Made by a program: the position numbers and the translations under genes
NCBI GenBank assembly: GCA_001184205.1
Contig: LBMP01000001.1
Location: 1,392,001-1,456,000 of the forward strand
Reading direction: 5' to 3'
DNA from: Desulfocarbo indianensis
Lineage (GTDB): Bacteria; Desulfobacterota; Desulfarculia; Desulfarculales; Desulfarculaceae
DNA: 64,000 nucleotides
Shown: positions 1 through 64,000 of the stretch, one piece after another
How positions within the stretch are numbered: the first letter of the stretch is position 1
How the letters are laid out: each line of letters starts with the position of its first letter
Notes under the pieces: model-generated
Told to the model about the DNA's origin: nothing
The model's input: only the letters and a program-made list of their open reading frames with translations
Database searches by the model: none

Positions 1-518
1 GCCTCATGGCCGGCGGCCCCCGCGGGGCCTTCCGGCAGGTGGAGCCGCTTCTGGCCAGCCTGGCTCCGCCGGGCGGCTATCTTTATTGCGGCCCCTCCGG
101 TGCGGGCCACTTCGTCAAGATGATCCACAACGGCATAGAGTACGCCATGATGCAGGCCTATGCCGAGGGCTTCGCCCTGTTGGATTCCAGCCCCTTCGCC
201 GAGCACCTGGACTACGGCCAGGTTTCCCATCTCTGGAATCAGGGCAGCGTGATACGTTCCTGGCTCCTGGAGCTGATGGAGGGGGCCTTTGCCGATGACC
301 CCCGGCTGGACGGCCTGCAAGCCTACGTGGAGGATTCGGGAGAGGGGCGCTGGACCGTGGAGCAGGCTATTAAAAGCGCCACGCCGGCCCCGGTCATCGC
401 CCTGGCCCTCATGGAGCGTTTCCGCTCCCGGCAGGACAACTCATTCGCCGACCGGGTGCTGGCCGCCTTGCGCCACGGCTTCGGCGGCCACCGGGTGCGG
501 CGAAAGGAAGAGCCATGA
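1..518 (+). CDS. gnd: 6-phosphogluconate dehydrogenase, C-terminal part (5' end outside window)
   Basis: This gene enters from the left edge and the reading frame is open to position 3, so the N-terminal NADP-binding Rossmann domain lies outside the window. The visible part starts near the end of the nucleotide-binding domain and contains GPSGAGHFVKMIHNGIEY, the substrate-binding and catalytic stretch of the family (catalytic Lys, then the HNGIEY helix). The rest is the all-helical dimerisation domain. The residual length suits the short decarboxylating form of about 300 residues, not the 470-residue E. coli type. The enzyme oxidatively decarboxylates 6-phosphogluconate to ribulose 5-phosphate. 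Its stop overlaps the zwf start (ATGA at 515-518), so the two are probably translationally coupled in one pentose phosphate operon with pgl. Confidence 0.9.
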   Translation, partial: LMAGGPRGAFRQVEPLLASLAPPGGYLYCGPSGAGHFVKMIHNGIEYAMMQAYAEGFALLDSSPFAEHLDYGQVSHLWNQGSVIRSWLLELMEGAFADDPRLDGLQAYVEDSGEGRWTVEQAIKSATPAPVIALALMERFRSRQDNSFADRVLAALRHGFGGHRVRRKEEP

Positions 519-2092
519 GCGACTTCGGCGGCCAAGGCGGGGCGGGCGAGGCCGCCCTGACCCGGGGAGCGGCCTTGCTCAACGGCGATGCTCCGGCCTC
601 TTGTCTTCTGGACGGACCCCTGGACCCTTGCGCCATCGTCATCTTCGGGGCCTCGGGCGATCTCACCGCGCGCAAGCTCATCCCCGCGCTTTACAATCTT
701 TTCATCAACCAGGGGCTGCCCGAGGCTTTTCTGGTGGTGGGCGCGGCCCGCACCGCCATGGGCGACGAGCAATTCCGTGACAAGATGCGGGAGGCCCTGG
801 GCCGCCACCAGAACCTGGACGAGGCCCGCTGGCCGGAGTTCGCCCGCCGCCTGCATTACCAGGAACTGGACTACGACCAGGACGATTCCTACGCGGCCCT
901 GGCCCAGCGCCTGGAATATCTTTGCCGCGAGCAGGGCGTGGGCGGCAACCGAGTTTTCAACCTGGCCATCCCGCCCCAGCTTTACGCCACGGTGGCCAGG
1001 GGCCTGGGCCGGGCCGGACTGGCCGGCGAGGAGCGCGGCTGGGCGCGGCTGGTGGTGGAAAAGCCCTTTGGCCACGACCTGGCCAGCGCCGAGGAACTGG
1101 ACCGGGCCATCGCCGAGGCCTTTCAGGAGCACCAGGTTTTCCGCATCGACCATTACCTGGCCAAGGAGACCGTGCAGAACGTCTTGCTGCTGCGCTTCGC
1201 CAACGCCATCTTCGAGCCGCTCTGGAACCGCAATTACGTGGATCACGTCATCATCATGGCCACCGAGACCCTGGGGGTGGAGCACCGGGCCGGCTATTAC
1301 GAAAAGGCCGGCGTGCTGCGCGACATGTTCCAGAACCACATGATGCAGCTTCTCTCGCTGATCGCCATGGAGCCGCCCAGCCGCTACGGCGCGGACCGGG
1401 TGCGCGACGAAAAAACCAAGGTGTTCCGTTCCTTAAGGCCCTTCCCCGTGGACCACGTGTACGATCACCTGGTCCTGGGCCAATACGGGGAGGGCCGGAT
1501 CAAGGGCAAGCCGGCGCCGGCCTATCGCGCAGAGCCCGAGGTGGCCGGCGATTCGCTGTCGCCCACCTTCGCCCTCATGCGCGCCTTCGTGGACAACTGG
1601 CGCTGGCAGGGCGTGCCTTTTTACCTGGTTTCCGGCAAGAGGCTCCAGGCCAAGCGCACCCGCATGGTGATCCAGTTCAAGGAGGTGCCCCACTCGCTTT
1701 TCCGCGAGACCCTGGGCGAGCACATCTCGGCCAACCGCCTGACCCTGGGGGTGCATCCCGAGGAGGATATCACCCTCACCTTTCAGACCAAGAATCCGGG
1801 AGCCAGGCTCTGCCTGCGCTCGGTGAAGATGCTCTTCGATTACAAGCAGGGGCACGAGGGGCCTCTCTTGGACGCCTATGAAAAGGCGCTGTTGGATTGC
1901 ATGCTGGGCGACCACATGCTTTTCTGGCGGCAGGACGGCATCGCGCTGACCTGGAGCTACCTGGACCCCATCCTGCGGCGCTGCGAAAGCTGCGACCAGC
2001 GGGCCGGCCGTCTGCACGTTTATCCCGCCGGCTCCTGGGGGCCTCCGGAAGCCGGCCGCCTGCTGCCCGCCTGGCCGGGAGCCGCGCAATAA
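515..2092 (+). CDS. zwf: Glucose-6-phosphate 1-dehydrogenase
   Basis: A 525-residue protein, normal for the family with a short N-terminal extension of about 35 residues. It opens its catalytic domain with IFGASGDLTARKLIPALYNL, the NADP-binding GASGDLxxRK signature. The active-site segment reads RIDHYLAKETVQNVLLLRFAN, whose conserved Asp-His pair and Lys bind and deprotonate glucose 6-phosphate. The usual DHYLGK glycine is alanine here. It catalyses the first, NADPH-producing step of the oxidative pentose phosphate pathway. It overlaps gnd by 4 nt upstream, and its TAA shares an A with the ATG of pgl, so all three pathway genes form one tightly packed operon. Confidence 0.97.
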   Translation: MSDFGGQGGAGEAALTRGAALLNGDAPASCLLDGPLDPCAIVIFGASGDLTARKLIPALYNLFINQGLPEAFLVVGAARTAMGDEQFRDKMREALGRHQNLDEARWPEFARRLHYQELDYDQDDSYAALAQRLEYLCREQGVGGNRVFNLAIPPQLYATVARGLGRAGLAGEERGWARLVVEKPFGHDLASAEELDRAIAEAFQEHQVFRIDHYLAKETVQNVLLLRFANAIFEPLWNRNYVDHVIIMATETLGVEHRAGYYEKAGVLRDMFQNHMMQLLSLIAMEPPSRYGADRVRDEKTKVFRSLRPFPVDHVYDHLVLGQYGEGRIKGKPAPAYRAEPEVAGDSLSPTFALMRAFVDNWRWQGVPFYLVSGKRLQAKRTRMVIQFKEVPHSLFRETLGEHISANRLTLGVHPEEDITLTFQTKNPGARLCLRSVKMLFDYKQGHEGPLLDAYEKALLDCMLGDHMLFWRQDGIALTWSYLDPILRRCESCDQRAGRLHVYPAGSWGPPEAGRLLPAWPGAAQ

Positions 2093-2799
2093 TGCGGGTG
2101 CAGGTGCTGCCCAGCGAGCGGGAATTGGCGCGGGCGGCCGCCTGGTATGTGCAGGTGAAGGTGTTGGAGGCCGCCCACCGCCGGGAGCGGGTGCTCCTGG
2201 CCCTTTCCGGCGGCGAGACGCCGCTGCCGGTATACCGGCGCCTGGCCAAGCTGGCCCTGCCCTGGGAGCGCCTGCATCTGTTCTGGGGCGATGAGCGCTG
2301 CGTGCCGGTCGACGACCCGCGCAGCAACTACGGCAACGCCCGCGCCGCGCTCTTGGACCAGGCCCCCATACCGCAAGCCAACGTTCACCGCATCAGGGGC
2401 GAGTTGGGGCCCCAGGAGGCGGCGCAGGCTTACGAAGAGGAACTGCGCGCCTTTTTCGGCCGGGAGCCTCCGGCCATGGACTTGATCCTTTTGGGCATGG
2501 GGGCCGACGGCCACGCCGCCTCTTTGTTCCCGGAAGGGCCGGAGCTGACCGAGTACCAGCGCTGGGTCACGGCCAGCCAGCCCCCGCCCCAGGCCTCCCC
2601 CGCCGTGGGCCGGGTCACGCTCACCCTGCCGGTTCTCAACGTGGCCCGCGCGGTCTTGTTCCTGGTTTGCGGAGGCGACAAGAGGCCCAGCGTATCGCGG
2701 GTGCTCTATGGCGGCGGCGGCCTGCCGGCGGCCATGGTGAAGCCTGCCGGCGAGCTGGCCTGGTTTCTGGACCGGGCGGCGGCCCCGGGCATGGGCTGA
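2092..2799 (+). CDS. pgl: 6-phosphogluconolactonase
   Basis: The start chosen at 2092 overlaps the zwf stop (TAATG). It gives a 235-residue protein of DevB/Pgl type beginning MRVQVLPSERELARAAA. Family features are LALSGGETPLPVYRRLA, the FWGDERCVPVDDPRSNYG segment and the LLGMGADGHAASLFP active-site loop, where the His and neighbouring residues act in lactone hydrolysis. The enzyme hydrolyses 6-phosphoglucono-delta-lactone to 6-phosphogluconate, linking the zwf and gnd products. A reading frame extending further upstream exists but lies entirely inside zwf and is not needed. The complete gnd-zwf-pgl order means the cell can run the oxidative branch for NADPH. Confidence 0.96.
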   Translation: MRVQVLPSERELARAAAWYVQVKVLEAAHRRERVLLALSGGETPLPVYRRLAKLALPWERLHLFWGDERCVPVDDPRSNYGNARAALLDQAPIPQANVHRIRGELGPQEAAQAYEEELRAFFGREPPAMDLILLGMGADGHAASLFPEGPELTEYQRWVTASQPPPQASPAVGRVTLTLPVLNVARAVLFLVCGGDKRPSVSRVLYGGGGLPAAMVKPAGELAWFLDRAAAPGMG

Positions 2800-2860
2800 T
2801 CGCGCCGCCTCTGCCCAGGCGCTTGATTTCCCCGGCGCGGCGTGCTCCAATCTTTGAATC

Positions 2861-3547
2861 ATGTGCGGCCGTTTCACCAGAACCCATGGCGAGGAGCAGT
2901 TGCGGGAGCGGTTCGCTTTCGAACCGGCAGGGCCGCCGCTTCTCCCGCGCTACAACCTGGCGCCGGGCCAGGAGGCGGGGGTGGTGCTTTGGCGCGGCGC
3001 GCGGCGCTTGAGGCTGATGCGCTGGGGCCTGGTCCCCTCCTGGTCCAAAGGTGGCAAGGATGTTTCCCCGGCCATTAACGCCCGCGCCGAGACCCTGGAT
3101 ATGAAGCCCATGTTCAAGGGGCTTTTGTCCGCCAACCGCTGCCTGGTGCTGGCCGACGGTTATTACGAATGGCAGGGCAAAGGCAAAGCCAAGACGCCCT
3201 GGCGCTACACGCTGAAAGACCGCGCGCCCTTTGCCATGGCCGGCCTGTGGGATGATTGGCGCGACGGCCAGGGCGGGGGGCTGTTCACCTTCACCATCAT
3301 CACCACGCGGGCCAACGGTCTGGTCCGGCCGGTGCACGAGCGCATGCCGGCGATTCTGCGGCCCGAGCACGAACAGGCCTGGCTGGAGCCGGGCACCAGG
3401 GGCGCGGCGGAGCTGGCCGCCATGCTGGAGCCTTATCCGCGGGAACTCATGGAGGGCTACCGAGCGTCGCCCGCCTGCAACTCGGCGGCGCGGGACGATC
3501 CAGCCTGCATCGAGCCCGCTCCCAGGCAAGGCGGCCTGTTCGGCTGA
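2861..3547 (+). CDS. yedK: SRAP-domain abasic-site DNA-protein crosslink protein (YedK/HMCES family)
   Basis: A 228-residue single-domain protein beginning MCGRFTRTHG. Cys2, exposed after removal of Met1, is the residue that in YedK/HMCES forms a thiazolidine crosslink with abasic sites in single-stranded DNA. Other family residues are visible: YNLAPGQ, RWGLVPSW, INARAET (Asn73), the DGYYEW segment (Glu103) and PVHERMPAIL (His159). Length and motif order match the family throughout. The likely role is shielding abasic sites during replication. It stands 61 nt after pgl and 46 nt before the SDR gene and could have its own promoter. The peptidase annotation often attached to this family refers to self-processing. 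Confidence 0.95.
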   Translation: MCGRFTRTHGEEQLRERFAFEPAGPPLLPRYNLAPGQEAGVVLWRGARRLRLMRWGLVPSWSKGGKDVSPAINARAETLDMKPMFKGLLSANRCLVLADGYYEWQGKGKAKTPWRYTLKDRAPFAMAGLWDDWRDGQGGGLFTFTIITTRANGLVRPVHERMPAILRPEHEQAWLEPGTRGAAELAAMLEPYPRELMEGYRASPACNSAARDDPACIEPAPRQGGLFG

Positions 3548-3593
3548 CCGGGAGCCGTAATCGCGCAGCAATAAAAACAGGGGGCTGAATCAT

Positions 3594-4421
3594 ATGAGCC
3601 AGATAACGGGGAGCACGATACTCATCACCGGAGGCGGCCTGGGCATCGGCCGGCTCATGGCCTTGAAAATGGCGGCCTTGGGCGCGCGGCTCGTCATCTG
3701 GGACATCAATCCGGCCAACCTGGCCGGGGTGGCAGAGGAGCTGACCAGGGCGGGGCGGGAGGTTTTCACCTATCAGGTGGACGTGTCCGACCGCCAGGCG
3801 GTCTATGACGCGGCCCGGCGGACCCTGGCCGAGGCGGGGCCGGTGCACATCGTGATCAACAACGCCGGCATCGTTTCCGGCAAGCCCTTCATGGAGTGCA
3901 GCGATGAGCAGATCGAGCGGACCCTCCAGGTGAACACCATGGCCCTGTTTTGGGTGACCAGGGCCTTCCTGCCCCAGATGGTGGAAAACCGGCGCGGGCA
4001 TCTGGTCACCATCTCCTCGGCCGGCGGCATCCTGGGCACGCCCGGCCTGGCCGATTACAGCGCCTCCAAGTTCGCGGCCTTCGGCTTCGACGAGGCCCTG
4101 CGCGGCGAATTCAAGAAGCGCCGGCTGCCCGTAAAGACCACGGTGGTCTGCCCCTTTTTCATCGACACCGGCATGTTCGCGGGCGTCAAGACCAAGTATC
4201 CCTTCCTCTTGCCCATCCTCAAGGAAGGCTACGCGGCCGACCGCATCATCGGGGCCATCCGGCGCGACAAGGCGCGGCTGTGGATGCCGCCCCTGGTCTA
4301 CACCGTGCCCCTGCTGCGGGCCCTGCCGGTGCCGCTCATGGATTGGGTCGCCCGCTTTTTGGGGGTCACCGAATCCATGGACGAGTTCAAGGGCCGGGCG
4401 GGAAACGGAGGCCGATCATGA
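3594..4421 (+). CDS. SDR family oxidoreductase, SDR16C (retinol/17-beta-HSD11)-like
   Basis: A 275-residue classical short-chain dehydrogenase. Visible landmarks are ILITGGGLGIGRLMA (nucleotide-binding TGxxxGxG), NNAG at the end of beta-4, the catalytic Ser in TISSAGG, and YSASKFAAFGF holding the YxxxK pair. The stretch from NNAGIVSGK through IDTGMFAG closely resembles the SDR16C group (retinol dehydrogenase 10, 17-beta-HSD11), whose members oxidise or reduce lipophilic alcohols, aldehydes and ketones. The C-terminal third is rich in hydrophobic and basic residues and may contact membrane. Its TGA overlaps the ATG of the next gene (ATGA at 4418-4421), so it is almost certainly coexpressed with the aldehyde dehydrogenase. 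A lipid alcohol-to-aldehyde step is inferred, not shown. Confidence 0.88.
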   Translation: MSQITGSTILITGGGLGIGRLMALKMAALGARLVIWDINPANLAGVAEELTRAGREVFTYQVDVSDRQAVYDAARRTLAEAGPVHIVINNAGIVSGKPFMECSDEQIERTLQVNTMALFWVTRAFLPQMVENRRGHLVTISSAGGILGTPGLADYSASKFAAFGFDEALRGEFKKRRLPVKTTVVCPFFIDTGMFAGVKTKYPFLLPILKEGYAADRIIGAIRRDKARLWMPPLVYTVPLLRALPVPLMDWVARFLGVTESMDEFKGRAGNGGRS

Positions 4422-5983
4422 GCGAGGCTGAGTTCAGCCAGGCGCGCAACCCGGCCAGCGGCCAAACGCTGGGGCGCTCCCGCCTGAATACGGTGGATGA
4501 TCTGCAACGCGCCCTGGGCCTGGCCCGCCGGGCCCAGCCCGGCTGGGCCGCCTTGAAGCCCAGGGAGCGGGCGCGCTATCTGCGGGGCGTGCGCGATTAT
4601 CTGGTGGCCGACGCCGACCAGCTGGCCCAGGTCATCAGCGCCGACAACGGCAAAACCAGGGTGGACGCGCTGGCCACCGAGGTTTTGCCCGCGGCCATGG
4701 CCATCTCCTATTACATGAAAAAGGCGCCCGGCTTTCTGCGCCCCCGCCGCCTCATGCCGGGCAATATCCTCTTGGCCAACAAACTGGCCAGCATTCATCG
4801 GGTTCCCTTCGGCGTGGTGGGCATCATCTCGCCCTGGAACTATCCCTTCGGCATCCCGTTTTCGGAAGTGGTGATGGGGCTCCTGGCCGGCAACGCGGTG
4901 ATCCTGAAAACCGCCAGCGAGACCCAGATGGTGGGCCGCCGGCTGGAGGAGGCCTTTGTGACGGCCGGCCTGCCCAGGGGCGTGTTCAGCTACCTGAACC
5001 TGCCGGGCCGGGTGGCGGGCGAGGCTTTTCTAAGGGGCGGGGTGGACAAGCTCTTCTTCACCGGCTCGGTGGCGGTGGGCAAACAGCTCATGACTCTGGC
5101 CGCCGAGAGCCTGACGCCGGTCTCCCTGGAGCTGGGCGGCAACGACGCCATGCTGGTCTGCCCGGACGCGGATTTGGAGCGCGCCGCCGCCGGGGCGGTG
5201 TGGGCCGGGCTTTCCAACTGCGGCCAATCCTGCGGCGGCGTGGAGCGTATCTACGTGCACCGGGCGGTGTACGGGCATTTCATGGCGCTGCTCAAGAAAC
5301 GGGTGGAGGCCCTGCGCATCGGGCCGGACGTGGATTGCCAGGTGGACTTGGGCGCCATGACCACCCAGCGCCAGATGGAAACCGTGCGGCGGCATCTGGC
5401 TGACGCCCTGGCCAGGGGGGCCAAGATTTTCGCCCAGGCTGAGCCGCCCCAGGGCCTGAGCGGCAATTTCATGCCCGCCACCGTGCTCAGCCAGGTGAAC
5501 CACGACATGGCGGTGATGCGCGAGGAGACCTTCGGGCCGGTGCTGGCGGTGATGAAGGTGGCCAACATGGAGGAGGCCGTGGCCCTGGCCAATGATTCCG
5601 ACCTGGGGCTCACCGGCTCGGTGTGGTCGCAAAGCCACGCCGGGGCGCGCCGCCTGGCCCGGCGCATCAAGGCGGGGGCGATCACCATCAACGATCACCT
5701 GATGAGTCACGGCCTGGCCGAGACTCCCTGGGGCGGCTTCAAGCAATCGGGCATCGGGCGCACCCACGGCAAGCTGGGCTTCGACGAGATGACCGAGCCC
5801 CAGGTGGTGGTGGACGATATCATGCCCGGCCTGCGCAAGAACATGTGGTGGCATCCCCACGGGCCGCGGGTCTACGCGGGCCTCAAGGGAATCATCGACC
5901 TGCTCTACGCCAAATCGCTGGCCGGCCGCTGGCGGGGAGCCAGGGATTTACTGAGGCTTTTCCCGCGCAGCTTCAAGCCGTGA
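4418..5983 (+). CDS. NAD(P)-dependent aldehyde dehydrogenase with C-terminal extension
   Basis: The start at 4418 overlaps the SDR stop (ATGA) and gives 521 residues. The protein has IISPWNYPFGIPFSE (cofactor site), FTGSVAVGK, the general-base Glu in LELGGND, and the nucleophile in NCGQSCGGVERIYV. The family usually reads GQxC, and the second Cys here fits. EETFGPVL and the WGGFKQSGIGR end motif are also present. After the normal end of the fold there are about 50 extra residues rich in Trp, Leu and Arg (MWWHPHGPRVYAGL onward), resembling the amphipathic or membrane-associating tails of fatty aldehyde dehydrogenases. Paired with the SDR, it probably oxidises a hydrophobic aldehyde to the carboxylate. 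The substrate is not determinable from sequence. Confidence 0.92.
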   Translation: MSEAEFSQARNPASGQTLGRSRLNTVDDLQRALGLARRAQPGWAALKPRERARYLRGVRDYLVADADQLAQVISADNGKTRVDALATEVLPAAMAISYYMKKAPGFLRPRRLMPGNILLANKLASIHRVPFGVVGIISPWNYPFGIPFSEVVMGLLAGNAVILKTASETQMVGRRLEEAFVTAGLPRGVFSYLNLPGRVAGEAFLRGGVDKLFFTGSVAVGKQLMTLAAESLTPVSLELGGNDAMLVCPDADLERAAAGAVWAGLSNCGQSCGGVERIYVHRAVYGHFMALLKKRVEALRIGPDVDCQVDLGAMTTQRQMETVRRHLADALARGAKIFAQAEPPQGLSGNFMPATVLSQVNHDMAVMREETFGPVLAVMKVANMEEAVALANDSDLGLTGSVWSQSHAGARRLARRIKAGAITINDHLMSHGLAETPWGGFKQSGIGRTHGKLGFDEMTEPQVVVDDIMPGLRKNMWWHPHGPRVYAGLKGIIDLLYAKSLAGRWRGARDLLRLFPRSFKP

Positions 5984-6015
5984 ACCGCCGGCCAAGCCCC
6001 GGCGCGGAGACGCTC

Positions 6016-6060
6016 CCCGCCGCCAAGCGCGCGCCTTTGGGGCCGGCGCTCGGCGGCGGG
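6016..6060. terminator. Inverted repeat between convergent genes, possible bidirectional terminator
   Basis: CCCGCCGCC at 6016-6024 pairs with GGCGGCGGG at 6052-6060, and the loop contains further G/C pairing. It lies between the convergent aldehyde dehydrogenase and carbonic anhydrase genes. No long T tract follows directly on either side, so intrinsic termination would be weak. Confidence 0.4.
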
Positions 6061-6071
6061 AAGGCGGCCCG

Positions 6072-6854
6072 TCATTTTTCCGCCATGGGATTGGTGGGCC
6101 TATTGGGATCGGCCAATACCTTGGCCATGATCTGATCCGCCTTTTCCTGGGGCAGCCATTTCACCTGGCCGCTGGCCAGATCGTATACGGCCCCCACCAC
6201 CTTGACCTTGCCGGCCTTGGCCAGATTCAGCGAGGCGGGGCTCTGCCGGAAAAGGTCCTCCATGGCCTGCCAGACGTTTTCCTCTATGGCCTGGGGCACT
6301 ACATCCAAGCCCTTTTTATCGGGGTTCTCGCGCATGGCCCTTTGCACCGCCGGCACGATGGGGGCCACCAGGGGCGGGATGTTGCGCTCCAGGGCGTGGC
6401 CGTGCCCCTGCACCTCATTGGTCACCGCGGTCACCGCGCCGCATTGGGTGTGCCCCAGGACCACCAGCACCGGCGTGTTCACGTGGGCCAGGCCGTACTC
6501 GATGGAGCCCGCCTCGTCGGTGCGCACCACGTTGCCGGCCACCCGGATCACGAAGATGTCCATGACGCCGGCGTCGAAGATCATCTCCACCGGCACCCGC
6601 GAATCCGAGCAGCTGAGAACGGTGGCGTAGGCGTGGTTGCCCTGGTTCTCCTTGCTGGCTTGCAGCAGGCGGGCCTGGTCCTGGTGGGGCCGGGTGGCTT
6701 GGCCGGCGGCGAAGCGGGCGTTGCCCTCTTTGAGCATCTGCAGGGCCGCGTCCGGGCTGGGCTTGGCCGCGCCCGCGCCGGAAGCCAGGGCGGCCGCCGC
6801 CAGGGCCATGACGCCGATCAGGCAACAAATCAGGGAGAGGCTTTTCTTGATCAT
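6072..6854 (-). CDS. Beta-class carbonic anhydrase with signal peptide
   Basis: The start at 6854 follows AAGGAGG by 6 nt and gives 260 residues. A longer frame exists but its extra N-terminus is not protein-like. Residues 1-30 form a signal peptide (MIKKS, hydrophobic core LICCLIGVMALAAAALA, small residues). The mature part has the beta-carbonic anhydrase signatures CSDSR (Cys82, Asp84, Arg86) and HTQCGA (His135, Cys138), the full zinc-ligand and Asp-Arg dyad set. It interconverts CO2 and bicarbonate, here outside the cytoplasm. This class is more often cytoplasmic, so export suggests a role in bicarbonate supply or CO2 handling at the envelope. The two cysteines in the hydrophobic core (LICC) also allow lipoprotein processing as an alternative. 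Confidence 0.93.
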   Translation of the reverse strand: MIKKSLSLICCLIGVMALAAAALASGAGAAKPSPDAALQMLKEGNARFAAGQATRPHQDQARLLQASKENQGNHAYATVLSCSDSRVPVEMIFDAGVMDIFVIRVAGNVVRTDEAGSIEYGLAHVNTPVLVVLGHTQCGAVTAVTNEVQGHGHALERNIPPLVAPIVPAVQRAMRENPDKKGLDVVPQAIEENVWQAMEDLFRQSPASLNLAKAGKVKVVGAVYDLASGQVKWLPQEKADQIMAKVLADPNRPTNPMAEK

Positions 6855-7004
6855 TGACGACCTCCTTAGCGTGGCTGAAGCGCCGGGCATATGGGGGGCT
6901 ATGCCGTATGGGAAAGGATGAACGGCAGGCTGATATTTATATGATAACGCCGGAAGGACCCGCTTGGCCATGGGGCCGCGCCGGTCGCTGAAAAAATTTT
7001 AGGG

Positions 7005-7898
7005 TCAGCAGCTGGCCAGGGCCCGGCGCAGGGGCCAGGGCGCGGGGAGGGCCGGGTCGTTCAGGGGGCGGGCCAGGCCCTGCCAGACGAGCCCGTCGCT
7101 GGCGTGGGGCCAGGCGGTGGCCCGCATTTCCCCGCTGTCGGCGACCTCGATGGACAGCGCGCCCACCGGCGGAGTGGCCAGGCCGGTTTTGCGGGAGGGC
7201 TCGCCGGGCCAGGCCGCGGCCTGGGCCAGGGCGCCCATGACCAGCCAGGGCAGGGCCGCCATGAGAAAGCCGCGGCCGAGGTCATAGCCGGCCAGGCCCG
7301 CCGGCGGTTCGCCGGCGGCGAAGCAGCGCACCTGATGCAAGGCGTGGTTCACCAGGGGAGCGGCCAGGAGCCTTTGCCAGGCCGCCGCCCGCAGATCGCC
7401 GCCCAGAAGAAAGTCGCCGCCGGGGGCGGGGGCCATCAGGGCCAAAGAGGAGTTGGCGATCCAGGCCTGGCGGGGCCCGCCCAGGGAGGCCACCTCGGCG
7501 GGGCTCAGGCCCAGCACCAAAAGCGGCGGCCGCGCCTGCTCCGGCGCGGCCAGGGGCGGGCCGTTGAGCGGCAGCGCCCTGGCCCGCAAGGCGAAGCCGG
7601 GTGGCGCGGATTCCTCCGCCTGCCAGATCAGCCGGGCCCCGCCGGGGCGCAGCACCAGGCCCCGCATGAGGCTGAGCAGGGAGAGCCAGGCCTCCAGCTC
7701 CGGCGGCCCCAGGCCGGGGCGCAGGTATTGATCCAGGGGATGCAGGGGGCCCACCTCGCCGCAGGCGCGTAAGAAAGCCAGGGGCGGCCTCGCCGGGCCG
7801 GGGCAGCAGTCGATGAGCATGCGGCGGCCGCCGGGCAGCCGCACGTATAGGCACAGGCATCCGCCGTGGCTGAAGAGAATGAGGCGGAGATGGGCCAC
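7005..7898 (-). CDS. Uncharacterised protein, possibly a degenerate metallo-beta-lactamase-fold domain
   Basis: A 297-residue protein with no motif I can assign with confidence. The N-terminus (SHGGCLCLYVRLPGGRRMLIDCC) resembles the first strands of metallo-beta-lactamase hydrolases, which normally read LIDtG. HPLDQYLRPGLG follows where the HxHxDH zinc motif would be, so the metal ligands look lost. Later FLLGGDLRAAAWQRLL recalls the LLTGD segment of ComEC-type hydrolases. It starts 12 nt after the nrdG stop on the same strand, the last gene of the nrdD cluster, and is very rich in Ala, Leu, Pro and Gly. A structural or binding role linked to the RNR cluster is possible but speculative. Confidence 0.6.
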   Translation of the reverse strand: MAHLRLILFSHGGCLCLYVRLPGGRRMLIDCCPGPARPPLAFLRACGEVGPLHPLDQYLRPGLGPPELEAWLSLLSLMRGLVLRPGGARLIWQAEESAPPGFALRARALPLNGPPLAAPEQARPPLLVLGLSPAEVASLGGPRQAWIANSSLALMAPAPGGDFLLGGDLRAAAWQRLLAAPLVNHALHQVRCFAAGEPPAGLAGYDLGRGFLMAALPWLVMGALAQAAAWPGEPSRKTGLATPPVGALSIEVADSGEMRATAWPHASDGLVWQGLARPLNDPALPAPWPLRRALASC

Positions 7899-7910
7899 GG
7901 CCCCGGCGGC

Positions 7911-8681
7911 CTAAAAATCCCGCCCCGGCGGGCGGCAGGCGGCGTCGGCCAGCCCGGTTTGCAGCCGGGCCAGTTCGTCGGAGGTGTAGGCCTCGCCGGG
8001 CCCCAGGGGCAGCCGGTTCCAGGCGTTGGCCGGATTGAGCGCCTGCAGGGTCCAGTTCTGGCAGCCCTCAACCGCCTGGGCCATGTCCTTCAGCTCTTCC
8101 GGCCCGTGCCAGGCGGGCCAGATGGTGGAGCGGATCTCGTGCAGCATGCCGCTGGAGCGTAGATAATCCAGGGTGGCCGCCACCCGCTCCACCGCCACCG
8201 CCTTGCCCGCGGCCCTGGCGTAGGAAAGCGGGTCCAGGGGGGCCTTCAAATCCATGGACACCATTTCCAGGAGGCCCTCCTGGCACAGGTCGCGCACCGT
8301 TTCGGGCCGGGAGCCGTTGGTGTCCAGCTTCACCTTGAAGCCGATGGCGCGCAAGGATTCCACCAGGCCGGCCAGGCCGGGGTGCAGGGTGGGTTCGCCG
8401 CCGGAAACCACCACGCCGTCAATCCAGCCCACGAAGGGCTTGAGCCGGGCCAGCACCTCGTCCAGGTCGAGGGTGAGGTAGGCCTCCGGGTCGTTCACCA
8501 GGGTGTAGTTATGGCAATAGGGGCAGGCGAAATTGCATCCGGGCAAAAACAAGACCGCCGAAATATATCCCCGCCAATCGATGAAGCTGGTCTCTATGAA
8601 GCCCTTTATGGGCGGCGGCCCGGCCGGGTCCCGGGATGCCTCTCCCCGGCCGGCGGCGCCCGCTAGGGATGGCTCAGGCAT
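7911..8681 (-). CDS. nrdG: Anaerobic ribonucleoside-triphosphate reductase activating protein (radical SAM)
   Basis: A 256-residue radical SAM protein. The 4Fe-4S cluster motif is CNFACPYC (CxxxCxxC), preceded by FIDWRGYISAVLFLPG as in NrdG-like activases. VVSGGEPTLH is the SAM-binding GGE region. It is longer than E. coli NrdG (about 154 residues) and matches the NrdG2/PflA-like type common in anaerobes. It reductively cleaves SAM and abstracts the hydrogen that installs the glycyl radical in NrdD. Its start overlaps the redoxin stop by 8 nt, and nrdD is just upstream in the same direction, so partner and operon agree. Confidence 0.92.
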   Translation of the reverse strand: MPEPSLAGAAGRGEASRDPAGPPPIKGFIETSFIDWRGYISAVLFLPGCNFACPYCHNYTLVNDPEAYLTLDLDEVLARLKPFVGWIDGVVVSGGEPTLHPGLAGLVESLRAIGFKVKLDTNGSRPETVRDLCQEGLLEMVSMDLKAPLDPLSYARAAGKAVAVERVAATLDYLRSSGMLHEIRSTIWPAWHGPEELKDMAQAVEGCQNWTLQALNPANAWNRLPLGPGEAYTSDELARLQTGLADAACRPPGRDF

Positions 8682-8922
8682 TGGCGAAATTTTTCAAATA
8701 GGATTTGATCTTGATGGCCCCGCTGATGTGGCTGCTGTCGTCCAGCACCAGGATGGGCAGCTCGCGCTCGGCCACGTCCACTAGCTCGTGCCAGGCCAGA
8801 TGGGCCAGGGCGTCCGGGTTCTCCGGCCCCAGACGGTCCTCGGCGATGCCCATGGCCGCCAAGTCGAATTTATCGGTGATGTAGTGGCATTTGTCGCAAC
8901 CGATCTTGGTGAACAAAGTCAT
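8674..8922 (-). CDS. Small glutaredoxin/NrdH-like redoxin
   Basis: An 82-residue protein starting MTLFTKIGCDKCHYITDKFD, with a CxxC redox pair (Cys-Asp-Lys-Cys) near the N-terminus as in glutaredoxin-fold proteins. ELPILVLDDSSHISG supplies the cis-Pro position of a thioredoxin fold. The start at 8922 is preceded by GGGAGG. An upstream in-frame Met would read through the inverted repeat and is unlikely. It lies between nrdD and nrdG, overlapping nrdG by 8 nt. The inferred role is thiol reductant for NrdD or for another reductase step. NrdD proteins that use thioredoxin-like donors instead of formate are known, and this location fits that type. Confidence 0.8.
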   Translation of the reverse strand: MTLFTKIGCDKCHYITDKFDLAAMGIAEDRLGPENPDALAHLAWHELVDVAERELPILVLDDSSHISGAIKIKSYLKNFANA

Positions 8923-8954
8923 GACCAGCCTCCCCTGTTTTTTTATGGTTGGTT

Positions 8955-8992
8955 TTGGGAGAACCCTTTTGTGAACAAAAGGGTTCTCCCAA
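8955..8992. repeat. Perfect 18-bp inverted repeat (hairpin)
   Basis: TTGGGAGAACCCTTTTGT at 8955-8972 is perfectly complementary to ACAAAAGGGTTCTCCCAA at 8975-8992 with a 2-nt centre. It sits between the nrdD stop and the redoxin gene. On the minus strand it is followed by an A-rich, not U-rich, stretch, so it is not a standard intrinsic terminator for nrdD. It could be an mRNA-stabilising or processing hairpin or a dispersed palindromic repeat. Confidence 0.85.
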
Positions 8993-9018
8993 GCCCTCTC
9001 CCAAAAAACTTTAACGAC

Positions 9019-9085
9019 GTTGACAGCCATCCCCCCACGGCCGCCTGGCCCAGTTGACAGCCATCCCCCCCACGGCCGCCTGGCC
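9019..9085. repeat. Tandem duplication of a 32/33-nt unit next to the nrdD stop
   Basis: The unit beginning GTTGACAGCCAT and ending CCGCCTGGCC occurs at 9019-9050 and again at 9053-9085. The second copy has one extra C in the C tract. The second copy touches the nrdD stop codon. It looks like a recent slippage or unequal-crossover duplication in the 3' untranslated region. Confidence 0.85.
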
Positions 9086-11217
9086 TACACCGCCTCCCGC
9101 ATGGGCGCCGCCGCGAAAAAGCCGTTGTTGCGGTAGCGGTCCTTGAGCTCGCCCAGCTTGCCCTTGTTCCAGGAGGAGACCCTGGTGAAGTAGCCGGTGA
9201 TGCGGGTGATGTGGTCCAGGTCCTCGCTGCCGCAGGCCGGGCAGGCGTCCTTGAGGCCGCGGTGGTTGGTGTGGCAGCGCTTGCAGCAGGTGAACTCGGG
9301 GCTGAAGGCCACCTGGTCGTTTTTGGTATCGCGGAAAATCTTGATGACGAAGTTGGCCATGGACTCCTTGGAAGGATGCTGCTCGCCCAGCCACACATGG
9401 GTGATGGCGCCGGCCTCGATAAGAGGATGGAAGCGGCCTTCCAATTTGACCCGCTCGATGGGATTGACCGTGGAGCCCACGTTGAACAGGGTGGAATTGG
9501 TGTAGTAGACCTCGTTGGTGAAGATGTCGCCCTTGACCACGTGGCGGGCCTGGTTGGCGAAATACTTGAGGTCCAGCTTGGCGAAACGGTAGGCGGTGCT
9601 TTCGGCCGGGGTCTGTTCCAGCACGAAGCGCATGTTGTGCTTGTTGGAATAATACTCGCACAGCAGGTTCATCTGGGCGATGACCTTGAGTCCGAAGCGC
9701 ATGGCTTCCTGGGTGTCGTGCAGCTCCTGGCCCAGGTGCTGTTGGATCATCTCGTTGAGGCCCACCATGCCCACCAGATAGGTCACCCGGTGCATGCGCA
9801 AATAGGGCTGGCCGTCCAGGCTTAAGGCCAAAAGGGCCAGGGGGCCGGTGACGCCATGGTCCAGAAGGTTTTGGATGAAGTTCCGCTTCTGCAGATGGGC
9901 GTCGGCGGCCAGCTTTATCCGCTGGCGCAGTATCTGGAACAGCCTGGTGTCGTCGCCCTTGGCCTCGTAGGCGATGCGGGGCAGGTTGATGGTGACGTTC
10001 TGCAGGGCCGAGTAGCGCATCTTCCAGGGGGTCTTGGCGTCTTCCAGATCGCTTTTTTCCAGCTTGAAGGAGAGCCGGCAGCACTCGCTGATCTTGGCGG
10101 TCTGGCCCCGGTCGAAGACGAAATAGGTGTTGCCCTTGTCCGCGGCCACGTCGCAGATGTGGTGCAGGAAATCCATGTGGCCCTCGGTCTGGAAAAACTT
10201 CTCGGTGATGTGCACCAAGGGCTTGGGGAAGAAGAAGGGCCGTCCCGCGCCGTCGCCCTCTTTGTATACCTCGAAGAGCTTCCACACGAAGCGCTGGGCC
10301 TCTTTTTCGTACTCGGCGTAGGTCTTGCCGGTGTACTGGCCGTCGGGGCCGATGGCCGGCACGTCCTCGAAGTGCTTGGGCACTTCCCAATAGAGATTGA
10401 TGTCGGTGAAGATGGCCTGGCCGCCGCGGGCCACGGCCTGCTGGGAGAACTCGAAGATGAGAATCTGGGCCAGCTGCTTCACCTCGCGGTCGCTGAGGCC
10501 TTCCAGATAGGGCGCGAAAAAGAGATTCACCGCGTCCCAGCCGATGGCCCCCGCGAAGTTGGATTGCAGGGCCGCGGCGAACTTGACCATGTGGGCCAGG
10601 AGCACCTCGGGGTGCTTGGCGGGCTTGGCCAGGGCCAGGGAGTTGGGCAGGTTGAGGCCGAATTTTTTGATGTATTCCAGGCTCTGGCCCGAGCAATAGG
10701 GGCGGTCCACGAAGCCCAGGTCGTGCAGGTGCAGATCGCCCCGCATATGGGCGTCGCCCACCTCCGAGGAGAAGACGCTGATGAGCGCGTACTCCTTCTT
10801 GATGTTTTCGGCCAGGGTGAGGTTGGTGGCCTCGGGGCCGTGGGGAACGTTGGCGTTCTCCTTGTTGGGCATGCGGATCATCTGGTCCACGTCGTAGAGA
10901 GGCACGCCCAGGCGGGTGTGGCGCAGGCGTTCGGCCTCCAGGCCGCGCTCGATGAGCTTGGAGTTGACCAACTCGCGGATGAGCGGGGCGGTCACCATCT
11001 TTATGCCGGCGCTGGCGATCTGCGCCTCCACCTCGGCGGCGATCGCCTTGGCGGTGCCGTCGTCAAGCTGGGTCTCGCGGATGAGGGCTTCTTCGATACG
11101 GGAGCGGTCCCAGGAGTCCATCTCCTCGGCGCTGGTGCGTACGAACAACGCCATGTCCGTGGTTTCGTTGTTCATCAGCATGGGGCGTTTGGCATCAACC
11201 ACTTGCAATTTAACCAT
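9085..11217 (-). CDS. nrdD: Anaerobic ribonucleoside-triphosphate reductase (class III, glycyl radical)
   Basis: The start at 11217 (MVKLQVVDAK) follows GGGGGAA. A longer frame runs into the promoter region and is not credible. The protein has 710 residues. An ATP-cone-like N-terminal domain spans about residues 25-110, followed by the ten-stranded barrel catalytic domain. Near the C-terminus a four-Cys zinc site is visible (CxxC in CCKRC, then CPACG). RITGYF places the glycyl radical at Gly675, 36 residues from the end. It reduces ribonucleotides to deoxyribonucleotides without oxygen and needs NrdG activation. The downstream genes redoxin, nrdG and the 297-residue protein run in the same direction. 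A promoter with an NrdR-like palindrome lies about 130 nt upstream. Confidence 0.96.
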   Translation of the reverse strand: MVKLQVVDAKRPMLMNNETTDMALFVRTSAEEMDSWDRSRIEEALIRETQLDDGTAKAIAAEVEAQIASAGIKMVTAPLIRELVNSKLIERGLEAERLRHTRLGVPLYDVDQMIRMPNKENANVPHGPEATNLTLAENIKKEYALISVFSSEVGDAHMRGDLHLHDLGFVDRPYCSGQSLEYIKKFGLNLPNSLALAKPAKHPEVLLAHMVKFAAALQSNFAGAIGWDAVNLFFAPYLEGLSDREVKQLAQILIFEFSQQAVARGGQAIFTDINLYWEVPKHFEDVPAIGPDGQYTGKTYAEYEKEAQRFVWKLFEVYKEGDGAGRPFFFPKPLVHITEKFFQTEGHMDFLHHICDVAADKGNTYFVFDRGQTAKISECCRLSFKLEKSDLEDAKTPWKMRYSALQNVTINLPRIAYEAKGDDTRLFQILRQRIKLAADAHLQKRNFIQNLLDHGVTGPLALLALSLDGQPYLRMHRVTYLVGMVGLNEMIQQHLGQELHDTQEAMRFGLKVIAQMNLLCEYYSNKHNMRFVLEQTPAESTAYRFAKLDLKYFANQARHVVKGDIFTNEVYYTNSTLFNVGSTVNPIERVKLEGRFHPLIEAGAITHVWLGEQHPSKESMANFVIKIFRDTKNDQVAFSPEFTCCKRCHTNHRGLKDACPACGSEDLDHITRITGYFTRVSSWNKGKLGELKDRYRNNGFFAAAPMREAV

Positions 11218-11347
11218 GTTATTCCCCCGAAATTCCCCCTCGTTCAGCTCTCTCACGTTGCGTCCCTTCCTTGGTCCATAGTTTTTTCCTCTCCAGCTTG
11301 ACGGCCAAATGGTTTGCCAAGCCACTTTTCCGCCCGAACCGATAACC

Positions 11348-11376
11348 AGAATAACCACAACATATGGTGGCGTCAA
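11348..11376 (-). promoter_or_regulatory. Sigma70-type promoter of nrdD with NrdR-box-like palindrome
   Basis: On the minus strand TTGACG (11376-11371) and TATTCT (11353-11348) are separated by exactly 17 nt. Between them lies CCACAACATATGGTGG (plus strand, 11355-11370), which matches the NrdR-box consensus ACACWATATATWGTGT at about 12 of 16 positions. NrdR is the usual repressor of ribonucleotide reductase genes and binds pairs of such boxes. A second half-site-like sequence (ACACC on the minus strand near 11396) is weaker. Confidence 0.6.
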
Positions 11377-11712
11377 GCGAAAAATATACAAGGTGTAGTT
11401 CGGACGCCAGTTTCCCTCCGGGCTGGGGTCAACCCGGCGCGCACGGGGTGCTATCATGTTGGGAAAGCGTGGGGAGGGCAGTCTACCAGCCGCCGACCCC
11501 CAGTGCCAGGAACTTGCTAACTGACTGTTTTCGCTCCAAGGTATCGAGCAAGCCCGGCAAGGACCCTGGATCAGCCGCATCTGCCGGCGGTGGTCCAGGG
11601 CTGGGGGCCCCCAGGAGAACCGCCACGGCGAACTATAATGTAACTCAGGCGAGGCTTTGATTTAAAGGGGAATGAACTGGATTCACCGAAAGTTGACATA
11701 TTTGTAATTCAC
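11377..11712. other. Intergenic region between divergent nrdD and glycosyltransferase genes, with two hairpins
   Basis: No convincing gene is seen. CCCTGGA (11564-11570) pairs with TCCAGGG (11594-11600), with extra GCCGC/GCGGT pairing inside. It is followed at once by the perfect 14-nt palindrome CTGGGGGCCCCCAG (11601-11614). I looked for cobalamin, SAM and c-di-GMP riboswitch cores and for 6S or SRP RNA signatures and found none. Confidence 0.5.
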
Positions 11713-12888
11713 TTGCAGGACCGGCTGTCGGCCCTGGGCGGGGCTGACCGGCATTTGTGCTGCGTTTTGGATGGCTTGCGTGGCAAAATCCGCACCGGGC
11801 TCTGGGTGGGGAGAGACGACGGCAGCCTGCCGCCGGCTGAGCGGGCCTTGCTGGGCCCTTGGAACCGGGTCAAGGGCCTGGACCGCGGCGGCCTGCGCCA
11901 GCGGGGGGGCCTGGCGGCCCAGCGCCGCCTGGAAAAGGCATTGGCGCAGTGCGGCAGGGCCTTGCTGCATTTGCATAATATAATGGACCCCTGCCTGTTG
12001 CGGACCGCCGCGGCCGCAAGGCCGGCCCTGCTCACCGTGCAGGACCACCGGTTTTTTTGTCCGGGCCGGGGCAAATTAAAGCCGGACGGCCGCATATGCC
12101 GCCAAGTCCTGGGAGAGGCCTGCCTGGATTGCTTTGCCGAGGCGGATTACGGCCGCCGGTTGTTAAGCCTGACCCGGGCCCGCCTGCGGGCCGCGGCCGG
12201 CGTGAGCAGGGTGCTGGTCCTGAGCCGCTACATGGCCGGGGAGCTGCTGGCCGCCTGGCAGGCCGAGGGCCTGCCCGCGCCGCCGGTGGAGGTTCTGCCG
12301 CCCTTTGTGCATGGTTTCGAGCCCTTGCCTCGCAAGGCCGCCGGAGGCTACCATCTGCTGGCCAGCCGCCTGGTGGGGCGCAAGGGGGTGCGGGTGGCGC
12401 TGAAAGCGGCCCGCCTGGTGAATCTGCCTCTCTGGGTGGCGGGCGACGGGCCCCTGCGCGGCGAGGTGGAAGAAGCGGCGCTACAGAGCCGGGGGCGGGT
12501 GCGCTACCTGGGTTGGGCCCAGCGCGCCGGCCTGGCCCGGCTCCTGGCCGGGGCCCGCTCCCTGTGGCTGCCCAGCCTGTGGGCCGAGCCCTTCGGCATA
12601 ATCGGCCTGGAGGCCCTGGCCGCCGGCGCGCCGGTGGTGGCCAGCCGGGTGGGGGGAGTGGGGGATTGGCTGATCGACGGGGAGAACGGTTTTTTCGCGC
12701 AGCCGGGCCTGAGCGAGGGCCTGGCCCAGGCCGCCCTGGCCCTGGAGGAGCGGCCCGCCCTGGCCGGGCGCATGGGCCGGGCCGGGGCCGCCATGGTGGC
12801 GCGGAGGTTTTCTCCTCGCAAGCTCATGGAAAGATTGATTATAATTTACAAAGAGATATGGGCGGGATACAATTCAGGGCATGAGTAG
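11713..12888 (+). CDS. Glycosyltransferase, GT4 family
   Basis: Given from a TTG at 11713 (391 residues), but the true start is uncertain. The same frame remains open upstream and reads VDIFVIHLQDRLSALGGADRH, which looks like the genuine first strand of a GT-B fold, so translation probably begins earlier. AAAGGGG at 11664-11670 lies ahead of an in-frame CTG at 11677 and of an out-of-frame ATG at 11672. The C-terminal domain has the GT4 donor-site pattern: LASRLVGRKGV, VAGDGPLRGEVEE, and PSLWAEPFGIIGLEALAAGAPVVAS with the E-x7-E pair. A cysteine cluster (CPGRGKLKPDGRICR, then CLDC) is typical of one envelope-sugar subgroup. It transfers a sugar from a nucleotide donor, acceptor unknown. Its end overlaps hicB by 8 nt. 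Confidence 0.85.
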   Translation: MQDRLSALGGADRHLCCVLDGLRGKIRTGLWVGRDDGSLPPAERALLGPWNRVKGLDRGGLRQRGGLAAQRRLEKALAQCGRALLHLHNIMDPCLLRTAAAARPALLTVQDHRFFCPGRGKLKPDGRICRQVLGEACLDCFAEADYGRRLLSLTRARLRAAAGVSRVLVLSRYMAGELLAAWQAEGLPAPPVEVLPPFVHGFEPLPRKAAGGYHLLASRLVGRKGVRVALKAARLVNLPLWVAGDGPLRGEVEEAALQSRGRVRYLGWAQRAGLARLLAGARSLWLPSLWAEPFGIIGLEALAAGAPVVASRVGGVGDWLIDGENGFFAQPGLSEGLAQAALALEERPALAGRMGRAGAAMVARRFSPRKLMERLIIIYKEIWAGYNSGHE

Positions 12889-13108
12889 CGGGGTGTACAC
12901 GGTTTTGATCGAACAGGACGAGGACGGGGCGTTCGTGGCCTGCTGTCCGGAACTGCCGGGCTGCATCAGCCAGGGCTGGAGCGAGGCCGAGGCCAGGTCC
13001 AACCTCCTGGAGGCGCGGCAAGGCTATCTGGAATGCCTGGCCCGCCGGGGCGAGAAGGCGCCGCCGGCCTGCCGCCTGGAGGAGGGGGGGCCGGGGAAAG
13101 CCCCATGA
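12881..13108 (+). CDS. hicB: HicB-like antitoxin (short form)
   Basis: A 75-residue protein with the HicB partial RNase-H-like fold: YTVLIEQDEDGAFVACCPELPGC followed by GWSEAEARSNLLEA. It would bind and neutralise the HicA toxin encoded immediately downstream. Full-length HicB proteins add a C-terminal DNA-binding domain (ribbon-helix-helix or HTH). Here only about 20 low-complexity residues follow the core, so autoregulation through this protein is doubtful. The gene overlaps the glycosyltransferase end by 8 nt and hicA by 4 nt (ATGA at 13105-13108). The antitoxin-first order is a common HicBA arrangement. Confidence 0.88.
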   Translation: MSSGVYTVLIEQDEDGAFVACCPELPGCISQGWSEAEARSNLLEARQGYLECLARRGEKAPPACRLEEGGPGKAP

Positions 13109-13332
13109 GCCATCTGCCGGCGCTGTCGGGCCGCCAATTGATAAGGGCCCTGGGCTCGTTGGGCTATCATCCCTCCCACCAGCGGGGCAGCCACGTGGTC
13201 CTGCGCCAGGAACAGCCGCCGTTCCGCAGGCTCACGGTGCCGGATCACGAGGTCATCGCCAAGGGAACCTTGGCGGCCATAGCCCGGGAAATTGGGCTCA
13301 GCGCGCCTGATTTCGCCCATCTTCTGGGGTGA
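13105..13332 (+). CDS. hicA: HicA-like toxin (mRNA interferase)
   Basis: A 75-residue protein starting MSHLPALSGRQLIRALGSLG. The start at 13105 is set by the ATGA overlap with hicB. The double-stranded-RNA-binding-like HicA fold is indicated by ALSGRQLIRALGSLGY and by RGSHVVLRQ, whose His is the catalytic residue. It is followed by TVPDHEVIAKGTLAAIAREIGLS, the family's PxH...KGT..I pattern. The expected activity is ribosome-independent mRNA cleavage held in check by HicB. All recognisable key residues are intact, so the toxin is probably active. The pair sits at the end of a glycosyltransferase transcription unit. Confidence 0.9.
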   Translation: MSHLPALSGRQLIRALGSLGYHPSHQRGSHVVLRQEQPPFRRLTVPDHEVIAKGTLAAIAREIGLSAPDFAHLLG

Positions 13333-13368
13333 AATAGTCTTCGCTCTTGACACCGCCCCGGTGAGCTT

Positions 13369-13383
13369 ACCCATTATATGGGT
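13369..13383. promoter_or_regulatory. Inverted repeat with TATAAT upstream of the chemoreceptor
   Basis: ACCCAT-TAT-ATGGGT is a perfect inverted repeat overlapping the first base of TATAAT (13383-13388). This may be the promoter and operator of the chemoreceptor gene that starts at 13513. A TTGACA at 13347 is too far away (30 nt) to be its -35. Confidence 0.45.
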
Positions 13384-13512
13384 ATAATTTAATTGGGAGC
13401 GAGGCGGGGGCCTCGTTCCCGCCTCCAAACAAATTTGCGCCGGCACGGTGCCAAGGGAAAACCCCCGGCCTGCCCAACAGATGCTGCGATACGCAAGAAG
13501 GGTTTGAAAACA

Positions 13513-15237
13513 ATGGGTTTCCGCATAAAAAGCTGGTCCATTCAACAGCGGATCATGGGAGCCATGTTGATCTTCGCCGCGGCCTTTCTGGGTCTGTTGT
13601 TCATGCTTTTCGCCTGGCAAGAGCGGACCAGCACCGTAAACGCCTACGTTGACACGGCCAGGGTGGTCACCCTGAACGTGGAGGGCGCCCGCGAGGAGAT
13701 GGAAGCCAAATGGGCCGAAGGGGTGTTCACCACCGAGCAGTTGGTGGCCTACGCCCGCCAGGGCGAAACTGCCAAGATGCTGGCCGTGATCCCGGTGGTC
13801 ACCGCCTGGCAGACCGCCATGCGCAAGGCCGAGGCGGGGGGCTACAAATTCAGGGTGCCCAAGATATCGCCGCGCAATCCCCAAAACCAGCCGGACGCGG
13901 TGGAAGAGGCTGTTTTAAAAGAGTTGAAGGGCAAGAACCAAAACGAGGCCCACGTGATAGACGCTGAACTCAACGCGGTGCGTTATTTCCGGGCGGTGCG
14001 TTTGAGCAAGGCCTGCCTCTATTGCCACGGCGACCCGGCCCAGTCCCGGGAACTGTGGGGCAACGATCAGGGAGTCGACCCCACCGGGACCAAAATGGAG
14101 AATTGGAAGGAAGGGGAAATCCACGGCGCCTTCGAAGTGATCTACAGCCTGGAAAGCGCTGACCGGCAATTCGCCCAGGCCATGGCCTGGGGCGGCGGCG
14201 TGGCCGGCGGGGTTTTGATTCTGGGCCTGATCTACGCCTGGTTCGTGGGCCGTTCCTTGAGCCGTCCCATCAAGGTGGCGGTGGGGGTGATCCAGCAGGC
14301 GGCCAGGGGGGATTTCACGGTGGAGATAGAGGAAAAGCATTTGGCCCGAGGTGATGAGATAGGCCAAATGCTGAACGATTTGGATAACATGAACCGGAGC
14401 CTCTCCGATACGGTGCAGGGGGTGACCCAGGTGGCTTTCGGCGTGGCGGGCAACGCCGGCCAGATCAGCCAGGGCAACCAGGACCTTTCCGACCGCACCC
14501 AGCAGCAGGCCAGCGCCATAGAGCAGACCGCCAGCGCGGTGGAGGAAATGACTTCCTCGGTTAAGCAGAACGCCGACAACGCCCAGCAGGCCAACCAATT
14601 GGCCCGCAAGACCGCCGAGATGGCCAAGGAAGGCGGCCGCACGGTGGAGAGCACGGTGGAGGCCATGGCGGCGGTCACCGAGAGCAGCAAGAAGATATCG
14701 GACATCATCAACGTGGTGAACGAGATAGCTTTCCAGACCAATCTTTTGGCCTTAAACGCGGCGGTGGAGGCGGCCCGGGCCGGCGAGGCCGGGCGGGGAT
14801 TCGCCGTGGTGGCGGGCGAGGTGCGCAGCCTGGCCGGCCGCTCGGCCAGCGCGGCCAAGGAGATACAGGTGCTCATCACCGACAGCGTGGGCAAGGTGGA
14901 GCAGGGCAACGAGATGGTGGCCCAAAGCGGCCGCCTCCTGGCCCAGATCATCGATAGCGTGCAGCAGGTGGCCGACACGGTGAGCGAGATAAGCGCCGGC
15001 AGCCAGGAGCAGGCCCAGGGCATCGAGGAGGTCAACAAGGCCGTGGCCATGATGGACCAGGGCGTGCAGCAGAACGCGGCCCTGGTGGAGGAGGCGGCCA
15101 GCTCCAGCGAACAGATGGCCCAGGCCGCCCGCGAACTGCGCACCCGCATGCAGCAATTCAGGGTGCGCCAATCCACCGGACTGATCGCCGATGGGCGGGG
15201 CAGCGGAGAATGGGGCTCGGACGAGGGAGATGATTAG
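13513..15237 (+). CDS. Methyl-accepting chemotaxis protein with periplasmic haem-c (Tll0287/DUF3365-like) sensor
   Basis: The ATG at 13513 gives 574 residues. Order: a cytoplasmic stub; TM1 ([21 protein letters not shown]); a periplasmic domain of about 190 residues with [10 protein letters not shown], a CxxCH haem-c attachment motif as in Tll0287/DUF3365 sensors; TM2 ([19 protein letters not shown]); HAMP; and an MCP signalling domain with the hairpin-tip stretch [22 protein letters not shown]. The haem suggests redox, oxygen, NO or CO sensing, signalling to a CheA/CheW array. No che genes are in the window, so it feeds a remote system. A TetR-type gene follows in the same direction with its own promoter. 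Confidence 0.95.
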
Positions 15238-15242
15238 ATTGC

Positions 15243-15271
15243 TTAACCCCGGAGCCGTGCTGAGGTATAAT
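15243..15271 (+). promoter_or_regulatory. Sigma70-type promoter of the TetR-family gene
   Basis: TTAACC (15243-15248), a 17-nt spacer and a perfect TATAAT (15266-15271). It lies just after the chemoreceptor stop, leaving a leader of roughly 95 nt before the regulator's ATG. Confidence 0.65.
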
Positions 15272-15371
15272 GACGGCCCGGCGGCGGAAGGCGGCGCCGG
15301 AGCGATCCGCCCCGATTGCCTTGGGGGGCCAAAACCTGTGCACACACGAACCGAACCCTGGGAGTGAAATA

Positions 15372-15971
15372 ATGAGCAATCACGAAGACGACAATACCCT
15401 GGAAAAAATGCGGTCGAGCATCGTCAAGGCCGCCAGCGAGCTTTATGAGAAAAAGGGCCGGGAAACCTCGGTGGAAGATATAGCCGCCGCCGCCGGCGTG
15501 AGCGTTCCCGTGACTTATCAGTTCGTCAAGAAGCCGGCGGACATCATGATGCTCATCGTTGAGGATTGGCAAAGGGAATTCATGGAGCGGGTGCTGCCGG
15601 TGCTCAACGAGCCGGCGCTGACCCCGGCCAAGAAGCTCAGCCAGGCGGTGGCCCACTATTTCAAGGTGGTGGATCAGGAGCGCTCCAAGGTCATGATGCT
15701 CTACCGCGGCTCCCGGAAGTTGGACAAGGAAGGCCGCCGCCGGATCATGGCCCTGGAAATAGAGGCGCAAGAGGTGTTCAAGAGCATCCTGGACCAAGGC
15801 GTAAAGGCCGGGGACTTCAAGGTGGCCGACACCGGCCTGGCGGCTTACAACATAGTCATGCTGGGGCACATGTGGTCCTTGAAGTCGTGGCACTTCAAGC
15901 GGCTGGCCATGGATATCGACGATTACATCGACGCCCAGCTGGAAAACATACTGCCCATGGTCGGGGCCTAG
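15372..15971 (+). CDS. TetR/AcrR family transcriptional regulator
   Basis: The ATG at 15372, after GGGAGTG, gives 199 residues. The N-terminal HTH is clear: SSIVKAASELYEKKGRETSVEDIAAAAGVSVPVTYQFVKKPADIM, with the TetR turn and recognition helix. The ligand-binding half (FMERVLPVLNEPALTPAKKLSQAV onward) is all helical and resembles regulators of acyl-CoA or lipid metabolism genes, though the ligand cannot be read from sequence. The universal stress gene begins 1 nt after its stop, so they are cotranscribed from the promoter at 15243-15271. Autoregulation is likely. Confidence 0.9.
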   Translation: MSNHEDDNTLEKMRSSIVKAASELYEKKGRETSVEDIAAAAGVSVPVTYQFVKKPADIMMLIVEDWQREFMERVLPVLNEPALTPAKKLSQAVAHYFKVVDQERSKVMMLYRGSRKLDKEGRRRIMALEIEAQEVFKSILDQGVKAGDFKVADTGLAAYNIVMLGHMWSLKSWHFKRLAMDIDDYIDAQLENILPMVGA

Positions 15972-15972
15972 C

Positions 15973-16440
15973 TTGAACGCCTACGACCGCATTCTTTGCG
16001 CCCTTGACTTCTCGCCCCATGCCGACGCCGCTTTCGCGGCGGCCGTGGAAATGGCCCGGGAGGAAAAGGCCGGCTTGAGCCTTCTGCACGTCTATGTGCC
16101 GGGCACCCCGCTGGTGCCCGGCGAAAAACCGGCCCGGGCCAAGAAAATGAGCGACCACGATCTGGCGCAACGGCTCAGGGCCCATATAGAGGAAGAATAC
16201 CTGGCCAGGGCGGAAGGGCTGGATTGCCGGGTGATGCTCAGGCGAGGGCATCCCAGCGTGGAGATACTGGCCCACCTGGCCGACCATCCGGCCGATCTGC
16301 TGGTGCTGGGCTCTCAGGGATTGAGCGGCATGGGGCTTTTCATCCTGGGCTCGGTGGCTGAAAGGGTGGTCCGCCGGGCGCCCTGCGATTGCCTTTTGGT
16401 GCGGCCCGCCGCGCCGCCGGCGGCCCAGGGGGCCGTTTGA
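15973..16440 (+). CDS. Universal stress protein, UspA family, ATP-binding type
   Basis: A TTG start at 15973, 1 nt after the TetR stop, gives 155 residues beginning MNAYDRILCALDFSPHADAA. The USP fold is intact, and GSQGLSGMGLFILGSVAERV carries the Gx2Gx9G(S/T) ATP-binding pattern. USPs bind ATP and act in stress survival and as adaptors. Coupling to the TetR gene suggests both are induced by the same signal. A similar protein is encoded at 23877-24338. Confidence 0.92.
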   Translation: MNAYDRILCALDFSPHADAAFAAAVEMAREEKAGLSLLHVYVPGTPLVPGEKPARAKKMSDHDLAQRLRAHIEEEYLARAEGLDCRVMLRRGHPSVEILAHLADHPADLLVLGSQGLSGMGLFILGSVAERVVRRAPCDCLLVRPAAPPAAQGAV

Positions 16441-16504
16441 CAGGGCGGCCGGCCGGAGCTAAAATCGAAGTACGCTTTATCCTTAATGGTTCAGGAGGCT
16501 CGTC

Positions 16505-16696
16505 ATGTGCGATTGCTGCGGCAAGGGGCACACCCATCATCATGAAATCGGGCACGACCACGGCCACGAGCATGGCCACGGGCATGACCATGACCACCAG
16601 CACGGCCATCACCATGATCATTCCCACCTGCAGGGGCCGGTGTTCACCGTGATAGAGGCCGGGCCCAAACCGGCCGCCAAGGCCGAAGGCGAATAG
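16505..16696 (+). CDS. Histidine-rich, cysteine-containing miniprotein, probable metal binder
   Basis: A 63-residue protein starting MCDCCGKGHTHHHEIGH behind an AGGAGG site 7 nt upstream. Eighteen residues are His, mostly in HxH and HHH runs alternating with Asp and Gly, and Cys occurs at positions 2, 4 and 5. The last 20 residues (VFTVIEAGPKPAAKAEGE) are ordinary and end the His block. The composition resembles nickel- or zinc-storage stretches of HypB, SlyD and Hpn-type proteins. There is no signal peptide, so binding would be cytoplasmic. It sits between a universal stress gene and the ktr genes, with no metal-enzyme gene next to it. Function is inferred from composition only. Confidence 0.8.
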   Translation: MCDCCGKGHTHHHEIGHDHGHEHGHGHDHDHQHGHHHDHSHLQGPVFTVIEAGPKPAAKAEGE

Positions 16697-16746
16697 GGCG
16701 GCGCGGTCAGCCGGGGCGTCCGGGCTCCGGACCGAACCAGGCGGCG

Positions 16747-18105
16747 GTGTCCATCCGTTTGAAAAAAATCTTGGGCCCCTCGGAAATATTGGTGGTTTCC
16801 TTTGGGGCGCTGATCTTGCTGGGGACCGGATTGCTGGCCCTTCCCATCATGCAGGGGCCCGCGCCGGTCTCTTTTCTGGATAGCCTTTTCACCGCCACCA
16901 GCGCGGTGTGCGTCACCGGACTCATCACCGTGGATACTCCCACCGCCTGGTCCGGCGGGGGGCAGGCCCTGATCTGTCTGTTGTTCCAGCTGGGCGGCCT
17001 GGGCATCATGACCTTTTCCACGGCCATGCTCTACATGGCCGGGCTGAAACCGGGCCTGACCAGCCATCTGGCGCTTTCCGGGGCCCTGGGCTCGGCCCCG
17101 GCCGGCGACATGGGCCGGCTCACCAGGAACGTAGTGCTCTACACGCTGATCCTGGAAGGCGTGGGCGCGGCGGCGCTGACCTTGCGCTTTGCCGGGGATT
17201 ATCCCTGGGGCCAGGCGCTCGCCCTGGGGGTGTTTCACGCCATAAGCGCCTTTTGCAACGCCGGCTTCTCCCTGTTTTCCACCAGCCTGGAGTCCTATGC
17301 CGGGGACCCGGCCGTGAACCTGATCGTCATGGCCCTGATCGTGCTGGGCGGCCTGGGTTTTCTGGTGCTGAGCGAGCTGATCGGACGGATCCGCGGCCGG
17401 GGCCGCGGCAGGAATCCGCGCTTGAGCCTGCACACGCGGTTGGTTCTGGCCACCTCCGGCATACTTTTATTGGGCGGGGCGGCGGTCTTGTGGTGTCTGG
17501 AATACTGGTCCGGGGGCGACGTCTCCTTCGGCTTTTGGCAGGCCCTTTTCGCCTCGGTCACCGCCCGCACCGCCGGCTTCGATACCGTGGCCATGGACAA
17601 GCTCTCCAACGCCTCGCTTTTGGTGATAATCGCGCTGATGTTCATCGGCGCTTCGCCGGGCTCCACCGGCGGCGGGGTGAAGACCACCGCCCTGGCCACC
17701 CTTTTCGCCACGGCGCGCACCAGGCTGAAAGGCCTCTCCGGGGCGAATATTTTTCACCGCGGCATCTCCGACAAGCAGGTGGGCGAGGCCCTCACCCTGA
17801 TCGCCTGTTCGCTGTTGGTGGTGATGCTGGCGGTGGTGGTGCTGGCGGTTTTGGAGGTGAACGGCGCCAGCCACGGCCACGCGCGGGCCAACGTGCTGGC
17901 CCACGCCTTCGAGGCGGTGAGCGCCTTTGCCACCGTCGGCTTGAGCATGGGGGTCACCTCCGGCTTGAGCGCGGGAGGCAAGCTGGTCCTGATCGTTCTC
18001 ATGTTCGTGGGCCGCCTGGGGCCGCTCACCTTTATCTACGCCCTGATCCGACGGTCCCACACGCCCAGGCACCAGCCTGCCCAAGAGCGGATCATGCTGG
18101 GCTGA
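16747..18105 (+). CDS. ktrB: Potassium uptake channel subunit, TrkH/KtrB family
   Basis: A GTG start at 16747 gives 452 residues with eight or more membrane segments in four M1-P-M2 repeats. The four selectivity-filter loops are readable: SAVCVTGL, SAFCNAGF, TARTAGFD and SAFATVGLS, each with the filter glycine. KtrB moves potassium (often with sodium dependence) into the cell and is gated by a cytoplasmic RCK subunit. That subunit, ktrA, follows 14 nt downstream. The short N-terminus without the two extra helices of TrkH favours KtrB over TrkH. Confidence 0.93.
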   Translation: MSIRLKKILGPSEILVVSFGALILLGTGLLALPIMQGPAPVSFLDSLFTATSAVCVTGLITVDTPTAWSGGGQALICLLFQLGGLGIMTFSTAMLYMAGLKPGLTSHLALSGALGSAPAGDMGRLTRNVVLYTLILEGVGAAALTLRFAGDYPWGQALALGVFHAISAFCNAGFSLFSTSLESYAGDPAVNLIVMALIVLGGLGFLVLSELIGRIRGRGRGRNPRLSLHTRLVLATSGILLLGGAAVLWCLEYWSGGDVSFGFWQALFASVTARTAGFDTVAMDKLSNASLLVIIALMFIGASPGSTGGGVKTTALATLFATARTRLKGLSGANIFHRGISDKQVGEALTLIACSLLVVMLAVVVLAVLEVNGASHGHARANVLAHAFEAVSAFATVGLSMGVTSGLSAGGKLVLIVLMFVGRLGPLTFIYALIRRSHTPRHQPAQERIMLG

Positions 18106-18119
18106 GGAAGGGAAGGCGT

Positions 18120-18773
18120 ATGCACATAGGCGTTATCGGTTTGGGGAACTTCGGCTCGTCCCTGGCCCGGCGGCTTTATGAGCTGGGCCACCAGGTCACG
18201 GTGGTGGATATCAGGGACAAGGCGCTGGCGGCGGTGCAGGATTTCGCGGACCAAGCGGTGGCGGCCGACGCCACCGACCGCGCCGTGCTGGAGGAACTGG
18301 GCCTGGGCACGGCCGAGGCCGTGGTGGTCAGCCTGGGCGACAACATGGCCGCCTCCATCCTGGCCACCCTGCATTTCAAGGAGATGAAGCTGAAGCGCAT
18401 CATCGCCAAGGCCATCAGCGCCGAGCATGAAAAGATACTCAAGAGGGTGGGGGCCTCGGAGGTGATTTTTCCGGAGCGCGAGGCGGCCGAGCGCCTGGCC
18501 ACCTCCCTGGTGCATCCCAACCTGCTGGACTACCTGCCCCTGGGCGGCGAATTCTCCGTGGCAGAGGTGGCGCCCATCGCCGAATGGATCGGCAAGAGCC
18601 TGGTGGAGATCGACTTCCGGCGCAAGTATCAGGTGAACGTCATCGCGGTGCGCGAACTGGTGCCCGAGCGCATGAGCGTTTTGATACGGCCCGACTACAA
18701 GATCAAGGATTCCGATGTGCTTTTGGTCCTGGGCAGGCACGAGGACATTCAGCATCTGCCCACGGCCAAATGA
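18120..18773 (+). CDS. ktrA: Potassium uptake regulatory subunit, TrkA/KtrA RCK protein
   Basis: The ATG at 18120 gives 217 residues. MHIGVIGLGNFGSSLARRLYELGH is the GxGxxG nucleotide site, with VVDI at the end of beta-2 (Asp binds the ribose). An RCK_C (TrkA_C) domain occupies the last 80 residues. KtrA forms an octameric ring that binds ATP/ADP or NAD(H) and gates KtrB. It lies 14 nt after ktrB, and its TGA overlaps the ATG of the next gene (ATGA at 18770-18773), so the MFS exporter belongs to the same transcript. Confidence 0.93.
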   Translation: MHIGVIGLGNFGSSLARRLYELGHQVTVVDIRDKALAAVQDFADQAVAADATDRAVLEELGLGTAEAVVVSLGDNMAASILATLHFKEMKLKRIIAKAISAEHEKILKRVGASEVIFPEREAAERLATSLVHPNLLDYLPLGGEFSVAEVAPIAEWIGKSLVEIDFRRKYQVNVIAVRELVPERMSVLIRPDYKIKDSDVLLVLGRHEDIQHLPTAK

Positions 18774-19972
18774 AACCGCATTCCTTTCGCGTCCGCCGGC
18801 TCATCCTGGAACTGACCGTGTTCGTCTCCATGTTGGGGGTGGGCATCATCGTGCCCTTTTTGCCCATCTACGCGCGGGAGATGGGCGCTTCGGCCTTTGT
18901 GATGGGGGCCATTTTCAGCTCCTTCAGCGCGGCGCGGGCCCTGGCCATGCCCTACGTGGGCGGGCTCTCCGACCGCAAGGGGCGCAAGCCCTTCATCATG
19001 GCCGGGCTCTTGGGCTACGCCGTGCTGGCCCTGGCCCTGATCTGGGCCGCCTCGCCCTGGGAGCTGGTTTTGAACCGGGTGCTGCAAGGGCTGTTCGCGG
19101 CCATGGTGCTGCCGGTTTCCATGGCCCTGGTGGCGGATCTTACCCCGCCCGGACGGGAAGGCGCGGTGTTCGGCGGCTTCAACACCTCGTTTTTGTTGGG
19201 CTTCGGGGTGGGGCCCCTCCTGGGCGGCGCGGTCTACGACAGCGTGGGTTTAAACGCCAATTTCTATCTCATGGCGGTTTTAAGCCTGGTCAGCCTTTTC
19301 ATGGTGGCCTTTCTGGTGGGCGAGCCCCAGGACGTCAAACGGACCGTGGGCAAGGGCGGCTGGGGCGAGCAACTGGCCCTGCTGAAGGACCGGCCCCTGC
19401 TCTCGGTTTTCCTGGCGCGGGCCCTGAGCGCCCTGGGCATGGGCTGCTTCGTGGCTTTTCTGCCCATCCTGGCTGCGGACAAGGGGCTGTCCAACACCCA
19501 ACTGGGCTGGCTTCTGGCGGTCAACGTCCTGGTGATGACCGGCTTGCAGGCGCCCTGCGGCTGGCTGGCCGACCGCTGGTCGCGGGTGGGCCTGGCCGCC
19601 CTGGGCCTGGCGCTGTCAGGGGCCTCCAAGGGCATGCTCCCGTTGCCGAGCGATTTCCAGGGGCTCCTGTTTTTGTGCGTGACCGAAGGCGTGGCCGCGG
19701 GCCTGGCCCTGCCGGCCCTCACCGCCCTGGCCGTGAGCCACGGCCGCCGGGTGGGGGCGGGCATGGGGGTCACCATGGGCAGCTTCGGCATGGCCATGAG
19801 CCTGGGGGTTTTCGTGGGGCCCCTGGCCGCCGGCCTGTTGGCCGATTGGCTGGGCATTACCTATGCTTTTTATCTGGCCGGCAGCGCCACGGTTTTGGGC
19901 GCGGCCTGTTTGTTCTTGCCGGACAAGCCCGGCGAGCCGGTGGGCCCGCCCATCGCCCGGCACACGGACTAG
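18770..19972 (+). CDS. MFS transporter, drug-efflux-like
   Basis: The ATG at 18770 overlaps the ktrA stop and gives 400 residues with about 12 hydrophobic segments. The loop 2-3 signature of the major facilitator superfamily is GGLSDRKGRKPFIMAG, and VGPLLGGAVYDSVG resembles the motif C of antiporters (tetracycline/multidrug DHA1 group). It probably exports a small molecule in exchange for protons. Translational coupling to the potassium system suggests coexpression, but no functional link is evident. Confidence 0.88.
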   Translation: MKPHSFRVRRLILELTVFVSMLGVGIIVPFLPIYAREMGASAFVMGAIFSSFSAARALAMPYVGGLSDRKGRKPFIMAGLLGYAVLALALIWAASPWELVLNRVLQGLFAAMVLPVSMALVADLTPPGREGAVFGGFNTSFLLGFGVGPLLGGAVYDSVGLNANFYLMAVLSLVSLFMVAFLVGEPQDVKRTVGKGGWGEQLALLKDRPLLSVFLARALSALGMGCFVAFLPILAADKGLSNTQLGWLLAVNVLVMTGLQAPCGWLADRWSRVGLAALGLALSGASKGMLPLPSDFQGLLFLCVTEGVAAGLALPALTALAVSHGRRVGAGMGVTMGSFGMAMSLGVFVGPLAAGLLADWLGITYAFYLAGSATVLGAACLFLPDKPGEPVGPPIARHTD

Positions 19973-19994
19973 CCGCCGGCCCTTTCTCCCTTTC

Positions 19995-20023
19995 TTGACT
20001 TCCCCTAGCTCCACGGGTACATT
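19995..20023 (+). promoter_or_regulatory. Sigma70-type promoter upstream of gatB
   Basis: TTGACT (19995-20000), a 17-nt spacer and TACATT (20018-20023) lie in the short gap after the MFS gene and about 50 nt before the gatB start. Confidence 0.55.
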
Positions 20024-20076
20024 CATTTCTTACCGCAACCATCTTGGGCCTTTACGCCCGGCGGAAAAGGAACGCC

Positions 20077-21507
<1,431 letters not shown>

Positions 21508-21612
21508 CCTTCGTGGCCCTTGGCGGCTCCGGACCCGGCTGAGGCGATGAAGCGCGGAAGGGCCGGAGCTTTCAAGGGCGGGCCGGGGGCTATTAGCAAC
21601 GGGATACGGATC

Positions 21613-22650
21613 ATGATCCCCACTCTGTATTGGGAAAAAGACGCGGTGATGATCCTGGACCAGCGTAAGCTGCCGGGACGCACGGTGTTCATCCCCTGCC
21701 GGGACATGCGGCGGGTGATCTATTGCATCCAGACCCTGGCCACCCGGGGCGCGCCGGCCATCGGCGTGGCCGCGGCCATGGGCCTGGCCCTGGCCGCCCA
21801 GGCCATCCGGGTCAAGGACCCGGCCAGGTTCCGCGCCCGTTTCCGGGAGCGGGCCGAGGTCATGCGGGCGGCGCGGCCCACGGCGGTGAACCTTTCCTGG
21901 GCGGTGGACCGCTGCCTGGCCCTCTTGGATGTCGGGCCGGACAACGTGGAGACTTTAAAGGCCATGCTCAGGCGCGAGAGCCAGATCATGCTGGACGAGG
22001 ACGTGGCCATCAACCGGGCCATGGGCCGTTTCGGCGCGGAGCTGGTGCCGGACGGAGCCACCGTGCTCACCCATTGCAACGCCGGCTCCCTGGCCACCGG
22101 CGGCTACGGCACCGCTCTCGGCGTGGTCTACGCGGCCAGGGAGGCGGGCAAGCAAGTGGCGGTCATCGCCGACGAAACCCGGCCGCTTCTGCAGGGCGCG
22201 CGGCTCACCGCCTGGGAGATGGTGTTGGAGGGCATCCCCGTGCGGGTGGCGGTGGACGGCGCGGTGGGCGCCATCATGTCCAAGGGCCTGGTGGATCTGG
22301 CCGTGGTGGGCGCGGACCGCATAGCCATGAACGGCGACGTGGCCAACAAGATAGGCACCTTCAACGTGGCCCTGCAGGCCCAGCGCCACGGCGTGCCCTT
22401 TTACGTGGCCGCGCCGCTTTCGACCATAGACCCCAATGCCGCCAGCGGCGCCGACATACCCATCGAGGAACGCGACCCGCGCGAGGTGCTGGAGCTGGCC
22501 GGCAAGCGAATCGCCCCTTCGGGGGCGCAGGCGCTGAATTTTGCTTTTGACGTTACCCCGCACGATCTGGTTGCGGCCATAATCACCGAAAAGGGAGTGC
22601 TGCGCCCGCCTTTCACCCAAAGCCTGGGCAAGGCCAAGGCCGCCGCATAG
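21613..22650 (+). CDS. mtnA: S-methyl-5-thioribose-1-phosphate isomerase
   Basis: The start at 21613 (MIPTLYWEKDAVMILDQRKL) gives 345 residues, the usual length. An upstream in-frame extension of 31 residues looks non-homologous. RGAPAIGVAAAMGLALA, the catalytic Cys in THCNAGSLATGGYGTALG and the catalytic Asp in GADRIAMNGDVANKIGTF identify the isomerase and separate it from eIF2B-like relatives. It converts methylthioribose 1-phosphate to methylthioribulose 1-phosphate in methionine salvage. It stands between gatB and ilvE. IlvE-type aminotransferases can also do the last salvage step (ketomethylthiobutyrate to methionine), so the neighbourhood is suggestive. Confidence 0.96.
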   Translation: MIPTLYWEKDAVMILDQRKLPGRTVFIPCRDMRRVIYCIQTLATRGAPAIGVAAAMGLALAAQAIRVKDPARFRARFRERAEVMRAARPTAVNLSWAVDRCLALLDVGPDNVETLKAMLRRESQIMLDEDVAINRAMGRFGAELVPDGATVLTHCNAGSLATGGYGTALGVVYAAREAGKQVAVIADETRPLLQGARLTAWEMVLEGIPVRVAVDGAVGAIMSKGLVDLAVVGADRIAMNGDVANKIGTFNVALQAQRHGVPFYVAAPLSTIDPNAASGADIPIEERDPREVLELAGKRIAPSGAQALNFAFDVTPHDLVAAIITEKGVLRPPFTQSLGKAKAAA

Positions 22651-22674
22651 CAATATAGTAGGAGGTTTACCATC

Positions 22675-23748
22675 ATGGCGCTGAAAAAAGATCTCTTGCA
22701 CCCTAGCGCGCGCAAGCCCAAGCCCGTTGACGAGAGCAAGCTGGGTTTCGGCCAGATTTTTTCGGACCACATGTTCAAGTGGGACTACGTGGAGGGCAAA
22801 GGCTGGCACAATCCCAGGGTGGAACCCTACGCCCCCATTTCCCTGGACCCGGCCGCGCTTATTTTTCATTACGGCCAGGAGGTCTTCGAGGGCCTGAAGG
22901 CCTACCGCGGCGCGGACAACGGCATCTACATGTTCCGCCCCACGGAGAACGTCAAGCGCTTCAACCGCTCCTGTAAGCGGGTCTGCGTCCCCCCGGTGCC
23001 GGAGGAGGAAGCCCTGGAGCACCTTTTCGAGATGGTGCGCGTGGAACAGGAGTGGGTGCCGCGCCGCGAGGGGGCCAGCATGTACGTGCGCCCCACGGTG
23101 ATAGCCACCGAGGCCTGTCTGGGGGTCAAGGTGAGCAGGGAATATCTCTACTACATCATCGTGGGCCCGGTGGGGGCCTATTACCCCGAGGGCTTCAACC
23201 CCACCAAGATGTACGTGGAGGAGCGTTACGTGCGCGCGGCGGCCGGCGGCCTGGGCGAGGCCAAGACCTCGGCCAACTACGTGGCCAGCCTTTTGGCCAT
23301 GGAAGAGGCCCACGCCAAGGGCTTCACCCAGGTTCTCTGGCTGGACGCCTGCGACAAGAAGACCATAGAGGAGGTGGGCACTTCCAACTTCTTCGCCCGC
23401 ATCAACGACGAGATCATCACCCCGCCCTTGGGCGGCTCCATCCTGCCCGGCGTCACCCGCGATTCGGTGATCCGGCTCTGCAAGGATTGGGGCCTGAAGG
23501 TGGACGAGCGCCGCATCACCATCGATGAGGTCATGGCCGCCCAAAAAGACGGCGGCCTGCAGGAGACCTTCGCCACCGGCACCGCCGCGGTGATAAGCCC
23601 CATCGGCAGCCTGCACTACCGGGGCCAGGACTTCAGCGTGGCCGGCGGCAAGACCGGCGAGCTGGCGCAGAAGCTCTATGACGAGCTGATCGGCATCCAG
23701 TACGGCACCCGGCCCGACAAGTTCGGCTGGGTGGTCAAGGTCTGTTGA
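22675..23748 (+). CDS. ilvE: Branched-chain amino acid aminotransferase
   Basis: A 357-residue class IV PLP enzyme of the longer, BCAT2-like bacterial type, preceded by TAGGAGGTTT. Features are FHYGQEVFEGLKAYRG near residue 65, SMYVRPTVIAT, and EAKTSANYVASLLAM, which holds the PLP-binding Lys. EVGTSNFFA and TGTAAVISPIG contribute phosphate- and carboxylate-binding loops. It transaminates Leu, Ile and Val with 2-oxoglutarate. It starts 24 nt after mtnA, is cotranscribed with it and is followed by a strong terminator. Confidence 0.96.
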   Translation: MALKKDLLHPSARKPKPVDESKLGFGQIFSDHMFKWDYVEGKGWHNPRVEPYAPISLDPAALIFHYGQEVFEGLKAYRGADNGIYMFRPTENVKRFNRSCKRVCVPPVPEEEALEHLFEMVRVEQEWVPRREGASMYVRPTVIATEACLGVKVSREYLYYIIVGPVGAYYPEGFNPTKMYVEERYVRAAAGGLGEAKTSANYVASLLAMEEAHAKGFTQVLWLDACDKKTIEEVGTSNFFARINDEIITPPLGGSILPGVTRDSVIRLCKDWGLKVDERRITIDEVMAAQKDGGLQETFATGTAAVISPIGSLHYRGQDFSVAGGKTGELAQKLYDELIGIQYGTRPDKFGWVVKVC

Positions 23749-23819
23749 GGGGGCCAGGCCCCTGGGGCAGAGCGCCGGGGGCCGAAGGCCTGGGCCGTGA
23801 ATGACCGGAGATAATAAAG

Positions 23820-23851
23820 AGCCCCGCTTCCGGAGAGGCGGGGCTTTTTTT
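23820..23851 (+). terminator. Intrinsic terminator after ilvE
   Basis: AGCCCCGC (23820-23827) pairs with GCGGGGCT (23838-23845), with a 10-nt loop and seven T residues immediately after (23845-23851). It ends the gatB-mtnA-ilvE unit. Confidence 0.93.
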
Positions 23852-23876
23852 CGCCCTTGCGGCGCCGTGCGGCGGT

Positions 23877-24338
23877 TCAGGCTTTCAGCGCCTCCGGCGC
23901 GGGGTTGAAGCACAGCACCGGCATCTTGGCGTAGCGCAGAACCAGATCCACCACCGAGCCGTACAGGCTGCGGTCCAGGCCGTGCTTGCCGTGGGTGCCC
24001 ACTATGATGAGATCGATGCCCTGGGCTTCGGCGTATTTCACGATTTCGTTGGCGGGATCGCCCGACACGCACTTGGTCACCACCGAAGAGGGCTTGGCGA
24101 AATGCTCGTTGATGAAGTGCCCCACCGACTGCTCGGCTTTGCGGATCAGACCGGCTTCGTCCTGGGCTTTGAAAATCTCGGCCGCATAGGGAGTGCCCAG
24201 GAAGGAGCTGTAAGGCACCACGTGCAAGACGTGAAGTTCCGCATTGAATTGCTGGGCGTAAAACTCCACCCAGGGAACCACCGCCGGGCTGATCTTGGCG
24301 AATTCCAATGGAAAAAGAATCTTCTTGACCTCAGGCAT
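23877..24338 (-). CDS. Universal stress protein, UspA family
   Basis: A 153-residue USP starting MPEVKKILFPLEFAKISP. GTHGKHGLDRSLYGSVVDLVL carries the Gx2Gx9G(S/T) ATP-binding motif. It differs clearly from the USP at 15973 (no shared long stretches), so the two are not recent duplicates. It is monocistronic and convergent to ilvE, with the terminator at 23820-23851 lying between the two genes. A possible promoter lies 60-90 nt upstream of its start. Confidence 0.93.
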   Translation of the reverse strand: MPEVKKILFPLEFAKISPAVVPWVEFYAQQFNAELHVLHVVPYSSFLGTPYAAEIFKAQDEAGLIRKAEQSVGHFINEHFAKPSSVVTKCVSGDPANEIVKYAEAQGIDLIIVGTHGKHGLDRSLYGSVVDLVLRYAKMPVLCFNPAPEALKA

Positions 24339-24397
24339 CTATCCGGACTCCTTTCCTGGCAAGGATTTTTTTGCTGTGATTGGGCAATGCCTTTTCC

Positions 24398-24425
24398 ATT
24401 ATCCATAATTCGCGGCCGAGCGCAA
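24398..24425 (-). promoter_or_regulatory. Possible promoter of the usp gene at 23877
   Basis: On the minus strand TTGCGC (24425-24420), a 16-nt spacer and GATAAT (24403-24398). The -35 is a poor match and the -10 a good one. The rest of the gap up to priA (24426-24585) shows no gene. Confidence 0.4.
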
Positions 24426-24585
24426 TTCTTTACTAGCCAGGGTATTTCATGAGGGTTGGGTCGGTCATGGCGGATTTGTCGATCATGGTGAGCTGATTAA
24501 ATAACGAGTCTCGCAGTCAAAGCTCGCGATTCGTCACCCCAACTGGCGCAGCCGGACCCCCGGCCCTCGGGAAACATGCGGGCGC

Positions 24586-26835
24586 TTAAATCAGGCTGAC
24601 CGGGTCCACGTCCACCACCAGGCGCACTCCCTTGGGCAGGCCGCCCAGCAGATGCCGGCCCAGGCGCAAGATGCCGGCCGCGGCGGAGGCGGTGGGCGAT
24701 TTCAAGAGCAACTGATAACGCCAGCGCCCCTGGCTGCGGGCGATGGGCGCCGGAGCCGGGCCCAGCACCTGGGCCCGGGGCTCCAGGCGGGCGCGGGCCT
24801 CTTCCAGCCGGCGGGCCAGGGCCTCGGCCGCGCGCTCGGCGGCGCTCTGCTCGCCGCCCTCCAGGCGCAGGCTCAAAAGCCGCATGAAAGGGGGGTAGCC
24901 CAGGGCCTGGCGCTCGGCCAATTCGGCGGCGTAAAAGGCCTCGGCGTCCTGCGCCAGGGCGGCGGCCAGGGAATGATGATAAGTATCGTAGGCTTGCACG
25001 ATCACGCGGCCGGGGCCGCCCTCGCGCCCGGCCCGGCCCGCCACCTGGGTGAGGAGGGTATAGGCCCTCTCGCCGGCCCGGAAATCGGGAATGGAAAGCG
25101 CCTGGTCGGCCATCAGCACCCCCACCAGGCTTATGAGGGGAAAGTGGTGGCCCTTGGTTATCATCTGGGTGCCCACCACCACGTCCACCTGATGCTCGCC
25201 GATTTGCTTGAGCACGCTGCGCAGCCCGGCCGGGTTGGCCGCGGTGTCGCTGTCCAGCCTGGTCACCCTCAGGCCGGGCATGAGCTCGGCCAGGGCCTCG
25301 GCCACGGCCTCGGTGCCCAGGCCCAGGGGCTTCATGTCGCCGGCCTCGGCCCCGCAGGAGGGGCAGGCCTGGGGGACCGGGCGCTGGTGGCCGCAGGTAT
25401 GGCAGACCAGGCGGCCGCGCCCCTCGGCCCGGTGCAGGGTCAGGCTTAGGGAACAGGCCGGGCAGCCCACGGTCTGGCCGCAGGCCGGGCAGAGCAGGGC
25501 CGGGGCGTAGCCGCGCCGGTTTAGGAAAAGGATGGCCTGGCGGCCTTGCCGCACGGTTTGCTTGAGGGCCTCGTGCAGGCGGGGGCTGAGGAAGCCGCCC
25601 CGCAGCTTTCCCGCCCGGCGCATGTCCACCACCTCCATCACGGGCAGCGCCGCGTCCTTCACCCGGCGGGGCAGGTGCAAAAGGGTCAGCTCGCCTTGCT
25701 GGGCCCTTTGCCAGGTGGTCACCGCCGGGGTGGCGCTGCCCAGGATCACGGCGGCCTTTTGCTCCTGGCCCCGCAAGAGGGCCAGGTCGCGGGCGTGGTA
25801 GCGCAGGCGGTCTTCCTGCTTGTAGGCCTCGTCCTGCTCCTCGTCCACGCAGATCACCCCCAGATCGCTTAGGGGCGCGAACACCGCCGAGCGCGCGCCC
25901 ACCACCACCCTGGCCCGGCCCGAGGCGATGGCCTGCCACTGACCGCGCCGCTGGGCCGGGGAAAGGCCGGAATGCAATACCGCCACCTGCTCCGCGCCCA
26001 AGCGGTCCCGCAAGAGGCCCTCCAGGCGCAGGGCCAGGCCTATCTCGGGCGTGAGCACCAAAGCGCCGCGGCCTTTTTGGAGGGCGGTCTCGCAGGCGCG
26101 CACGTATAGCTCGGTCTTGCCGCTGCCGGTCACGCCGTAGAGCAAAAAAGGCGCGAAGCCGGGGGCTTGCAGGGCCGGCTCCAACTCGGCCCAGGCCGCG
26201 GACTGGTCCGGGGTGAGACGCTCCGGCCGGGGTTCCGGCCAAAGGGGGCGGCCCAAGAGGTCGCGCACCAGGGGCCTGTGGCTCATGGCCACCCAGCCGG
26301 CGGCCTCCAGGCCGGTCAACAGGGCCTTGGCCCTGGGCCAGCGCTCCTTGAGCCTGGGCAGGGCCTGGGGGCCCTCTTCCCGCAAAAAGGCCAATAACCG
26401 GGCCGCCTGGCTGCCCGGCTTGGGGGCCTGATCGGCCCGGCCCTGGCGGGCGCTGGCCAGGATCACCCGGCTCCAGCGGGGCTGGGCCGCCTGCTTGTCC
26501 GCGCCCAGGCCGGCGGGCAGGGCCCAGGCCAGAACCTGGCCCAGGGGAGCCTGGTAGTAGGCCGCCGCCCGCACAAAGAAGTTCTTCAGCTCGGGCGGCA
26601 GGGCCTGGCCGCTGGCGGGGTCGTCGATCACGTCGGACACCGGCTTCAGATCATCGGACTGGCCGGGTTCGGGCGCGCTCAAGGCGAAGCCCAGGCGCGG
26701 CCGGCCGCGCACCGGCACCCAGAGCCGGGTGAGCGGCTGGATGAGGCGGGCCAAATCCTGGGGCGCCCGGTAGGTCAGGGCGTGCCACACCGGCGCGGCC
26801 ACGGCCACTTCCACGCTGAGGGTCGGGGTTGTCAT
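24586..26835 (-). CDS. priA: Primosomal replication protein N' (PriA helicase)
   Basis: A 749-residue superfamily 2 helicase with the PriA layout. A 3' DNA-binding and winged-helix N-terminal part (about 1-200) is followed by Walker A in LYGVTGSGKTELY (Lys240), motif II VDEEQDEAYKQE (331-334), the eight-cysteine zinc insert (LCPACGQTVGCPACS, then CHTCG and CPSCG), the second RecA-like domain with QMITKGHHFP, and a C-terminal domain. Motif II normally reads DEEH in PriA; here it is DEEQ. PriA reloads the replisome at stalled forks. It appears monocistronic. Confidence 0.96.
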   Translation of the reverse strand: MTTPTLSVEVAVAAPVWHALTYRAPQDLARLIQPLTRLWVPVRGRPRLGFALSAPEPGQSDDLKPVSDVIDDPASGQALPPELKNFFVRAAAYYQAPLGQVLAWALPAGLGADKQAAQPRWSRVILASARQGRADQAPKPGSQAARLLAFLREEGPQALPRLKERWPRAKALLTGLEAAGWVAMSHRPLVRDLLGRPLWPEPRPERLTPDQSAAWAELEPALQAPGFAPFLLYGVTGSGKTELYVRACETALQKGRGALVLTPEIGLALRLEGLLRDRLGAEQVAVLHSGLSPAQRRGQWQAIASGRARVVVGARSAVFAPLSDLGVICVDEEQDEAYKQEDRLRYHARDLALLRGQEQKAAVILGSATPAVTTWQRAQQGELTLLHLPRRVKDAALPVMEVVDMRRAGKLRGGFLSPRLHEALKQTVRQGRQAILFLNRRGYAPALLCPACGQTVGCPACSLSLTLHRAEGRGRLVCHTCGHQRPVPQACPSCGAEAGDMKPLGLGTEAVAEALAELMPGLRVTRLDSDTAANPAGLRSVLKQIGEHQVDVVVGTQMITKGHHFPLISLVGVLMADQALSIPDFRAGERAYTLLTQVAGRAGREGGPGRVIVQAYDTYHHSLAAALAQDAEAFYAAELAERQALGYPPFMRLLSLRLEGGEQSAAERAAEALARRLEEARARLEPRAQVLGPAPAPIARSQGRWRYQLLLKSPTASAAAGILRLGRHLLGGLPKGVRLVVDVDPVSLI

Positions 26836-26916
26836 GGCCTTAATTTAGCACGGGGAGCGCCGGGGGGAAACGGCGGGGGCGGTGGATGAACCATCCCCCG
26901 CGGGCGGTTCTTTTGA

Positions 26917-28260
26917 TTACAGGTCCAGCTTGGTCAGGCGGGACGCCCAGGTCATGAATCCCTTGCGGTTTTCCTGCTGGGCCATGGCCTTGAGGGCCTG
27001 GACGGTGTTGGCGCTGGATTTCCAGGAATTGATGGGCTTTTTTTGCTGGCGCTGGATAAAGGCGGTATCCACCAGGAAATTAAGGTCGCCTTGAATGGGC
27101 TGGAAATACAGGAAGCCCTTTTTCACGGCCAAGGGCATGGCCAGTCCGTTTTCGCGCACCTGGGTCAGGGCTATGGAGGGGAAGGGGTAGTGGTTTACGT
27201 TCTTATTTAAGTAGGTGATCTGGCCGTTGTCCAGCCCGGCCAATTGGAACGACTCGATCATGACGTCGCGGCCCAATTCCGGGTCCCAGGCGCAAAGCCC
27301 GCCTTTTTGGGGATTGTCCGGATTGTTGGCCACCACCTCCATGACCATGCGGGCCCCCTGCTCGCCCAGCTTCAGGGCGGCGGCCAGGCCCTCCAGGTCC
27401 AGGGACTGGCCCAGATAGTCCAGGTCCTCGATGTTGAAGGATACCTTGTCCTCGAATTCGCCCAGGATCTGGCGGTATTCCGCCCAGGTGAGATAGCTGG
27501 GCCGCCCCGAATCGGAAAGGCGGAACACCTGGTGGTCCATGGCGGTCTGCATGAGCATCTGGCCGTGGTTGTGCAGCCGCCGGGGGGAGGCGGTGTCGTA
27601 GAACCAGCCGCCGGCGCGGCGGGATATGCCGTGGAAATCCTGCTGCACCATGAACAGCACCCTGGGCCGCGAAAAGCCGTAATAATTGGCCTCCTGGAAA
27701 TCGTGCAGGATGGCCTCCCAGGAGGCCTGGTTCACGATGACCAGCAGGGTCTGCCGAGCCAGGACCTCGGCCGGCTCGCGCCCGGTCCGTTCGGCCAATT
27801 TACTGAGATCCCAGGCCAATTGCAGCATGTGCCGCCGGCCCAGGCTCATGGAGCGCATGCTGTCCGGGTCCACCGGGATTTTATAGCCTCCGCCCAGCAG
27901 ACGGGTGAGCGTCTTGGGGCTCAAATCCAGACGGGGATTGATGAGGTATTTGGTGCCCAGGCCCAGGCGGGTGGCCTCGCCGGCGCAGGTGTGCTCCATG
28001 AGCACCAGACCGTCCAGGAGCGCGGCCTCCGCCCTGGCCAGGTCGGCCTCCCCGGCTAAGTTCTCATCCAATATCTTTATATTCTTGGGGTCTTGTAAAG
28101 AAGCCAGGCGGGGGTATTTGTTAAGTTCATCCTCTTGGCCGGCCACCTTTTCCACGCTGGCGAATCGGGACAAGCGGTCCCGGCATATTTGCAGGCAAGT
28201 CTGAATATAGGTGGGGAAATCCTTTAAATCGATTTTCTGCGGCTGAGCTGGGTCAAGCAT
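26917..28260 (-). CDS. Uncharacterised 447-residue protein, weakly UDP-sugar pyrophosphorylase-like
   Basis: I do not recognise this as an assigned family. Residues about 92-112 read MEHTCAGEATRLGLGTKYLI, which has the spacing of the GG-x-GTRLG-x-x-xPK nucleotide loop of UDP-sugar pyrophosphorylases but with altered residues. Further on, RVLFMVQQDFHG, a central NIEDLDYLG and VANNPDNPQKGGLCAWD occur in the order expected for that fold (compare the KGG-L element). The protein is soluble, with no signal peptide or membrane segment. It sits alone on the minus strand between priA and the phosphatase-like gene. A sugar-1-phosphate nucleotidyltransferase, or a derived inactive form, is the best guess. 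Confidence 0.6.
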   Translation of the reverse strand: MLDPAQPQKIDLKDFPTYIQTCLQICRDRLSRFASVEKVAGQEDELNKYPRLASLQDPKNIKILDENLAGEADLARAEAALLDGLVLMEHTCAGEATRLGLGTKYLINPRLDLSPKTLTRLLGGGYKIPVDPDSMRSMSLGRRHMLQLAWDLSKLAERTGREPAEVLARQTLLVIVNQASWEAILHDFQEANYYGFSRPRVLFMVQQDFHGISRRAGGWFYDTASPRRLHNHGQMLMQTAMDHQVFRLSDSGRPSYLTWAEYRQILGEFEDKVSFNIEDLDYLGQSLDLEGLAAALKLGEQGARMVMEVVANNPDNPQKGGLCAWDPELGRDVMIESFQLAGLDNGQITYLNKNVNHYPFPSIALTQVRENGLAMPLAVKKGFLYFQPIQGDLNFLVDTAFIQRQQKKPINSWKSSANTVQALKAMAQQENRKGFMTWASRLTKLDL

Positions 28261-28389
28261 TCAATAATCCTCTCCATTGCCAGAGCGGCTGGAACCGTGC
28301 GGCCGGCAGGGGCGGCTGGGAAGGGTCGCTTCGGGAGCGGCGGGACGGCGGGGCGTTGCACCCTTGTGACACCAATATTGTAGGCTAGT

Positions 28390-29748
28390 TTAACGCGAAC
28401 CAGTCCCGTGAAGCAAATCCAAGCAATTCTCCAGGCCCAGCCAAGAGGACATCAAGCCATACAAGCCACTTATATCGCATGGTAAATCATCGCCAAGCCC
28501 CTGTCCCAGCCACAGGGCCAGGGCCCCCTGCGGCCGGTGGGTGCCGGTGAGATGGCTCAAGCCGAACACCGCGCCCCTGCCCAGGCCGGCGCGCAGGGAA
28601 AAACCAGGCGCGGCCTGGGCCACCAGATCGGGCCCCTCCAGGGCGTGGGGGCCTTGGTAAAGCTCGTCCCTGCCATGCACCTGGGCCACCGGCCGAGCGG
28701 TCGCCACGCTCAGCCCGTCACCGGTCCTGGCGATTTGCCTGTAGGTCAACTCACTGAGTTGGCTGGCGATTTCCCGGCAGAGCGCCTCGGCCTCCGGGCC
28801 GGGGTGCAGGCGGCCCTGGGGGAAGCGTCCGGCGTAGTGCAGATAGATGCGGCCGGGGTCCAGGGCCAGGGCCCGGCTCTGGGGCAGGATGCGTTCGGCG
28901 CCGGCCGGCCCTTCCACCATGAGATAGCCGCGCTCCATGAGCCAGGGATTGAGATAGACCTCCGAACGGATGGGGCCGAAGGCGTGATCCGCGGCAATCA
29001 GGAAGGCGGTTTCGCCGGATTGCACCGCTGGCCGTAACTCGCGCCACAGCTCGCCGATAAAGCCGTCGATTTGCCGGTATATGGCCAGGGCGGCCTCGGC
29101 CAGGGGATGCTCCGGCTCCCACAGGGCGGGCCACAGAAAATGGTTTATGCGGTCGCTGTCGGTGATAACCGCGCAGAAAAGCTCCCAATCCTCCCGCCAG
29201 AGCTCGCGGAACATGGCCAGCCGGGTTTCCAGGGCCCGGCCCACGTCCAGGGCCAGGGCCGCCGGGTCCTCGCGGCCCTTGTCCAGGTCGGCCTCGGGCC
29301 GGTAGCCCAGGGCCTCCAGGCGGGGCAGCAGGGCCGGGGGATGGGTGGCGCGGCTCAGCTCCGGGGCCACGAAGCCGCTCACCATGACGCCGTTGATGGC
29401 CGTGGCCGGGTAAGTCAGCGGCACGTTGAGCACCACCGAGCGCCGGCCGGCCCGGCTGAGGCGCTCCCACAGGCGCGGCGCGCGCACCGCGTTGGAATCC
29501 ACCGGGCTCACCGCATAGGAGCCGGGCTTATGGTGGCCGAAGCCGAAAACGCCGTGTTGGCCAGGGTTGGCTCCGCTGAACATGGTGGTCCAGCACACCG
29601 GCGAGACTTCCGGCAGGGGCGAATCCGTGGCCCAGGCGCGCCCCTGGGCCATGAGTTCGCCCAGATGGGGCATCACTCCCCGGGCGGCCAAGGCCTGGGC
29701 CAGGTCCAGGCCCACCCCGTCCAGGCCCAGAAAAACTAGTCTCCCCAC
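28390..29748 (-). CDS. Alkaline-phosphatase-superfamily protein (type I phosphodiesterase/nucleotide pyrophosphatase-like)
   Basis: A GTG start at 29748, overlapping the deoC stop by 13 nt, gives 452 residues (VGRLVFLGLDGVGLDLAQ). A much longer open frame reaches upstream only because it shadows deoC. Metal and nucleophile sites are visible: LGLDGVG (first Asp), SPVCWTTMFSGANPGQHGVF (nucleophilic Thr and PGxHG), ITDSDRINHFLW (Asp and His) and AADHAFGP (Asp-His). The family hydrolyses phosphodiesters or phosphomonoesters with two zinc ions. There is no signal peptide, so it should act in the cytoplasm. Coupling to deoC hints at nucleotide or pentose phosphate turnover. Confidence 0.85.
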   Translation of the reverse strand: MGRLVFLGLDGVGLDLAQALAARGVMPHLGELMAQGRAWATDSPLPEVSPVCWTTMFSGANPGQHGVFGFGHHKPGSYAVSPVDSNAVRAPRLWERLSRAGRRSVVLNVPLTYPATAINGVMVSGFVAPELSRATHPPALLPRLEALGYRPEADLDKGREDPAALALDVGRALETRLAMFRELWREDWELFCAVITDSDRINHFLWPALWEPEHPLAEAALAIYRQIDGFIGELWRELRPAVQSGETAFLIAADHAFGPIRSEVYLNPWLMERGYLMVEGPAGAERILPQSRALALDPGRIYLHYAGRFPQGRLHPGPEAEALCREIASQLSELTYRQIARTGDGLSVATARPVAQVHGRDELYQGPHALEGPDLVAQAAPGFSLRAGLGRGAVFGLSHLTGTHRPQGALALWLGQGLGDDLPCDISGLYGLMSSWLGLENCLDLLHGTGSR

Positions 29749-30635
29749 TGGGCGCGCGCCTCCTGATAGATGGCCCAGCTGGCGCTGGCCCCCAGGCGGT
29801 CGGCCCCGGCCGCCAACAGGGCCAGGGCGTTTTCCAGGGTCTTTATGCCGCCCGCGGCCTTGACCTTCAGCCGGGGAGCGCCGGCCGCCTTTAAGATGCC
29901 CACCTCGGCCGGGGTGGCCGGGCCGAAAAAGCCCGAGCCGGTTTTCAGAAAGGCGGCGCCGCTGTCCAGCAGGGCCCCGGCGGCCCTTGCGCTCAACTCG
30001 GGACCCAGGGCCGAGGTCTCCAGAATCACCTTGACCGCCTGCGGCTCCACCGCCCGGACCACGGCGGCCATTTCCTCCACCGCCGCGGCCAGGCCGCCGC
30101 AGAGGGCCAGGCCCCGGTTGAAGACCACGTCTATTTCCGTGGCCCCGGCCTCCACCAGGCTTGCCGCCTCGCCGGCCTTGGCCGGGCCGGTCTCGAAGCC
30201 CAGGGGAAAGCCCGCCACCGAGCAGACGGCGGTGCGGCTGCCGGCCAGCAAGCGGGCCGCGCGGGAGGTGAGCCAGGGCGGAATGCAGGCCGCCGCCGCG
30301 CCCATGGCCAGGCATTCCCGGATATGCCGCTCCAGCTCGGCCGGGCCGGCCAGGGGGTCCAGGAGGGTGTGGTCCAGGCAGGCCGCCAAGTCGGCCGGGC
30401 TCATGCCCTGGGCCACCACCTGGCCCGCCAGCTCGGCGTCTATCTCCCGGGCCCGGGCCAGCCATTCTTCCTCCACGAAAAGGCGGCCGTAGCCCTTTTG
30501 GCTTACGAACAGGCCGTCGTAGGCCGTGTCCTCAAAGGTGCGCAAGAGGTGCGGCACCCCATGCTCCTCCAGGGCCTGGGTCCAGAGATCGGCCTGGAAG
30601 CGGTCGTCCAGATCGCGCAAAAGCACCATGGGCAT
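29736..30635 (-). CDS. deoC: Deoxyribose-phosphate aldolase with N-terminal DUF2007-like domain
   Basis: The start at 30635 follows AAGGAG and gives 299 residues, about 75 more than a plain DeoC. Residues 1-66 (PMVLLRDLDDRFQADLW onward) resemble the DUF2007 putative signal-transducing domain, with its EEHGVPHLL pattern. The aldolase follows: CLDHTLLDP, SVAGFPLGF, EIDVVFN, VKVILETSALG, and FLKTGSGFFG with the Schiff-base Lys (KTSTGF in most DeoC). It cleaves 2-deoxyribose 5-phosphate to glyceraldehyde 3-phosphate and acetaldehyde. The phosphatase-like gene overlaps its end by 13 nt. The fusion suggests regulation of the aldolase by the small domain. Confidence 0.9.
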   Translation of the reverse strand: MPMVLLRDLDDRFQADLWTQALEEHGVPHLLRTFEDTAYDGLFVSQKGYGRLFVEEEWLARAREIDAELAGQVVAQGMSPADLAACLDHTLLDPLAGPAELERHIRECLAMGAAAACIPPWLTSRAARLLAGSRTAVCSVAGFPLGFETGPAKAGEAASLVEAGATEIDVVFNRGLALCGGLAAAVEEMAAVVRAVEPQAVKVILETSALGPELSARAAGALLDSGAAFLKTGSGFFGPATPAEVGILKAAGAPRLKVKAAGGIKTLENALALLAAGADRLGASASWAIYQEARAQWGD

Positions 30636-30968
30636 GCAAGGCTCCTTGGCAAGGCCGGCGGCGGCGCCTCCGGCTCGTGGTTCGCCTTCACTATAACCGT
30701 TAGCCGCGGGCATTGCGATAAGCCGGCCGAACCGCGCCTGGGGCCGGGTTTTTTCCCGCCATGGCGCGGCCCGAGGTAGGGTCGCCACCCGGCCGAATAC
30801 GGGTTTTCCCCCATGGCGGGCGGCGGGCCTGGCTAACTAACATGGACTCGTGGCAGAATTAGATACATGGCGTTTTAGCGAAATCCGTAAAAACCGGCGC
30901 GGGCATCACCGAGAGCGCGGACCGAAGTTTTGCCGGCAAGCCCCCTTGTCAGCGAAAGGAGCTCGAGG
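30636..30968. other. Intergenic region between divergent deoC and acyl-CoA synthetase genes
   Basis: Roughly 330 nt with no gene-like frame. It must carry the promoters of both genes. I could not identify a convincing -35/-10 or a sigma54 (TGGCAC-N5-TTGC) element. The only clear signal is the AAAGGAG ribosome-binding site at the right edge before 30969. Confidence 0.4.
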
Positions 30969-32867
30969 ATGGGGAATTATGCTGAGGTGTTTAGGAGAAG
31001 CATCGAGGACCCCAATGGCTTTTGGGGGGAGGCCGCGGAAAAGATATCCTGGTACAAGAAATGGGACAAGGTGCTGGACGACAGCAACCAGCCCTTCTAC
31101 CGCTGGTTCACCGGGGGCGAGCTGAACACCTGCTACAACTGCCTGGACCGCCACGTGGAGGGCGGCCGGGGAGACCAGGCGGCCATAATCTACGACAGCC
31201 CCGTCACCGACACCAAGCAGACCATCAGCTACCGCGAGCTTCTGGACCAGGTGAGCCGTTTCGCCGGCGGGCTCAAAAGCCTGGGAGTGGTCAAGGGCGA
31301 CACCGTGGTGATCTACATGCCCATGGTGCCCCAGGCCCTGGTGGCCATGCTGGCCTGCGCCCGTCTGGGCGCGGTGCATTCGGTGGTGTTCGGCGGATTC
31401 GCGCCCAAGGAACTGGCCGTGCGCATCGACGACGCCAAACCCAAGGTCATGATCAGCGCCTCCTGCGGCATAGAGGGGAAAAAGGTGATCCCCTACAAGC
31501 CGCTTCTGGACAAGGCCATCGATCTGGCCAAGCACAAGCCCGCCAATTGCGTGATTTTAAAAAGGCCCCAGGTCGAGGCCGAGCTGACCCCCGGCCGCGA
31601 CCTGGACTGGGACCAGCTCGCGGCCTCGGCCCAGCCCGCGCCCTGTGAAATCGTTAAAGCCACCGATCCCCTCTACATCCTCTACACCTCCGGCACCACC
31701 GGCATGCCCAAGGGCATCGTGCGCGACAACGGCGGCCACGCGGTGGCGCTCTATTGGACCATGAGCCACCTCTACGACGTGAATCCCGGCGACGTCTACT
31801 GGGCGGCCTCGGACGTGGGCTGGGTGGTGGGCCATTCCTACATCGTGTACGCCCCCCTGCTCTACGGCTGCACCACCATCGTGTTCGAGGGCAAGCCGGT
31901 GGGCACCCCCGATCCGGGCGCTTTCTGGCGGGTGATCAGCGAGCACGGGGTCAAGGTGCTGTTCACCGCGCCCACCGCCTTCCGGGCCATCAAGCGCGAG
32001 GATTCCCAGGGCGCCTACCTAAAGAAATACGATATCAGCGGCTTCCAGGCGCTCTACCTGGCCGGCGAGCGCACCGACCCCGACACCTATCACTGGGCGT
32101 CCGACATGCTGAACCGGCCGGTGATAGACCATTGGTGGCAGACCGAGACCGCCTGGAGCATCTGCGGCAATTTCCGGGGCATAGAGCTCCTGCCGGTGAA
32201 GCCGGGCAGCGCCACCAAGCCGGCCCCCGGCTTCGACGTGAAAATCCTTTCCCCCGAAAGCCAGGAGCTGGGCCCCGACCAGCCCGGCGTGGTGGCGGTG
32301 AAGCTGCCCCTGCCGCCTGCCTGCCTGCCCACCCTCTGGCACAACGACGAGCGCTTCCTGCAATCCTATCTGAAGCCCTTCCCCGGCTATTACTTCACCG
32401 GCGACGAGGGCTATCACGACGAGGACGGCTACGTGTTCATCATGGGCCGGGTGGACGACGTCATAAACGTGGCCGGCCACCGGCTTTCCACCGGGGCCAT
32501 GGAGGAGGTGATCGCCACCCACAAGGCCGTGGCCGAGTGCGCGGTCATGGGCGCGGCCGACGACTTCAAGGGCCAGTTGCCGGTGGGCTTGGTGGTGCTG
32601 AAGGCGGGAGTGGCGCAGGACCCCGAGGAGATCAGAAAGGAACTCGTCCAGATGGTGCGGGAGCAGATCGGCGCCATCGCCTCCTTCAAGTCCGTGGCCA
32701 TCGTGCCCCGCCTGCCCAAGACCCGCTCGGGCAAGATATTGCGCGGCACCATGCGGAAAATCGCCGACGGGGCCCAGTTCTCGGTGCCTTCCACCATCGA
32801 CGACCCGGCCACCCTGGGCGAGATCGAGGAGGCCTTGAAGACCATAGGCTACGCCAAGAAAAAGTGA
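30969..32867 (+). CDS. prpE: Propionyl-/acetyl-CoA synthetase (AMP-forming), PrpE-like
   Basis: The ATG at 30969 behind AAAGGAG gives 632 residues. AMP-forming acyl-CoA synthetase motifs are LYTSGTTGMPKGIVRDNGGH (P-loop-like A3), WWQTETAW (A5), YYFTGDEGYHDEDGY and the catalytic Lys in [16 protein letters not shown]. The N-terminal ACAS domain (YAEVFRRSIEDPNGFW) is present. Ending at 632 residues with RDNGGHAVAL points to the PrpE (propionyl-CoA synthetase) branch rather than Acs. It activates propionate or acetate with ATP and CoA. It leads the acetate-type cluster that continues to about 49,100, which also carries a true acs at 43002. Confidence 0.9.
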   Translation: MGNYAEVFRRSIEDPNGFWGEAAEKISWYKKWDKVLDDSNQPFYRWFTGGELNTCYNCLDRHVEGGRGDQAAIIYDSPVTDTKQTISYRELLDQVSRFAGGLKSLGVVKGDTVVIYMPMVPQALVAMLACARLGAVHSVVFGGFAPKELAVRIDDAKPKVMISASCGIEGKKVIPYKPLLDKAIDLAKHKPANCVILKRPQVEAELTPGRDLDWDQLAASAQPAPCEIVKATDPLYILYTSGTTGMPKGIVRDNGGHAVALYWTMSHLYDVNPGDVYWAASDVGWVVGHSYIVYAPLLYGCTTIVFEGKPVGTPDPGAFWRVISEHGVKVLFTAPTAFRAIKREDSQGAYLKKYDISGFQALYLAGERTDPDTYHWASDMLNRPVIDHWWQTETAWSICGNFRGIELLPVKPGSATKPAPGFDVKILSPESQELGPDQPGVVAVKLPLPPACLPTLWHNDERFLQSYLKPFPGYYFTGDEGYHDEDGYVFIMGRVDDVINVAGHRLSTGAMEEVIATHKAVAECAVMGAADDFKGQLPVGLVVLKAGVAQDPEEIRKELVQMVREQIGAIASFKSVAIVPRLPKTRSGKILRGTMRKIADGAQFSVPSTIDDPATLGEIEEALKTIGYAKKK

Positions 32868-32935
32868 CGCGGGTCCCGGCGACCGCCGGAACCCGCGGCG
32901 CCGGGCGCTCCGCTCCCAGGGGGGGCGGAGCGCCC
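32868..32935 (+). terminator. Two consecutive GC-rich hairpins after prpE
   Basis: A first hairpin at 32868-32897 (CGCGGGT with ACCCGCG) is followed by GGGCGCTCCGC (32903-32913) pairing with GCGGAGCGCCC (32925-32935). No T tract follows, so these may be Rho-assisted termination or mRNA 3'-end protection structures. Confidence 0.5.
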
Positions 32936-33031
32936 CGTGGCAAGGCGTTTCCCTCCAGGCAGCCAGCCTCTATCAAAAAGCCCGCCGAGTTGCTACAATC
33001 AAAAAGTCTTCCCTGGGGTGGGGATTAAGAA

Positions 33032-33316
33032 ATGAAAGGCTTCGTCACCGCCAAACTCAATGGATTGGGGCAATTCGGCCGGCGCGTGCAACGCGTGTTC
33101 ACGCGGCCCGCTTTCCGGGTGGTGGTGTTGGTCTTGTCCTTGGCGCTCCTGTTCTGGCCGTTCATGCCCCATCCCCGGCAATTCAGCGGGCGCTTTTTGT
33201 TTTTCTTCTTTTTCGGCGCTTGGTTGGGAATCGTGGTCTTGCTCTTCGGCATGGGCCTTAGCCAAACCCACCGGCGCAAAAGCGGGGCGGGCGGCAAGGC
33301 CCCCGGTGCGCGCTGA
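33032..33316 (+). CDS. Small two-helix membrane protein
   Basis: A 94-residue protein: a basic, amphipathic N-terminus (KGFVTAKLNGLGQFGRRVQ), a first hydrophobic helix (VVVLVLSLALLFWPFM), a short loop, a second helix rich in Phe (FLFFFFFGAWLGIVVLLFGM) and a basic C-terminus. I do not recognise a named family. Its TGA overlaps the ATG of the SLC5 kinase (TGATG at 33314-33318), so the two are translationally coupled. A role as an accessory subunit or stabiliser of the kinase's transporter domain is an inference. Similar small proteins do precede SLC5 symporters, as DUF4212 does at 37701. Confidence 0.8.
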   Translation: MKGFVTAKLNGLGQFGRRVQRVFTRPAFRVVVLVLSLALLFWPFMPHPRQFSGRFLFFFFFGAWLGIVVLLFGMGLSQTHRRKSGAGGKAPGAR

Positions 33317-36300
33317 TGCTCTCCAGCTTCGCGGTCATAGGTTTTTTCTGCCTTTACATGGGGATTCTCTACACCCTGGCCCAGTGGGCCGAGCGCCGCG
33401 CCGCCGCGGGGCAGAGCCTGGTCAACAACCCGCTTTCCTATTCGCTTTCCCTGGCGGTGTACTGCACCTCCTGGACCTTTTTCGGCTCGGTGGGCCTGGC
33501 GGCCAGCGACGGGCTGTTGTTCCTGGCCATATACCTGGGCCCCACCCTGGTGATCATCTTCGCCGACGGACTCCTGCGCAAGATGGTACGCCTGAAATCC
33601 TCCCACCGCATAACCTCCATCGCCGATTTCATCTCCGCCCGTTATGAAAAATCCGAGGGCCTGGCCGCCGTGGTCACCATCATAGCCCTGGTGGGGACGG
33701 TGCCCTACGTGGCCCTGCAGATGAAGGCCTTCCTGGCCACCTTCGCGGTGATCACCACCCACGAGGGCGAGACGGGCTCCTGGATCGGGACCCACGTGGG
33801 CCCCATCATGGTGGGCCTCATGGTCCTGTTCACCATCATGTTCGGCGTGCGCCGGCTGGACCCCACCGAGCGCCACGAGGGCATGGTGATGGCCGTGGCG
33901 GCCGAAAGCCTGGTCAAGCTGGTGTTCTTCCTGGCCGCCGGGGTGTTCGTGGTTTATTTTCTTTTCGACGGCATGGACGACATCCTGAACCGCCTGGGCC
34001 AACTGCCCGGCCTGGTGCGCCTGGGCTCCGGCGAGGGGCGCGGCTCCAGCGCGCTGACCTGGGCCTCCTATCTGGCGCTCTCGGCCAACGCGCTTTTGTT
34101 CCTGCCGCGCCAGTTCCACATCGCGGTGGTGGAAAACCAGAGCGAGAGCCACGTCCATTGGGCCATGTGGCTCTTTCCCCTGTATCTGTTTCTGATCAAC
34201 TTCTTCGTGTATCCCATCGCCATGGGCGGGCTGCTGCTGGGCTATCCGGCCTCCCAGGCCGATACCTTCGTGCTGCGCCTGCCCCTGGATTTCGGCTCCC
34301 CGGCCCTGGCCCTGGCCGTGTTCATCGGCGGCTTTTCCGCGGCCACCAGCATGATCCTCATCAGCGCCATGGCCATGTCCACCATGATATCCAACCATCT
34401 GCTCCTGCCCCTGGTGGATTGGATCCCCCAGCTGGTCTTCATAGAGCGGCACCTGCTCAAGGCCCGCTGGCTGTCGGTGGCGCTGTTCATCCTCATGGGC
34501 TACTGGTTCGAGCTGCTGGTGGGCGAGCAGTTCCGCCTGGCCAACATAGGCCTCATCGCCTTCGCCGCCATTTTGCAGTTGGGGCCGGCCATGATAGGCG
34601 GGCTGTTCTGGCGGGGCGGCAACAAGAACGGCGCGCTGTTGGGCATGACGGTGGGGTTCGCCATCTGGGCCTACACCCAGCTGGTGCCGGTTTTCGTGGC
34701 GGGCGGGTGGCTTTCGCCGGATATCATGCGCGAGGGTTTTTTGGGAATACCCCTGCTGCGGCCCAACGAGCTGTTCGGTCTCTCCGGGCTGGACCCCATC
34801 ACCCACACCGTGTTCTGGAGCCTTCTCTGCAACCTGGGGCTCTACGTGCTGGGCAGCCTGTGGCTGGAGCCCAGCCAGGAGAGCCAGAGCCGGGCCGAGG
34901 CCTTCGTGGGGGCCATGAGCGGCGCCAGCATCTATCGCAGCGTGAGCCTGCACCAGGCCTATATTCCGGTGCCAGACAAGCGGCGGCGCATAGAAAAGCT
35001 TTACGAACGCTATTTCGGGCCGGAGCGCGCTCTGGAACTCACCGAGCGCGACCTGAAGGACGTGGGGCTCTCCGGCAAGAAACTGGCCTCCATAACCGAA
35101 CTGGCCGAGCTTTACGACCAGGTGGAAAAATCCCTGGGCGGCTCCATCGGCTCGGCCACCGCCCACCGGGCGCTGACCCGGGCCGATCTTTTCACGCCCT
35201 TCGAGGCCGATGAGCTCACCGATCTCTACGCCGAGATCCTGGCCAACCTGCGGGCGCGTCCCGAGGACCTTAAGCGCAAGATAGACTTTTACCAGGAGCG
35301 GGAGTCTCTGATAAAGGCCCATTCCGAGGAGCTGGAAGAAAAGGTGGAGGAGCTGGAAAAGCAGGTGGCCCGGCGCCGGGCGGCCGAGGAGCAGCTCCGC
35401 GAATCCGAGGAGCGCTACCGCATGGCCATCGAGTATTCCTCGGACGGGGTGGCCTTGATCCAGGCCACCCGCCTCATGTTCATCAACCGCAAGCTGGCCG
35501 AGATTTTCGGCTATCCCCGCCGGCGCGAACTGATCGGGCGCTCGGTGGGGGTTTTGGTGCACGAGCTGGACCGGGAGCGGGTGCTGGGCATCAGCCGCAA
35601 CCGCCAGGCGGGGCTGGAGGCGCCCAGCCGCTATGATTTCATGGGCATCCGCAAGGACGGCAGCGTGGTGTTCATCGCGGTGAGCGCCACCACGGTGAAC
35701 TACCAGGGCGAAACCCTGAACCTGGTCTACCTGCGCGACGTCACCGCCCGCCGCCGGGCCGAGGAGGACATCCGCCACCTCTCGCGGCGGCTCATCGAGG
35801 GCATAGAGGAGGAGCGCAAGCGCCTGGCCTCGGACCTGCACGACGAGTTCGGCCAGGCGCTCACCGCCCTGCACATGAGGGTGGAGTCGCTGAAGAATTC
35901 CCTGCCGCCCCAGGCCGCGGAGCAGAAGGCCGGCTGCTCCAGGCTCATCGGCACCATAGAGCAGCTGGCCGACAACGTGCGCAAGATATCCAGCGACCTG
36001 CGGCCCGACATGCTGGATCACCTGGGCCTGGTGCCCACGGTGGAATGGTACGTGGAGGATTACAAGGCGCGCATGGCCGGGGTGGAGGTGGAATTCGGGG
36101 CCATGGGCTTCGGCGGGCGCAAGCTGGACGCCCAGGTGGAGATCGTGCTTTACCGGATTTTACAGGAGGCCCTCAACAACGTGGCCAAGCATTCCGGCGC
36201 CGCCCACGTGCGGGTGCATCTGACCTACAGCCATCCCCGGGTCATCATGCTGATCGCCGACGACGGCCGGGGGTTCCTTGCCGGCACCGAGGAGGACGGG

Positions 36301-36483
36301 GCGCGCAAGGGCATCGGGCTGGTTTCCATGCGGGAGAGGGCGGCCTCGGTGGGCGGGCAGATAGACATCCGCTCTACGCCGGGCAAGGGCTCCAGTATCA
36401 GGGTGACCCTGCCGGCCCGGCCCGCCGCCGCCGCCCAGGCGGAATCGTGGCAATGGCAGGAAAGGCTGAAAGCGGGGAGCTAG
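33316..36483 (+). CDS. CrbS-like sensor kinase: SLC5 transporter, STAC, PAS and HisKA_3 histidine kinase
   Basis: A 1055-residue fusion. Residues 1-540 form a 12-13 helix SLC5 (sodium:solute symporter) domain (SLAVYCTSWTFFGSVGLAA, MFGVRRLDPTERHEGMV, FSAATSMILISAMAMSTMIS). A helical STAC linker (about 555-650: IEKLYERYFGPERALEL) and a coiled coil (EELEEKVEELEKQVARR) follow. A PAS domain spans about 700-815, then a HisKA_3 dimerisation domain with the phospho-acceptor His842 in SDLHDEFGQAL and an HATPase domain to about 1030. The SLC5-STAC-kinase layout is that of CrbS and related kinases, which control acetyl-CoA synthetase and acetate uptake in other proteobacteria. The NarL-type regulator follows 176 nt downstream. 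Confidence 0.93.
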   Translation: MLSSFAVIGFFCLYMGILYTLAQWAERRAAAGQSLVNNPLSYSLSLAVYCTSWTFFGSVGLAASDGLLFLAIYLGPTLVIIFADGLLRKMVRLKSSHRITSIADFISARYEKSEGLAAVVTIIALVGTVPYVALQMKAFLATFAVITTHEGETGSWIGTHVGPIMVGLMVLFTIMFGVRRLDPTERHEGMVMAVAAESLVKLVFFLAAGVFVVYFLFDGMDDILNRLGQLPGLVRLGSGEGRGSSALTWASYLALSANALLFLPRQFHIAVVENQSESHVHWAMWLFPLYLFLINFFVYPIAMGGLLLGYPASQADTFVLRLPLDFGSPALALAVFIGGFSAATSMILISAMAMSTMISNHLLLPLVDWIPQLVFIERHLLKARWLSVALFILMGYWFELLVGEQFRLANIGLIAFAAILQLGPAMIGGLFWRGGNKNGALLGMTVGFAIWAYTQLVPVFVAGGWLSPDIMREGFLGIPLLRPNELFGLSGLDPITHTVFWSLLCNLGLYVLGSLWLEPSQESQSRAEAFVGAMSGASIYRSVSLHQAYIPVPDKRRRIEKLYERYFGPERALELTERDLKDVGLSGKKLASITELAELYDQVEKSLGGSIGSATAHRALTRADLFTPFEADELTDLYAEILANLRARPEDLKRKIDFYQERESLIKAHSEELEEKVEELEKQVARRRAAEEQLRESEERYRMAIEYSSDGVALIQATRLMFINRKLAEIFGYPRRRELIGRSVGVLVHELDRERVLGISRNRQAGLEAPSRYDFMGIRKDGSVVFIAVSATTVNYQGETLNLVYLRDVTARRRAEEDIRHLSRRLIEGIEEERKRLASDLHDEFGQALTALHMRVESLKNSLPPQAAEQKAGCSRLIGTIEQLADNVRKISSDLRPDMLDHLGLVPTVEWYVEDYKARMAGVEVEFGAMGFGGRKLDAQVEIVLYRILQEALNNVAKHSGAAHVRVHLTYSHPRVIMLIADDGRGFLAGTEEDGARKGIGLVSMRERAASVGGQIDIRSTPGKGSSIRVTLPARPAAAAQAESWQWQERLKAGS

Positions 36484-36497
36484 ATCAAAATGAACCT

Positions 36498-36556
36498 CCC
36501 CGCAGCAAGCTGCGGGGCATCGGCGGGAACCAAATCATACCGAAGCAAGCTTCGGG
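36498..36556. repeat. Two related small palindromes (REP-like)
   Basis: CCCCGCAGC-AA-GCTGCGGGG (36498-36517) and CCGAAGC-AA-GCTTCGG (36540-36555) share the same AGC-AA-GCT centre with different stems. They lie in the 176-nt gap between the kinase and regulator genes. Paired palindromes of this kind are typical of dispersed REP/RAYT-type elements. No transposase is nearby. Confidence 0.7.
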
Positions 36557-36659
36557 GTGTTAGACCCGCGACAAAAGAATAAAACGGAGGGCTTGCGCCG
36601 AGCGGTCTCCTTGCGGAACAATGGGCCAGACCCCCACTCAGACGGAGGGTTTACCAGGC

Positions 36660-37328
36660 ATGGGCAAAATCAGGGTTCTCATAGCCGACGACCATTCGGT
36701 GGTGCGGGAAGGCATCCGGGAAATCCTGAACAAGGAGCCCGACATCGAGGTGGTGGGCGAGGCCGCCGACGGCCTGGAGGCCCTGGAAATGGTGCGCGCC
36801 GCCAAGCCCCAGGTGGTGCTCCTGGATATCGGCATGCCCGGCATCAGCGGCCTGGAAGCGGTGAGCCTGATCTTGGAAACCAGCCCGGAGTGCTCGGTGG
36901 TGGTGCTCACCATGCACTCCAAGGAGTCCATGATCCACCGGGTGTTGGATTCGGGCGCCTTGGGCTACGTGCTCAAGGCCTCGCCGGTGAGCGACGTCAT
37001 CGAGGCGGTGCGCGCGGCCAACCGCGGCGAATATTTTCTCAGCTCCAAGATAAAGGCCGAAGTGGTGGGGGCCTATATCGACTCCCGCCGGGAAAAGCCC
37101 CCGGTGAAGGGCTACGACCTCTTGTCCGAGCGGGAGCAGCAGATATTCCGCCTGGTGGCCGAGGGCAACTCCACCAACCAGATCGCCGAGATTCTTTCCG
37201 TGAGCCCCAAGACGGTGGAAAAGCATCGCACCAACATCATGAAGAAAATGGGGCTCAAGGATAGGCTGGACTTGGTCAAAATGGCCATTCGCCTGGGAAT
37301 CATCGATACCGAACTCTGGGAACAGTAA
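36660..37328 (+). CDS. NarL/LuxR-type response regulator, partner of the SLC5 kinase (CrbR-like)
   Basis: The ATG at 36660 (MGKIRVLIADDHSVVREG) gives 222 residues. The receiver domain has the acidic pair Asp10-Asp11, phospho-acceptor Asp56 in VVLLDIGMPG, a T/S in VVLTMHS and the Lys in YVLKAS. The C-terminal LuxR HTH is LSEREQQIFRLVAEGNSTNQ then SVSPKTVEKHR. NarL-family regulators pair with HisKA_3 kinases, which matches the upstream gene. By analogy with CrbR/ErdR it should activate acetate uptake and activation genes, here probably the DUF4212-symporter pair starting 372 nt downstream and the acs genes. Confidence 0.94.
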   Translation: MGKIRVLIADDHSVVREGIREILNKEPDIEVVGEAADGLEALEMVRAAKPQVVLLDIGMPGISGLEAVSLILETSPECSVVVLTMHSKESMIHRVLDSGALGYVLKASPVSDVIEAVRAANRGEYFLSSKIKAEVVGAYIDSRREKPPVKGYDLLSEREQQIFRLVAEGNSTNQIAEILSVSPKTVEKHRTNIMKKMGLKDRLDLVKMAIRLGIIDTELWEQ

Positions 37329-37700
37329 TAATTCTTCAAAACGGCCCCGTCGGGGGCTCCAGCTTGCGACCTTTTTCACATATTCACAAAAAGTGGGGTC
37401 GCTCCCTCCATCTTTACGGGTTTCCCCCCATGGAATCGGCCCGCCTTGACTGGCTATGATCGAAGTCAGAGTTGAAGGCCCATGACTCCGGCGGGGGATA
37501 AGCAGCACTGCCGCATCCCCGAGCATCCCAAGGCCCCGCCGCGGGCGCTGGCAAGCAGCCCTGGCCGGGGCACCCCATGATGTCCCCACCATCAGCACCG
37601 GCCCGGGAAACGCCCATCGCCCGGGAGTCTTCTGGCGCGAGGGCAAGCCGCCGAAGAAGCGGCGGGCTCCGCGTTGAACTCGAGAAAGGGAGGGGCATAA
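37329..37700. other. Regulatory gap before the symporter pair
   Basis: A 372-nt gap without a gene-like frame. A short hairpin (GCCCC at 37344-37348 with GGGGC at 37353-37357) follows the regulator gene and may be a weak terminator. The remainder presumably holds the promoter and response-regulator sites for the symporter operon. I see no convincing -35/-10 pair or repeated half-sites by eye. Confidence 0.4.
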
Positions 37701-37964
37701 GTGGCCGAGAGAGGAAAGGATTATAAGGAATACTGGCGCCGGAATCTTCAAATTCAGTTTTGGTTGCTGCTCATCTGGTTCATCATGGGCTATGTGTTGA
37801 GCGTCTTCCTGGTGGTCCCCTTAAACAGCATTCATTTGGGAGGCTTCCCCCTTGGGTTCTGGTTCGCCCAACAGGGAGCCATCTACGTCTTCGTGGTCCT
37901 CATCTTCGTCTATTGCAAGTTGATGAGGAATTTGGACCGCGAATTCGAAGTGGACGAAGGCTGA
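37701..37964 (+). CDS. DUF4212 small subunit of a sodium/solute symporter
   Basis: A GTG start after GGGAGGGG gives 87 residues. DUF4212 hallmarks are YWRRNLQIQFWLLLIWFIMGY, a periplasmic stretch with GGFPLGFWFAQQGAIY, and a second helix VFVVLIFVYCKLMRNLDREF. These proteins accompany VC_2705-type SSS transporters and probably form a stable subunit with them. The large symporter gene begins 16 nt downstream. Confidence 0.93.
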   Translation: MAERGKDYKEYWRRNLQIQFWLLLIWFIMGYVLSVFLVVPLNSIHLGGFPLGFWFAQQGAIYVFVVLIFVYCKLMRNLDREFEVDEG

Positions 37965-37980
37965 GCAAGGGGGTGGCAGT

Positions 37981-39771
37981 ATGGGAATTCTAGGTTGGAC
38001 GTACTTTTGGGTTGGCATAACCTTTGGCGTTTACATTTTCATCGCCTGGCGCTCCCGCGTCTCCGACACCAAGGGCTTCTACGTGGCGGGCATGGGCGTG
38101 CCGCCGGTGGCCAACGGCATGGCCACCGGCGCCGACTGGATGAGCGCGGCCTCCTTCATCTCCATGGCCGGACTCATCTCCTTCCTGGGCTATCCGGGAA
38201 CATATTATCTCTTGGGCTGGACCGGCGGCTACGTGTTGCTGGCCCTGTTGCTGGCGCCCTATCTGCGCAAGTTCGGTAAGTACACGGTGCCCGACTTCGT
38301 GGGCGACCGTTATTACTCGCAAAGCGCGCGCATGGTGGCGGCGGCTTGTACGGTGTTCATCAGCTTCACCTACGTGTGCGGCCAGATGCGCGGCGTGGGC
38401 ATCGTGTTCAGCCGCTTCCTGGAGGTGGACATCAACACCGGCGTCATCATCGGCATGTGCATCGTGTTCATTTACGCCGGCTTGGGAGGCATGAAGGGCA
38501 TCACCTGGACCCAGGTGGCCCAATACTGCACCCTGATCATGGCCTACCTCATCCCGGCCATCGCCATTTCCACCAAGATCACCGGGGTGCCCATTCCCCA
38601 GATCGGCTTCGGCGCCACCATCGCGTCCGGTCCCGACGCCGGCAAGTATCTCCTGGACACCCTGAACGTGATAGCGCGGGATTTGGGGTTCATTGAATAC
38701 ACCAAGGCCTTCGCCTCCACCAACGTGAACATGCTCAACGTGTTCTGCATCATGTTCGCGCTCATGGTGGGCACCGCCGGCCTGCCCCACGTCATCATCC
38801 GCTTCTTCACCGTGCCCAAGGTGCGCGACGCCCGCATTTCGGCCGGCTGGGCCCTGTTCTTCATCGCCCTGCTTTACACCACCGCCCCCGCGGTGGCCGC
38901 CTTCGCCCGCTACAACATGATCAACACCCTGAACGAAAAGCCCTACGCCGAGGCGCCCGCCTGGTTCAAGAATTGGCAGCGCCCCGGCCTGGCGGCCTGG
39001 ATTGATAAGAACGGCGACGGCAAGATTCAATACCGGCCCGGCGCTCCCTTCGAGGGCAGGCCCAGCTGGAAGATGGAGAACGGCCAGCATGTGCTGGGCC
39101 AATACCAGCAGCCGCTCTTGAGCAACAAGCCCACTGACAACCAGAACGAGCTTTACATCGACCAAGACATCATGGTGCTGGCCAGCCCGGAGATCGGCGG
39201 GTTGCCGGCCTGGGTGGTGGGCCTGGTGGCTGCGGGCGGTTTGGCCGCGGCCCTATCCACGGCGGCGGGGCTCCTCCTGGCGGTGGGCTCCGCGGTCAGC
39301 CACGATCTCTACTACCGCGTCATCAACAAGACCGCCACGGAGAAGCAGCGCCTCCTGGTGGCCCGCATCATGATCGGCGTGGCCATCGCCTGCGCGGGCT
39401 GGTTCGGCATCTATCCGCCCGCCTTCGTGGCCCAGGTGGTGGCCTTCGCCTTCGGCCTGGCCGCCGCCAGCCTGTTCCCCATCATCCTTTTGGGCATCTT
39501 CTCCACCCGCGTCACCAGGGAGGCGGCCATCTGCGGCATGTTGGCCGGCATTATCTTCACCGCGGTCTACATCATCCAGACTAAGTTCCTGGGCGTGAGC
39601 AACTGGTTCCTGGGGATCACGCCCGAGGGCATCGGCACCGTGGGCATGGTGTTCAACTTCATCGTGACCTTCATCGTCACCAGCTTCACCAAGGCTCCGC
39701 CCAAGGAGATCCAGGAGCTGGTGGAAGACGTGCGCATCCCCAAGGGTGCCGGCGCGGCCGTGGACCATTAA
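37981..39771 (+). CDS. actP: Sodium:solute symporter, ActP/VC_2705-like (probable acetate or short-chain acid uptake)
   Basis: A 596-residue SSS protein with about 13 helices. ATGADWMSAASFISMAG and LPHVIIRFFTVPKVRDARIS are family landmarks, and GGLAAALSTAAGLLLAVGSAVSHDLYYR is the conserved helix-8-type stretch. It belongs to the subgroup paired with DUF4212 and contains a periplasmic insertion (about residues 320-395) with DKNGDGKIQY, an EF-hand-like calcium loop at residue 342. It probably cotransports sodium with acetate or a related acid. Its place between the CrbSR-like pair and acs supports that substrate. The gene symbol is by analogy. Confidence 0.88.
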   Translation: MGILGWTYFWVGITFGVYIFIAWRSRVSDTKGFYVAGMGVPPVANGMATGADWMSAASFISMAGLISFLGYPGTYYLLGWTGGYVLLALLLAPYLRKFGKYTVPDFVGDRYYSQSARMVAAACTVFISFTYVCGQMRGVGIVFSRFLEVDINTGVIIGMCIVFIYAGLGGMKGITWTQVAQYCTLIMAYLIPAIAISTKITGVPIPQIGFGATIASGPDAGKYLLDTLNVIARDLGFIEYTKAFASTNVNMLNVFCIMFALMVGTAGLPHVIIRFFTVPKVRDARISAGWALFFIALLYTTAPAVAAFARYNMINTLNEKPYAEAPAWFKNWQRPGLAAWIDKNGDGKIQYRPGAPFEGRPSWKMENGQHVLGQYQQPLLSNKPTDNQNELYIDQDIMVLASPEIGGLPAWVVGLVAAGGLAAALSTAAGLLLAVGSAVSHDLYYRVINKTATEKQRLLVARIMIGVAIACAGWFGIYPPAFVAQVVAFAFGLAAASLFPIILLGIFSTRVTREAAICGMLAGIIFTAVYIIQTKFLGVSNWFLGITPEGIGTVGMVFNFIVTFIVTSFTKAPPKEIQELVEDVRIPKGAGAAVDH

Positions 39772-39793
39772 TCAGTGACGAGCGACCATCTCC

Positions 39794-39826
39794 GGGGGCG
39801 CGCCGCCAAAGCGGCGGCGCGCCCCC
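39794..39826 (+). terminator. Long GC hairpin after the symporter gene
   Basis: GGGGGCGCGCCGC (39794-39806) pairs perfectly with GCGGCGCGCCCCC (39814-39826) across a 7-nt loop. No T tract follows, so Rho-assisted termination or 3'-end protection is more likely than classical intrinsic termination. Confidence 0.6.
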
Positions 39827-39958
39827 GCTCCGCAACCGGGCCCGCCGGCTACGCTCTTTGGGGTAGCGCGGGAACCATTCCCCGAGGACGTCATGCTGAA
39901 AAGAGTTGAAACCGCCCAGGGCGCCTGGGCGGGGATTTCTCCCGGCAAAGGAGGCGCC

Positions 39959-40882
39959 ATGTCCAGCCAAGCTGCCGCCGACGACTCGCAGGTCAAGACC
40001 CTCCTGCGTTCGGCCCTGGCGGTTTCCGCTCCGGCGGTGGTGGCTTTCGTGGCCTTGATCAGCGCCAACTCCCTGGACCTCTTGCAGAGCGTTTCCCTCA
40101 GCCGCTGGGGCGTGGTGGCGGTGGGGGTGCTGGCGGTAAGCCTGGGGCATTTGCTCTGGCGGGGGCGCTGGTGGGCCGGCTTGCCCGCCCTGGCCGCCGC
40201 CCTAATCGCTTCTTTTTATTTCGCCTTCAAGTTCGCCAGGCCCATGGCCGCTTATCTGGCGGCCAATCCCGTCAACGGCCTGGGCGACGTGCTGCATCCC
40301 CTGGTCATATTGTCTCCCTCCCTGGTGGTGGTGGTGATCTGCCTGGCCCTGTGCATGGCCTCCTTTAAGGGCGTGCGCCTGGCCAGGGAGCTGGGACCCC
40401 GGCCGGTGGGCAGGGGGGCCTGGATAATCCTGGGCATCTGGCTGGCGGTGTTGGCCGGCGATTTAGCCTACCAGCAGGCCGGCTGGCGCCTGGTCAAGTC
40501 GCCCGACGACTTGGTGGTGAGGCTCTGCCAGCCGGCGAACCGGTTGGAGGCGGAGCAAATGCTCTTGCAGCGGGGCCCGGCGGCGGTGCCGGCCCTGGTG
40601 GAAGGCCTCTCCGCCGCCGACGCCGGCTTGGCCTGCATGCGCCAGGGCTCCCTGGCCGTGCTGGCGGCCATGGGGCCGGAGGCGGTCCCCGCTCTAGTGG
40701 ACGCGGTTTCCCGCGGCGGGCGGGAGGCCTTGCAGGCCCTGGCGGCCATCAACGATCCCCGCGCCGCCGGCCCGTTGCTGGAAGTCTACCGCGCCGAACC
40801 GCCCAAGGGCGGGCCGGAGTTCCAGCTGCAATTGCGGGAGACCATCCACAAACTGAATCCCGCCCTCAATCTGGGCGGTTAG
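39959..40882 (+). CDS. Membrane protein with C-terminal HEAT-like repeats
   Basis: The ATG at 39959 behind AAAGGAGG gives 307 residues. Residues about 18-165 contain four hydrophobic segments (LAVSAPAVVAFVALISA, WGVVAVGVLAVSLGHLL, PALAAALIASFYFAFKF, HPLVILSPSLVVVVICLAL), and a fifth (AWIILGIWLAVLAGDLAY) follows. The C-terminal 120 residues hold HEAT/PBS-lyase-like repeats: RGPAAVPALVEGLSAADAG, MGPEAVPALVDAVSRGG and INDPRAAGPLLEVYR. HEAT repeats usually mediate protein contacts. It runs in the same direction as the symporter, 187 nt downstream, past a GC hairpin. Function unknown; a scaffold at the membrane is possible. Confidence 0.8.
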   Translation: MSSQAAADDSQVKTLLRSALAVSAPAVVAFVALISANSLDLLQSVSLSRWGVVAVGVLAVSLGHLLWRGRWWAGLPALAAALIASFYFAFKFARPMAAYLAANPVNGLGDVLHPLVILSPSLVVVVICLALCMASFKGVRLARELGPRPVGRGAWIILGIWLAVLAGDLAYQQAGWRLVKSPDDLVVRLCQPANRLEAEQMLLQRGPAAVPALVEGLSAADAGLACMRQGSLAVLAAMGPEAVPALVDAVSRGGREALQALAAINDPRAAGPLLEVYRAEPPKGGPEFQLQLRETIHKLNPALNLGG

Positions 40883-40925
40883 CCGGGCTGGGGGGAAATA
40901 GGAGCGCGGGAGGGGGCTGGCGCGC

Positions 40926-42857
40926 CTAGGCGGCGTCCAGGCGGAACTCGTTTTTCAGGTGGGCCTTGATGTCGCCGATCACTTGCAGGGTTTCCTTCAG
41001 GGTGCGGCGCTCCATCTCGGAGAGTTCTTCGGGGTCAAGGTAGTTGTCGGGCTGGAAGCCTTCCTCGTGCAGCATTTGCTGGTGCAGGAGCCGAAGCTGC
41101 ATCTGGAACTCAAAGGCCTGGGTCGCGGTTTGGAACATGGCGTGGCTTATGGCCTGATTCTGGTCCAACAGCTGATAGCGGCCCAGGGTGTTGGTCTCGG
41201 CCACGCCGTGCTTCAGGGCCATCACCCTGGCGTAATCGATGAAGGGCACCAGGCCCTTGTGCTTGATGTCGAACCTGTCCTTGAACTCGCCCTCCCTTTC
41301 CACGGCCAGATTGCGGAAAAAGGTGAGGGCCGAAGGCGTGGTAAGGGTGTCCTTGGCCAGATAGCGCAGAAACACGTCCTTGCCCTTGAGCATTTGCGTC
41401 AAGTGCTTGCGCAGGTCGCGCGCCAGTTCCAGTTCGCCGTAGCCGCCGCGGAAATCGAAGAAGATGGTGGCGTTCAACACCTCCTTGGGCTCCGGGGTGG
41501 TTATCCAGCGGTCGAAATAGCCGGCCCACACGCTGTAGGGCTGGCACCACTGGGGGTTGGAGGCCATGATGCCGCCCTGGCAGCGGGGAAAGCCGCAAGC
41601 CACCAAATGCTCAATGGCCATGGTTCCGAAATAGCGGAAATAGTTCTGGCACTCCAGGGCCTGGGCCGGGTCGGCCGGATCGGCGTAAAGCAGGCCGTTG
41701 TCCTGGTCGGTGCGGAAGGTCTGCTCCCTGCGCCCTTCCGAGCCCATCAAAAGCCAGCAGAAAGGCACCGGCGGCGGGCCCAGCTCCTCCTGCAGCAAAT
41801 CCAGCAGGCGGTCCAGGATGTAATCGTTGATCAGGGTGATCATGCGGGTCACGTTGGAGGCCTTGGCCCCCTCGTAGATCAGCGAGGCCACCACCCGCGG
41901 GCTTTTCAGGGAGATGTCGTACAGCTCCTCGATTTTTTGCACCGCGGTTATCTCGCGCACCAGGGCCAGGGGGGAGCTGCCGGTGGTGATCATGAGGTCG
42001 TGACCGGAAAGCACCCCCACGATCTCGCCCCTGCGCTCCAGCACCAGATGGTGCACCCGCCGCTTCATCATCTCCAAGAGCGCGTCAAAGCAAAGCGTGT
42101 GGGCCGGCACGGTCTGCAACGGGGAGGACATGATTTCCTTGACCGGGGTGGCGTAATCCAGGGCGCGGGCCACCACCTTGGTGCGCAGGTCGCGGTCGGT
42201 GAGCAGGCCGACGAATTCGCCGTGGGGATTGGTGACCAAAAGGCTGCCCACCTTGATCTCGTTCATCAGCTCCGCGGCCTGCCGCACCGAGTCTTCGCCG
42301 GAGATGGAGGCCGGACGCCGCCGGATCACGTCTCCCACCTGGGCGCTGAACAGGTACAGGGTGCCTTCCGACCCCACCCGCTGGCGGGGGTTCTCCAGGG
42401 TGCTGAGCGCCTTGGATACGTAGCCCTCGGTGATGGCCTTCAGGTAATACTGGCTGAAGCGTGAATTGTTCTGGATCAGGGAAAGGAATTCATCGCGCGA
42501 GATCAGGATGCAGATGGTGTCCGTCTCGGTGACCACGCCCAGGTTGGAGAGGCTGTTGCGCAGGATGGCCAAGGCCCCGATGGCCTCGCCCTCGCCCCGG
42601 TAATCCTGCAGGGAGATTTCGCCGTCCTGGTCGCGCAGGAAGAGCTTCACCCGGCCCTCGTAGATCAGGCGCAGATGATCCACCTGGCTCTTGCCCCGTT
42701 CCAGGATCATGGTGCGGCCGGGGTAGAACTCCACCCGGCAGGTGTCGGCGATCTCCTCCAGGGTGTCGCGGTCTACTTCGCTGAAGGGAGGCGTGTATTC
42801 CAGAAACCGCAGAATGGTTTCCCGCGAGAGAAAGGGCGGCTGAGGCTGGGCGTTCAT
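40926..42857 (-). CDS. cNMP-binding, twin-CBS, DUF294 putative nucleotidyltransferase (intact active site)
   Basis: A 643-residue modular regulator: cyclic-nucleotide-binding domain (about 20-140), two CBS domains (about 170-295), a DUF294 nucleotidyltransferase domain and a DUF294 C-terminal helical domain. The catalytic motif of GlnD-like nucleotidyltransferases is intact: GSEGRREQTFRTDQD at residues 372-386 (GS...T-D-x-D). Such proteins are found next to ActP-type symporters and acs in Vibrio, Shewanella and Pseudomonas relatives, and may uridylylate or otherwise modify a target according to cNMP and adenylate levels. It is convergent with the HEAT gene and upstream of nothing else on its strand. 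Compare its paralogue at 46224. Confidence 0.9.
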   Translation of the reverse strand: MNAQPQPPFLSRETILRFLEYTPPFSEVDRDTLEEIADTCRVEFYPGRTMILERGKSQVDHLRLIYEGRVKLFLRDQDGEISLQDYRGEGEAIGALAILRNSLSNLGVVTETDTICILISRDEFLSLIQNNSRFSQYYLKAITEGYVSKALSTLENPRQRVGSEGTLYLFSAQVGDVIRRRPASISGEDSVRQAAELMNEIKVGSLLVTNPHGEFVGLLTDRDLRTKVVARALDYATPVKEIMSSPLQTVPAHTLCFDALLEMMKRRVHHLVLERRGEIVGVLSGHDLMITTGSSPLALVREITAVQKIEELYDISLKSPRVVASLIYEGAKASNVTRMITLINDYILDRLLDLLQEELGPPPVPFCWLLMGSEGRREQTFRTDQDNGLLYADPADPAQALECQNYFRYFGTMAIEHLVACGFPRCQGGIMASNPQWCQPYSVWAGYFDRWITTPEPKEVLNATIFFDFRGGYGELELARDLRKHLTQMLKGKDVFLRYLAKDTLTTPSALTFFRNLAVEREGEFKDRFDIKHKGLVPFIDYARVMALKHGVAETNTLGRYQLLDQNQAISHAMFQTATQAFEFQMQLRLLHQQMLHEEGFQPDNYLDPEELSEMERRTLKETLQVIGDIKAHLKNEFRLDAA

Positions 42858-43001
42858 GTGGTCTCCTGCCTGCCTGGGGCGCCGGCCAAAAGACCTGCGC
42901 CCCTGCGGGATAGCGATCCTCCCGGCCGGGGGGCCGCTTTTGGCGCTCGCTTTTCTGGGCCCCGGCCCCGGCGCTTGGGCCGAGGCCGGGGGCTGGGTCT
43001 T

Positions 43002-44984
<1,983 letters not shown>

Positions 44985-45493
44985 AGTCAATCCTTCCTCC
45001 AGGGGTAGCGCCAAGTATCCCAGGCCGATCCCCGCCCGGCGCGGGCAGAACGTCTGGTGTTGGTGATTGCCTAGCATGGGACCGGCCCCATCCGCCCGGC
45101 CGCCTTCCTGGCGGTCCGGGTGCGGCTGTCTTGGGGCGCTGTCCTTTATTGTGCCTCACGCGCCCCACCCACGCCAAGCCTGGGTTGGAGCGAGGCCGGG
45201 CCTGGCCGGGCGGCAAAAGGCGCGCCAGCGCCTTATGCTCCCGGGCCGCGCCCCCGGGGCCGCCCCCCGGCGGCTCGGCGGCTTCAGGCCGTTTTGGATT
45301 AACCAAGATGAAAAAACGCGGCCGGAAATCATATGCAGGTTTTCCTCACCTCCTTGCTCCGCCATTGTTCCGGCTCGGTTAAAAACGGTCTGTCTGTCGC
45401 CGCAGGCTTGGGGCCGCGGCGAATGCTTGACCGCGGGCCGCCGCCCGGAGAGGGCGGCCGGCGCGGTTTTCACTTCAGGTGCGTTCAAGGCCA
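44985..45493. other. Upstream region of acs
   Basis: A 509-nt gap between the exonuclease stop and the acs start. No plausible gene is seen. GGCCGCC (45436-45442) can pair with GGCGGCC (45454-45460), but no U tract follows on either strand. Acs regulation by the SLC5 kinase pair or by sigma54 would act here, yet I found no TGGCAC-N5-TTGC element and no strong -35/-10 pair. Confidence 0.4.
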
Positions 45494-46213
45494 TCAGCGG
45501 ACTCCGGCGATATGGATGAGATCGGCCAGGGTGATCCAACCGCCCTCCTCCAAGATGTGCATGAGCCGTTGAAAGATGAGCGCCGTGGCCAGGGCGTCGC
45601 CCAGGGCGGTATGTCGCTCCGGAACGTAAATCTGAAAGCGCTCGGCCAGGGCGTCCAGGCTGCAACGCCTGGCTCCCTTGCGCTGGCCGTAAAAGTCGGG
45701 TTCGATGAGGGCGGTGCGGCACATGAGCACCGTGTCCACCATCAAGTTTTGCATGCGGAAGCCGTACTGCTCGGTCATCACCCAATTCATGAAGAAAAGA
45801 TCCACCAGCGCGTGATGGGCCACCATGATGCTGTCGCCCAGGAAATCCAGGAAATCCCCGAAGACCTCCCAGGCGTCGCGGGCGTCGCGGCACATGTCCG
45901 GCACGATGGCGTGCACCAGGATGGAATCCTCCGGGATGTCGCGGCCCGGATTGACCAGTTCGCTGAACACCTCGCCCAGCTTTATGCTGCCCCCGCTTAT
46001 GCGGAAGGCCCCCACGCTCACCACCCGGTCCTTGTGGTAATCCAGGCCGGTGGTCTCCAGATCCACCACCACGAAATCGTGGGACAGGGCCGGCTCCCTG
46101 GGGCGCAGGTTGTCCAGGGCGCTTAAGTTGGCCCTGGCCCGCGGGTGCAAGGATTCGCGCCCGTGCCGCAATCTTGCGTAACGGTTCAGCAGTATGGCGC
46201 TCCAGATGTTCAC
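45494..46213 (-). CDS. 3'-5' exonuclease, DnaQ/Pol III epsilon-like (DEDDh)
   Basis: A 239-residue protein. An N-terminal 45-residue extension (NIWSAILLNRYARLRHG) precedes the exonuclease domain. ExoI DLETTG (Asp and Glu metal ligands), ExoII in HALVDLFFMNWV and ExoIII in HTALGDALATALIF (His and Asp) complete the DEDDh set. It is not the replicative epsilon subunit, since it lacks a polymerase-binding tail and has the N-terminal extension. It lies 10 nt after the DUF294 paralogue on the same strand, the same pairing reported for acetate clusters in gammaproteobacteria. Its target there is unknown; RNA or a nucleotide messenger are options. Confidence 0.9.
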   Translation of the reverse strand: MNIWSAILLNRYARLRHGRESLHPRARANLSALDNLRPREPALSHDFVVVDLETTGLDYHKDRVVSVGAFRISGGSIKLGEVFSELVNPGRDIPEDSILVHAIVPDMCRDARDAWEVFGDFLDFLGDSIMVAHHALVDLFFMNWVMTEQYGFRMQNLMVDTVLMCRTALIEPDFYGQRKGARRCSLDALAERFQIYVPERHTALGDALATALIFQRLMHILEEGGWITLADLIHIAGVR

Positions 46214-46223
46214 CCACCATACC

Positions 46224-48170
46224 TCATCCCAAAGCCCCGGCCGGCCTGGCGCCGTACCGTTTGGTCATCAGTTCCTGCAGGTCGCCCACCACCGAGAATA
46301 TGTCCTTGAGCATCTTGCGCTGCAGCTTGTTCAGGCTCTCGGCGTCCAGGCTGATCTCCGGCTGCGAGTCCCTGGCCCGCGCCTCCAGGTAGCGCGAAAT
46401 GCGCATCAGGGAGAGAAAGCTGAAGGCCTCGTGCAGATCGTCCGCCAGCTGGCGGTGCAGGAGTCCCCTGGCGGCCACCTCTTCCAGGCGGTCGAAGGTG
46501 CCGGTCAGCTCCACCCGCTGGTCCAGGGCCAGCACCCGGGCCGCCTGCACGATGGGCTGCATGACCTTGACGTCCAGGTCCAATTCGGAGGTGAACTCCC
46601 CGCTTTTTTCCACCACGAACTGGCGCATGAAACCCAGGGGCAAGTGGCTTTCCAGGCCCGCGCGGGCCAATATCCGTAAGAACACGCGGTTCCGCTCGAT
46701 GGCCTCCAGCACGGTCTGGCGCAAGGGGTCCTCGAAGAGGCCGCTTTCGGTGATGGCCCGGAAATCGAAAAAATGCGCCGCGGTTTCCATCTCGCGGGCC
46801 ACCGGCTCGCGGGCCCAGCCCAGGAATCTTTCCCGCCATTGGCTGAAGGTGCGGCAGCCGCCGGCCGCGTCGGCCAGCAAGCCGGAGCGGCAGGGCGGAA
46901 ACCCGCAGCCGGCCAGGCCCTGCTTGACCCGGCGGGCCATTTCCTGGAACCAGGGCAGGGCCCTGGCGGCCTGGTCCGCCGGCATGTCCGCCATCACCAG
47001 GACGTGCTCCTGGCCGGCGGGCGGCGTGGGCTCCCGCCGGCCCCAGGCTCCCAGGGCCAGCCAGGCGAAAGGCGCCGGCGCCGGCCCCATGCCTTCGACG
47101 TCCATCTCCTGCTCGGTGATCTGGATGAGGCGCAGGGTGAGGCGGTCGCTGAATTCGGCCAGGAGGTCCAGCATGTATTCGGCGGAGACTCCCAGGCGCA
47201 AAAGCATGTTCAGCACCCGGTAGATGCGCCGGGGGAGCCGGGCCAGCTCCGGAAAGGAGGTGACCTTGTCTATCTGGGTGACCAGGCCCACCGGCGAGCT
47301 GCCGGTGATGATTTTTATGTCATGGTCGCTGATCATGCCCAAAAGCCGGTTGCCGTCGGCCACCACCATGTGGTGCACGCCCTGGCGGGTCATTTCCAGC
47401 ATGGCCTCGAAGGCGAACGCCCGCTGCGAGAGCGTGCGCACCGGCGAACTCATTATCTGGTTCACCGGGGTATAGGCGGAAAGGCCCTGGGCCAGCACCC
47501 GGCTTCGCATGTCGGTGTCGGTGACCACGCCCAGGGGACCGCCGCTCTCGTCCACCACGATTATGGAGCCCACCTGGCGCTGGCTCATGGCCTGGGCCGC
47601 CTGGCGGACCGTGGTGTTCGTGGGGCAAGTCAACACGGGCGAATTCATGAGTTCGGAAATCCTGTTATGCATCTGCAGCGCCATGTCCCCCCAGGGGTCG
47701 GCGCCGGTCATCTGTACCAGAAAGCCGTCGGTAAGTCCGCGTATGGACTGGTCATGGGCCGCCAGGGAGAATTTGAAATGACGCTGGAAGCCGGGATGCG
47801 TTTCAACCAGCGAAATAAAATCCGCGGCGGGCAACACAAAGGCCAGCAGGTCTTCCTGGGCTGTAACCGTAAAGTGACCTTTTTCACTATGTAAAAGACT
47901 TAATCCCCCGAAGGTGTCCCCCTCGCCGCGCACATCCACCAGGGTTTCGCGGCCGTCTTCCTCAGTGGAGGTGAGCTTCACCGAGCCGGAATGAATAATG
48001 TAAAGATAGCGGGCCGGGTCGCCGCCTTGCCGCACCACCTTGGACCCCGGAGGAAAGTAGGCGATGTCCATGCGGCGCACCAGGTTGTTCAGTTCCTCCG
48101 GGTCCAAAGTGTCAAAAGGGCTTACCGTGCGAACGAAATCCAAGATTCGGGCCAGGGGGAAATCGCTCAT
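46224..48170 (-). CDS. cNMP-binding, twin-CBS, DUF294 protein with degenerate nucleotidyltransferase motif
   Basis: A 648-residue paralogue of the gene at 40926, with the same module order: cyclic-nucleotide-binding domain (about 15-135), two CBS domains (about 170-295), DUF294 and C-terminal helices. Where the paralogue reads GSEGRREQTFRTDQD, this protein reads GAWGRREPTPPAGQE (374-388). The glycine-arginine frame survives, but the Ser and both catalytic Asp are gone. It should therefore be a non-catalytic binding or regulatory protein. It is cotranscribed with the exonuclease (10-nt gap). The cNMP and CBS domains still look intact, so it may sense adenosine nucleotides and control the exonuclease. 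Confidence 0.9.
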   Translation of the reverse strand: MSDFPLARILDFVRTVSPFDTLDPEELNNLVRRMDIAYFPPGSKVVRQGGDPARYLYIIHSGSVKLTSTEEDGRETLVDVRGEGDTFGGLSLLHSEKGHFTVTAQEDLLAFVLPAADFISLVETHPGFQRHFKFSLAAHDQSIRGLTDGFLVQMTGADPWGDMALQMHNRISELMNSPVLTCPTNTTVRQAAQAMSQRQVGSIIVVDESGGPLGVVTDTDMRSRVLAQGLSAYTPVNQIMSSPVRTLSQRAFAFEAMLEMTRQGVHHMVVADGNRLLGMISDHDIKIITGSSPVGLVTQIDKVTSFPELARLPRRIYRVLNMLLRLGVSAEYMLDLLAEFSDRLTLRLIQITEQEMDVEGMGPAPAPFAWLALGAWGRREPTPPAGQEHVLVMADMPADQAARALPWFQEMARRVKQGLAGCGFPPCRSGLLADAAGGCRTFSQWRERFLGWAREPVAREMETAAHFFDFRAITESGLFEDPLRQTVLEAIERNRVFLRILARAGLESHLPLGFMRQFVVEKSGEFTSELDLDVKVMQPIVQAARVLALDQRVELTGTFDRLEEVAARGLLHRQLADDLHEAFSFLSLMRISRYLEARARDSQPEISLDAESLNKLQRKMLKDIFSVVGDLQELMTKRYGARPAGALG

Positions 48171-48471
48171 TTCACTCCGTGAAATCGCCGCGTTATCAGG
48201 TCCGCCGATAGCCGAGGGCGCTGGGTTTTTCGCGCCGTGCCATCTGGATTCGCCTCCGCGTCAGCGGATTTCTCACGGGCTGAGGTGCGGCGGGGCCCTA
48301 TTGGCGAAACAAGACTCGAATTTATTAAGAATACTAATACGAGAAAACACTTAAAGGCCATGGAGGGAAACCCGTATTTAAGGGGGGGGGTTACCCTACC
48401 TAGGCCGCCCGGCGGCTGGAATCGTATGAGTTGACGGGGGTGAACCGGCGCGGCCCCTGGAGGGGCCAAGC
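48171..48471. other. Intergenic region, no feature seen
   Basis: About 300 nt between two minus-strand genes. An A/T-rich stretch (48315-48355) may hold the promoter of the DUF294-exonuclease pair. A run of nine G residues occurs near 48380. No RNA gene recognised. Confidence 0.35.
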
Positions 48472-49140
48472 CTACAACTGGGCGCGGCCCTGGCGCTCCA
48501 GGTACAGCAACTGAAAACCGTCCCGCAGTTCGCCCACCATGGCTTGCAGGCGGTCTTCGGGCATTTCGGCCACCCGCAAGTAGACCTTGCGAGCCTGTTC
48601 ATCGGCGTTTTCGAAGACGGAAAGCAGGCTTACCAGGCGGCCGCCATGGCGGTTGACCACCTCCAGCACCTCCGCCAGGAAGCCGGGGCGGTCTTCCAGG
48701 TTCAAGGCCAGTTGGGTTCCGCCCAGATAGGCGCCGGTGATGATGGTCAGCACCCGGGCCACGTCATCCAGGGTGATCACGCCCACGGGCTTGCCCTCCC
48801 GCATCACGGGCAGCCCGGATACCTTGTGGTCCAGCATGAGGACCGCGGCGTGCTCCACCGTGTCCAAGTGGGTGACGGTGATGACTTTTCTGGTCATGCA
48901 GGCGCTTACGGCGATTTCATTGAACAAATAATAACGCTCGTGCACGTCCAGGGTGGTGGCCTTGGAGGGGCTGGCTTCTTTCAGGTCGCGGTCGCTGAGG
49001 ATGCCTTGCAGCAAACCGGCTTGGTCCACCACGGGTAGGCGGCGGATGTTATGTGCTTTCATAAGCTTGGCCGCTTCGGCCAGGGGAGCCTCCGGGCCGA
49101 TGGTTATCAAGCCGGAGCTCATCCAATCGTTAACCAACAT
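48472..49140 (-). CDS. acuB: CBS-CBS-ACT protein, AcuB-like
   Basis: A 222-residue protein with two CBS domains (MLVNDWMSSGLITIGPEAPLAE and ACMTRKVITVTHLDTVEHAAVL, each ending in the adenosine-binding GxxSDRDL or GxITLDDV type stretch), followed by an ACT domain (QLALNLEDRPGFLAEVLEVVNRHGG). This architecture is that of AcuB. AcuB belongs to the acuABC locus in Bacillus, where AcuA acetylates and AcuC deacetylates acetyl-CoA synthetase. Here acuA and acuC are absent from the window, but acs lies nearby. It probably senses adenine nucleotides and an amino acid. It has its own promoter at 49225-49253. Confidence 0.88.
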   Translation of the reverse strand: MLVNDWMSSGLITIGPEAPLAEAAKLMKAHNIRRLPVVDQAGLLQGILSDRDLKEASPSKATTLDVHERYYLFNEIAVSACMTRKVITVTHLDTVEHAAVLMLDHKVSGLPVMREGKPVGVITLDDVARVLTIITGAYLGGTQLALNLEDRPGFLAEVLEVVNRHGGRLVSLLSVFENADEQARKVYLRVAEMPEDRLQAMVGELRDGFQLLYLERQGRAQL

Positions 49141-49224
49141 CTAAATTTTCCTAAAAGGAGTGAAAACCTTGCCTGGCCATGACGCGCTGCAAAGGCTATA
49201 AATAAGGTAGGCCACGCTTTTCAC

Positions 49225-49253
49225 AATAAACCGGCCCTTGGGCCGCGAGTCAA
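49225..49253 (-). promoter_or_regulatory. Sigma70-type promoter of the acuB-like gene
   Basis: On the minus strand TTGACT (49253-49248), a 17-nt spacer and TTTATT (49230-49225), about 75 nt upstream of the start at 49140. A GGCCGCG/CGCGGCC inverted repeat overlaps the -35 side (49241-49282). Confidence 0.55.
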
Positions 49254-49389
49254 GTAATTTCGGCATGCCGCGGCCTTTCCGTTGGCGCGGCCTTCAGGCC
49301 CCCGCCGCGGGCGTCGCCGGCCGGCCCGGCCCCGCTGGGCCGCAAGCGGCAGGCTGGTGGATTGTCAACCTAATGGTAAGTGATTTGGT

Positions 49390-49418
49390 TTGACATGCGG
49401 GGCCCTAGCGCATAAGCT
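49390..49418 (+). promoter_or_regulatory. Sigma70-type promoter of fabH
   Basis: A perfect TTGACA (49390-49395), a 17-nt spacer and TAAGCT (49413-49418), about 165 nt ahead of the fabH ATG. The gap 49141-49581 otherwise shows no gene. Confidence 0.55.
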
Positions 49419-49581
49419 TACCCAATTGTGCCCAGCGCGGGTGAGCAACAACTTGGGCTTTACCGCCGTCAGGCTGACTCGCCCTCTCATCCTCATCGAA
49501 AACTGGGCTTCAGCAAACGCCGGCTGCCTCCTTTCGCCAGGGCGGCCGAGATGTGTTATGAATCGGTCATAGAGCAATACC

Positions 49582-50577
49582 ATGCAGAATTCAAAGATCG
49601 TGGGCACCGGCTCCTACTGTCCCGAGTTGGTGCTGACCAATAAGGACCTGGAGCGCATAGTGGATACCAGCGACGACTGGATCACCAAGCGCACCGGCAT
49701 AAAAGAGCGGCGCATAGCCAAGGACGGCCAGTTCACTTCCGATCTGGCCGCCGCCGCCGCCAGGGAGGCCTTGGCCATGGCCGGCCTCAAGGCCTCCGAC
49801 CTGGACCTGATCGTGGTGGGCACGGTGACGCCGGACCGCCAGTTCCCCTCCTGCGCCTGCACGGTGCAGCACAAGATCGGGGCCAACAACGCGGCCGCCA
49901 TGGACGTGAGCGCCGGCTGCTCGGGCTTCGTCTACGCCTTGAGCGTGGCCCACAACGCCATCCGCTGCGGAGCGTCGAAATACGCCCTGGTGGTGGGCAG
50001 CGAGGTCTTGAGCGCGGTGACCAACTGGCAGGACCGGGGCACCTGCGTGCTCCTGGGCGACGGCGCCGGCGCGGTGGTCTTGGGGCCGGCCGAAAAGGAC
50101 ACCGGCATCCGCTCCATCAAGCTCAAGAGCGACGGCGCTTTCGGTGATCTTCTCTATTCGGTGGACGACAACATAACCCGTCCGGTGCCCTCCCTGCCCG
50201 AACGCCACAACCACACCAAGCCCTTTTATCTGGTGATGGACGGCAACCGCACCTTCAAGAAGGCGGTGCAGTGCCTGGAGGAGATCGCCCTGGCTACCCT
50301 GGAAGAGGCCAAGGTGGGCGTGGATGAACTGGCCTTGGTGGTGCCCCATCAGGCCAATCTGCGCATTATCAACGCCCTGGCCCAGCGCCTGGGCCTGCCC
50401 GAGGAAAAGGTCTACGTCACCATCCAGAAATACGGCAACACCTCCTCGGCCACCATCCCCGTGGCCCTGCACGAGGCCAACACCAGCGGCCTGTTGCGTC
50501 CCCGCGACAAGCTGCTTCTGGTCACCTTCGGCGCCGGTCTGACCTGGGGAGGCTCCCTGGTGGATTGGGCCGCCTGA
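49582..50577 (+). CDS. fabH: Beta-ketoacyl-ACP synthase III
   Basis: A 331-residue thiolase-fold enzyme starting MQNSKIVGTGSYCPELVLTN. The catalytic triad is intact: Cys113 in DVSAGCSGFVYAL, His256 in VVPHQANLRI and Asn286 in YGNTSSATIP. WITKRTGIKERR and GAGLTWGGSL complete the KAS III profile. It condenses acetyl-CoA (or a branched acyl-CoA) with malonyl-ACP to start fatty acid synthesis. It stands outside the usual fab cluster, with its own promoter and terminator. A specialised role is possible but nothing in the sequence demands it. Confidence 0.96.
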   Translation: MQNSKIVGTGSYCPELVLTNKDLERIVDTSDDWITKRTGIKERRIAKDGQFTSDLAAAAAREALAMAGLKASDLDLIVVGTVTPDRQFPSCACTVQHKIGANNAAAMDVSAGCSGFVYALSVAHNAIRCGASKYALVVGSEVLSAVTNWQDRGTCVLLGDGAGAVVLGPAEKDTGIRSIKLKSDGAFGDLLYSVDDNITRPVPSLPERHNHTKPFYLVMDGNRTFKKAVQCLEEIALATLEEAKVGVDELALVVPHQANLRIINALAQRLGLPEEKVYVTIQKYGNTSSATIPVALHEANTSGLLRPRDKLLLVTFGAGLTWGGSLVDWAA

Positions 50578-50600
50578 CAGTTTTTCCCTGGCGTTTTTTC

Positions 50601-50640
50601 AGAGCCCCTTGGAGCCCCCGCCTCCAAGGGGCTCTTTTTT
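50601..50640 (+). terminator. Strong intrinsic terminator after fabH
   Basis: AGAGCCCCTTGGAG (50601-50614) and CTCCAAGGGGCTCT (50622-50635) form a perfect 14-bp stem with a 7-nt loop. A T tract follows (50635-50640). Confidence 0.95.
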
Positions 50641-50718
50641 ATGGGCCGCGCCGGGCGGCGGCCTTTTAGGGAAAAGCCTTCCTGGCCCGCGCCTCAAGCC
50701 CGCGTCAAAGTGAGCGGC

Positions 50719-51057
50719 ATGACCGAGCCGCGCCCATACCTGACCCTGGTGGACCCCGAGGAAAGACTGCCCCTGCACCTCCATGGCAGCACTCTTTTCT
50801 ACCGGCGGCTGAGCCTGGGAGCCCTGGCCGGCATCGAGCGCGCCCAGACCGTGCTTCTGCCGGCCAGCGGCGACGAACCCCCCCGGGCGGTGCTGCCCAG
50901 GGCGGCACTGGAGGCGGCCATCATCGATCACGTGCTGGTGGGCTGGCGGGAGGTCCGCGGGGTCCGGGGCCATGAGCTGCCCTTCAGCCAGCGGCTCGCC
51001 CGCCGGCTGCCCGGCGGGGTGCGCGAGGCTTTATTGAGGCGGGCGCGGGCCTATTAA
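50719..51057 (+). CDS. Small protein resembling a phage tail-assembly chaperone (divergent copy)
   Basis: The start at 50719 (MTEPRPYLTLVDPEERLPLHLHG) gives 112 residues. An upstream extension of 26 residues reads like untranslated sequence. It is a divergent paralogue of the next gene: both have a VDPEER or IDPEER opening, a short beta stretch, LxxIER near residue 35, a D-x-V-L-x-W segment (IIDHVLVGWREV here) and a C-terminal helix. That pattern matches small tail-assembly chaperone-like proteins of tailed phages. No capsid, tail or integrase gene is adjacent. It follows the fabH terminator and lies 25 nt upstream of its paralogue. Function unproven. Confidence 0.65.
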   Translation: MTEPRPYLTLVDPEERLPLHLHGSTLFYRRLSLGALAGIERAQTVLLPASGDEPPRAVLPRAALEAAIIDHVLVGWREVRGVRGHELPFSQRLARRLPGGVREALLRRARAY

Positions 51058-51082
51058 AACAAATTCGCAAAGGAGACGACCC

Positions 51083-51400
51083 ATGGTTGCAGGCATTCAG
51101 ATAATCGACCCCGAGGAGCGTTTCCGGGTGGAGATCGACGGGGCCGGGCTTTTCATCCGCCGCATCGATTCGGCGGCGCTCATGGCCATCGAGCGCCGCC
51201 GCCAGGGCGAAGGGAACCGGCAGGCCATCAACGACGACGTCTTGGATTACGTGCTGCTGGATTGGGAGGGCGTCAGCAGCCCCCTGGGCGATTCCCAGGT
51301 GCCCTGCACCCGGGAGAACAAGCTCAGGCTGCCCACCTCGGTGAAGCTCAAGGTCCTGGCCGCGGCCCAGATGCCCCGCGCCCAATTGGGCGAGGTCTAG
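51083..51400 (+). CDS. Small protein resembling a phage tail-assembly chaperone
   Basis: A 105-residue protein with an AAAGGAG site 8 nt ahead. After the beta-rich N-terminus (RFRVEIDGAGLFIRRIDSAAL) comes YVLLDWEGVSSPLGDSQV then PCTRENKLRLPTSVKLKVL. The WEGV...G...VPCT-x-ENK-x-x-LP pattern is characteristic of tail-assembly chaperone/minor tail proteins in Mu-like and related phages. It is the better conserved of the tandem pair. The genes are convergent with the lactate permease across a shared hairpin. They could be remnants of a prophage or a domesticated function. Confidence 0.7.
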   Translation: MVAGIQIIDPEERFRVEIDGAGLFIRRIDSAALMAIERRRQGEGNRQAINDDVLDYVLLDWEGVSSPLGDSQVPCTRENKLRLPTSVKLKVLAAAQMPRAQLGEV

Positions 51401-51407
51401 GCTTAAC

Positions 51408-51466
51408 GGCGGCGGCTTGGGGCGGGCGTAAAAAACCTATCCACGCCCAGGCGCCCGGCCGCCGCC
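51408..51466. terminator. Bidirectional hairpin between convergent genes
   Basis: GGCGGCGGC (51408-51416) pairs with GCCGCCGCC (51458-51466), and an inner GGGCG/CGCCC stem surrounds a run of six A. On the plus strand TTTC follows. It separates the tail-chaperone-like gene from the convergent lactate permease. Confidence 0.6.
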
Positions 51467-51476
51467 TTTCATGACC

Positions 51477-52970
51477 TCAGGCGATCAGCCAGACGATGAC
51501 ACCGATCAACAGGGAGGCGGCCACCCCCAGGGGAATGGTGAGCCGCAGGATGTCGCCCTCCTGCCCCAGGGCCCCGCACATGGGCGTGGCGATGGCGATC
51601 TTGAAGGGCGAGGATATGCTGCCCAGGGAGGCCCCCACCGCCAGGCCCGAGGCCAGCCAGGTGGCGCTGATGCCCATGAGCCCGGCGGTCTCCACCTGCA
51701 ATTGGCCGAAAAGCATGAGGGAAGCCACGCCATAGCCGGTGAGGAAGGTGCCCACCCAACCCAAAACCGGCACGAAAATCGGATAAGCGCTGCCGGCGAA
51801 GACCGTGAGCCCATTGGCCATGACCCAGGGCAGGTTGGACGCCTCCTTCAGCTCGGCGAAGCCGGGGGCGTAGCCGGAATAGGCGAAGATCTGGCCCATG
51901 GCCCCGAACAGCCCCATGGCCAGGGAGGCCCGCCAGCCTTTCTGGCTGCCCGCCTTGATCACCTGGCGCAGCTTGTCGCCGTGCACCTTGAACAGGCGCG
52001 CCGCCAGGAAAAAGGCGATGAACAGATACAGGTAGGCCGAAAAAAACGGCCGGAAGGTTATGGTGTGCACCGGGATCACCCGCAGCTCCAGGCTCAGGCG
52101 GCTGAAGCTCAGATCCTTGAGCGGGGGCACCGTGTTCAAGAGAAGCAGGGCGGCCAAAAGGAACAGGAAGGGCGACAGGTCCTTGAGGATGCCTCCCTTG
52201 AGGGTGAGCGAGCGGGTGCCGATCAGGACCAGAAACAGGATCAGGGCCAGGCCGGCCACCATGCCGCTGATGCCCACGTTGAGCCAGGCCGCCGAGGCCA
52301 GGGCCGCGAACCCCAGCACCATGCCGCAGGCCAGCACCAAAAACCAGCTACGGGGCGCGGGCAGGGGGCGGGGCAGGAATAGAGGTATGCACAGGGCCAT
52401 GGCCAGGGTGGCGGGGATGGAAAGCCAGGCCGAGGCCATGCCCAGCTCGTCCAGGGGGATGCCGGTGACGATGGACAGCACGGTGATGATGATGCCCGCC
52501 ATTTCCAGGGTCATGAGCCCGGAGTAGCCCACGATGGAAAGCGCGGTGGCGCCGGCCGGCGCCAAGCCGGCGGCCCGCAGCATGGGCGCCACCACCGGCT
52601 CGGCGATGACGCCGGCGCCCTCCATGAAGTTGCCCACCCCCATGGAGATGAGAAGGGTGCGGTGAAAGGTGTCGCGCACGCCGCCCATGAACCAGTCCAC
52701 GATGCGGCTCAGGGAGCCGGTGATCATGAGCAGGCTGGAAAGTAAAATGCCGGCGAAGATCACCAGTATCAGGGGTAAAGTGGTCAACACGCCGTCCAGG
52801 CCGGCCAGGAGCGCCACCGAAAGGGGGGTGTCGAAAAAAAACACCACCAGGATCAGTGAATAGGCGGTGCCGTAAACGGACAGATCCAGGGCGGGCCGCC
52901 GGAACCCCACCGTCAGAATGGTCAGCAACAGGACCGGAGTCCAGGAGAGGAAAAAGGGCCAGGCGCTCAT
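51477..52970 (-). CDS. lctP: L-lactate permease, LctP family
   Basis: The start at 52970 (MSAWPFFLSWTPVLLLTILTV) behind AGGAGGA gives 497 residues with 12 or more hydrophobic helices. LctP-family stretches include MGVGNFMEGAGVIAEPVVAPML, GYSGLMTLEMAGIIITVLSI, and near the C-terminus GASLGSISSPFKIAIATPMCG. It imports L-lactate or glycolate with protons, a typical electron donor for sulfate-reducing-type anaerobes. It is divergent from a MarR-type regulator gene (starts 177 nt apart) across an A/T-rich operator-like region. No lactate dehydrogenase is in the window. Confidence 0.9.
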   Translation of the reverse strand: MSAWPFFLSWTPVLLLTILTVGFRRPALDLSVYGTAYSLILVVFFFDTPLSVALLAGLDGVLTTLPLILVIFAGILLSSLLMITGSLSRIVDWFMGGVRDTFHRTLLISMGVGNFMEGAGVIAEPVVAPMLRAAGLAPAGATALSIVGYSGLMTLEMAGIIITVLSIVTGIPLDELGMASAWLSIPATLAMALCIPLFLPRPLPAPRSWFLVLACGMVLGFAALASAAWLNVGISGMVAGLALILFLVLIGTRSLTLKGGILKDLSPFLFLLAALLLLNTVPPLKDLSFSRLSLELRVIPVHTITFRPFFSAYLYLFIAFFLAARLFKVHGDKLRQVIKAGSQKGWRASLAMGLFGAMGQIFAYSGYAPGFAELKEASNLPWVMANGLTVFAGSAYPIFVPVLGWVGTFLTGYGVASLMLFGQLQVETAGLMGISATWLASGLAVGASLGSISSPFKIAIATPMCGALGQEGDILRLTIPLGVAASLLIGVIVWLIA

Positions 52971-53010
52971 GCGGGGGTCCTCCTGCCGTGGGATGGGATG
53001 TGGGATAAAA

Positions 53011-53046
53011 TTATATAATATGTTAACTGTTAAATGGTAAACTAAT
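53011..53046. promoter_or_regulatory. A/T-rich operator-like region between lctP and the MarR gene
   Basis: In a GC-rich surrounding, 53011-53046 is almost entirely A/T and contains the perfect palindrome TTAAC-T-GTTAA (53023-53033), followed by the further half-site GGTAAAC (53036-53042). Palindromes of this size are typical MarR-family operators, and the stretch also supplies TATAAT-like -10 sequences for both directions. Confidence 0.6.
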
Positions 53047-53146
53047 TTGGAAGAGGGTGGATATCCCGGCCGGCCTTGCCGCGCCGGGCGTGGAAACGTC
53101 AAGCGGAACCCGGGCGCCGGGCCCGCCCCGGAGCGAGGTCGTCCAG

Positions 53147-53599
53147 ATGACCCGGCAAGCGAGCCAACAGCCCCCGCCCAGCCAGGAGGAGAAAATTCTC
53201 ATGGCCCTGGTGAGGGCCGCCGAGATTTTCAAGCGCAGCTCCGCGGCCATTTTCAAGCGGGAGGGCCTGTCTTTTTCGCAATACAACGCGTTGCGGGTCC
53301 TGGAGGCCTTGCCGGGCGGCAGCGGCAATCTGACCGAGGTGAGCAGGGCGCTGCTGGCCTCGCCCCCCAATCTGTCCGGCGTCAGCAAGCGCCTGGAGAA
53401 AAACGGCTTCATCACCCGGTGCGGCGCGGCGCGGGACGAGAGGGTGAAGCTGTTGACCATCACCGCCAAGGGCCGCCAGGTGCTTAAGCTGATCGCCGGA
53501 CAGCAGGAGGCCAACGTGCAGCGCTTTTTTCAGGGCTGCCCCCTGGCCAACAAGAAGGCGCTCGCCGATTTTCTGCGCGACATGCTGAAGCTGGAATAG
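53147..53599 (+). CDS. MarR family transcriptional regulator
   Basis: The ATG at 53147 gives 150 residues. A winged-helix MarR fold is visible: FKREGLSFSQYNALRVLEALPGG, LLASPPNLSGVSKRLEKNGFI (recognition helix) and the wing RDERVKLLTITAKG. It is divergent from lctP and 24 nt upstream of the CoA-transferase gene, so it likely controls one or both. MarR proteins in acyl-CoA contexts often sense acyl-CoA thioesters or phenolic acids. The ligand is unknown. Confidence 0.9.
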   Translation: MTRQASQQPPPSQEEKILMALVRAAEIFKRSSAAIFKREGLSFSQYNALRVLEALPGGSGNLTEVSRALLASPPNLSGVSKRLEKNGFITRCGAARDERVKLLTITAKGRQVLKLIAGQQEANVQRFFQGCPLANKKALADFLRDMLKLE

Positions 53600-53623
53600 C
53601 GGATTTTTACCGGAGAGGAACCC

Positions 53624-54799
53624 ATGGCTGGTCCCCTGCAAGGCCTCAAGGTGCTGGATTTCTCCGCTCTGCTGCCCGGCCCCTTCGCCACTTTGGTCTT
53701 GGCGGATTTGGGCGCGGAGGTGCTTTGCGTGAAGGCTCCGCAGCGCCAGGAGACGCGGGAGCTGACCGTTTCCGAAGCCAGCGCGGCCGCGCCGGTGGAC
53801 GCTTGGCTGGGACGCGGCAAGCGCTCCCTGGTCCTGGACCTCAAGCACCCCAAAGGCCGGGAAATCGCTTTAGAGCTCGCGCGAAAACACGAGGTGTTCA
53901 TCGAGCAGTTCCGTCCCGGCGTCATGGACCGCCTGGGCCTGGGCTGGGAGGCCCTGCGGGAAAAGTTTCCCGGCCTGATCTACTGCTCGCTCACCGGCTA
54001 CGGCCAGACCGGCCCCCTGGCCCAGCGGGCCGGGCACGATATAAACTACGTGGCGCTTTCCGGCCTCATGTCCCATTCGGGACGCCGCGGGCAAGGGCCC
54101 TCCCTTCCCGGCACGCAGATAGCGGACCTGGCCTCCGGGGCCATGGGCCTTTTGGTGGCGCTGCTGGCCGCCTTGCTGCACCGCCGGGCTTCGGGCCGGG
54201 GCCAGCGCCTGGATCTGAGCATGACCGACGGGGCCATGTGGTTCAACGCCGTGGCGGCGGCCTCCTACCTGGCCGGCGGCCGGGAGTACGGCAGGGAGGA
54301 TTGGCTCTTGAACGGCGGCTCGCTGTACGATTTCTACCAATGCGCCGATGGCGGCTACATGTCCTTCGGCAGCCTGGAGCCCAAGTTCAGCGCCGCCGCC
54401 CTGAAGGCGCTGGGGCTGCCCGAGCTGGCGGAGGGCGGCATTTCCCCCCGCGACGTGGCCGGGGCCAAGCAAAAGGTGGCCCAGCGCTTCAAGTCCAAAA
54501 CCCGTGACCAGTGGCGGCGGGTTTTCTCCGAACTGGACGTGTGCGTGGAGCCGGTGCTGGGCCTGGCCGAGGCCCTGGAGGGCGAGCAGGCCCGGGCGCG
54601 CGGCCTGGTGCGGGAGGTGCCCTTGGCCGGCGGCGGAAAGACGCGCCAACTGGGCCTGCCGTTCAAGTTCTCGGCCACGCCGCCCGCCTACGGCGAAGCC
54701 GGCCATGCCGCCGGAGCCCACACCCATGAGGTCATGGCCGAGCTGGGCTACAGCCGCGACCAGGTGCTGGCCCTGGAGCGCGACGGGCTGTTCGGCTAG
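53624..54799 (+). CDS. Class III CoA-transferase / alpha-methylacyl-CoA racemase-like protein
   Basis: A 391-residue CaiB/BaiF-type protein: LKVLDFSALLPGPFATLVLADLG N-terminal motif, LDLKHPKGREIALELA, FRPGVMDRLGLGWEAL, SLTGYGQTGPLAQRAGHDINY and LDLSMTDGAMW. The catalytic Asp is Asp139 in GHDINY. That sequence is the one found in alpha-methylacyl-CoA racemases, whereas formyl- and succinyl-CoA transferases usually show the Asp in a different local sequence. It either epimerises 2-methylacyl-CoA or transfers CoA between acids. It follows the MarR gene by 24 nt, probably in one operon. Confidence 0.9.
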   Translation: MAGPLQGLKVLDFSALLPGPFATLVLADLGAEVLCVKAPQRQETRELTVSEASAAAPVDAWLGRGKRSLVLDLKHPKGREIALELARKHEVFIEQFRPGVMDRLGLGWEALREKFPGLIYCSLTGYGQTGPLAQRAGHDINYVALSGLMSHSGRRGQGPSLPGTQIADLASGAMGLLVALLAALLHRRASGRGQRLDLSMTDGAMWFNAVAAASYLAGGREYGREDWLLNGGSLYDFYQCADGGYMSFGSLEPKFSAAALKALGLPELAEGGISPRDVAGAKQKVAQRFKSKTRDQWRRVFSELDVCVEPVLGLAEALEGEQARARGLVREVPLAGGGKTRQLGLPFKFSATPPAYGEAGHAAGAHTHEVMAELGYSRDQVLALERDGLFG

Positions 54800-54920
54800 G
54801 CCAAGCCTGGGCCGGGCCAAGCGGCCGTTCCCCAGGTTTCTCCGCGGCGCGGCCGGCCGGCCAGCTTTTTCGATCATGGCGCGTTGATTAAAGGACGGGC
54901 CTCATATTCCAAGGCCGCGA

Positions 54921-55283
54921 TTAGTCGCCCAGAGTGGCCCAGACGCCGAACACCGCGCCTTGCGGGTCGCCGATAATGGCGAAGGTGCCCACGCCGGGGA
55001 TGTCCTGGGGCCCCTTGAATACCTGGCCGCCCAATTCGCGCGCCTTGGCGCAAGCCGCGGCCACGTCATCCACCAGCACGTACATGGTCCAGCCCACCGG
55101 CACCTGGGGATCTGGCAGGTCCATCATGCCGCCGCCGGGCTCGGTTCCGGTATTGATGAGAGTGTAGGGCATGTCCGGGCTGGGGTATTCGCTCAGCTGC
55201 CAGTCGAAAAGCGCGCCATAGAACGCCTTGGCGCCCGGCAGGCTATTGGTGGTCAGTTCCAGGTGGCAAAAAGGGTTTCCCAT
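54921..55283 (-). CDS. VOC (glyoxalase/bleomycin-resistance) superfamily protein
   Basis: A 120-residue single-unit vicinal-oxygen-chelate protein: CHLELTTNSLPGAKAFYGALFDW, YTLINTGTEPGGGMMDLP, MYVLVDDVAAACAKARELGGQVFKGP, IIGDPQGAVFGVW. The strand and helix order is that of the CFP32-like group of glyoxalase-related proteins. Potential metal ligands are His7 and a Glu, but the substrate is unknown. It is monocistronic and convergent with the CoA-transferase gene. Confidence 0.88.
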   Translation of the reverse strand: MGNPFCHLELTTNSLPGAKAFYGALFDWQLSEYPSPDMPYTLINTGTEPGGGMMDLPDPQVPVGWTMYVLVDDVAAACAKARELGGQVFKGPQDIPGVGTFAIIGDPQGAVFGVWATLGD

Positions 55284-55627
55284 GATCGGCCTCCTCGCGG
55301 GCTGGGATTTCAGGTTAGAGTGCCCGCATGGGCGGGTTTAAAGGGCGTGGCGGTCCTTTCCCTTGTCGCCGCCCCACTGGTGCGGGAAAAAGGCTGATGG
55401 GCCGCCGCGGATTGTCAAAAGACTTTATGGTTTCATTGGCGCCGGGTTGAGCGCCCCCCACCGGCCGCCGCCGGCGGGGATCGTGGAACCTCGTCACGTA
55501 TTGGCGGCAAGCGCCTCCCCCCGCCGCCCCCTGTTGGCGGGGACCAGGGAACCTGCCGCGCCGGTCCGGCCCCAACGCCGCCCCCTGCCTGTGGCGCTGC
55601 GCCGGGTTCCCACCGGGGGCCGGCGCT
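55284..55627. other. Intergenic region with imperfect direct repeats downstream of lexA
   Basis: About 340 nt without a gene. GGCGGGGATCGTGGAACCT (55473-55491) recurs as GGCGGGGACCAGGGAACCT (55536-55554), 16 of 19 identical and 63 nt apart. The stretch is C-rich on the plus strand. Significance unknown. Confidence 0.5.
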
Positions 55628-56221
55628 TCAAGTCTTGCGCACCAGGCCCTTCATGACCCCCAAAATGCGGGGCGTGCGGTCGGGCTTGACCATGATGCTC
55701 TGCATGGCGGAGTTGGCCGGCCTCAGCTCCACCAGGTTGTTGGACGGATAAAACTGCTTCAGGGTCACCTCGTCGTCCAGGAGAACCGCCACCACCTCGC
55801 CGGGCGAGGCCTGCTCCTGGGCGCGCAGGATCACCATGTCGCCTTCCTGGATGTGGGCCTCCACCATGGAATCGCCCTTGACCCGCAGGGCGAAAAACTT
55901 GCCCGAACCGAAAAAGCTGGGTTCCAGGCCCAGGACCTCGTCCGCTTCCTCCACGGCCAGCATGGGCTCGCCGGCGGCGATGCGGCCCAGCAAAGGGATG
56001 CCCTTGGGGGACAGCAGCTCCAGGGTGCGGGGTTTGCCCGGAGTCGAACGGAGAAAGCCTTTCTTTTGCAGGGCTTTCATGTGGTCGTGGGCCGCGCGGG
56101 GCGAACGGAAGCCGAAATGCCCGGCGACTTCCCGCACCGTGGGGGGATAGCCGTGTTCGTCCAGGTAATCGTTTATGAACGTCAGGACTTGAGCCTGTCG
56201 TGGGGTTAGGCCGCGGGTCAT
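55628..56221 (-). CDS. lexA: LexA repressor
   Basis: A 197-residue protein starting MTRGLTPRQAQVLTFINDYL. The N-terminal winged HTH (PTVREVAGHFGFRSPRAAHDHMKALQ) is followed by the cleavage site Ala83-Gly84 in LLGRIAAGEP, then the peptidase S24 catalytic Ser118 in VKGDSMVEAHI and Lys155 in DDEVTLKQFY. All autocleavage residues are present, so it should be a functional SOS repressor cleaved when RecA is activated. The DNA-recognition helix is not of the E. coli type, so the operator should differ. It has a strong promoter at 56305-56332. Confidence 0.97.
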   Translation of the reverse strand: MTRGLTPRQAQVLTFINDYLDEHGYPPTVREVAGHFGFRSPRAAHDHMKALQKKGFLRSTPGKPRTLELLSPKGIPLLGRIAAGEPMLAVEEADEVLGLEPSFFGSGKFFALRVKGDSMVEAHIQEGDMVILRAQEQASPGEVVAVLLDDEVTLKQFYPSNNLVELRPANSAMQSIMVKPDRTPRILGVMKGLVRKT

Positions 56222-56304
56222 GCTGAAACCTCCTCCTGCCTAAGGGCGGGCCTGGGCGCCGCAGATGTGTAGTACGCAGGCATGGGGGCATCACACAAGT
56301 CTAT

Positions 56305-56332
56305 ACTATACGTAGGTTGATGGAGCTGTCAA
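56305..56332 (-). promoter_or_regulatory. Strong lexA promoter, possible LexA operator
   Basis: On the minus strand TTGACA (56332-56327), a 16-nt spacer and TATAGT (56310-56305). The -10 is part of a direct repeat CTATA-CTATA on the plus strand (56301-56310), flanked by CGTAGG, and a similar GTACGCAGG occurs at 56271-56279. These related elements around the -10 are candidate LexA sites. The E. coli consensus CTGT-N8-ACAG is absent. Confidence 0.7.
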
Positions 56333-56460
56333 GTGATTTGTGCACAAGCCTCTGGCGAAAATCAAGTTTCATGGGCATATAATTAATATTATAGATTCCG
56401 TTGCGCGACCCCGGAAGCCACCCCAAACCACGGCCCGGGTGTTTTATTGGAGACTTCGGC

Positions 56461-58263
56461 ATGACAGGCGGCGCTGAGTTGAGCAGCGACATGATTCTGG
56501 TATTCATCATGATCGGCATCGCGGTGGTGCTTTTCATCTCCGAATGGGTGCGGGTGGACGTGGTGGCCCTCATGATGATGGTGGCTCTGCCCATGCTGGG
56601 CCTGGTGAGCGGAGCCGAGGCCTTCGCGGGCCTGGCCAGCAACGCGGTGGTGTCCATCATCGCCATCATCATCATCGGCGCGGGCCTGGACCACACCGGG
56701 GTGGTCAACCGGGCGGTGAAGCCCATCATGCGCCTGGCCGGCGACAAGCAATCGCGGGTGATGGGGCTGGTATCGGTCACCGTGGCCCTGGTTTCCAGCT
56801 TCATGCAGAACATCGGGGCGGCGGCCCTGGTGCTGCCCGCCCTGCGGCGCATCAGCCGCACCAGCAAGACGCCCATCGGCCGCCTGCTGATGCCGGTGGG
56901 GTTTTCGGCCATTTTGGGCGGCACCATCACCCTGGTGGGGTCCAGCCCCTTGATCCTGCTGAATGATCTGATGAAGCCCTTTCATCTGCGGCCCTTCGGG
57001 CTTTTCGACCCCATGCCCATCGGCCTGGCGCTGGTGGCGGCCGGAGTGGGTTACTTCCTGTTGCTGGGCAAGTGGCTATTGCCCGACCGGGGCGAGGATG
57101 CCAGGACGGACCTGGGCTTCGATCCCTCGGAGGCCTATCCCCAGGTGCGCTCGGTGTTCGAGCTGGTCATGCCCCACGAGCCCAGCTACGTGCCCAGCGT
57201 CGCCAGCATGTGCGCCAATTACCAGGTGCACGCGGTGGCTTTGACCTATGACCACGGCCATACCAGATACCTGCCGCCGGACCGGGACAAGATGATCACC
57301 GCCGGGGCGGTGCTGGCGGTATACGGCACGGAAAACAAGGTAAGGGCCCTGGCCGAGTTTTACGGCATGCTGGTCAAGCCGGGCCTGGAGATTTTCGAGA
57401 GGGATCTGTCCAACGATCTGGCCGGGGTGGTGGAGGCGGTGGTGCCGCCGCGCTCGGAATTCGTGGGCAAGAGCCTGGGCGAGATTCTTTTCCGGCGGCA
57501 TTTCCTGGTGGCCCCCCTGGCGGTTTCCCGCGATGACAAGACCGAGTACGCGGATTTGGGGCACATCGTGCTGCGGCCGGGGGACGCCATCCTCATGCAC
57601 GGCAGTTGGGAGCGGTTTCACTATCTGCGCAGCCGGCGCAAGTTCATTTTCACCCATCCCCTGGATCACGAGATCATGCACCCCCAAAAGGCCCTGGCGG
57701 CGCTGGGCTGCTTTATGCTGGCCACGGCCCTGGTGCTTTTCACCGACCTGAGCCTTTCGGTGTGCCTCATGGCCGGGGCCTTGTGCATGGTGCTTTCCGG
57801 GGTGCTGAGCATGGACGAGGCCTATCACGCGGTGGATTGGCGCACCGTGTTTCTCCTGGCCGGCTTGATACCCCTGGGCCTGGCCACCCAGAAAACCGGG
57901 GCCGCGGCCTGGCTGGCCCGGGAGGCCATAGGCTTTTTGGGGCAACCCTCGCCCATCTTGTTCTATCTCTTGCTGGGGGCGGTGGCCACGGTGTTCAGCC
58001 TGGTGATCTCCAACGTGGGCGCGGTGGTGCTTTTGGTGCCTCTGGTGGTGAACCTGGCCGGGGATTTGGGCCTGGACCCGCGCATGGCCGCCTTGGTGGT
58101 GGGTTTGGCCACCTCCAATTCTTTCATGCTGCCCACCCACCAGGTCAACGCCCTCTACATGGGGCCGGGGCGCTATAGCAGCCTCGACTTCCTCAAGGCC
58201 GGCGGCGGCATGAGCGCGGTGTTCCTGGTGGTGCTGACCCTCATGATCTGGCTGTTCTATTGA
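56461..58263 (+). CDS. SLC13 family permease with two RCK_C domains
   Basis: The ATG at 56461 gives 600 residues. N- and C-terminal transporter halves of the DASS/ArsB-like fold (IIIIGAGLDHTGVVNRAVKP, QNIGAAALVLPALRR; ISNVGAVVLLVPLVVNLAG) flank a central cytoplasmic region (about 220-410) with two RCK_C (TrkA_C) domains: PSYVPSVASMCANYQVHAVALTY and RSEFVGKSLGEILFRRHFLVAPLAVS. This architecture is the sulfate/dicarboxylate or tellurite-resistance-type SLC13 group. RCK_C domains gate by ligand binding. Substrate not determinable; sulfate or a C4-dicarboxylate are likely for this organism type. Confidence 0.88.
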   Translation: MTGGAELSSDMILVFIMIGIAVVLFISEWVRVDVVALMMMVALPMLGLVSGAEAFAGLASNAVVSIIAIIIIGAGLDHTGVVNRAVKPIMRLAGDKQSRVMGLVSVTVALVSSFMQNIGAAALVLPALRRISRTSKTPIGRLLMPVGFSAILGGTITLVGSSPLILLNDLMKPFHLRPFGLFDPMPIGLALVAAGVGYFLLLGKWLLPDRGEDARTDLGFDPSEAYPQVRSVFELVMPHEPSYVPSVASMCANYQVHAVALTYDHGHTRYLPPDRDKMITAGAVLAVYGTENKVRALAEFYGMLVKPGLEIFERDLSNDLAGVVEAVVPPRSEFVGKSLGEILFRRHFLVAPLAVSRDDKTEYADLGHIVLRPGDAILMHGSWERFHYLRSRRKFIFTHPLDHEIMHPQKALAALGCFMLATALVLFTDLSLSVCLMAGALCMVLSGVLSMDEAYHAVDWRTVFLLAGLIPLGLATQKTGAAAWLAREAIGFLGQPSPILFYLLLGAVATVFSLVISNVGAVVLLVPLVVNLAGDLGLDPRMAALVVGLATSNSFMLPTHQVNALYMGPGRYSSLDFLKAGGGMSAVFLVVLTLMIWLFY

Positions 58264-58633
58264 GAGGCCGAACCGGGGCGGCCATGCCAGGAGATGGCGG
58301 CCGGGACCAACGGATAGACCATGGAAGCCAGGTTGCCCGTCCCGTAAAAAGACGTCGCTGGAATAGCTGCGCTAGGTGTGGGAAGTGAGTTGATGGAAGC
58401 GGCCGCTTATTAAGCGGCCAACCGACGGCCCGCCTTGCCTGCTCCCGCCGCTGTTCCCCCTTGATGCCCTGCCGGCCCTCGCCGATCCTTCGTTGCCCCT
58501 CGCCTTGCCTGCCCGTTGGCTCGTTGGCCCTCTGCCGATCCCTCGCCAGCCCCTTTTGGCCCCCCCGCTGGTTCGCGCCGCCCCAAGGTGTCGCCCCTGC
58601 GCCGACCCCCCTTTGCCCCTCTCGCTAGCCCCC
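58264..58633. other. Intergenic region with a palindrome and a strongly C-rich, purine-skewed tract
   Basis: GGCCGCTTA-T-TAAGCGGCC (58401-58419) is a perfect palindrome. From about 58420 to 58633 the plus strand is dominated by C and T with repeated CCCCT and TTGGC-like words, so on the minus strand the sequence downstream of the peptidase is very purine-rich. A 122-codon frame on the minus strand exists but has a random composition of Gly, Arg and Ala. Confidence 0.6.
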
Positions 58634-59542
58634 TTAGTCGAGGATGTAATAGCGGGGGTTGGTGGGCACGCCACTCATCAAGACTTCGTAGTGCAGATGG
58701 GGACCGCTGGAACGGCCAGTGGAGCCCACGGCGCCCAGGCGCTGACCGCGCTTGAGCTTCTGCCCCACCTTTACGCAATGGGACTTGAGATGCCCATAGC
58801 GGGTGACCAGGCCGTGACCGTGATTGATGGCCACCATTTTGCCGTAGCCGCCTTCGCGGCCCACAAAGGTGACCACGCCGTCGGCCGGCGCCACGATGGG
58901 GGTGCCGGGACGGGTGGAGATATCCAGACCGGCGTGGAACTGGCGCTTGCCGGTAAAGGGCGAAATGCGATAGCCGAAGCCGCTGGTCACCCAGCCGTGC
59001 ACCGGCCAGACGGAAGGAGTGGAGGCCAGCACCGAACGGCGCTCTTGCAGGAACTTGGCCAGTTCCTTTTGGATGCTGCGTTCGGCTTCAGCCTCGCTGG
59101 TCAACTGGTCCAGGTCCCTTTGCATGTTCATGACCCGGCGCTCGCCCATGGTGTTGGTGAGCTTGATGCCGGAGCCGCCCACGTGGACTTCGGGGCCGCC
59201 CACGCCGAACACGCTGTCGGTGTTGGCTGGTTTTTCCAGATTGGCCATGACCCTCAACCTGCGGTTGAAGGATTTAAGCTTGCTCATTTGTTGTTTGAAA
59301 TCGGAAAGGCAGCTGGCAAAGGCGTTTATCTGGGCTTCCTGGCGGCGGGCCTGATCTTGCAGGTTGCGCAGGTCGGGCAAATTCGCCTGCAGGGCATGAT
59401 ATTGATGGAACCAATAGCCGGCCATTCCCACTGCGCCGACTACCAAGGCCAACAGCATGGGAAGCACGATACGGGGCAGGGAAAAACGGTTTACGCGATT
59501 GGTGCCCTCGGGTATGACAAGAATGGTGAATTTCTTCGCCAC
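58634..59542 (-). CDS. M23 family (LytM) peptidoglycan peptidase, membrane-anchored
   Basis: A 302-residue protein. A short cytoplasmic N-terminus is followed by a transmembrane helix (IVLPMLLALVVGAVGMAGYWF, residues 26-46), a coiled-coil region to about 150 and a C-terminal LytM domain. Zinc ligands are intact: HAGLDIS (HxxxD) and GPHLHYEV (HxH), with the GHGLVTRYGHLKSH strand between. It should cleave peptide cross-links in peptidoglycan or, if in the periplasm with a coiled coil, participate in division like EnvC/MepM relatives. It begins 130 nt downstream of the pmbA stop. Confidence 0.93.
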   Translation of the reverse strand: MAKKFTILVIPEGTNRVNRFSLPRIVLPMLLALVVGAVGMAGYWFHQYHALQANLPDLRNLQDQARRQEAQINAFASCLSDFKQQMSKLKSFNRRLRVMANLEKPANTDSVFGVGGPEVHVGGSGIKLTNTMGERRVMNMQRDLDQLTSEAEAERSIQKELAKFLQERRSVLASTPSVWPVHGWVTSGFGYRISPFTGKRQFHAGLDISTRPGTPIVAPADGVVTFVGREGGYGKMVAINHGHGLVTRYGHLKSHCVKVGQKLKRGQRLGAVGSTGRSSGPHLHYEVLMSGVPTNPRYYILD

Positions 59543-59671
59543 GTTGTCCTTTCTGCTTGTGGTGAACTCCGCGAGGTCGACCTTACCCGGGAGACCTGGA
59601 CAAATTTGTTAGGAAATACCACGAAATAACTAGCAGAGTCAACCACTAAAAAGATTAGGTTGGTCGGCTAG

Positions 59672-61021
59672 TTATTCGTGTCCGGGACCGCTCACCGACA
59701 TGCCCGCCACCACCAGGCTGGGCGAGCCGCTGCGGCCCAGGAAACGCAGGTCGCCTCCCACCGCCTGCACGGAGGCGAACAAATCCACAATCTGGCCGGC
59801 CACGGCGATGGACTTGACCGGACGAGTGATTTTTCCGTTTTCGATCAGAAAACCGGCGGCTCCCAGGGAGAACTGGCCGCTGACCGGATCAGCGGTATGG
59901 GCGCCCAACACCTCGTTGATTACCAGGCCCCGGTGCAGGTCGGCCGCCAGGTGGGGCAGATCGCCTTGCCCCGGCTTGAGATATAGGTTGCTGAATCCCA
60001 CCTGGGGAGGCGATTTGAGGCCAGCCCGGATGGCGTTGCCGGTGCTGGCCGCGCCGTGGCGCGCGCCCCACAGGCGATCGAAGACGAACCCGCGCACCAC
60101 CCCGCCCTGCACCAGGGTTTTGGCGGAAGCGGGGGTGCCCTCGTCGTCAAAGGGTCCGCTGCCGAGCCCCCTGGGCAAAAGGCCGTCGTCCACGATGGTT
60201 ATGAGGTAGGAAAAGACTTTCTGGTCCAGCTTGGCGGCCAGGAGCGAGCGGCCCTTCACCAGGCTGTCGCCCAAAAGGGAAGCGCCCAAAAGCTCCAAGA
60301 ACTCCATGGCCACCTGGTTCTCCAGGATCACGTCGTAACGCCCGTCCGCCACGGGACCGGCTCCCAGGCAGGCCGCCGCCCGGCGTCCCGCCTCGGCCCC
60401 CACCCGGTTGGCGTCCAAATCGGACAGGAAGCGGCGGACGTCGTATTCCCAGGCCATTTCCTGCTGGCCGTTTTCGCCGGCCACCGCGTTGGCCACGGCC
60501 GAGCAGGTGGTGTTTTCCAGGCTCAGATCAACCCCGTGGGAGGTGACCAGGCGAACCCTGGAATAATACTCGCCGATCTCCGCCGGGTGCACGTGCTGCA
60601 CCCGGGGGTCGGCCTGGCGGGCGGCGGCGGCCATGGCCAGGGCCCGCTCCCTCTTGGCTTCCAGGGGCTCGGCCTTGATGGCCGGGTCGAGGGTTTCCGG
60701 GGCCTCCGGCATGGGCTGGGGGCGGGCCAGGCCCGCCTCGTCCTCCAGGTCGCTGGCCCGGGCCGAGGCCAGGGCCTCGGCCACCGCGGTTTCTAAGGCG
60801 CCGCCCGCGCCGGAGCCCATCAAATAGGAAAAGCCCAGGCGGCCCCGGCTGATCACCCGCATGGCCAGGCCGTGGCTGGCCGATTGCTGGAATTTGTCCA
60901 CCTCCCGCCCGCTCACCGCGATGGAAAGCTGCTCGGAGGAAAGCGCCATGACCTCCCACTCCTGGGCGTCGGCTTTTTGCAGAAGGTCGGCGGCCTGCTC
61001 TAATTGCTTGTCCAAATCCAT
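59672..61021 (-). CDS. pmbA: TldD/PmbA family metalloprotease-like protein
   Basis: A 449-residue PmbA-type protein: LKKADAQEWEVMALSSEQLSIAV-like N-terminus (LQKADAQEWEVMALSS), SYLMGSGAGGALETAV and LDPAIKAEPLEAKRERAL in the N-domain, and VFSYLITIVDDGLLPRGLGSGPFDDEGTPA plus TGNAIRAG and FSLGAAGFLIENGKI in the C-domain. It shows the PmbA rather than the TldD pattern, since I see no HExxxH. PmbA normally works as a heterodimer with TldD in processing modified peptides such as microcin B17 or PQQ-type precursors, and in toxin-antitoxin proteolysis. A tldD partner is not in the window. Confidence 0.92.
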   Translation of the reverse strand: MDLDKQLEQAADLLQKADAQEWEVMALSSEQLSIAVSGREVDKFQQSASHGLAMRVISRGRLGFSYLMGSGAGGALETAVAEALASARASDLEDEAGLARPQPMPEAPETLDPAIKAEPLEAKRERALAMAAAARQADPRVQHVHPAEIGEYYSRVRLVTSHGVDLSLENTTCSAVANAVAGENGQQEMAWEYDVRRFLSDLDANRVGAEAGRRAAACLGAGPVADGRYDVILENQVAMEFLELLGASLLGDSLVKGRSLLAAKLDQKVFSYLITIVDDGLLPRGLGSGPFDDEGTPASAKTLVQGGVVRGFVFDRLWGARHGAASTGNAIRAGLKSPPQVGFSNLYLKPGQGDLPHLAADLHRGLVINEVLGAHTADPVSGQFSLGAAGFLIENGKITRPVKSIAVAGQIVDLFASVQAVGGDLRFLGRSGSPSLVVAGMSVSGPGHE

Positions 61022-61048
61022 GCCGAATTCCGTTTCGTTTAAGGGCTG

Positions 61049-61501
61049 TCAAAGCTCCAATAGCATGGCGATCTCGTCGCAATCGGGGAATTTCACGCAT
61101 TTCACGCAATCGGCCCATATTTTCTGGGGGAGCCGTTGTTTCTCCACTTCCTGGAAGCCCAGGCGGGAGAAGAATCCGGGCCGGTAGGTGAGGGCGAAGA
61201 CCTGGTTGAAGCCCAGGGTGAGCGCGTCGGACACGCAGGCCTCCACCAGCTTGGTGCCCCAGCCCTCGCCGCCGCGCTCGGGCAGCACGGCCAGGGAGCG
61301 GACCTCGCAGAGGTCCTCCCAGACCAGATGCAGGGCGCATACCCCGGTGCGTTCGCCTTCTTTATCCTCGGCGATCATGAAGTCGCGCAGGAATTCATAG
61401 ATGTCGGTGAGCGGGCGGGCCAGCAATTGGCCCTCCGCGCCGTAGCGCGACAAGAGCCCGTGTATGAAGCGCACGTCCTGCTGCCTGGCCTTGCGGATCA
61501 T
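61049..61501 (-). CDS. GNAT acetyltransferase, short N-acetylglutamate synthase-like
   Basis: A 150-residue GNAT protein: IRKARQQDVRFIHGLLSRYG, LCEVRSLAVLPERGGEGWGTKLVEACVS with the acetyl-CoA-binding GxGxxL loop (here GEGWGTKL), and FALTYRPGFFSRLGFQEVEKQ. This matches the small ArgA-like N-acetylglutamate synthases found in deltaproteobacteria and actinobacteria, which start arginine biosynthesis. The C-terminus carries a small cysteine set (WADCVKCVKFPDC), typical of this subgroup. It is cotranscribed near argS, the arginyl-tRNA synthetase, which fits an arginine context. Confidence 0.85.
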   Translation of the reverse strand: MIRKARQQDVRFIHGLLSRYGAEGQLLARPLTDIYEFLRDFMIAEDKEGERTGVCALHLVWEDLCEVRSLAVLPERGGEGWGTKLVEACVSDALTLGFNQVFALTYRPGFFSRLGFQEVEKQRLPQKIWADCVKCVKFPDCDEIAMLLEL

Positions 61502-61571
61502 GGCCGCCTCCCCTTAACCGTTGCGTTGCTCCGGGCATTCTAGCGGGCCGGGCCCCCAGCGTCAAAGCCGG

Positions 61572-62207
61572 TCATTCCTCGCGGGTGACATAGGCCGCCA
61601 ACTGCTGTTGCAGTCGTATGCGGCCGGCGGCGGCCTGGGCGGCCTCCTGGCCGGAGAAGGGGCCCACGCGAACCCGGTAGCGCACGCCGACCTCGGGCAG
61701 GCTGGCCTGGCGCACGTAGGCGCTCTGGCCGGCTTGAATGAGCTTCTGGGCCAATTCCCTGGCCTGGGATTCCTCCTTGAAGGAGGCCACCTGCACCACG
61801 AAGGCGCCCTTGTCAGGCGGCTTGGCGGCGGTGGCCACCGGCTCCGGCTTGGGTTCGGGCTGGGCGGCCTGGCCGGGCAGGGGCTTGGGGGGCGGAGGCT
61901 TTACCTTCACCTCGGGCTGGGCGCCGGTTTGCGAGGTGCGTTCCAGTTCCTTGTAAAACGAAAGCTGGGGCTGGGCGGCTTCGGGGGCCGGGGCCGGCGG
62001 GGTTTCGCGCAGCCAGCCGCCCACCACCGGCAGGCCGGCCAGGGATTGCTTGAGCGAGGCCACCTGCTCGGGGCTGAGCAGAGCGCCCTGCCCCAGCAGG
62101 ATGCCCAGGATGAAGGCCCACAGGACCAGAAGCCCCACGACCAAAAGGCGGAACAGACGCCGGGCCGGAGAGGAAGCGGCTCCTCTTTCCGGTCGTTCGT
62201 CCGTCAT
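61572..62207 (-). CDS. SPOR domain membrane protein
   Basis: A 211-residue bitopic protein. A cytoplasmic N-terminus with RxRR-type basics, a transmembrane helix (LFRLLVVGLLVLWAFILGILLG, residues 18-40), a Pro/Lys-rich periplasmic linker (PPPKPLPG, PEPKPEP) and a C-terminal SPOR domain (KGAFVVQVASFKEESQARELAQKL, GVRYRVRVGPFSG). SPOR domains bind denuded glycan strands at division sites. The gene starts 2 nt after the argS stop (ATG on the complementary strand near 62207), so they are in one operon. A role in septal cell-wall assembly is inferred. Confidence 0.93.
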   Translation of the reverse strand: MTDERPERGAASSPARRLFRLLVVGLLVLWAFILGILLGQGALLSPEQVASLKQSLAGLPVVGGWLRETPPAPAPEAAQPQLSFYKELERTSQTGAQPEVKVKPPPPKPLPGQAAQPEPKPEPVATAAKPPDKGAFVVQVASFKEESQARELAQKLIQAGQSAYVRQASLPEVGVRYRVRVGPFSGQEAAQAAAGRIRLQQQLAAYVTREE

Positions 62208-62209
62208 GT

Positions 62210-63886
62210 TTACATGGCCTCCGGCGCGCTGACGCCCAGGAGCCCCAGACCGTTTCTTAATACCTGGCCCACGGCCTGGCTGAGGAGCAGGCGGGCGGCG
62301 GTGAGCCCGGCGTCTTCGCCCAGGACCCGCTGGGCGTTGTAATAGGAATGAAAGGCCCCGGCCACCTCGTTGAGGTAATAGGTTATGCGGTGGGGCTCCA
62401 GGGCCTGGGCCGCGCCGAGAGCCGCCTCCGGATATTCGCCCAGGCGGCGGGCCAGGGCCACCTCCTCGTCCAGGCCGAGCCTGCTCAAATCCACCTGGCC
62501 GGGATCGGGGAGATTAACGCCCGCCTCGGCCGCCTTGCGCAGGATGCTCATCACCCTGGTGTGGGCGTATTGCACGTAATAGACCGGATTGTCCAGGCTC
62601 TTTTGCTTGGCCACTTCCAGGTCGAAATCCAGGGGCGAATCCGAGCGGCGGGTGAGGAAGATGAAGCGCGCCGCGTCGCGGCCCACCTCGTCCACCACCT
62701 CGCGCAGGGTCACGAACTCGCCGGCCCTGGTGCTCATGGCCACCGGTTCGCCGCCGCGCAACAGGCTCACCATCTGCACCAGCACCACCTGCAAGGCCTC
62801 GGGTTCGCGGCCCAGGGCCTGGATGGCGGCTTTCAGGCGCGGCACGTAGCCGTGATGGTCGGCCCCCCACACGTCGATGAGCTGATCAAAGCCGCGCTCG
62901 AATTTCTCGCGGTGATAGGCGATGTCGCTGGCGAAGTAGGTGGTCTCGCCGTTGGAGCGCTTGACCACCCGGTCCTTTTCATCGCCGTAGCGCGAGGCGG
63001 CGAACCAGAGGGCCCCCTCGTTGTCGTACATCAGACCCCGCGCCTTGAGGTCGTCAAAGGAGGCCCGCACCGCGCCCCGGTCCACCAGGGATTGCTCGGA
63101 GTAGTAATTATCTATCTCCACCCCGAACACGCGCAAATCGTCCTTGATGCCGTCCAGTATCTTGGCCCCGGCCCAGTCGGCCGCCGCCTTGACCGCGGCC
63201 TGGTCGCCGGGCGAGGGCGGGGCGGCCGGGCCGGTGAGCGTCTTCAGGTATTCCTCGGCCAGCTCCCTGATGTATTCGCCCTTATAGTGGTTATCCGGAA
63301 AGGCCTGGTCCGAGCCGGCCAGCTCCTGGGCCCGGTGCAGCAGGGAGCGGCCCAGGGTGGCCATCTGGTTGCCCGCGTCGTTGATGTAGTATTCGGTGGC
63401 CACCGAACAGCCCACGTATTCCAGGAGCCGGGCCAGGGCGTCGCCCAGGGCCGCGCCGCGGCCGTGGCCCACGTGCAGGGGCCCGGTGGGGTTGGCGCTC
63501 ACGAACTCCACCATGACCCTGCGGCCCGCTCCCCAGGCCGAGCGGCCGAAGTTTGGGCCCTCCCCCATGATGTGGGGCAGGGCGGCCAGCCAGGCCGTGG
63601 GGTTCAGGAAAAAATTGATAAAGCCGGGCCCGGCTATCTCGGCCTTGGCCAGGATGCCGCCGGCCTCGGCCAGATGGCGCACCAGGATTTCGGCGATGTC
63701 GCGGGGCTTCCGGCGGCAGGGCCGGGCCAGTTGCAGGGCCAGATTGGCGGCCAGGTCGCCGTGCTCGGCCGAGCGCGGGGTCTCGATGGCGAACTCCAGG
63801 GCGCTATGGTCGAACTGGGGCAAATCCCCCGCGGCCTGGGCTGATTGCAGCGCCCGCAGCAGGGCCCGGCGCAGTTGCTCTTTCAT
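62210..63886 (-). CDS. argS: Arginyl-tRNA synthetase
   Basis: The start at 63886 (MKEQLRRALLRALQSAQAAG) gives 558 residues. The class I signature is SANPTGPLHVGHGRG (HVGH instead of HIGH), with ANLALQLARPCRRKP in the additional N-terminal domain. ArgRS lacks a canonical KMSKS, and here MSTRAGEFVTL takes that position. The C-terminal anticodon-binding domain (DALP-type: RRLGEYPEAALGAAQALEPHRITYYL) is complete. It charges tRNA(Arg). Its ATG overlaps the stop of the gene upstream (ATGA), coupling it to a cysteine-rich protein cut by the window edge. Confidence 0.97.
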   Translation of the reverse strand: MKEQLRRALLRALQSAQAAGDLPQFDHSALEFAIETPRSAEHGDLAANLALQLARPCRRKPRDIAEILVRHLAEAGGILAKAEIAGPGFINFFLNPTAWLAALPHIMGEGPNFGRSAWGAGRRVMVEFVSANPTGPLHVGHGRGAALGDALARLLEYVGCSVATEYYINDAGNQMATLGRSLLHRAQELAGSDQAFPDNHYKGEYIRELAEEYLKTLTGPAAPPSPGDQAAVKAAADWAGAKILDGIKDDLRVFGVEIDNYYSEQSLVDRGAVRASFDDLKARGLMYDNEGALWFAASRYGDEKDRVVKRSNGETTYFASDIAYHREKFERGFDQLIDVWGADHHGYVPRLKAAIQALGREPEALQVVLVQMVSLLRGGEPVAMSTRAGEFVTLREVVDEVGRDAARFIFLTRRSDSPLDFDLEVAKQKSLDNPVYYVQYAHTRVMSILRKAAEAGVNLPDPGQVDLSRLGLDEEVALARRLGEYPEAALGAAQALEPHRITYYLNEVAGAFHSYYNAQRVLGEDAGLTAARLLLSQAVGQVLRNGLGLLGVSAPEAM

Positions 63887-64000
63887 TGATGGCGTTCCTC
63901 GTCCCGTTTGCAGGCCAGGTCCCTGGTGAATTCGGCGCACTTGATGGGACCGCCCTGGGCGTAGCTGAATTTTTTGTTGCAATCTGCCCGCCAGGCGCAC
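63883..64000 (-). CDS. C-terminal end of a small cysteine-rich protein, truncated by the window edge
   Basis: Reading from the right edge, the frame ends in a TGA at 63885-63883 that overlaps the argS start (ATGA). The visible 38 residues are CAWRADCNKKF then SYAQGGPIKCAEFTRDLACK and so on, with four cysteines spaced C-x5-C-x13-C-x10-C. No stop interrupts it. The spacing resembles a metal-binding knuckle, and I do not know a named family. The N-terminal part lies outside. Confidence 0.65.
   Translation of the reverse strand, partial: CAWRADCNKKFSYAQGGPIKCAEFTRDLACKRDEERHQ

Follow-up and report, generated by a model that had tools for sequence, protein, structure and literature searches.

A conserved pair of tail-assembly-chaperone-like genes in the Desulfarculaceae as a probable part of a dispersed gene-transfer-agent-like element

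Two adjacent genes of Desulfocarbo indianensis, here called A and B, are best read as tail-assembly chaperones (TACs) by descent. They are probably the TACs of a domesticated, non-contractile, siphovirus-like particle of the Desulfarculaceae, most likely a gene transfer agent (GTA). On balance, the element would seem to be an independently evolved GTA of this sulfate-reducing family, derived from a Mor-controlled siphophage, with its virion genes in four loci and with a regulon marked by one motif. The computed support consists of the homology and fold of the TACs, the presence and conservation of the four loci, the low dN/dS in close genome pairs, a shared promoter motif and the largely congruent trees of three of the four loci.

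GTAs are hard to distinguish from prophage remains, and the part of PMC11841831 used here states that homology cannot definitively locate novel ones and names only a few hosts beyond the Alphaproteobacteria. Starting from the orphan TAC pair, an almost full complement of particle genes was recovered in a lineage on which no GTA report was found in the open-access literature. Moreover, the combination of an orphan chaperone, a shared motif and a contiguous relative provides both a bioinformatic route and a testable regulon. Dispersed elements are expected to be missed by cluster-based prophage callers. Finally, a contiguous phage relative and a split element, taken together, could allow the path of domestication to be studied.

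Occurrence and identity of the gene pair

The original prediction described two paralogous, tail-assembly-chaperone-like genes that stand alone between fabH and lactate permease in the window, i.e. the whole 64-kb stretch of DNA that was analysed (Table 1). A search of their own genome (G000) indeed showed A and B to be paralogues (35% identity, E 1.4e-5), and no third copy was found in it up to E 10. The pair is preceded by fabH and followed by a lactate-permease-like gene on the other strand, both named by eye. Considering the terminator-like stem-loop of fabH and the fact that no sigma-70-like promoter was found in 50500-51600, A and B probably form their own transcription unit. When 20 profiles built on the genes of the element were run as a panel, only A and B were matched within the window, so that the solitary position of the pair was borne out.

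Table 1. Features of the gene pair and its upstream region; positions refer to the window
Feature	Position	Strand	Evidence
Terminator-like stem-loop 3' of fabH	50601..50635	+	14-pair stem, then T-run
Weak promoter-motif site	50666..50693	+	EM motif, consensus TTTGtGcGcCgCCTccCTGGGCcGCCcC, common to dispersed loci
Gene A, TAC-like protein, 112 aa	50719..51057	+	ORF, paralogy and relatives
Gene B, TAC-like protein, 105 aa	51083..51400	+	AAAGGAG precedes start

Relatives of B were found in 17 of 60 related genomes, namely in 15 of the 20 Desulfarculaceae and in two genomes from another family of the same class. Within the Desulfarculaceae they show 57-76% identity; in one of the 15 genomes (G016) the match is to A and is cut off at the contig end. 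A and B are adjacent in 13 of these 15 genomes, and the contigs of the remaining two end inside the pair. Since 15 of the 20 Desulfarculaceae contain A or B, the two are genes and not chance frames. A profile of A, run against a draw of genomes from the phylum, matched only nine genomes, all of them Desulfarculaceae.

Direct profile searches with A and B gave nothing significant (B against PHROG 313, a TAC family, E 0.23; Pfam none), nor was any match to a non-phage family obtained. A search with P0002 yielded no confirmed relative in IMG/VR and only insignificant matches among phage records (best E 0.9). The identity of the pair was instead provided by its more distant relatives. Genome G009 carries, on a separate contig, a prophage-type module (L040) with a more distant extra copy of B, flanked by a Phage_tube_2 tail-tube gene (PF18906, 2.4e-18) and a tape-measure gene (PF20155, 5.8e-26), and the same order of tube, B-like gene and tape measure is found in L041 and L042, which belong to the other family. 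The B-like genes of L040, L041 and L042 score against PHROG 313 with 5.4e-6, 1.2e-10 and 2e-8, respectively.

AlphaFold models were obtained with a pLDDT of 87.5 for A and 80.1 for B. Compared with viral models, that of B matched best the 'Tape measure chaperone' of Proteus phage PM135 (E 8.9e-4, prob 1.00); this was its only viral-model match below 0.001, and several tail assembly chaperones rank lower. The comparison with the PDB was weak for B (3klu, B. subtilis YqbN, with prob 0.72 but E 0.96) and without significant match for A. The B-like relatives at the TAC position, their PHROG 313 scores and the fold match of B together make TACs the best reading of the pair, and the original assignment is thus upheld.

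The likeness to phage TACs is one of homology, by way of the phage-type relatives and the predicted fold of B. There are differences as well. Genes for phage TACs commonly give two products via a programmed frameshift, whereas A and B are two separate paralogous genes, each with its own start; the gap between them is 25 nt in the window and, as read from the coordinates, between -7 and +32 nt in 11 of the 13 complete pairs. In addition, A and B are distant from tube and tape measure: they are alone in the window, and the position between these two genes is occupied in L040, L041, L042 and L274.

Two species of one genus of the other family carry related tail modules, L041 (G031:C105) and L042 (G036:C159), whose genes are contiguous and whose tape measure is only ~380 aa long; L041 also holds an amidase and a holin. 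These modules could represent a second domesticated element, or else an ordinary prophage.

Four dispersed loci

Tail and capsid genes elsewhere in the genome, which the original prediction proposed to look for, were found at three more loci on the same contig. On this 1.54-Mb contig of G000 the head cluster is located at ~0.141-0.150 Mb, the tail-tip cluster at ~0.463-0.468 Mb, the tape measure at ~1.244-1.246 Mb and the TAC pair at ~1.443 Mb. The four parts lie likewise apart in the single-contig genomes G003 and G010. Among the 20 Desulfarculaceae genomes the head was found in 15, the TAC pair in 15, the tape measure in 12 and the tail tip in 15. All four parts are present in ten genomes (G000, G003, G004, G008, G009, G010, G011, G012, G014 and G019) and none in two (G002 and G006, each more than 90% complete). 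The other eight have one to three parts: the assemblies of G001, G005, G013, G015 and G016 are 54-86% complete, and in G007, G017 and G018 (all above 90%) the tape measure, the TAC pair, and the head plus tape measure were not detected, respectively. A head cluster without a detected TAC pair is seen in G017 (96% complete) and in G013 and G015 (near 70%), and no tape measure was counted, despite the presence of other parts, in G001, G005, G007, G013, G015 and G018.

The head clusters were obtained by a tail-tube search of the family, which matched 16 of the 20 genomes. One locus, L110 (G001:C45), was rejected as an ordinary prophage-type module in which tube, TAC-position gene and tape measure lie together, which brought the count to 15. 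These 15 clusters are syntenic and comprise a Mor-family activator, small genes, a small-terminase-like gene, the large terminase, portal, protease, HK97-type capsid, adaptor, an HK97-gp10-like gene, tail terminator and tail tube, followed by host-looking genes. The genes from capsid through tube are present in all 15. Terminase and portal were found in 11, the stretches of the other four (G005, G013, G015 and G019) having an edge within the cluster; the Mor gene was likewise found in 11, including G000 and G014, with the same four stretches cut short. Every cluster ends after the tail tube, and a genome-wide search with B revealed no TAC at the end of any of the 15.

A lipoprotein-like gene (L250:1422-1841 and homologues), divergent and fast-evolving, adjoins the Mor gene in nine loci as well as in G000 and G014. 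It is spanin-like by appearance only and has no family match. No endolysin was identified among the genes of the split element.

The tail-tip clusters were found with the profile of a tail-hub-like protein from L041/L042, and the 14 loci fetched of the 15 all contain the same four genes; further hub fragments in G011 and G015 were left out of the locus count. The proteins have no informative family match apart from one PHROG of unknown function, and 'hub', 'dtp' and 'fibre' are working names given by position. Of 63 genomes searched, 18 contain the hub, among them three from the class but outside the family; among 395 genomes drawn from the phylum, it was matched in G132 and in nine Desulfarculaceae. 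PF13550 gave nothing over cut-off, its weak matches at G000:C1:465569 and G007:C110:11235 lying in a tail-tip gene.

The tape measure was traced with the L041/L042 profile, all matches of which were weak; the one at G003:C1:535435 led to a stand-alone ORF of 972 aa. Stand-alone tape measures were subsequently matched in 14 of 20 genomes, of which 12 were counted (the match in G001 belongs to a prophage and that in G013 to a different frame), and all 12 loci were fetched. The 855-aa protein of G000 matches a tape-measure PHROG at 8.6e-6. In eight of the genomes the ORFs are 567-855 aa long; that of G003, with an uncertain start, reaches 972 aa.

Several other candidates were discarded. PF10145 led only to contractile injection-like systems (L130 and L131), contractile-tail prophages (L132 and L133) and unrelated frames, all judged by eye. 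PF20155 exceeded its cut-off in three genomes: in G009 and G001 the match belongs to a prophage-type module, and in G012 it adjoins a second tail-tube match; the remaining matches are low-scoring and some look coiled-coil-like. In five neighbourhoods with weak matches (L214-L218), only host genes were recognised by eye.

The tape-measure locus of G004 (L241:4208-10260) has three short ORFs that resemble the N-terminus of a tape measure and alternate with antisense genes; it looks like a cassette array. The antisense genes form a repeated family of ~258 aa, three tested members of which had no Pfam match, and repeats of this family also adjoin the tape measure of G010, G012 and G017 (L240, L244 and L245).

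The gene content and its arrangement can be compared with what is expected of a GTA. Structural and packaging genes, identified by family matches, occur without replication or integration genes, as judged by eye: the gene lists beside the loci revealed no integrase, transposase or replication gene. Moreover, in G000, G003 and G010 these genes occupy several distant loci, and multi-locus encoding is typical of GTAs according to the part of PMC11841831 used here. The same part of that text names a small terminase without DNA-binding domain as a GTA trait. Among the 11 aligned rows of the small-terminase-like protein, a label derived from weak matches (Pfam below cut-off; PHROGs at 1e-4), the HTH-like N-terminus is missing in G000, G007, G009 and G011 and kept in six, the row of G014 being cut by the locus edge.

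A shared promoter motif

EM on 57 upstream stretches yielded a 28-bp motif (consensus TTTGtGcGcCgCCTccCTGGGCcGCCcC), the 5' end of which lies 52-55 nt before the start codon of A in 14 of 14 loci. The motif is also found upstream of most tail-tip and head operons. It is absent upstream of the Mor gene, to which nine of the 57 stretches belong (scores at most 4.5). A check of the Mor gene with 0 of 9 carries no independent weight, as its stretches also contain the head site. Among the 48 non-Mor stretches, 40 score above 8; the eight that do not are the tip of G003, the head of G014 and the tape measures of G000, G003, G004, G008, G009 and G010. A TAnnnT-like box is often seen ~11 nt after the motif, and a -35 box is not apparent. 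Such a layout is that of an activator-dependent promoter, as in Mor-controlled phage promoters.

The recurrence of the motif was evaluated with held-out matrices, with the seed register taken from the joint run. A matrix trained on head and tip only, run over both strands of the TAC loci (6-64 kb), placed its single best site at most 170 nt upstream of A, a limit chosen after the distances were known, in 10 of the 14 loci. These hits derive from genera g4 (six), g7 (three) and g5 (one) and are non-independent, as many loci come from one genus. The misses were G000, G003, G018 and G009, the last with the site at second rank. Conversely, a matrix for which the TAC loci alone served as training set had its best site at the expected place in 9 of 14 loci for the tip, 6 of 11 for the head and 2 of 9 for the tape measure, the starts of the head operons being approximate in G003, G004, G009 and G014; the tape-measure motif was among the top three sites in 3 of 9 loci. 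Column-shuffled matrices (60 times) gave means of 0.12, 0.10, 0.10 and 0.03 and maxima of 2, 1, 2 and 1 for TAC, tip, head and tape measure, respectively. The site in the window, with its 5' end 53 nt before the start codon of A, scores 1.5 with the held-out matrix and ranks 28 of 127,946 positions; it is weak and not the best.

Together, the genes and the motif would allow for the following scheme. The capsid cluster begins with the gene for a Mor-family activator, which would bind the motif and thereby switch on the promoters that carry it: that of the TAC pair, those of the capsid and tail-tip operons and, in some genomes, that of the tape measure. A and B would then bind and coat the tape measure during polymerisation of the tail tube. 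The head would be assembled and the terminase would fill it with host DNA, after which lysis would release the particles, which could deliver the DNA to other cells.

A contiguous phage relative and comparison with known systems

A contiguous relative of the split element was found in IMG/VR. The 35-kb record UViG_3300022177_000057 (stretches L279 and L274) was matched by 16 of the 20 profiles of the panel, in a scan that recorded only the best profile per ORF. Its gene order is Mor, g85, large terminase, portal, protease, capsid, adaptor, gp10-like, terminator, tube, one B-like TAC, a 78-aa gene, a 1483-aa tape measure, t175, hub, dtp and fibre. Genes of 78 and 176 aa, without profile match, occupy the places of g78 and the small terminase. 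The TAC thus lies between tube and tape measure, at the very point where the head cluster of the Desulfarculaceae ends. There are also differences: a single B-like gene plus the 78-aa gene takes the place of the two paralogous TAC genes, the tip order is t175-hub-dtp versus dtp-t175-hub in the split element, and the tape measure is longer than those of the split element. The spanin-like profile had no match in this record, and the phage carries an M15 peptidase. As for the controls of the panel, L132 and L133 gave nothing, L043 gave A and L130 gave one marginal match (gp10, 1.7e-4).

A second record, IMGVR_UViG_3300005252_000118 (L276), is filed as viral and contains the head cluster of the element from Mor to adaptor, with a capsid 73% identical to that of G000. 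It is likely chromosomal, since the head cluster of the element lies on it.

The relation to sequenced phages is distant. The large terminase is nearest to those of Pseudomonas phages such as JBD24 and MP38, with ~31% identity (best 15 of 270 records, all below 60%), and the capsid is 26-28% identical to phage records (best 15 of 178, all below 60%). The phages nearest by terminase are transposable siphophages of the D3112/JBD24 type. The element resembles this type in its large terminase, nearest among the matches listed, and in having a Mor-family activator, but such phages have contiguous genomes. No replication or transposition genes were noticed beside the loci of the element. Among GTAs proper, Dd1 is that of a sulfate reducer, and it is likened here by description to the Desulfarculaceae element for its sulfate-reducing host. 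Dd1 of Desulfovibrio is named in the part of PMC11841831 used here.

According to the portion of PMC11409702 used here, RcGTA is encoded by at least 24 genes in five loci, with a 17-gene cluster at one locus devoted mainly to head and tail morphogenesis. For RcGTA-like agents, vertical inheritance is described in the part of PMC11841831 consulted. The Desulfarculaceae element shares with RcGTA the siphovirus-like particle genes at several loci. The two differ, when compared by description, in that the main virion cluster of RcGTA lies at one locus whereas in the Desulfarculaceae head, TAC, tape measure and tip each have a locus of their own, in that RcGTA has hosts among the Alphaproteobacteria, and in the Mor-family activator of the Desulfarculaceae element.

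Selection, descent and alternative explanations

The dN/dS values of six close genome pairs are low throughout. They range from 0.29 to 0.53 for A and from 0.22 to 0.48 for B (five of the six pairs each), from 0.14 to 0.27 for the capsid (MCP; all six), from 0.10 to 0.29 for the large terminase (TerL) and from 0.12 to 0.34 for the portal (four of six each), and from 0.50 to 0.58 for the tape measure (five pairs), with 0.58 as the maximum over all 19 genes tabulated. The medians over all pairs are 0.62 for A, 0.47 for B, 0.47 for the capsid, 0.37 for the terminase and 1.01 for the tape measure, and for several genes individual pairs exceed 1. We think that these high values reflect saturation of synonymous sites due to high-GC codon bias, and the close pairs were therefore preferred.

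Trees of 12 genomes share 6 of 9 splits between head and TAC, 7 of 9 between head and tip and 6 of 9 between TAC and tip; random 12-taxon trees share 0.28 splits on average, with a maximum of 4 in 5000. The tape-measure tree disagrees and has only 2-3 of 7 splits in common with the others. The overall picture is one of vertical inheritance with purifying selection, the exceptions being the tape-measure tree and the high dN/dS over all pairs.

The neighbourhoods, with neighbour genes identified via peptide patterns, agree with this picture in several respects. Near the tip cluster, pdxA is present in 10 of 14 loci and in four genera (g1, g3, g4 and g7). The neighbours of the TAC pair, which the original prediction had suggested to search for, recur within genera g3, g4 and g7: an NDP-sugar-epimerase-like gene is located less than 1 kb from the pair in g3 and in all seven g4 loci, and an ATP-sulfurylase-like gene is near it in 3 of 4 g7 loci. 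A QueH-like gene is found near the head cluster in all seven g4 loci, and four of the five g7 loci, as well as g5, have an acyl-CoA-dehydrogenase-like gene after the cluster. The neighbours of the tape measure are less constant than those of the other loci.

The main rival explanation assumes the same dispersed, co-regulated particle with a benefit other than DNA transfer, for instance as a headed bacteriocin-like particle or through interference with incoming related phages. Head, tail and tip genes would be conserved whatever the function, and interference would have a target in the related prophage-type modules of the family (L040 in G009 and L110 in G001). Nevertheless, the close-pair dN/dS places terminase and portal with the better conserved genes, which points to DNA packaging, and we consider a particle without transfer function rather unlikely, though a serious contender.

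The original prediction offered a prophage scar as one possibility, in which a decaying prophage would have been split by rearrangements with the TAC pair as a leftover. Such an origin could account for four loci that lie apart and for the fact that no integrase or transposase was noticed beside them by eye. However, the frames are open and conserved, dN/dS in close pairs stays below 0.6, the neighbours are largely conserved and a promoter motif is common to the loci, all of which renders decay very improbable.

The Mor activator and the terminase nearest to transposable phages would fit a phage satellite, or a complete, self-packaging phage with dispersed genes. Yet the loci, which are separated by up to ~1.3 Mb within a single contig of G000, cannot fit one phage-sized head, mobility genes were not noticed beside the loci, and the neighbours are largely conserved within genera and partly between them; we regard this possibility as even more remote than decay.

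Least probable of all is the suggestion, also made originally, that the pair belongs to a contractile (eCIS-like) system elsewhere in the genome, for although such a system is present by eye in the source genome (L130), its 1211-aa tape-measure frame is found in only 2 of 20 genomes (G000 and G003) against 15 of 20 for A/B, and it has only the single marginal panel match mentioned above. The third original proposal, a domesticated protein pair, came closest, but the pair is one part of a larger, non-contractile head-and-tail element.

The contractile injection-like systems L130 (G000:C222:262001-282000) and L131 (G003:C1:1998001-2018000) were both identified by eye. Their predicted proteins look, likewise by eye, almost identical across the two genera, which suggests a recent transfer between them.
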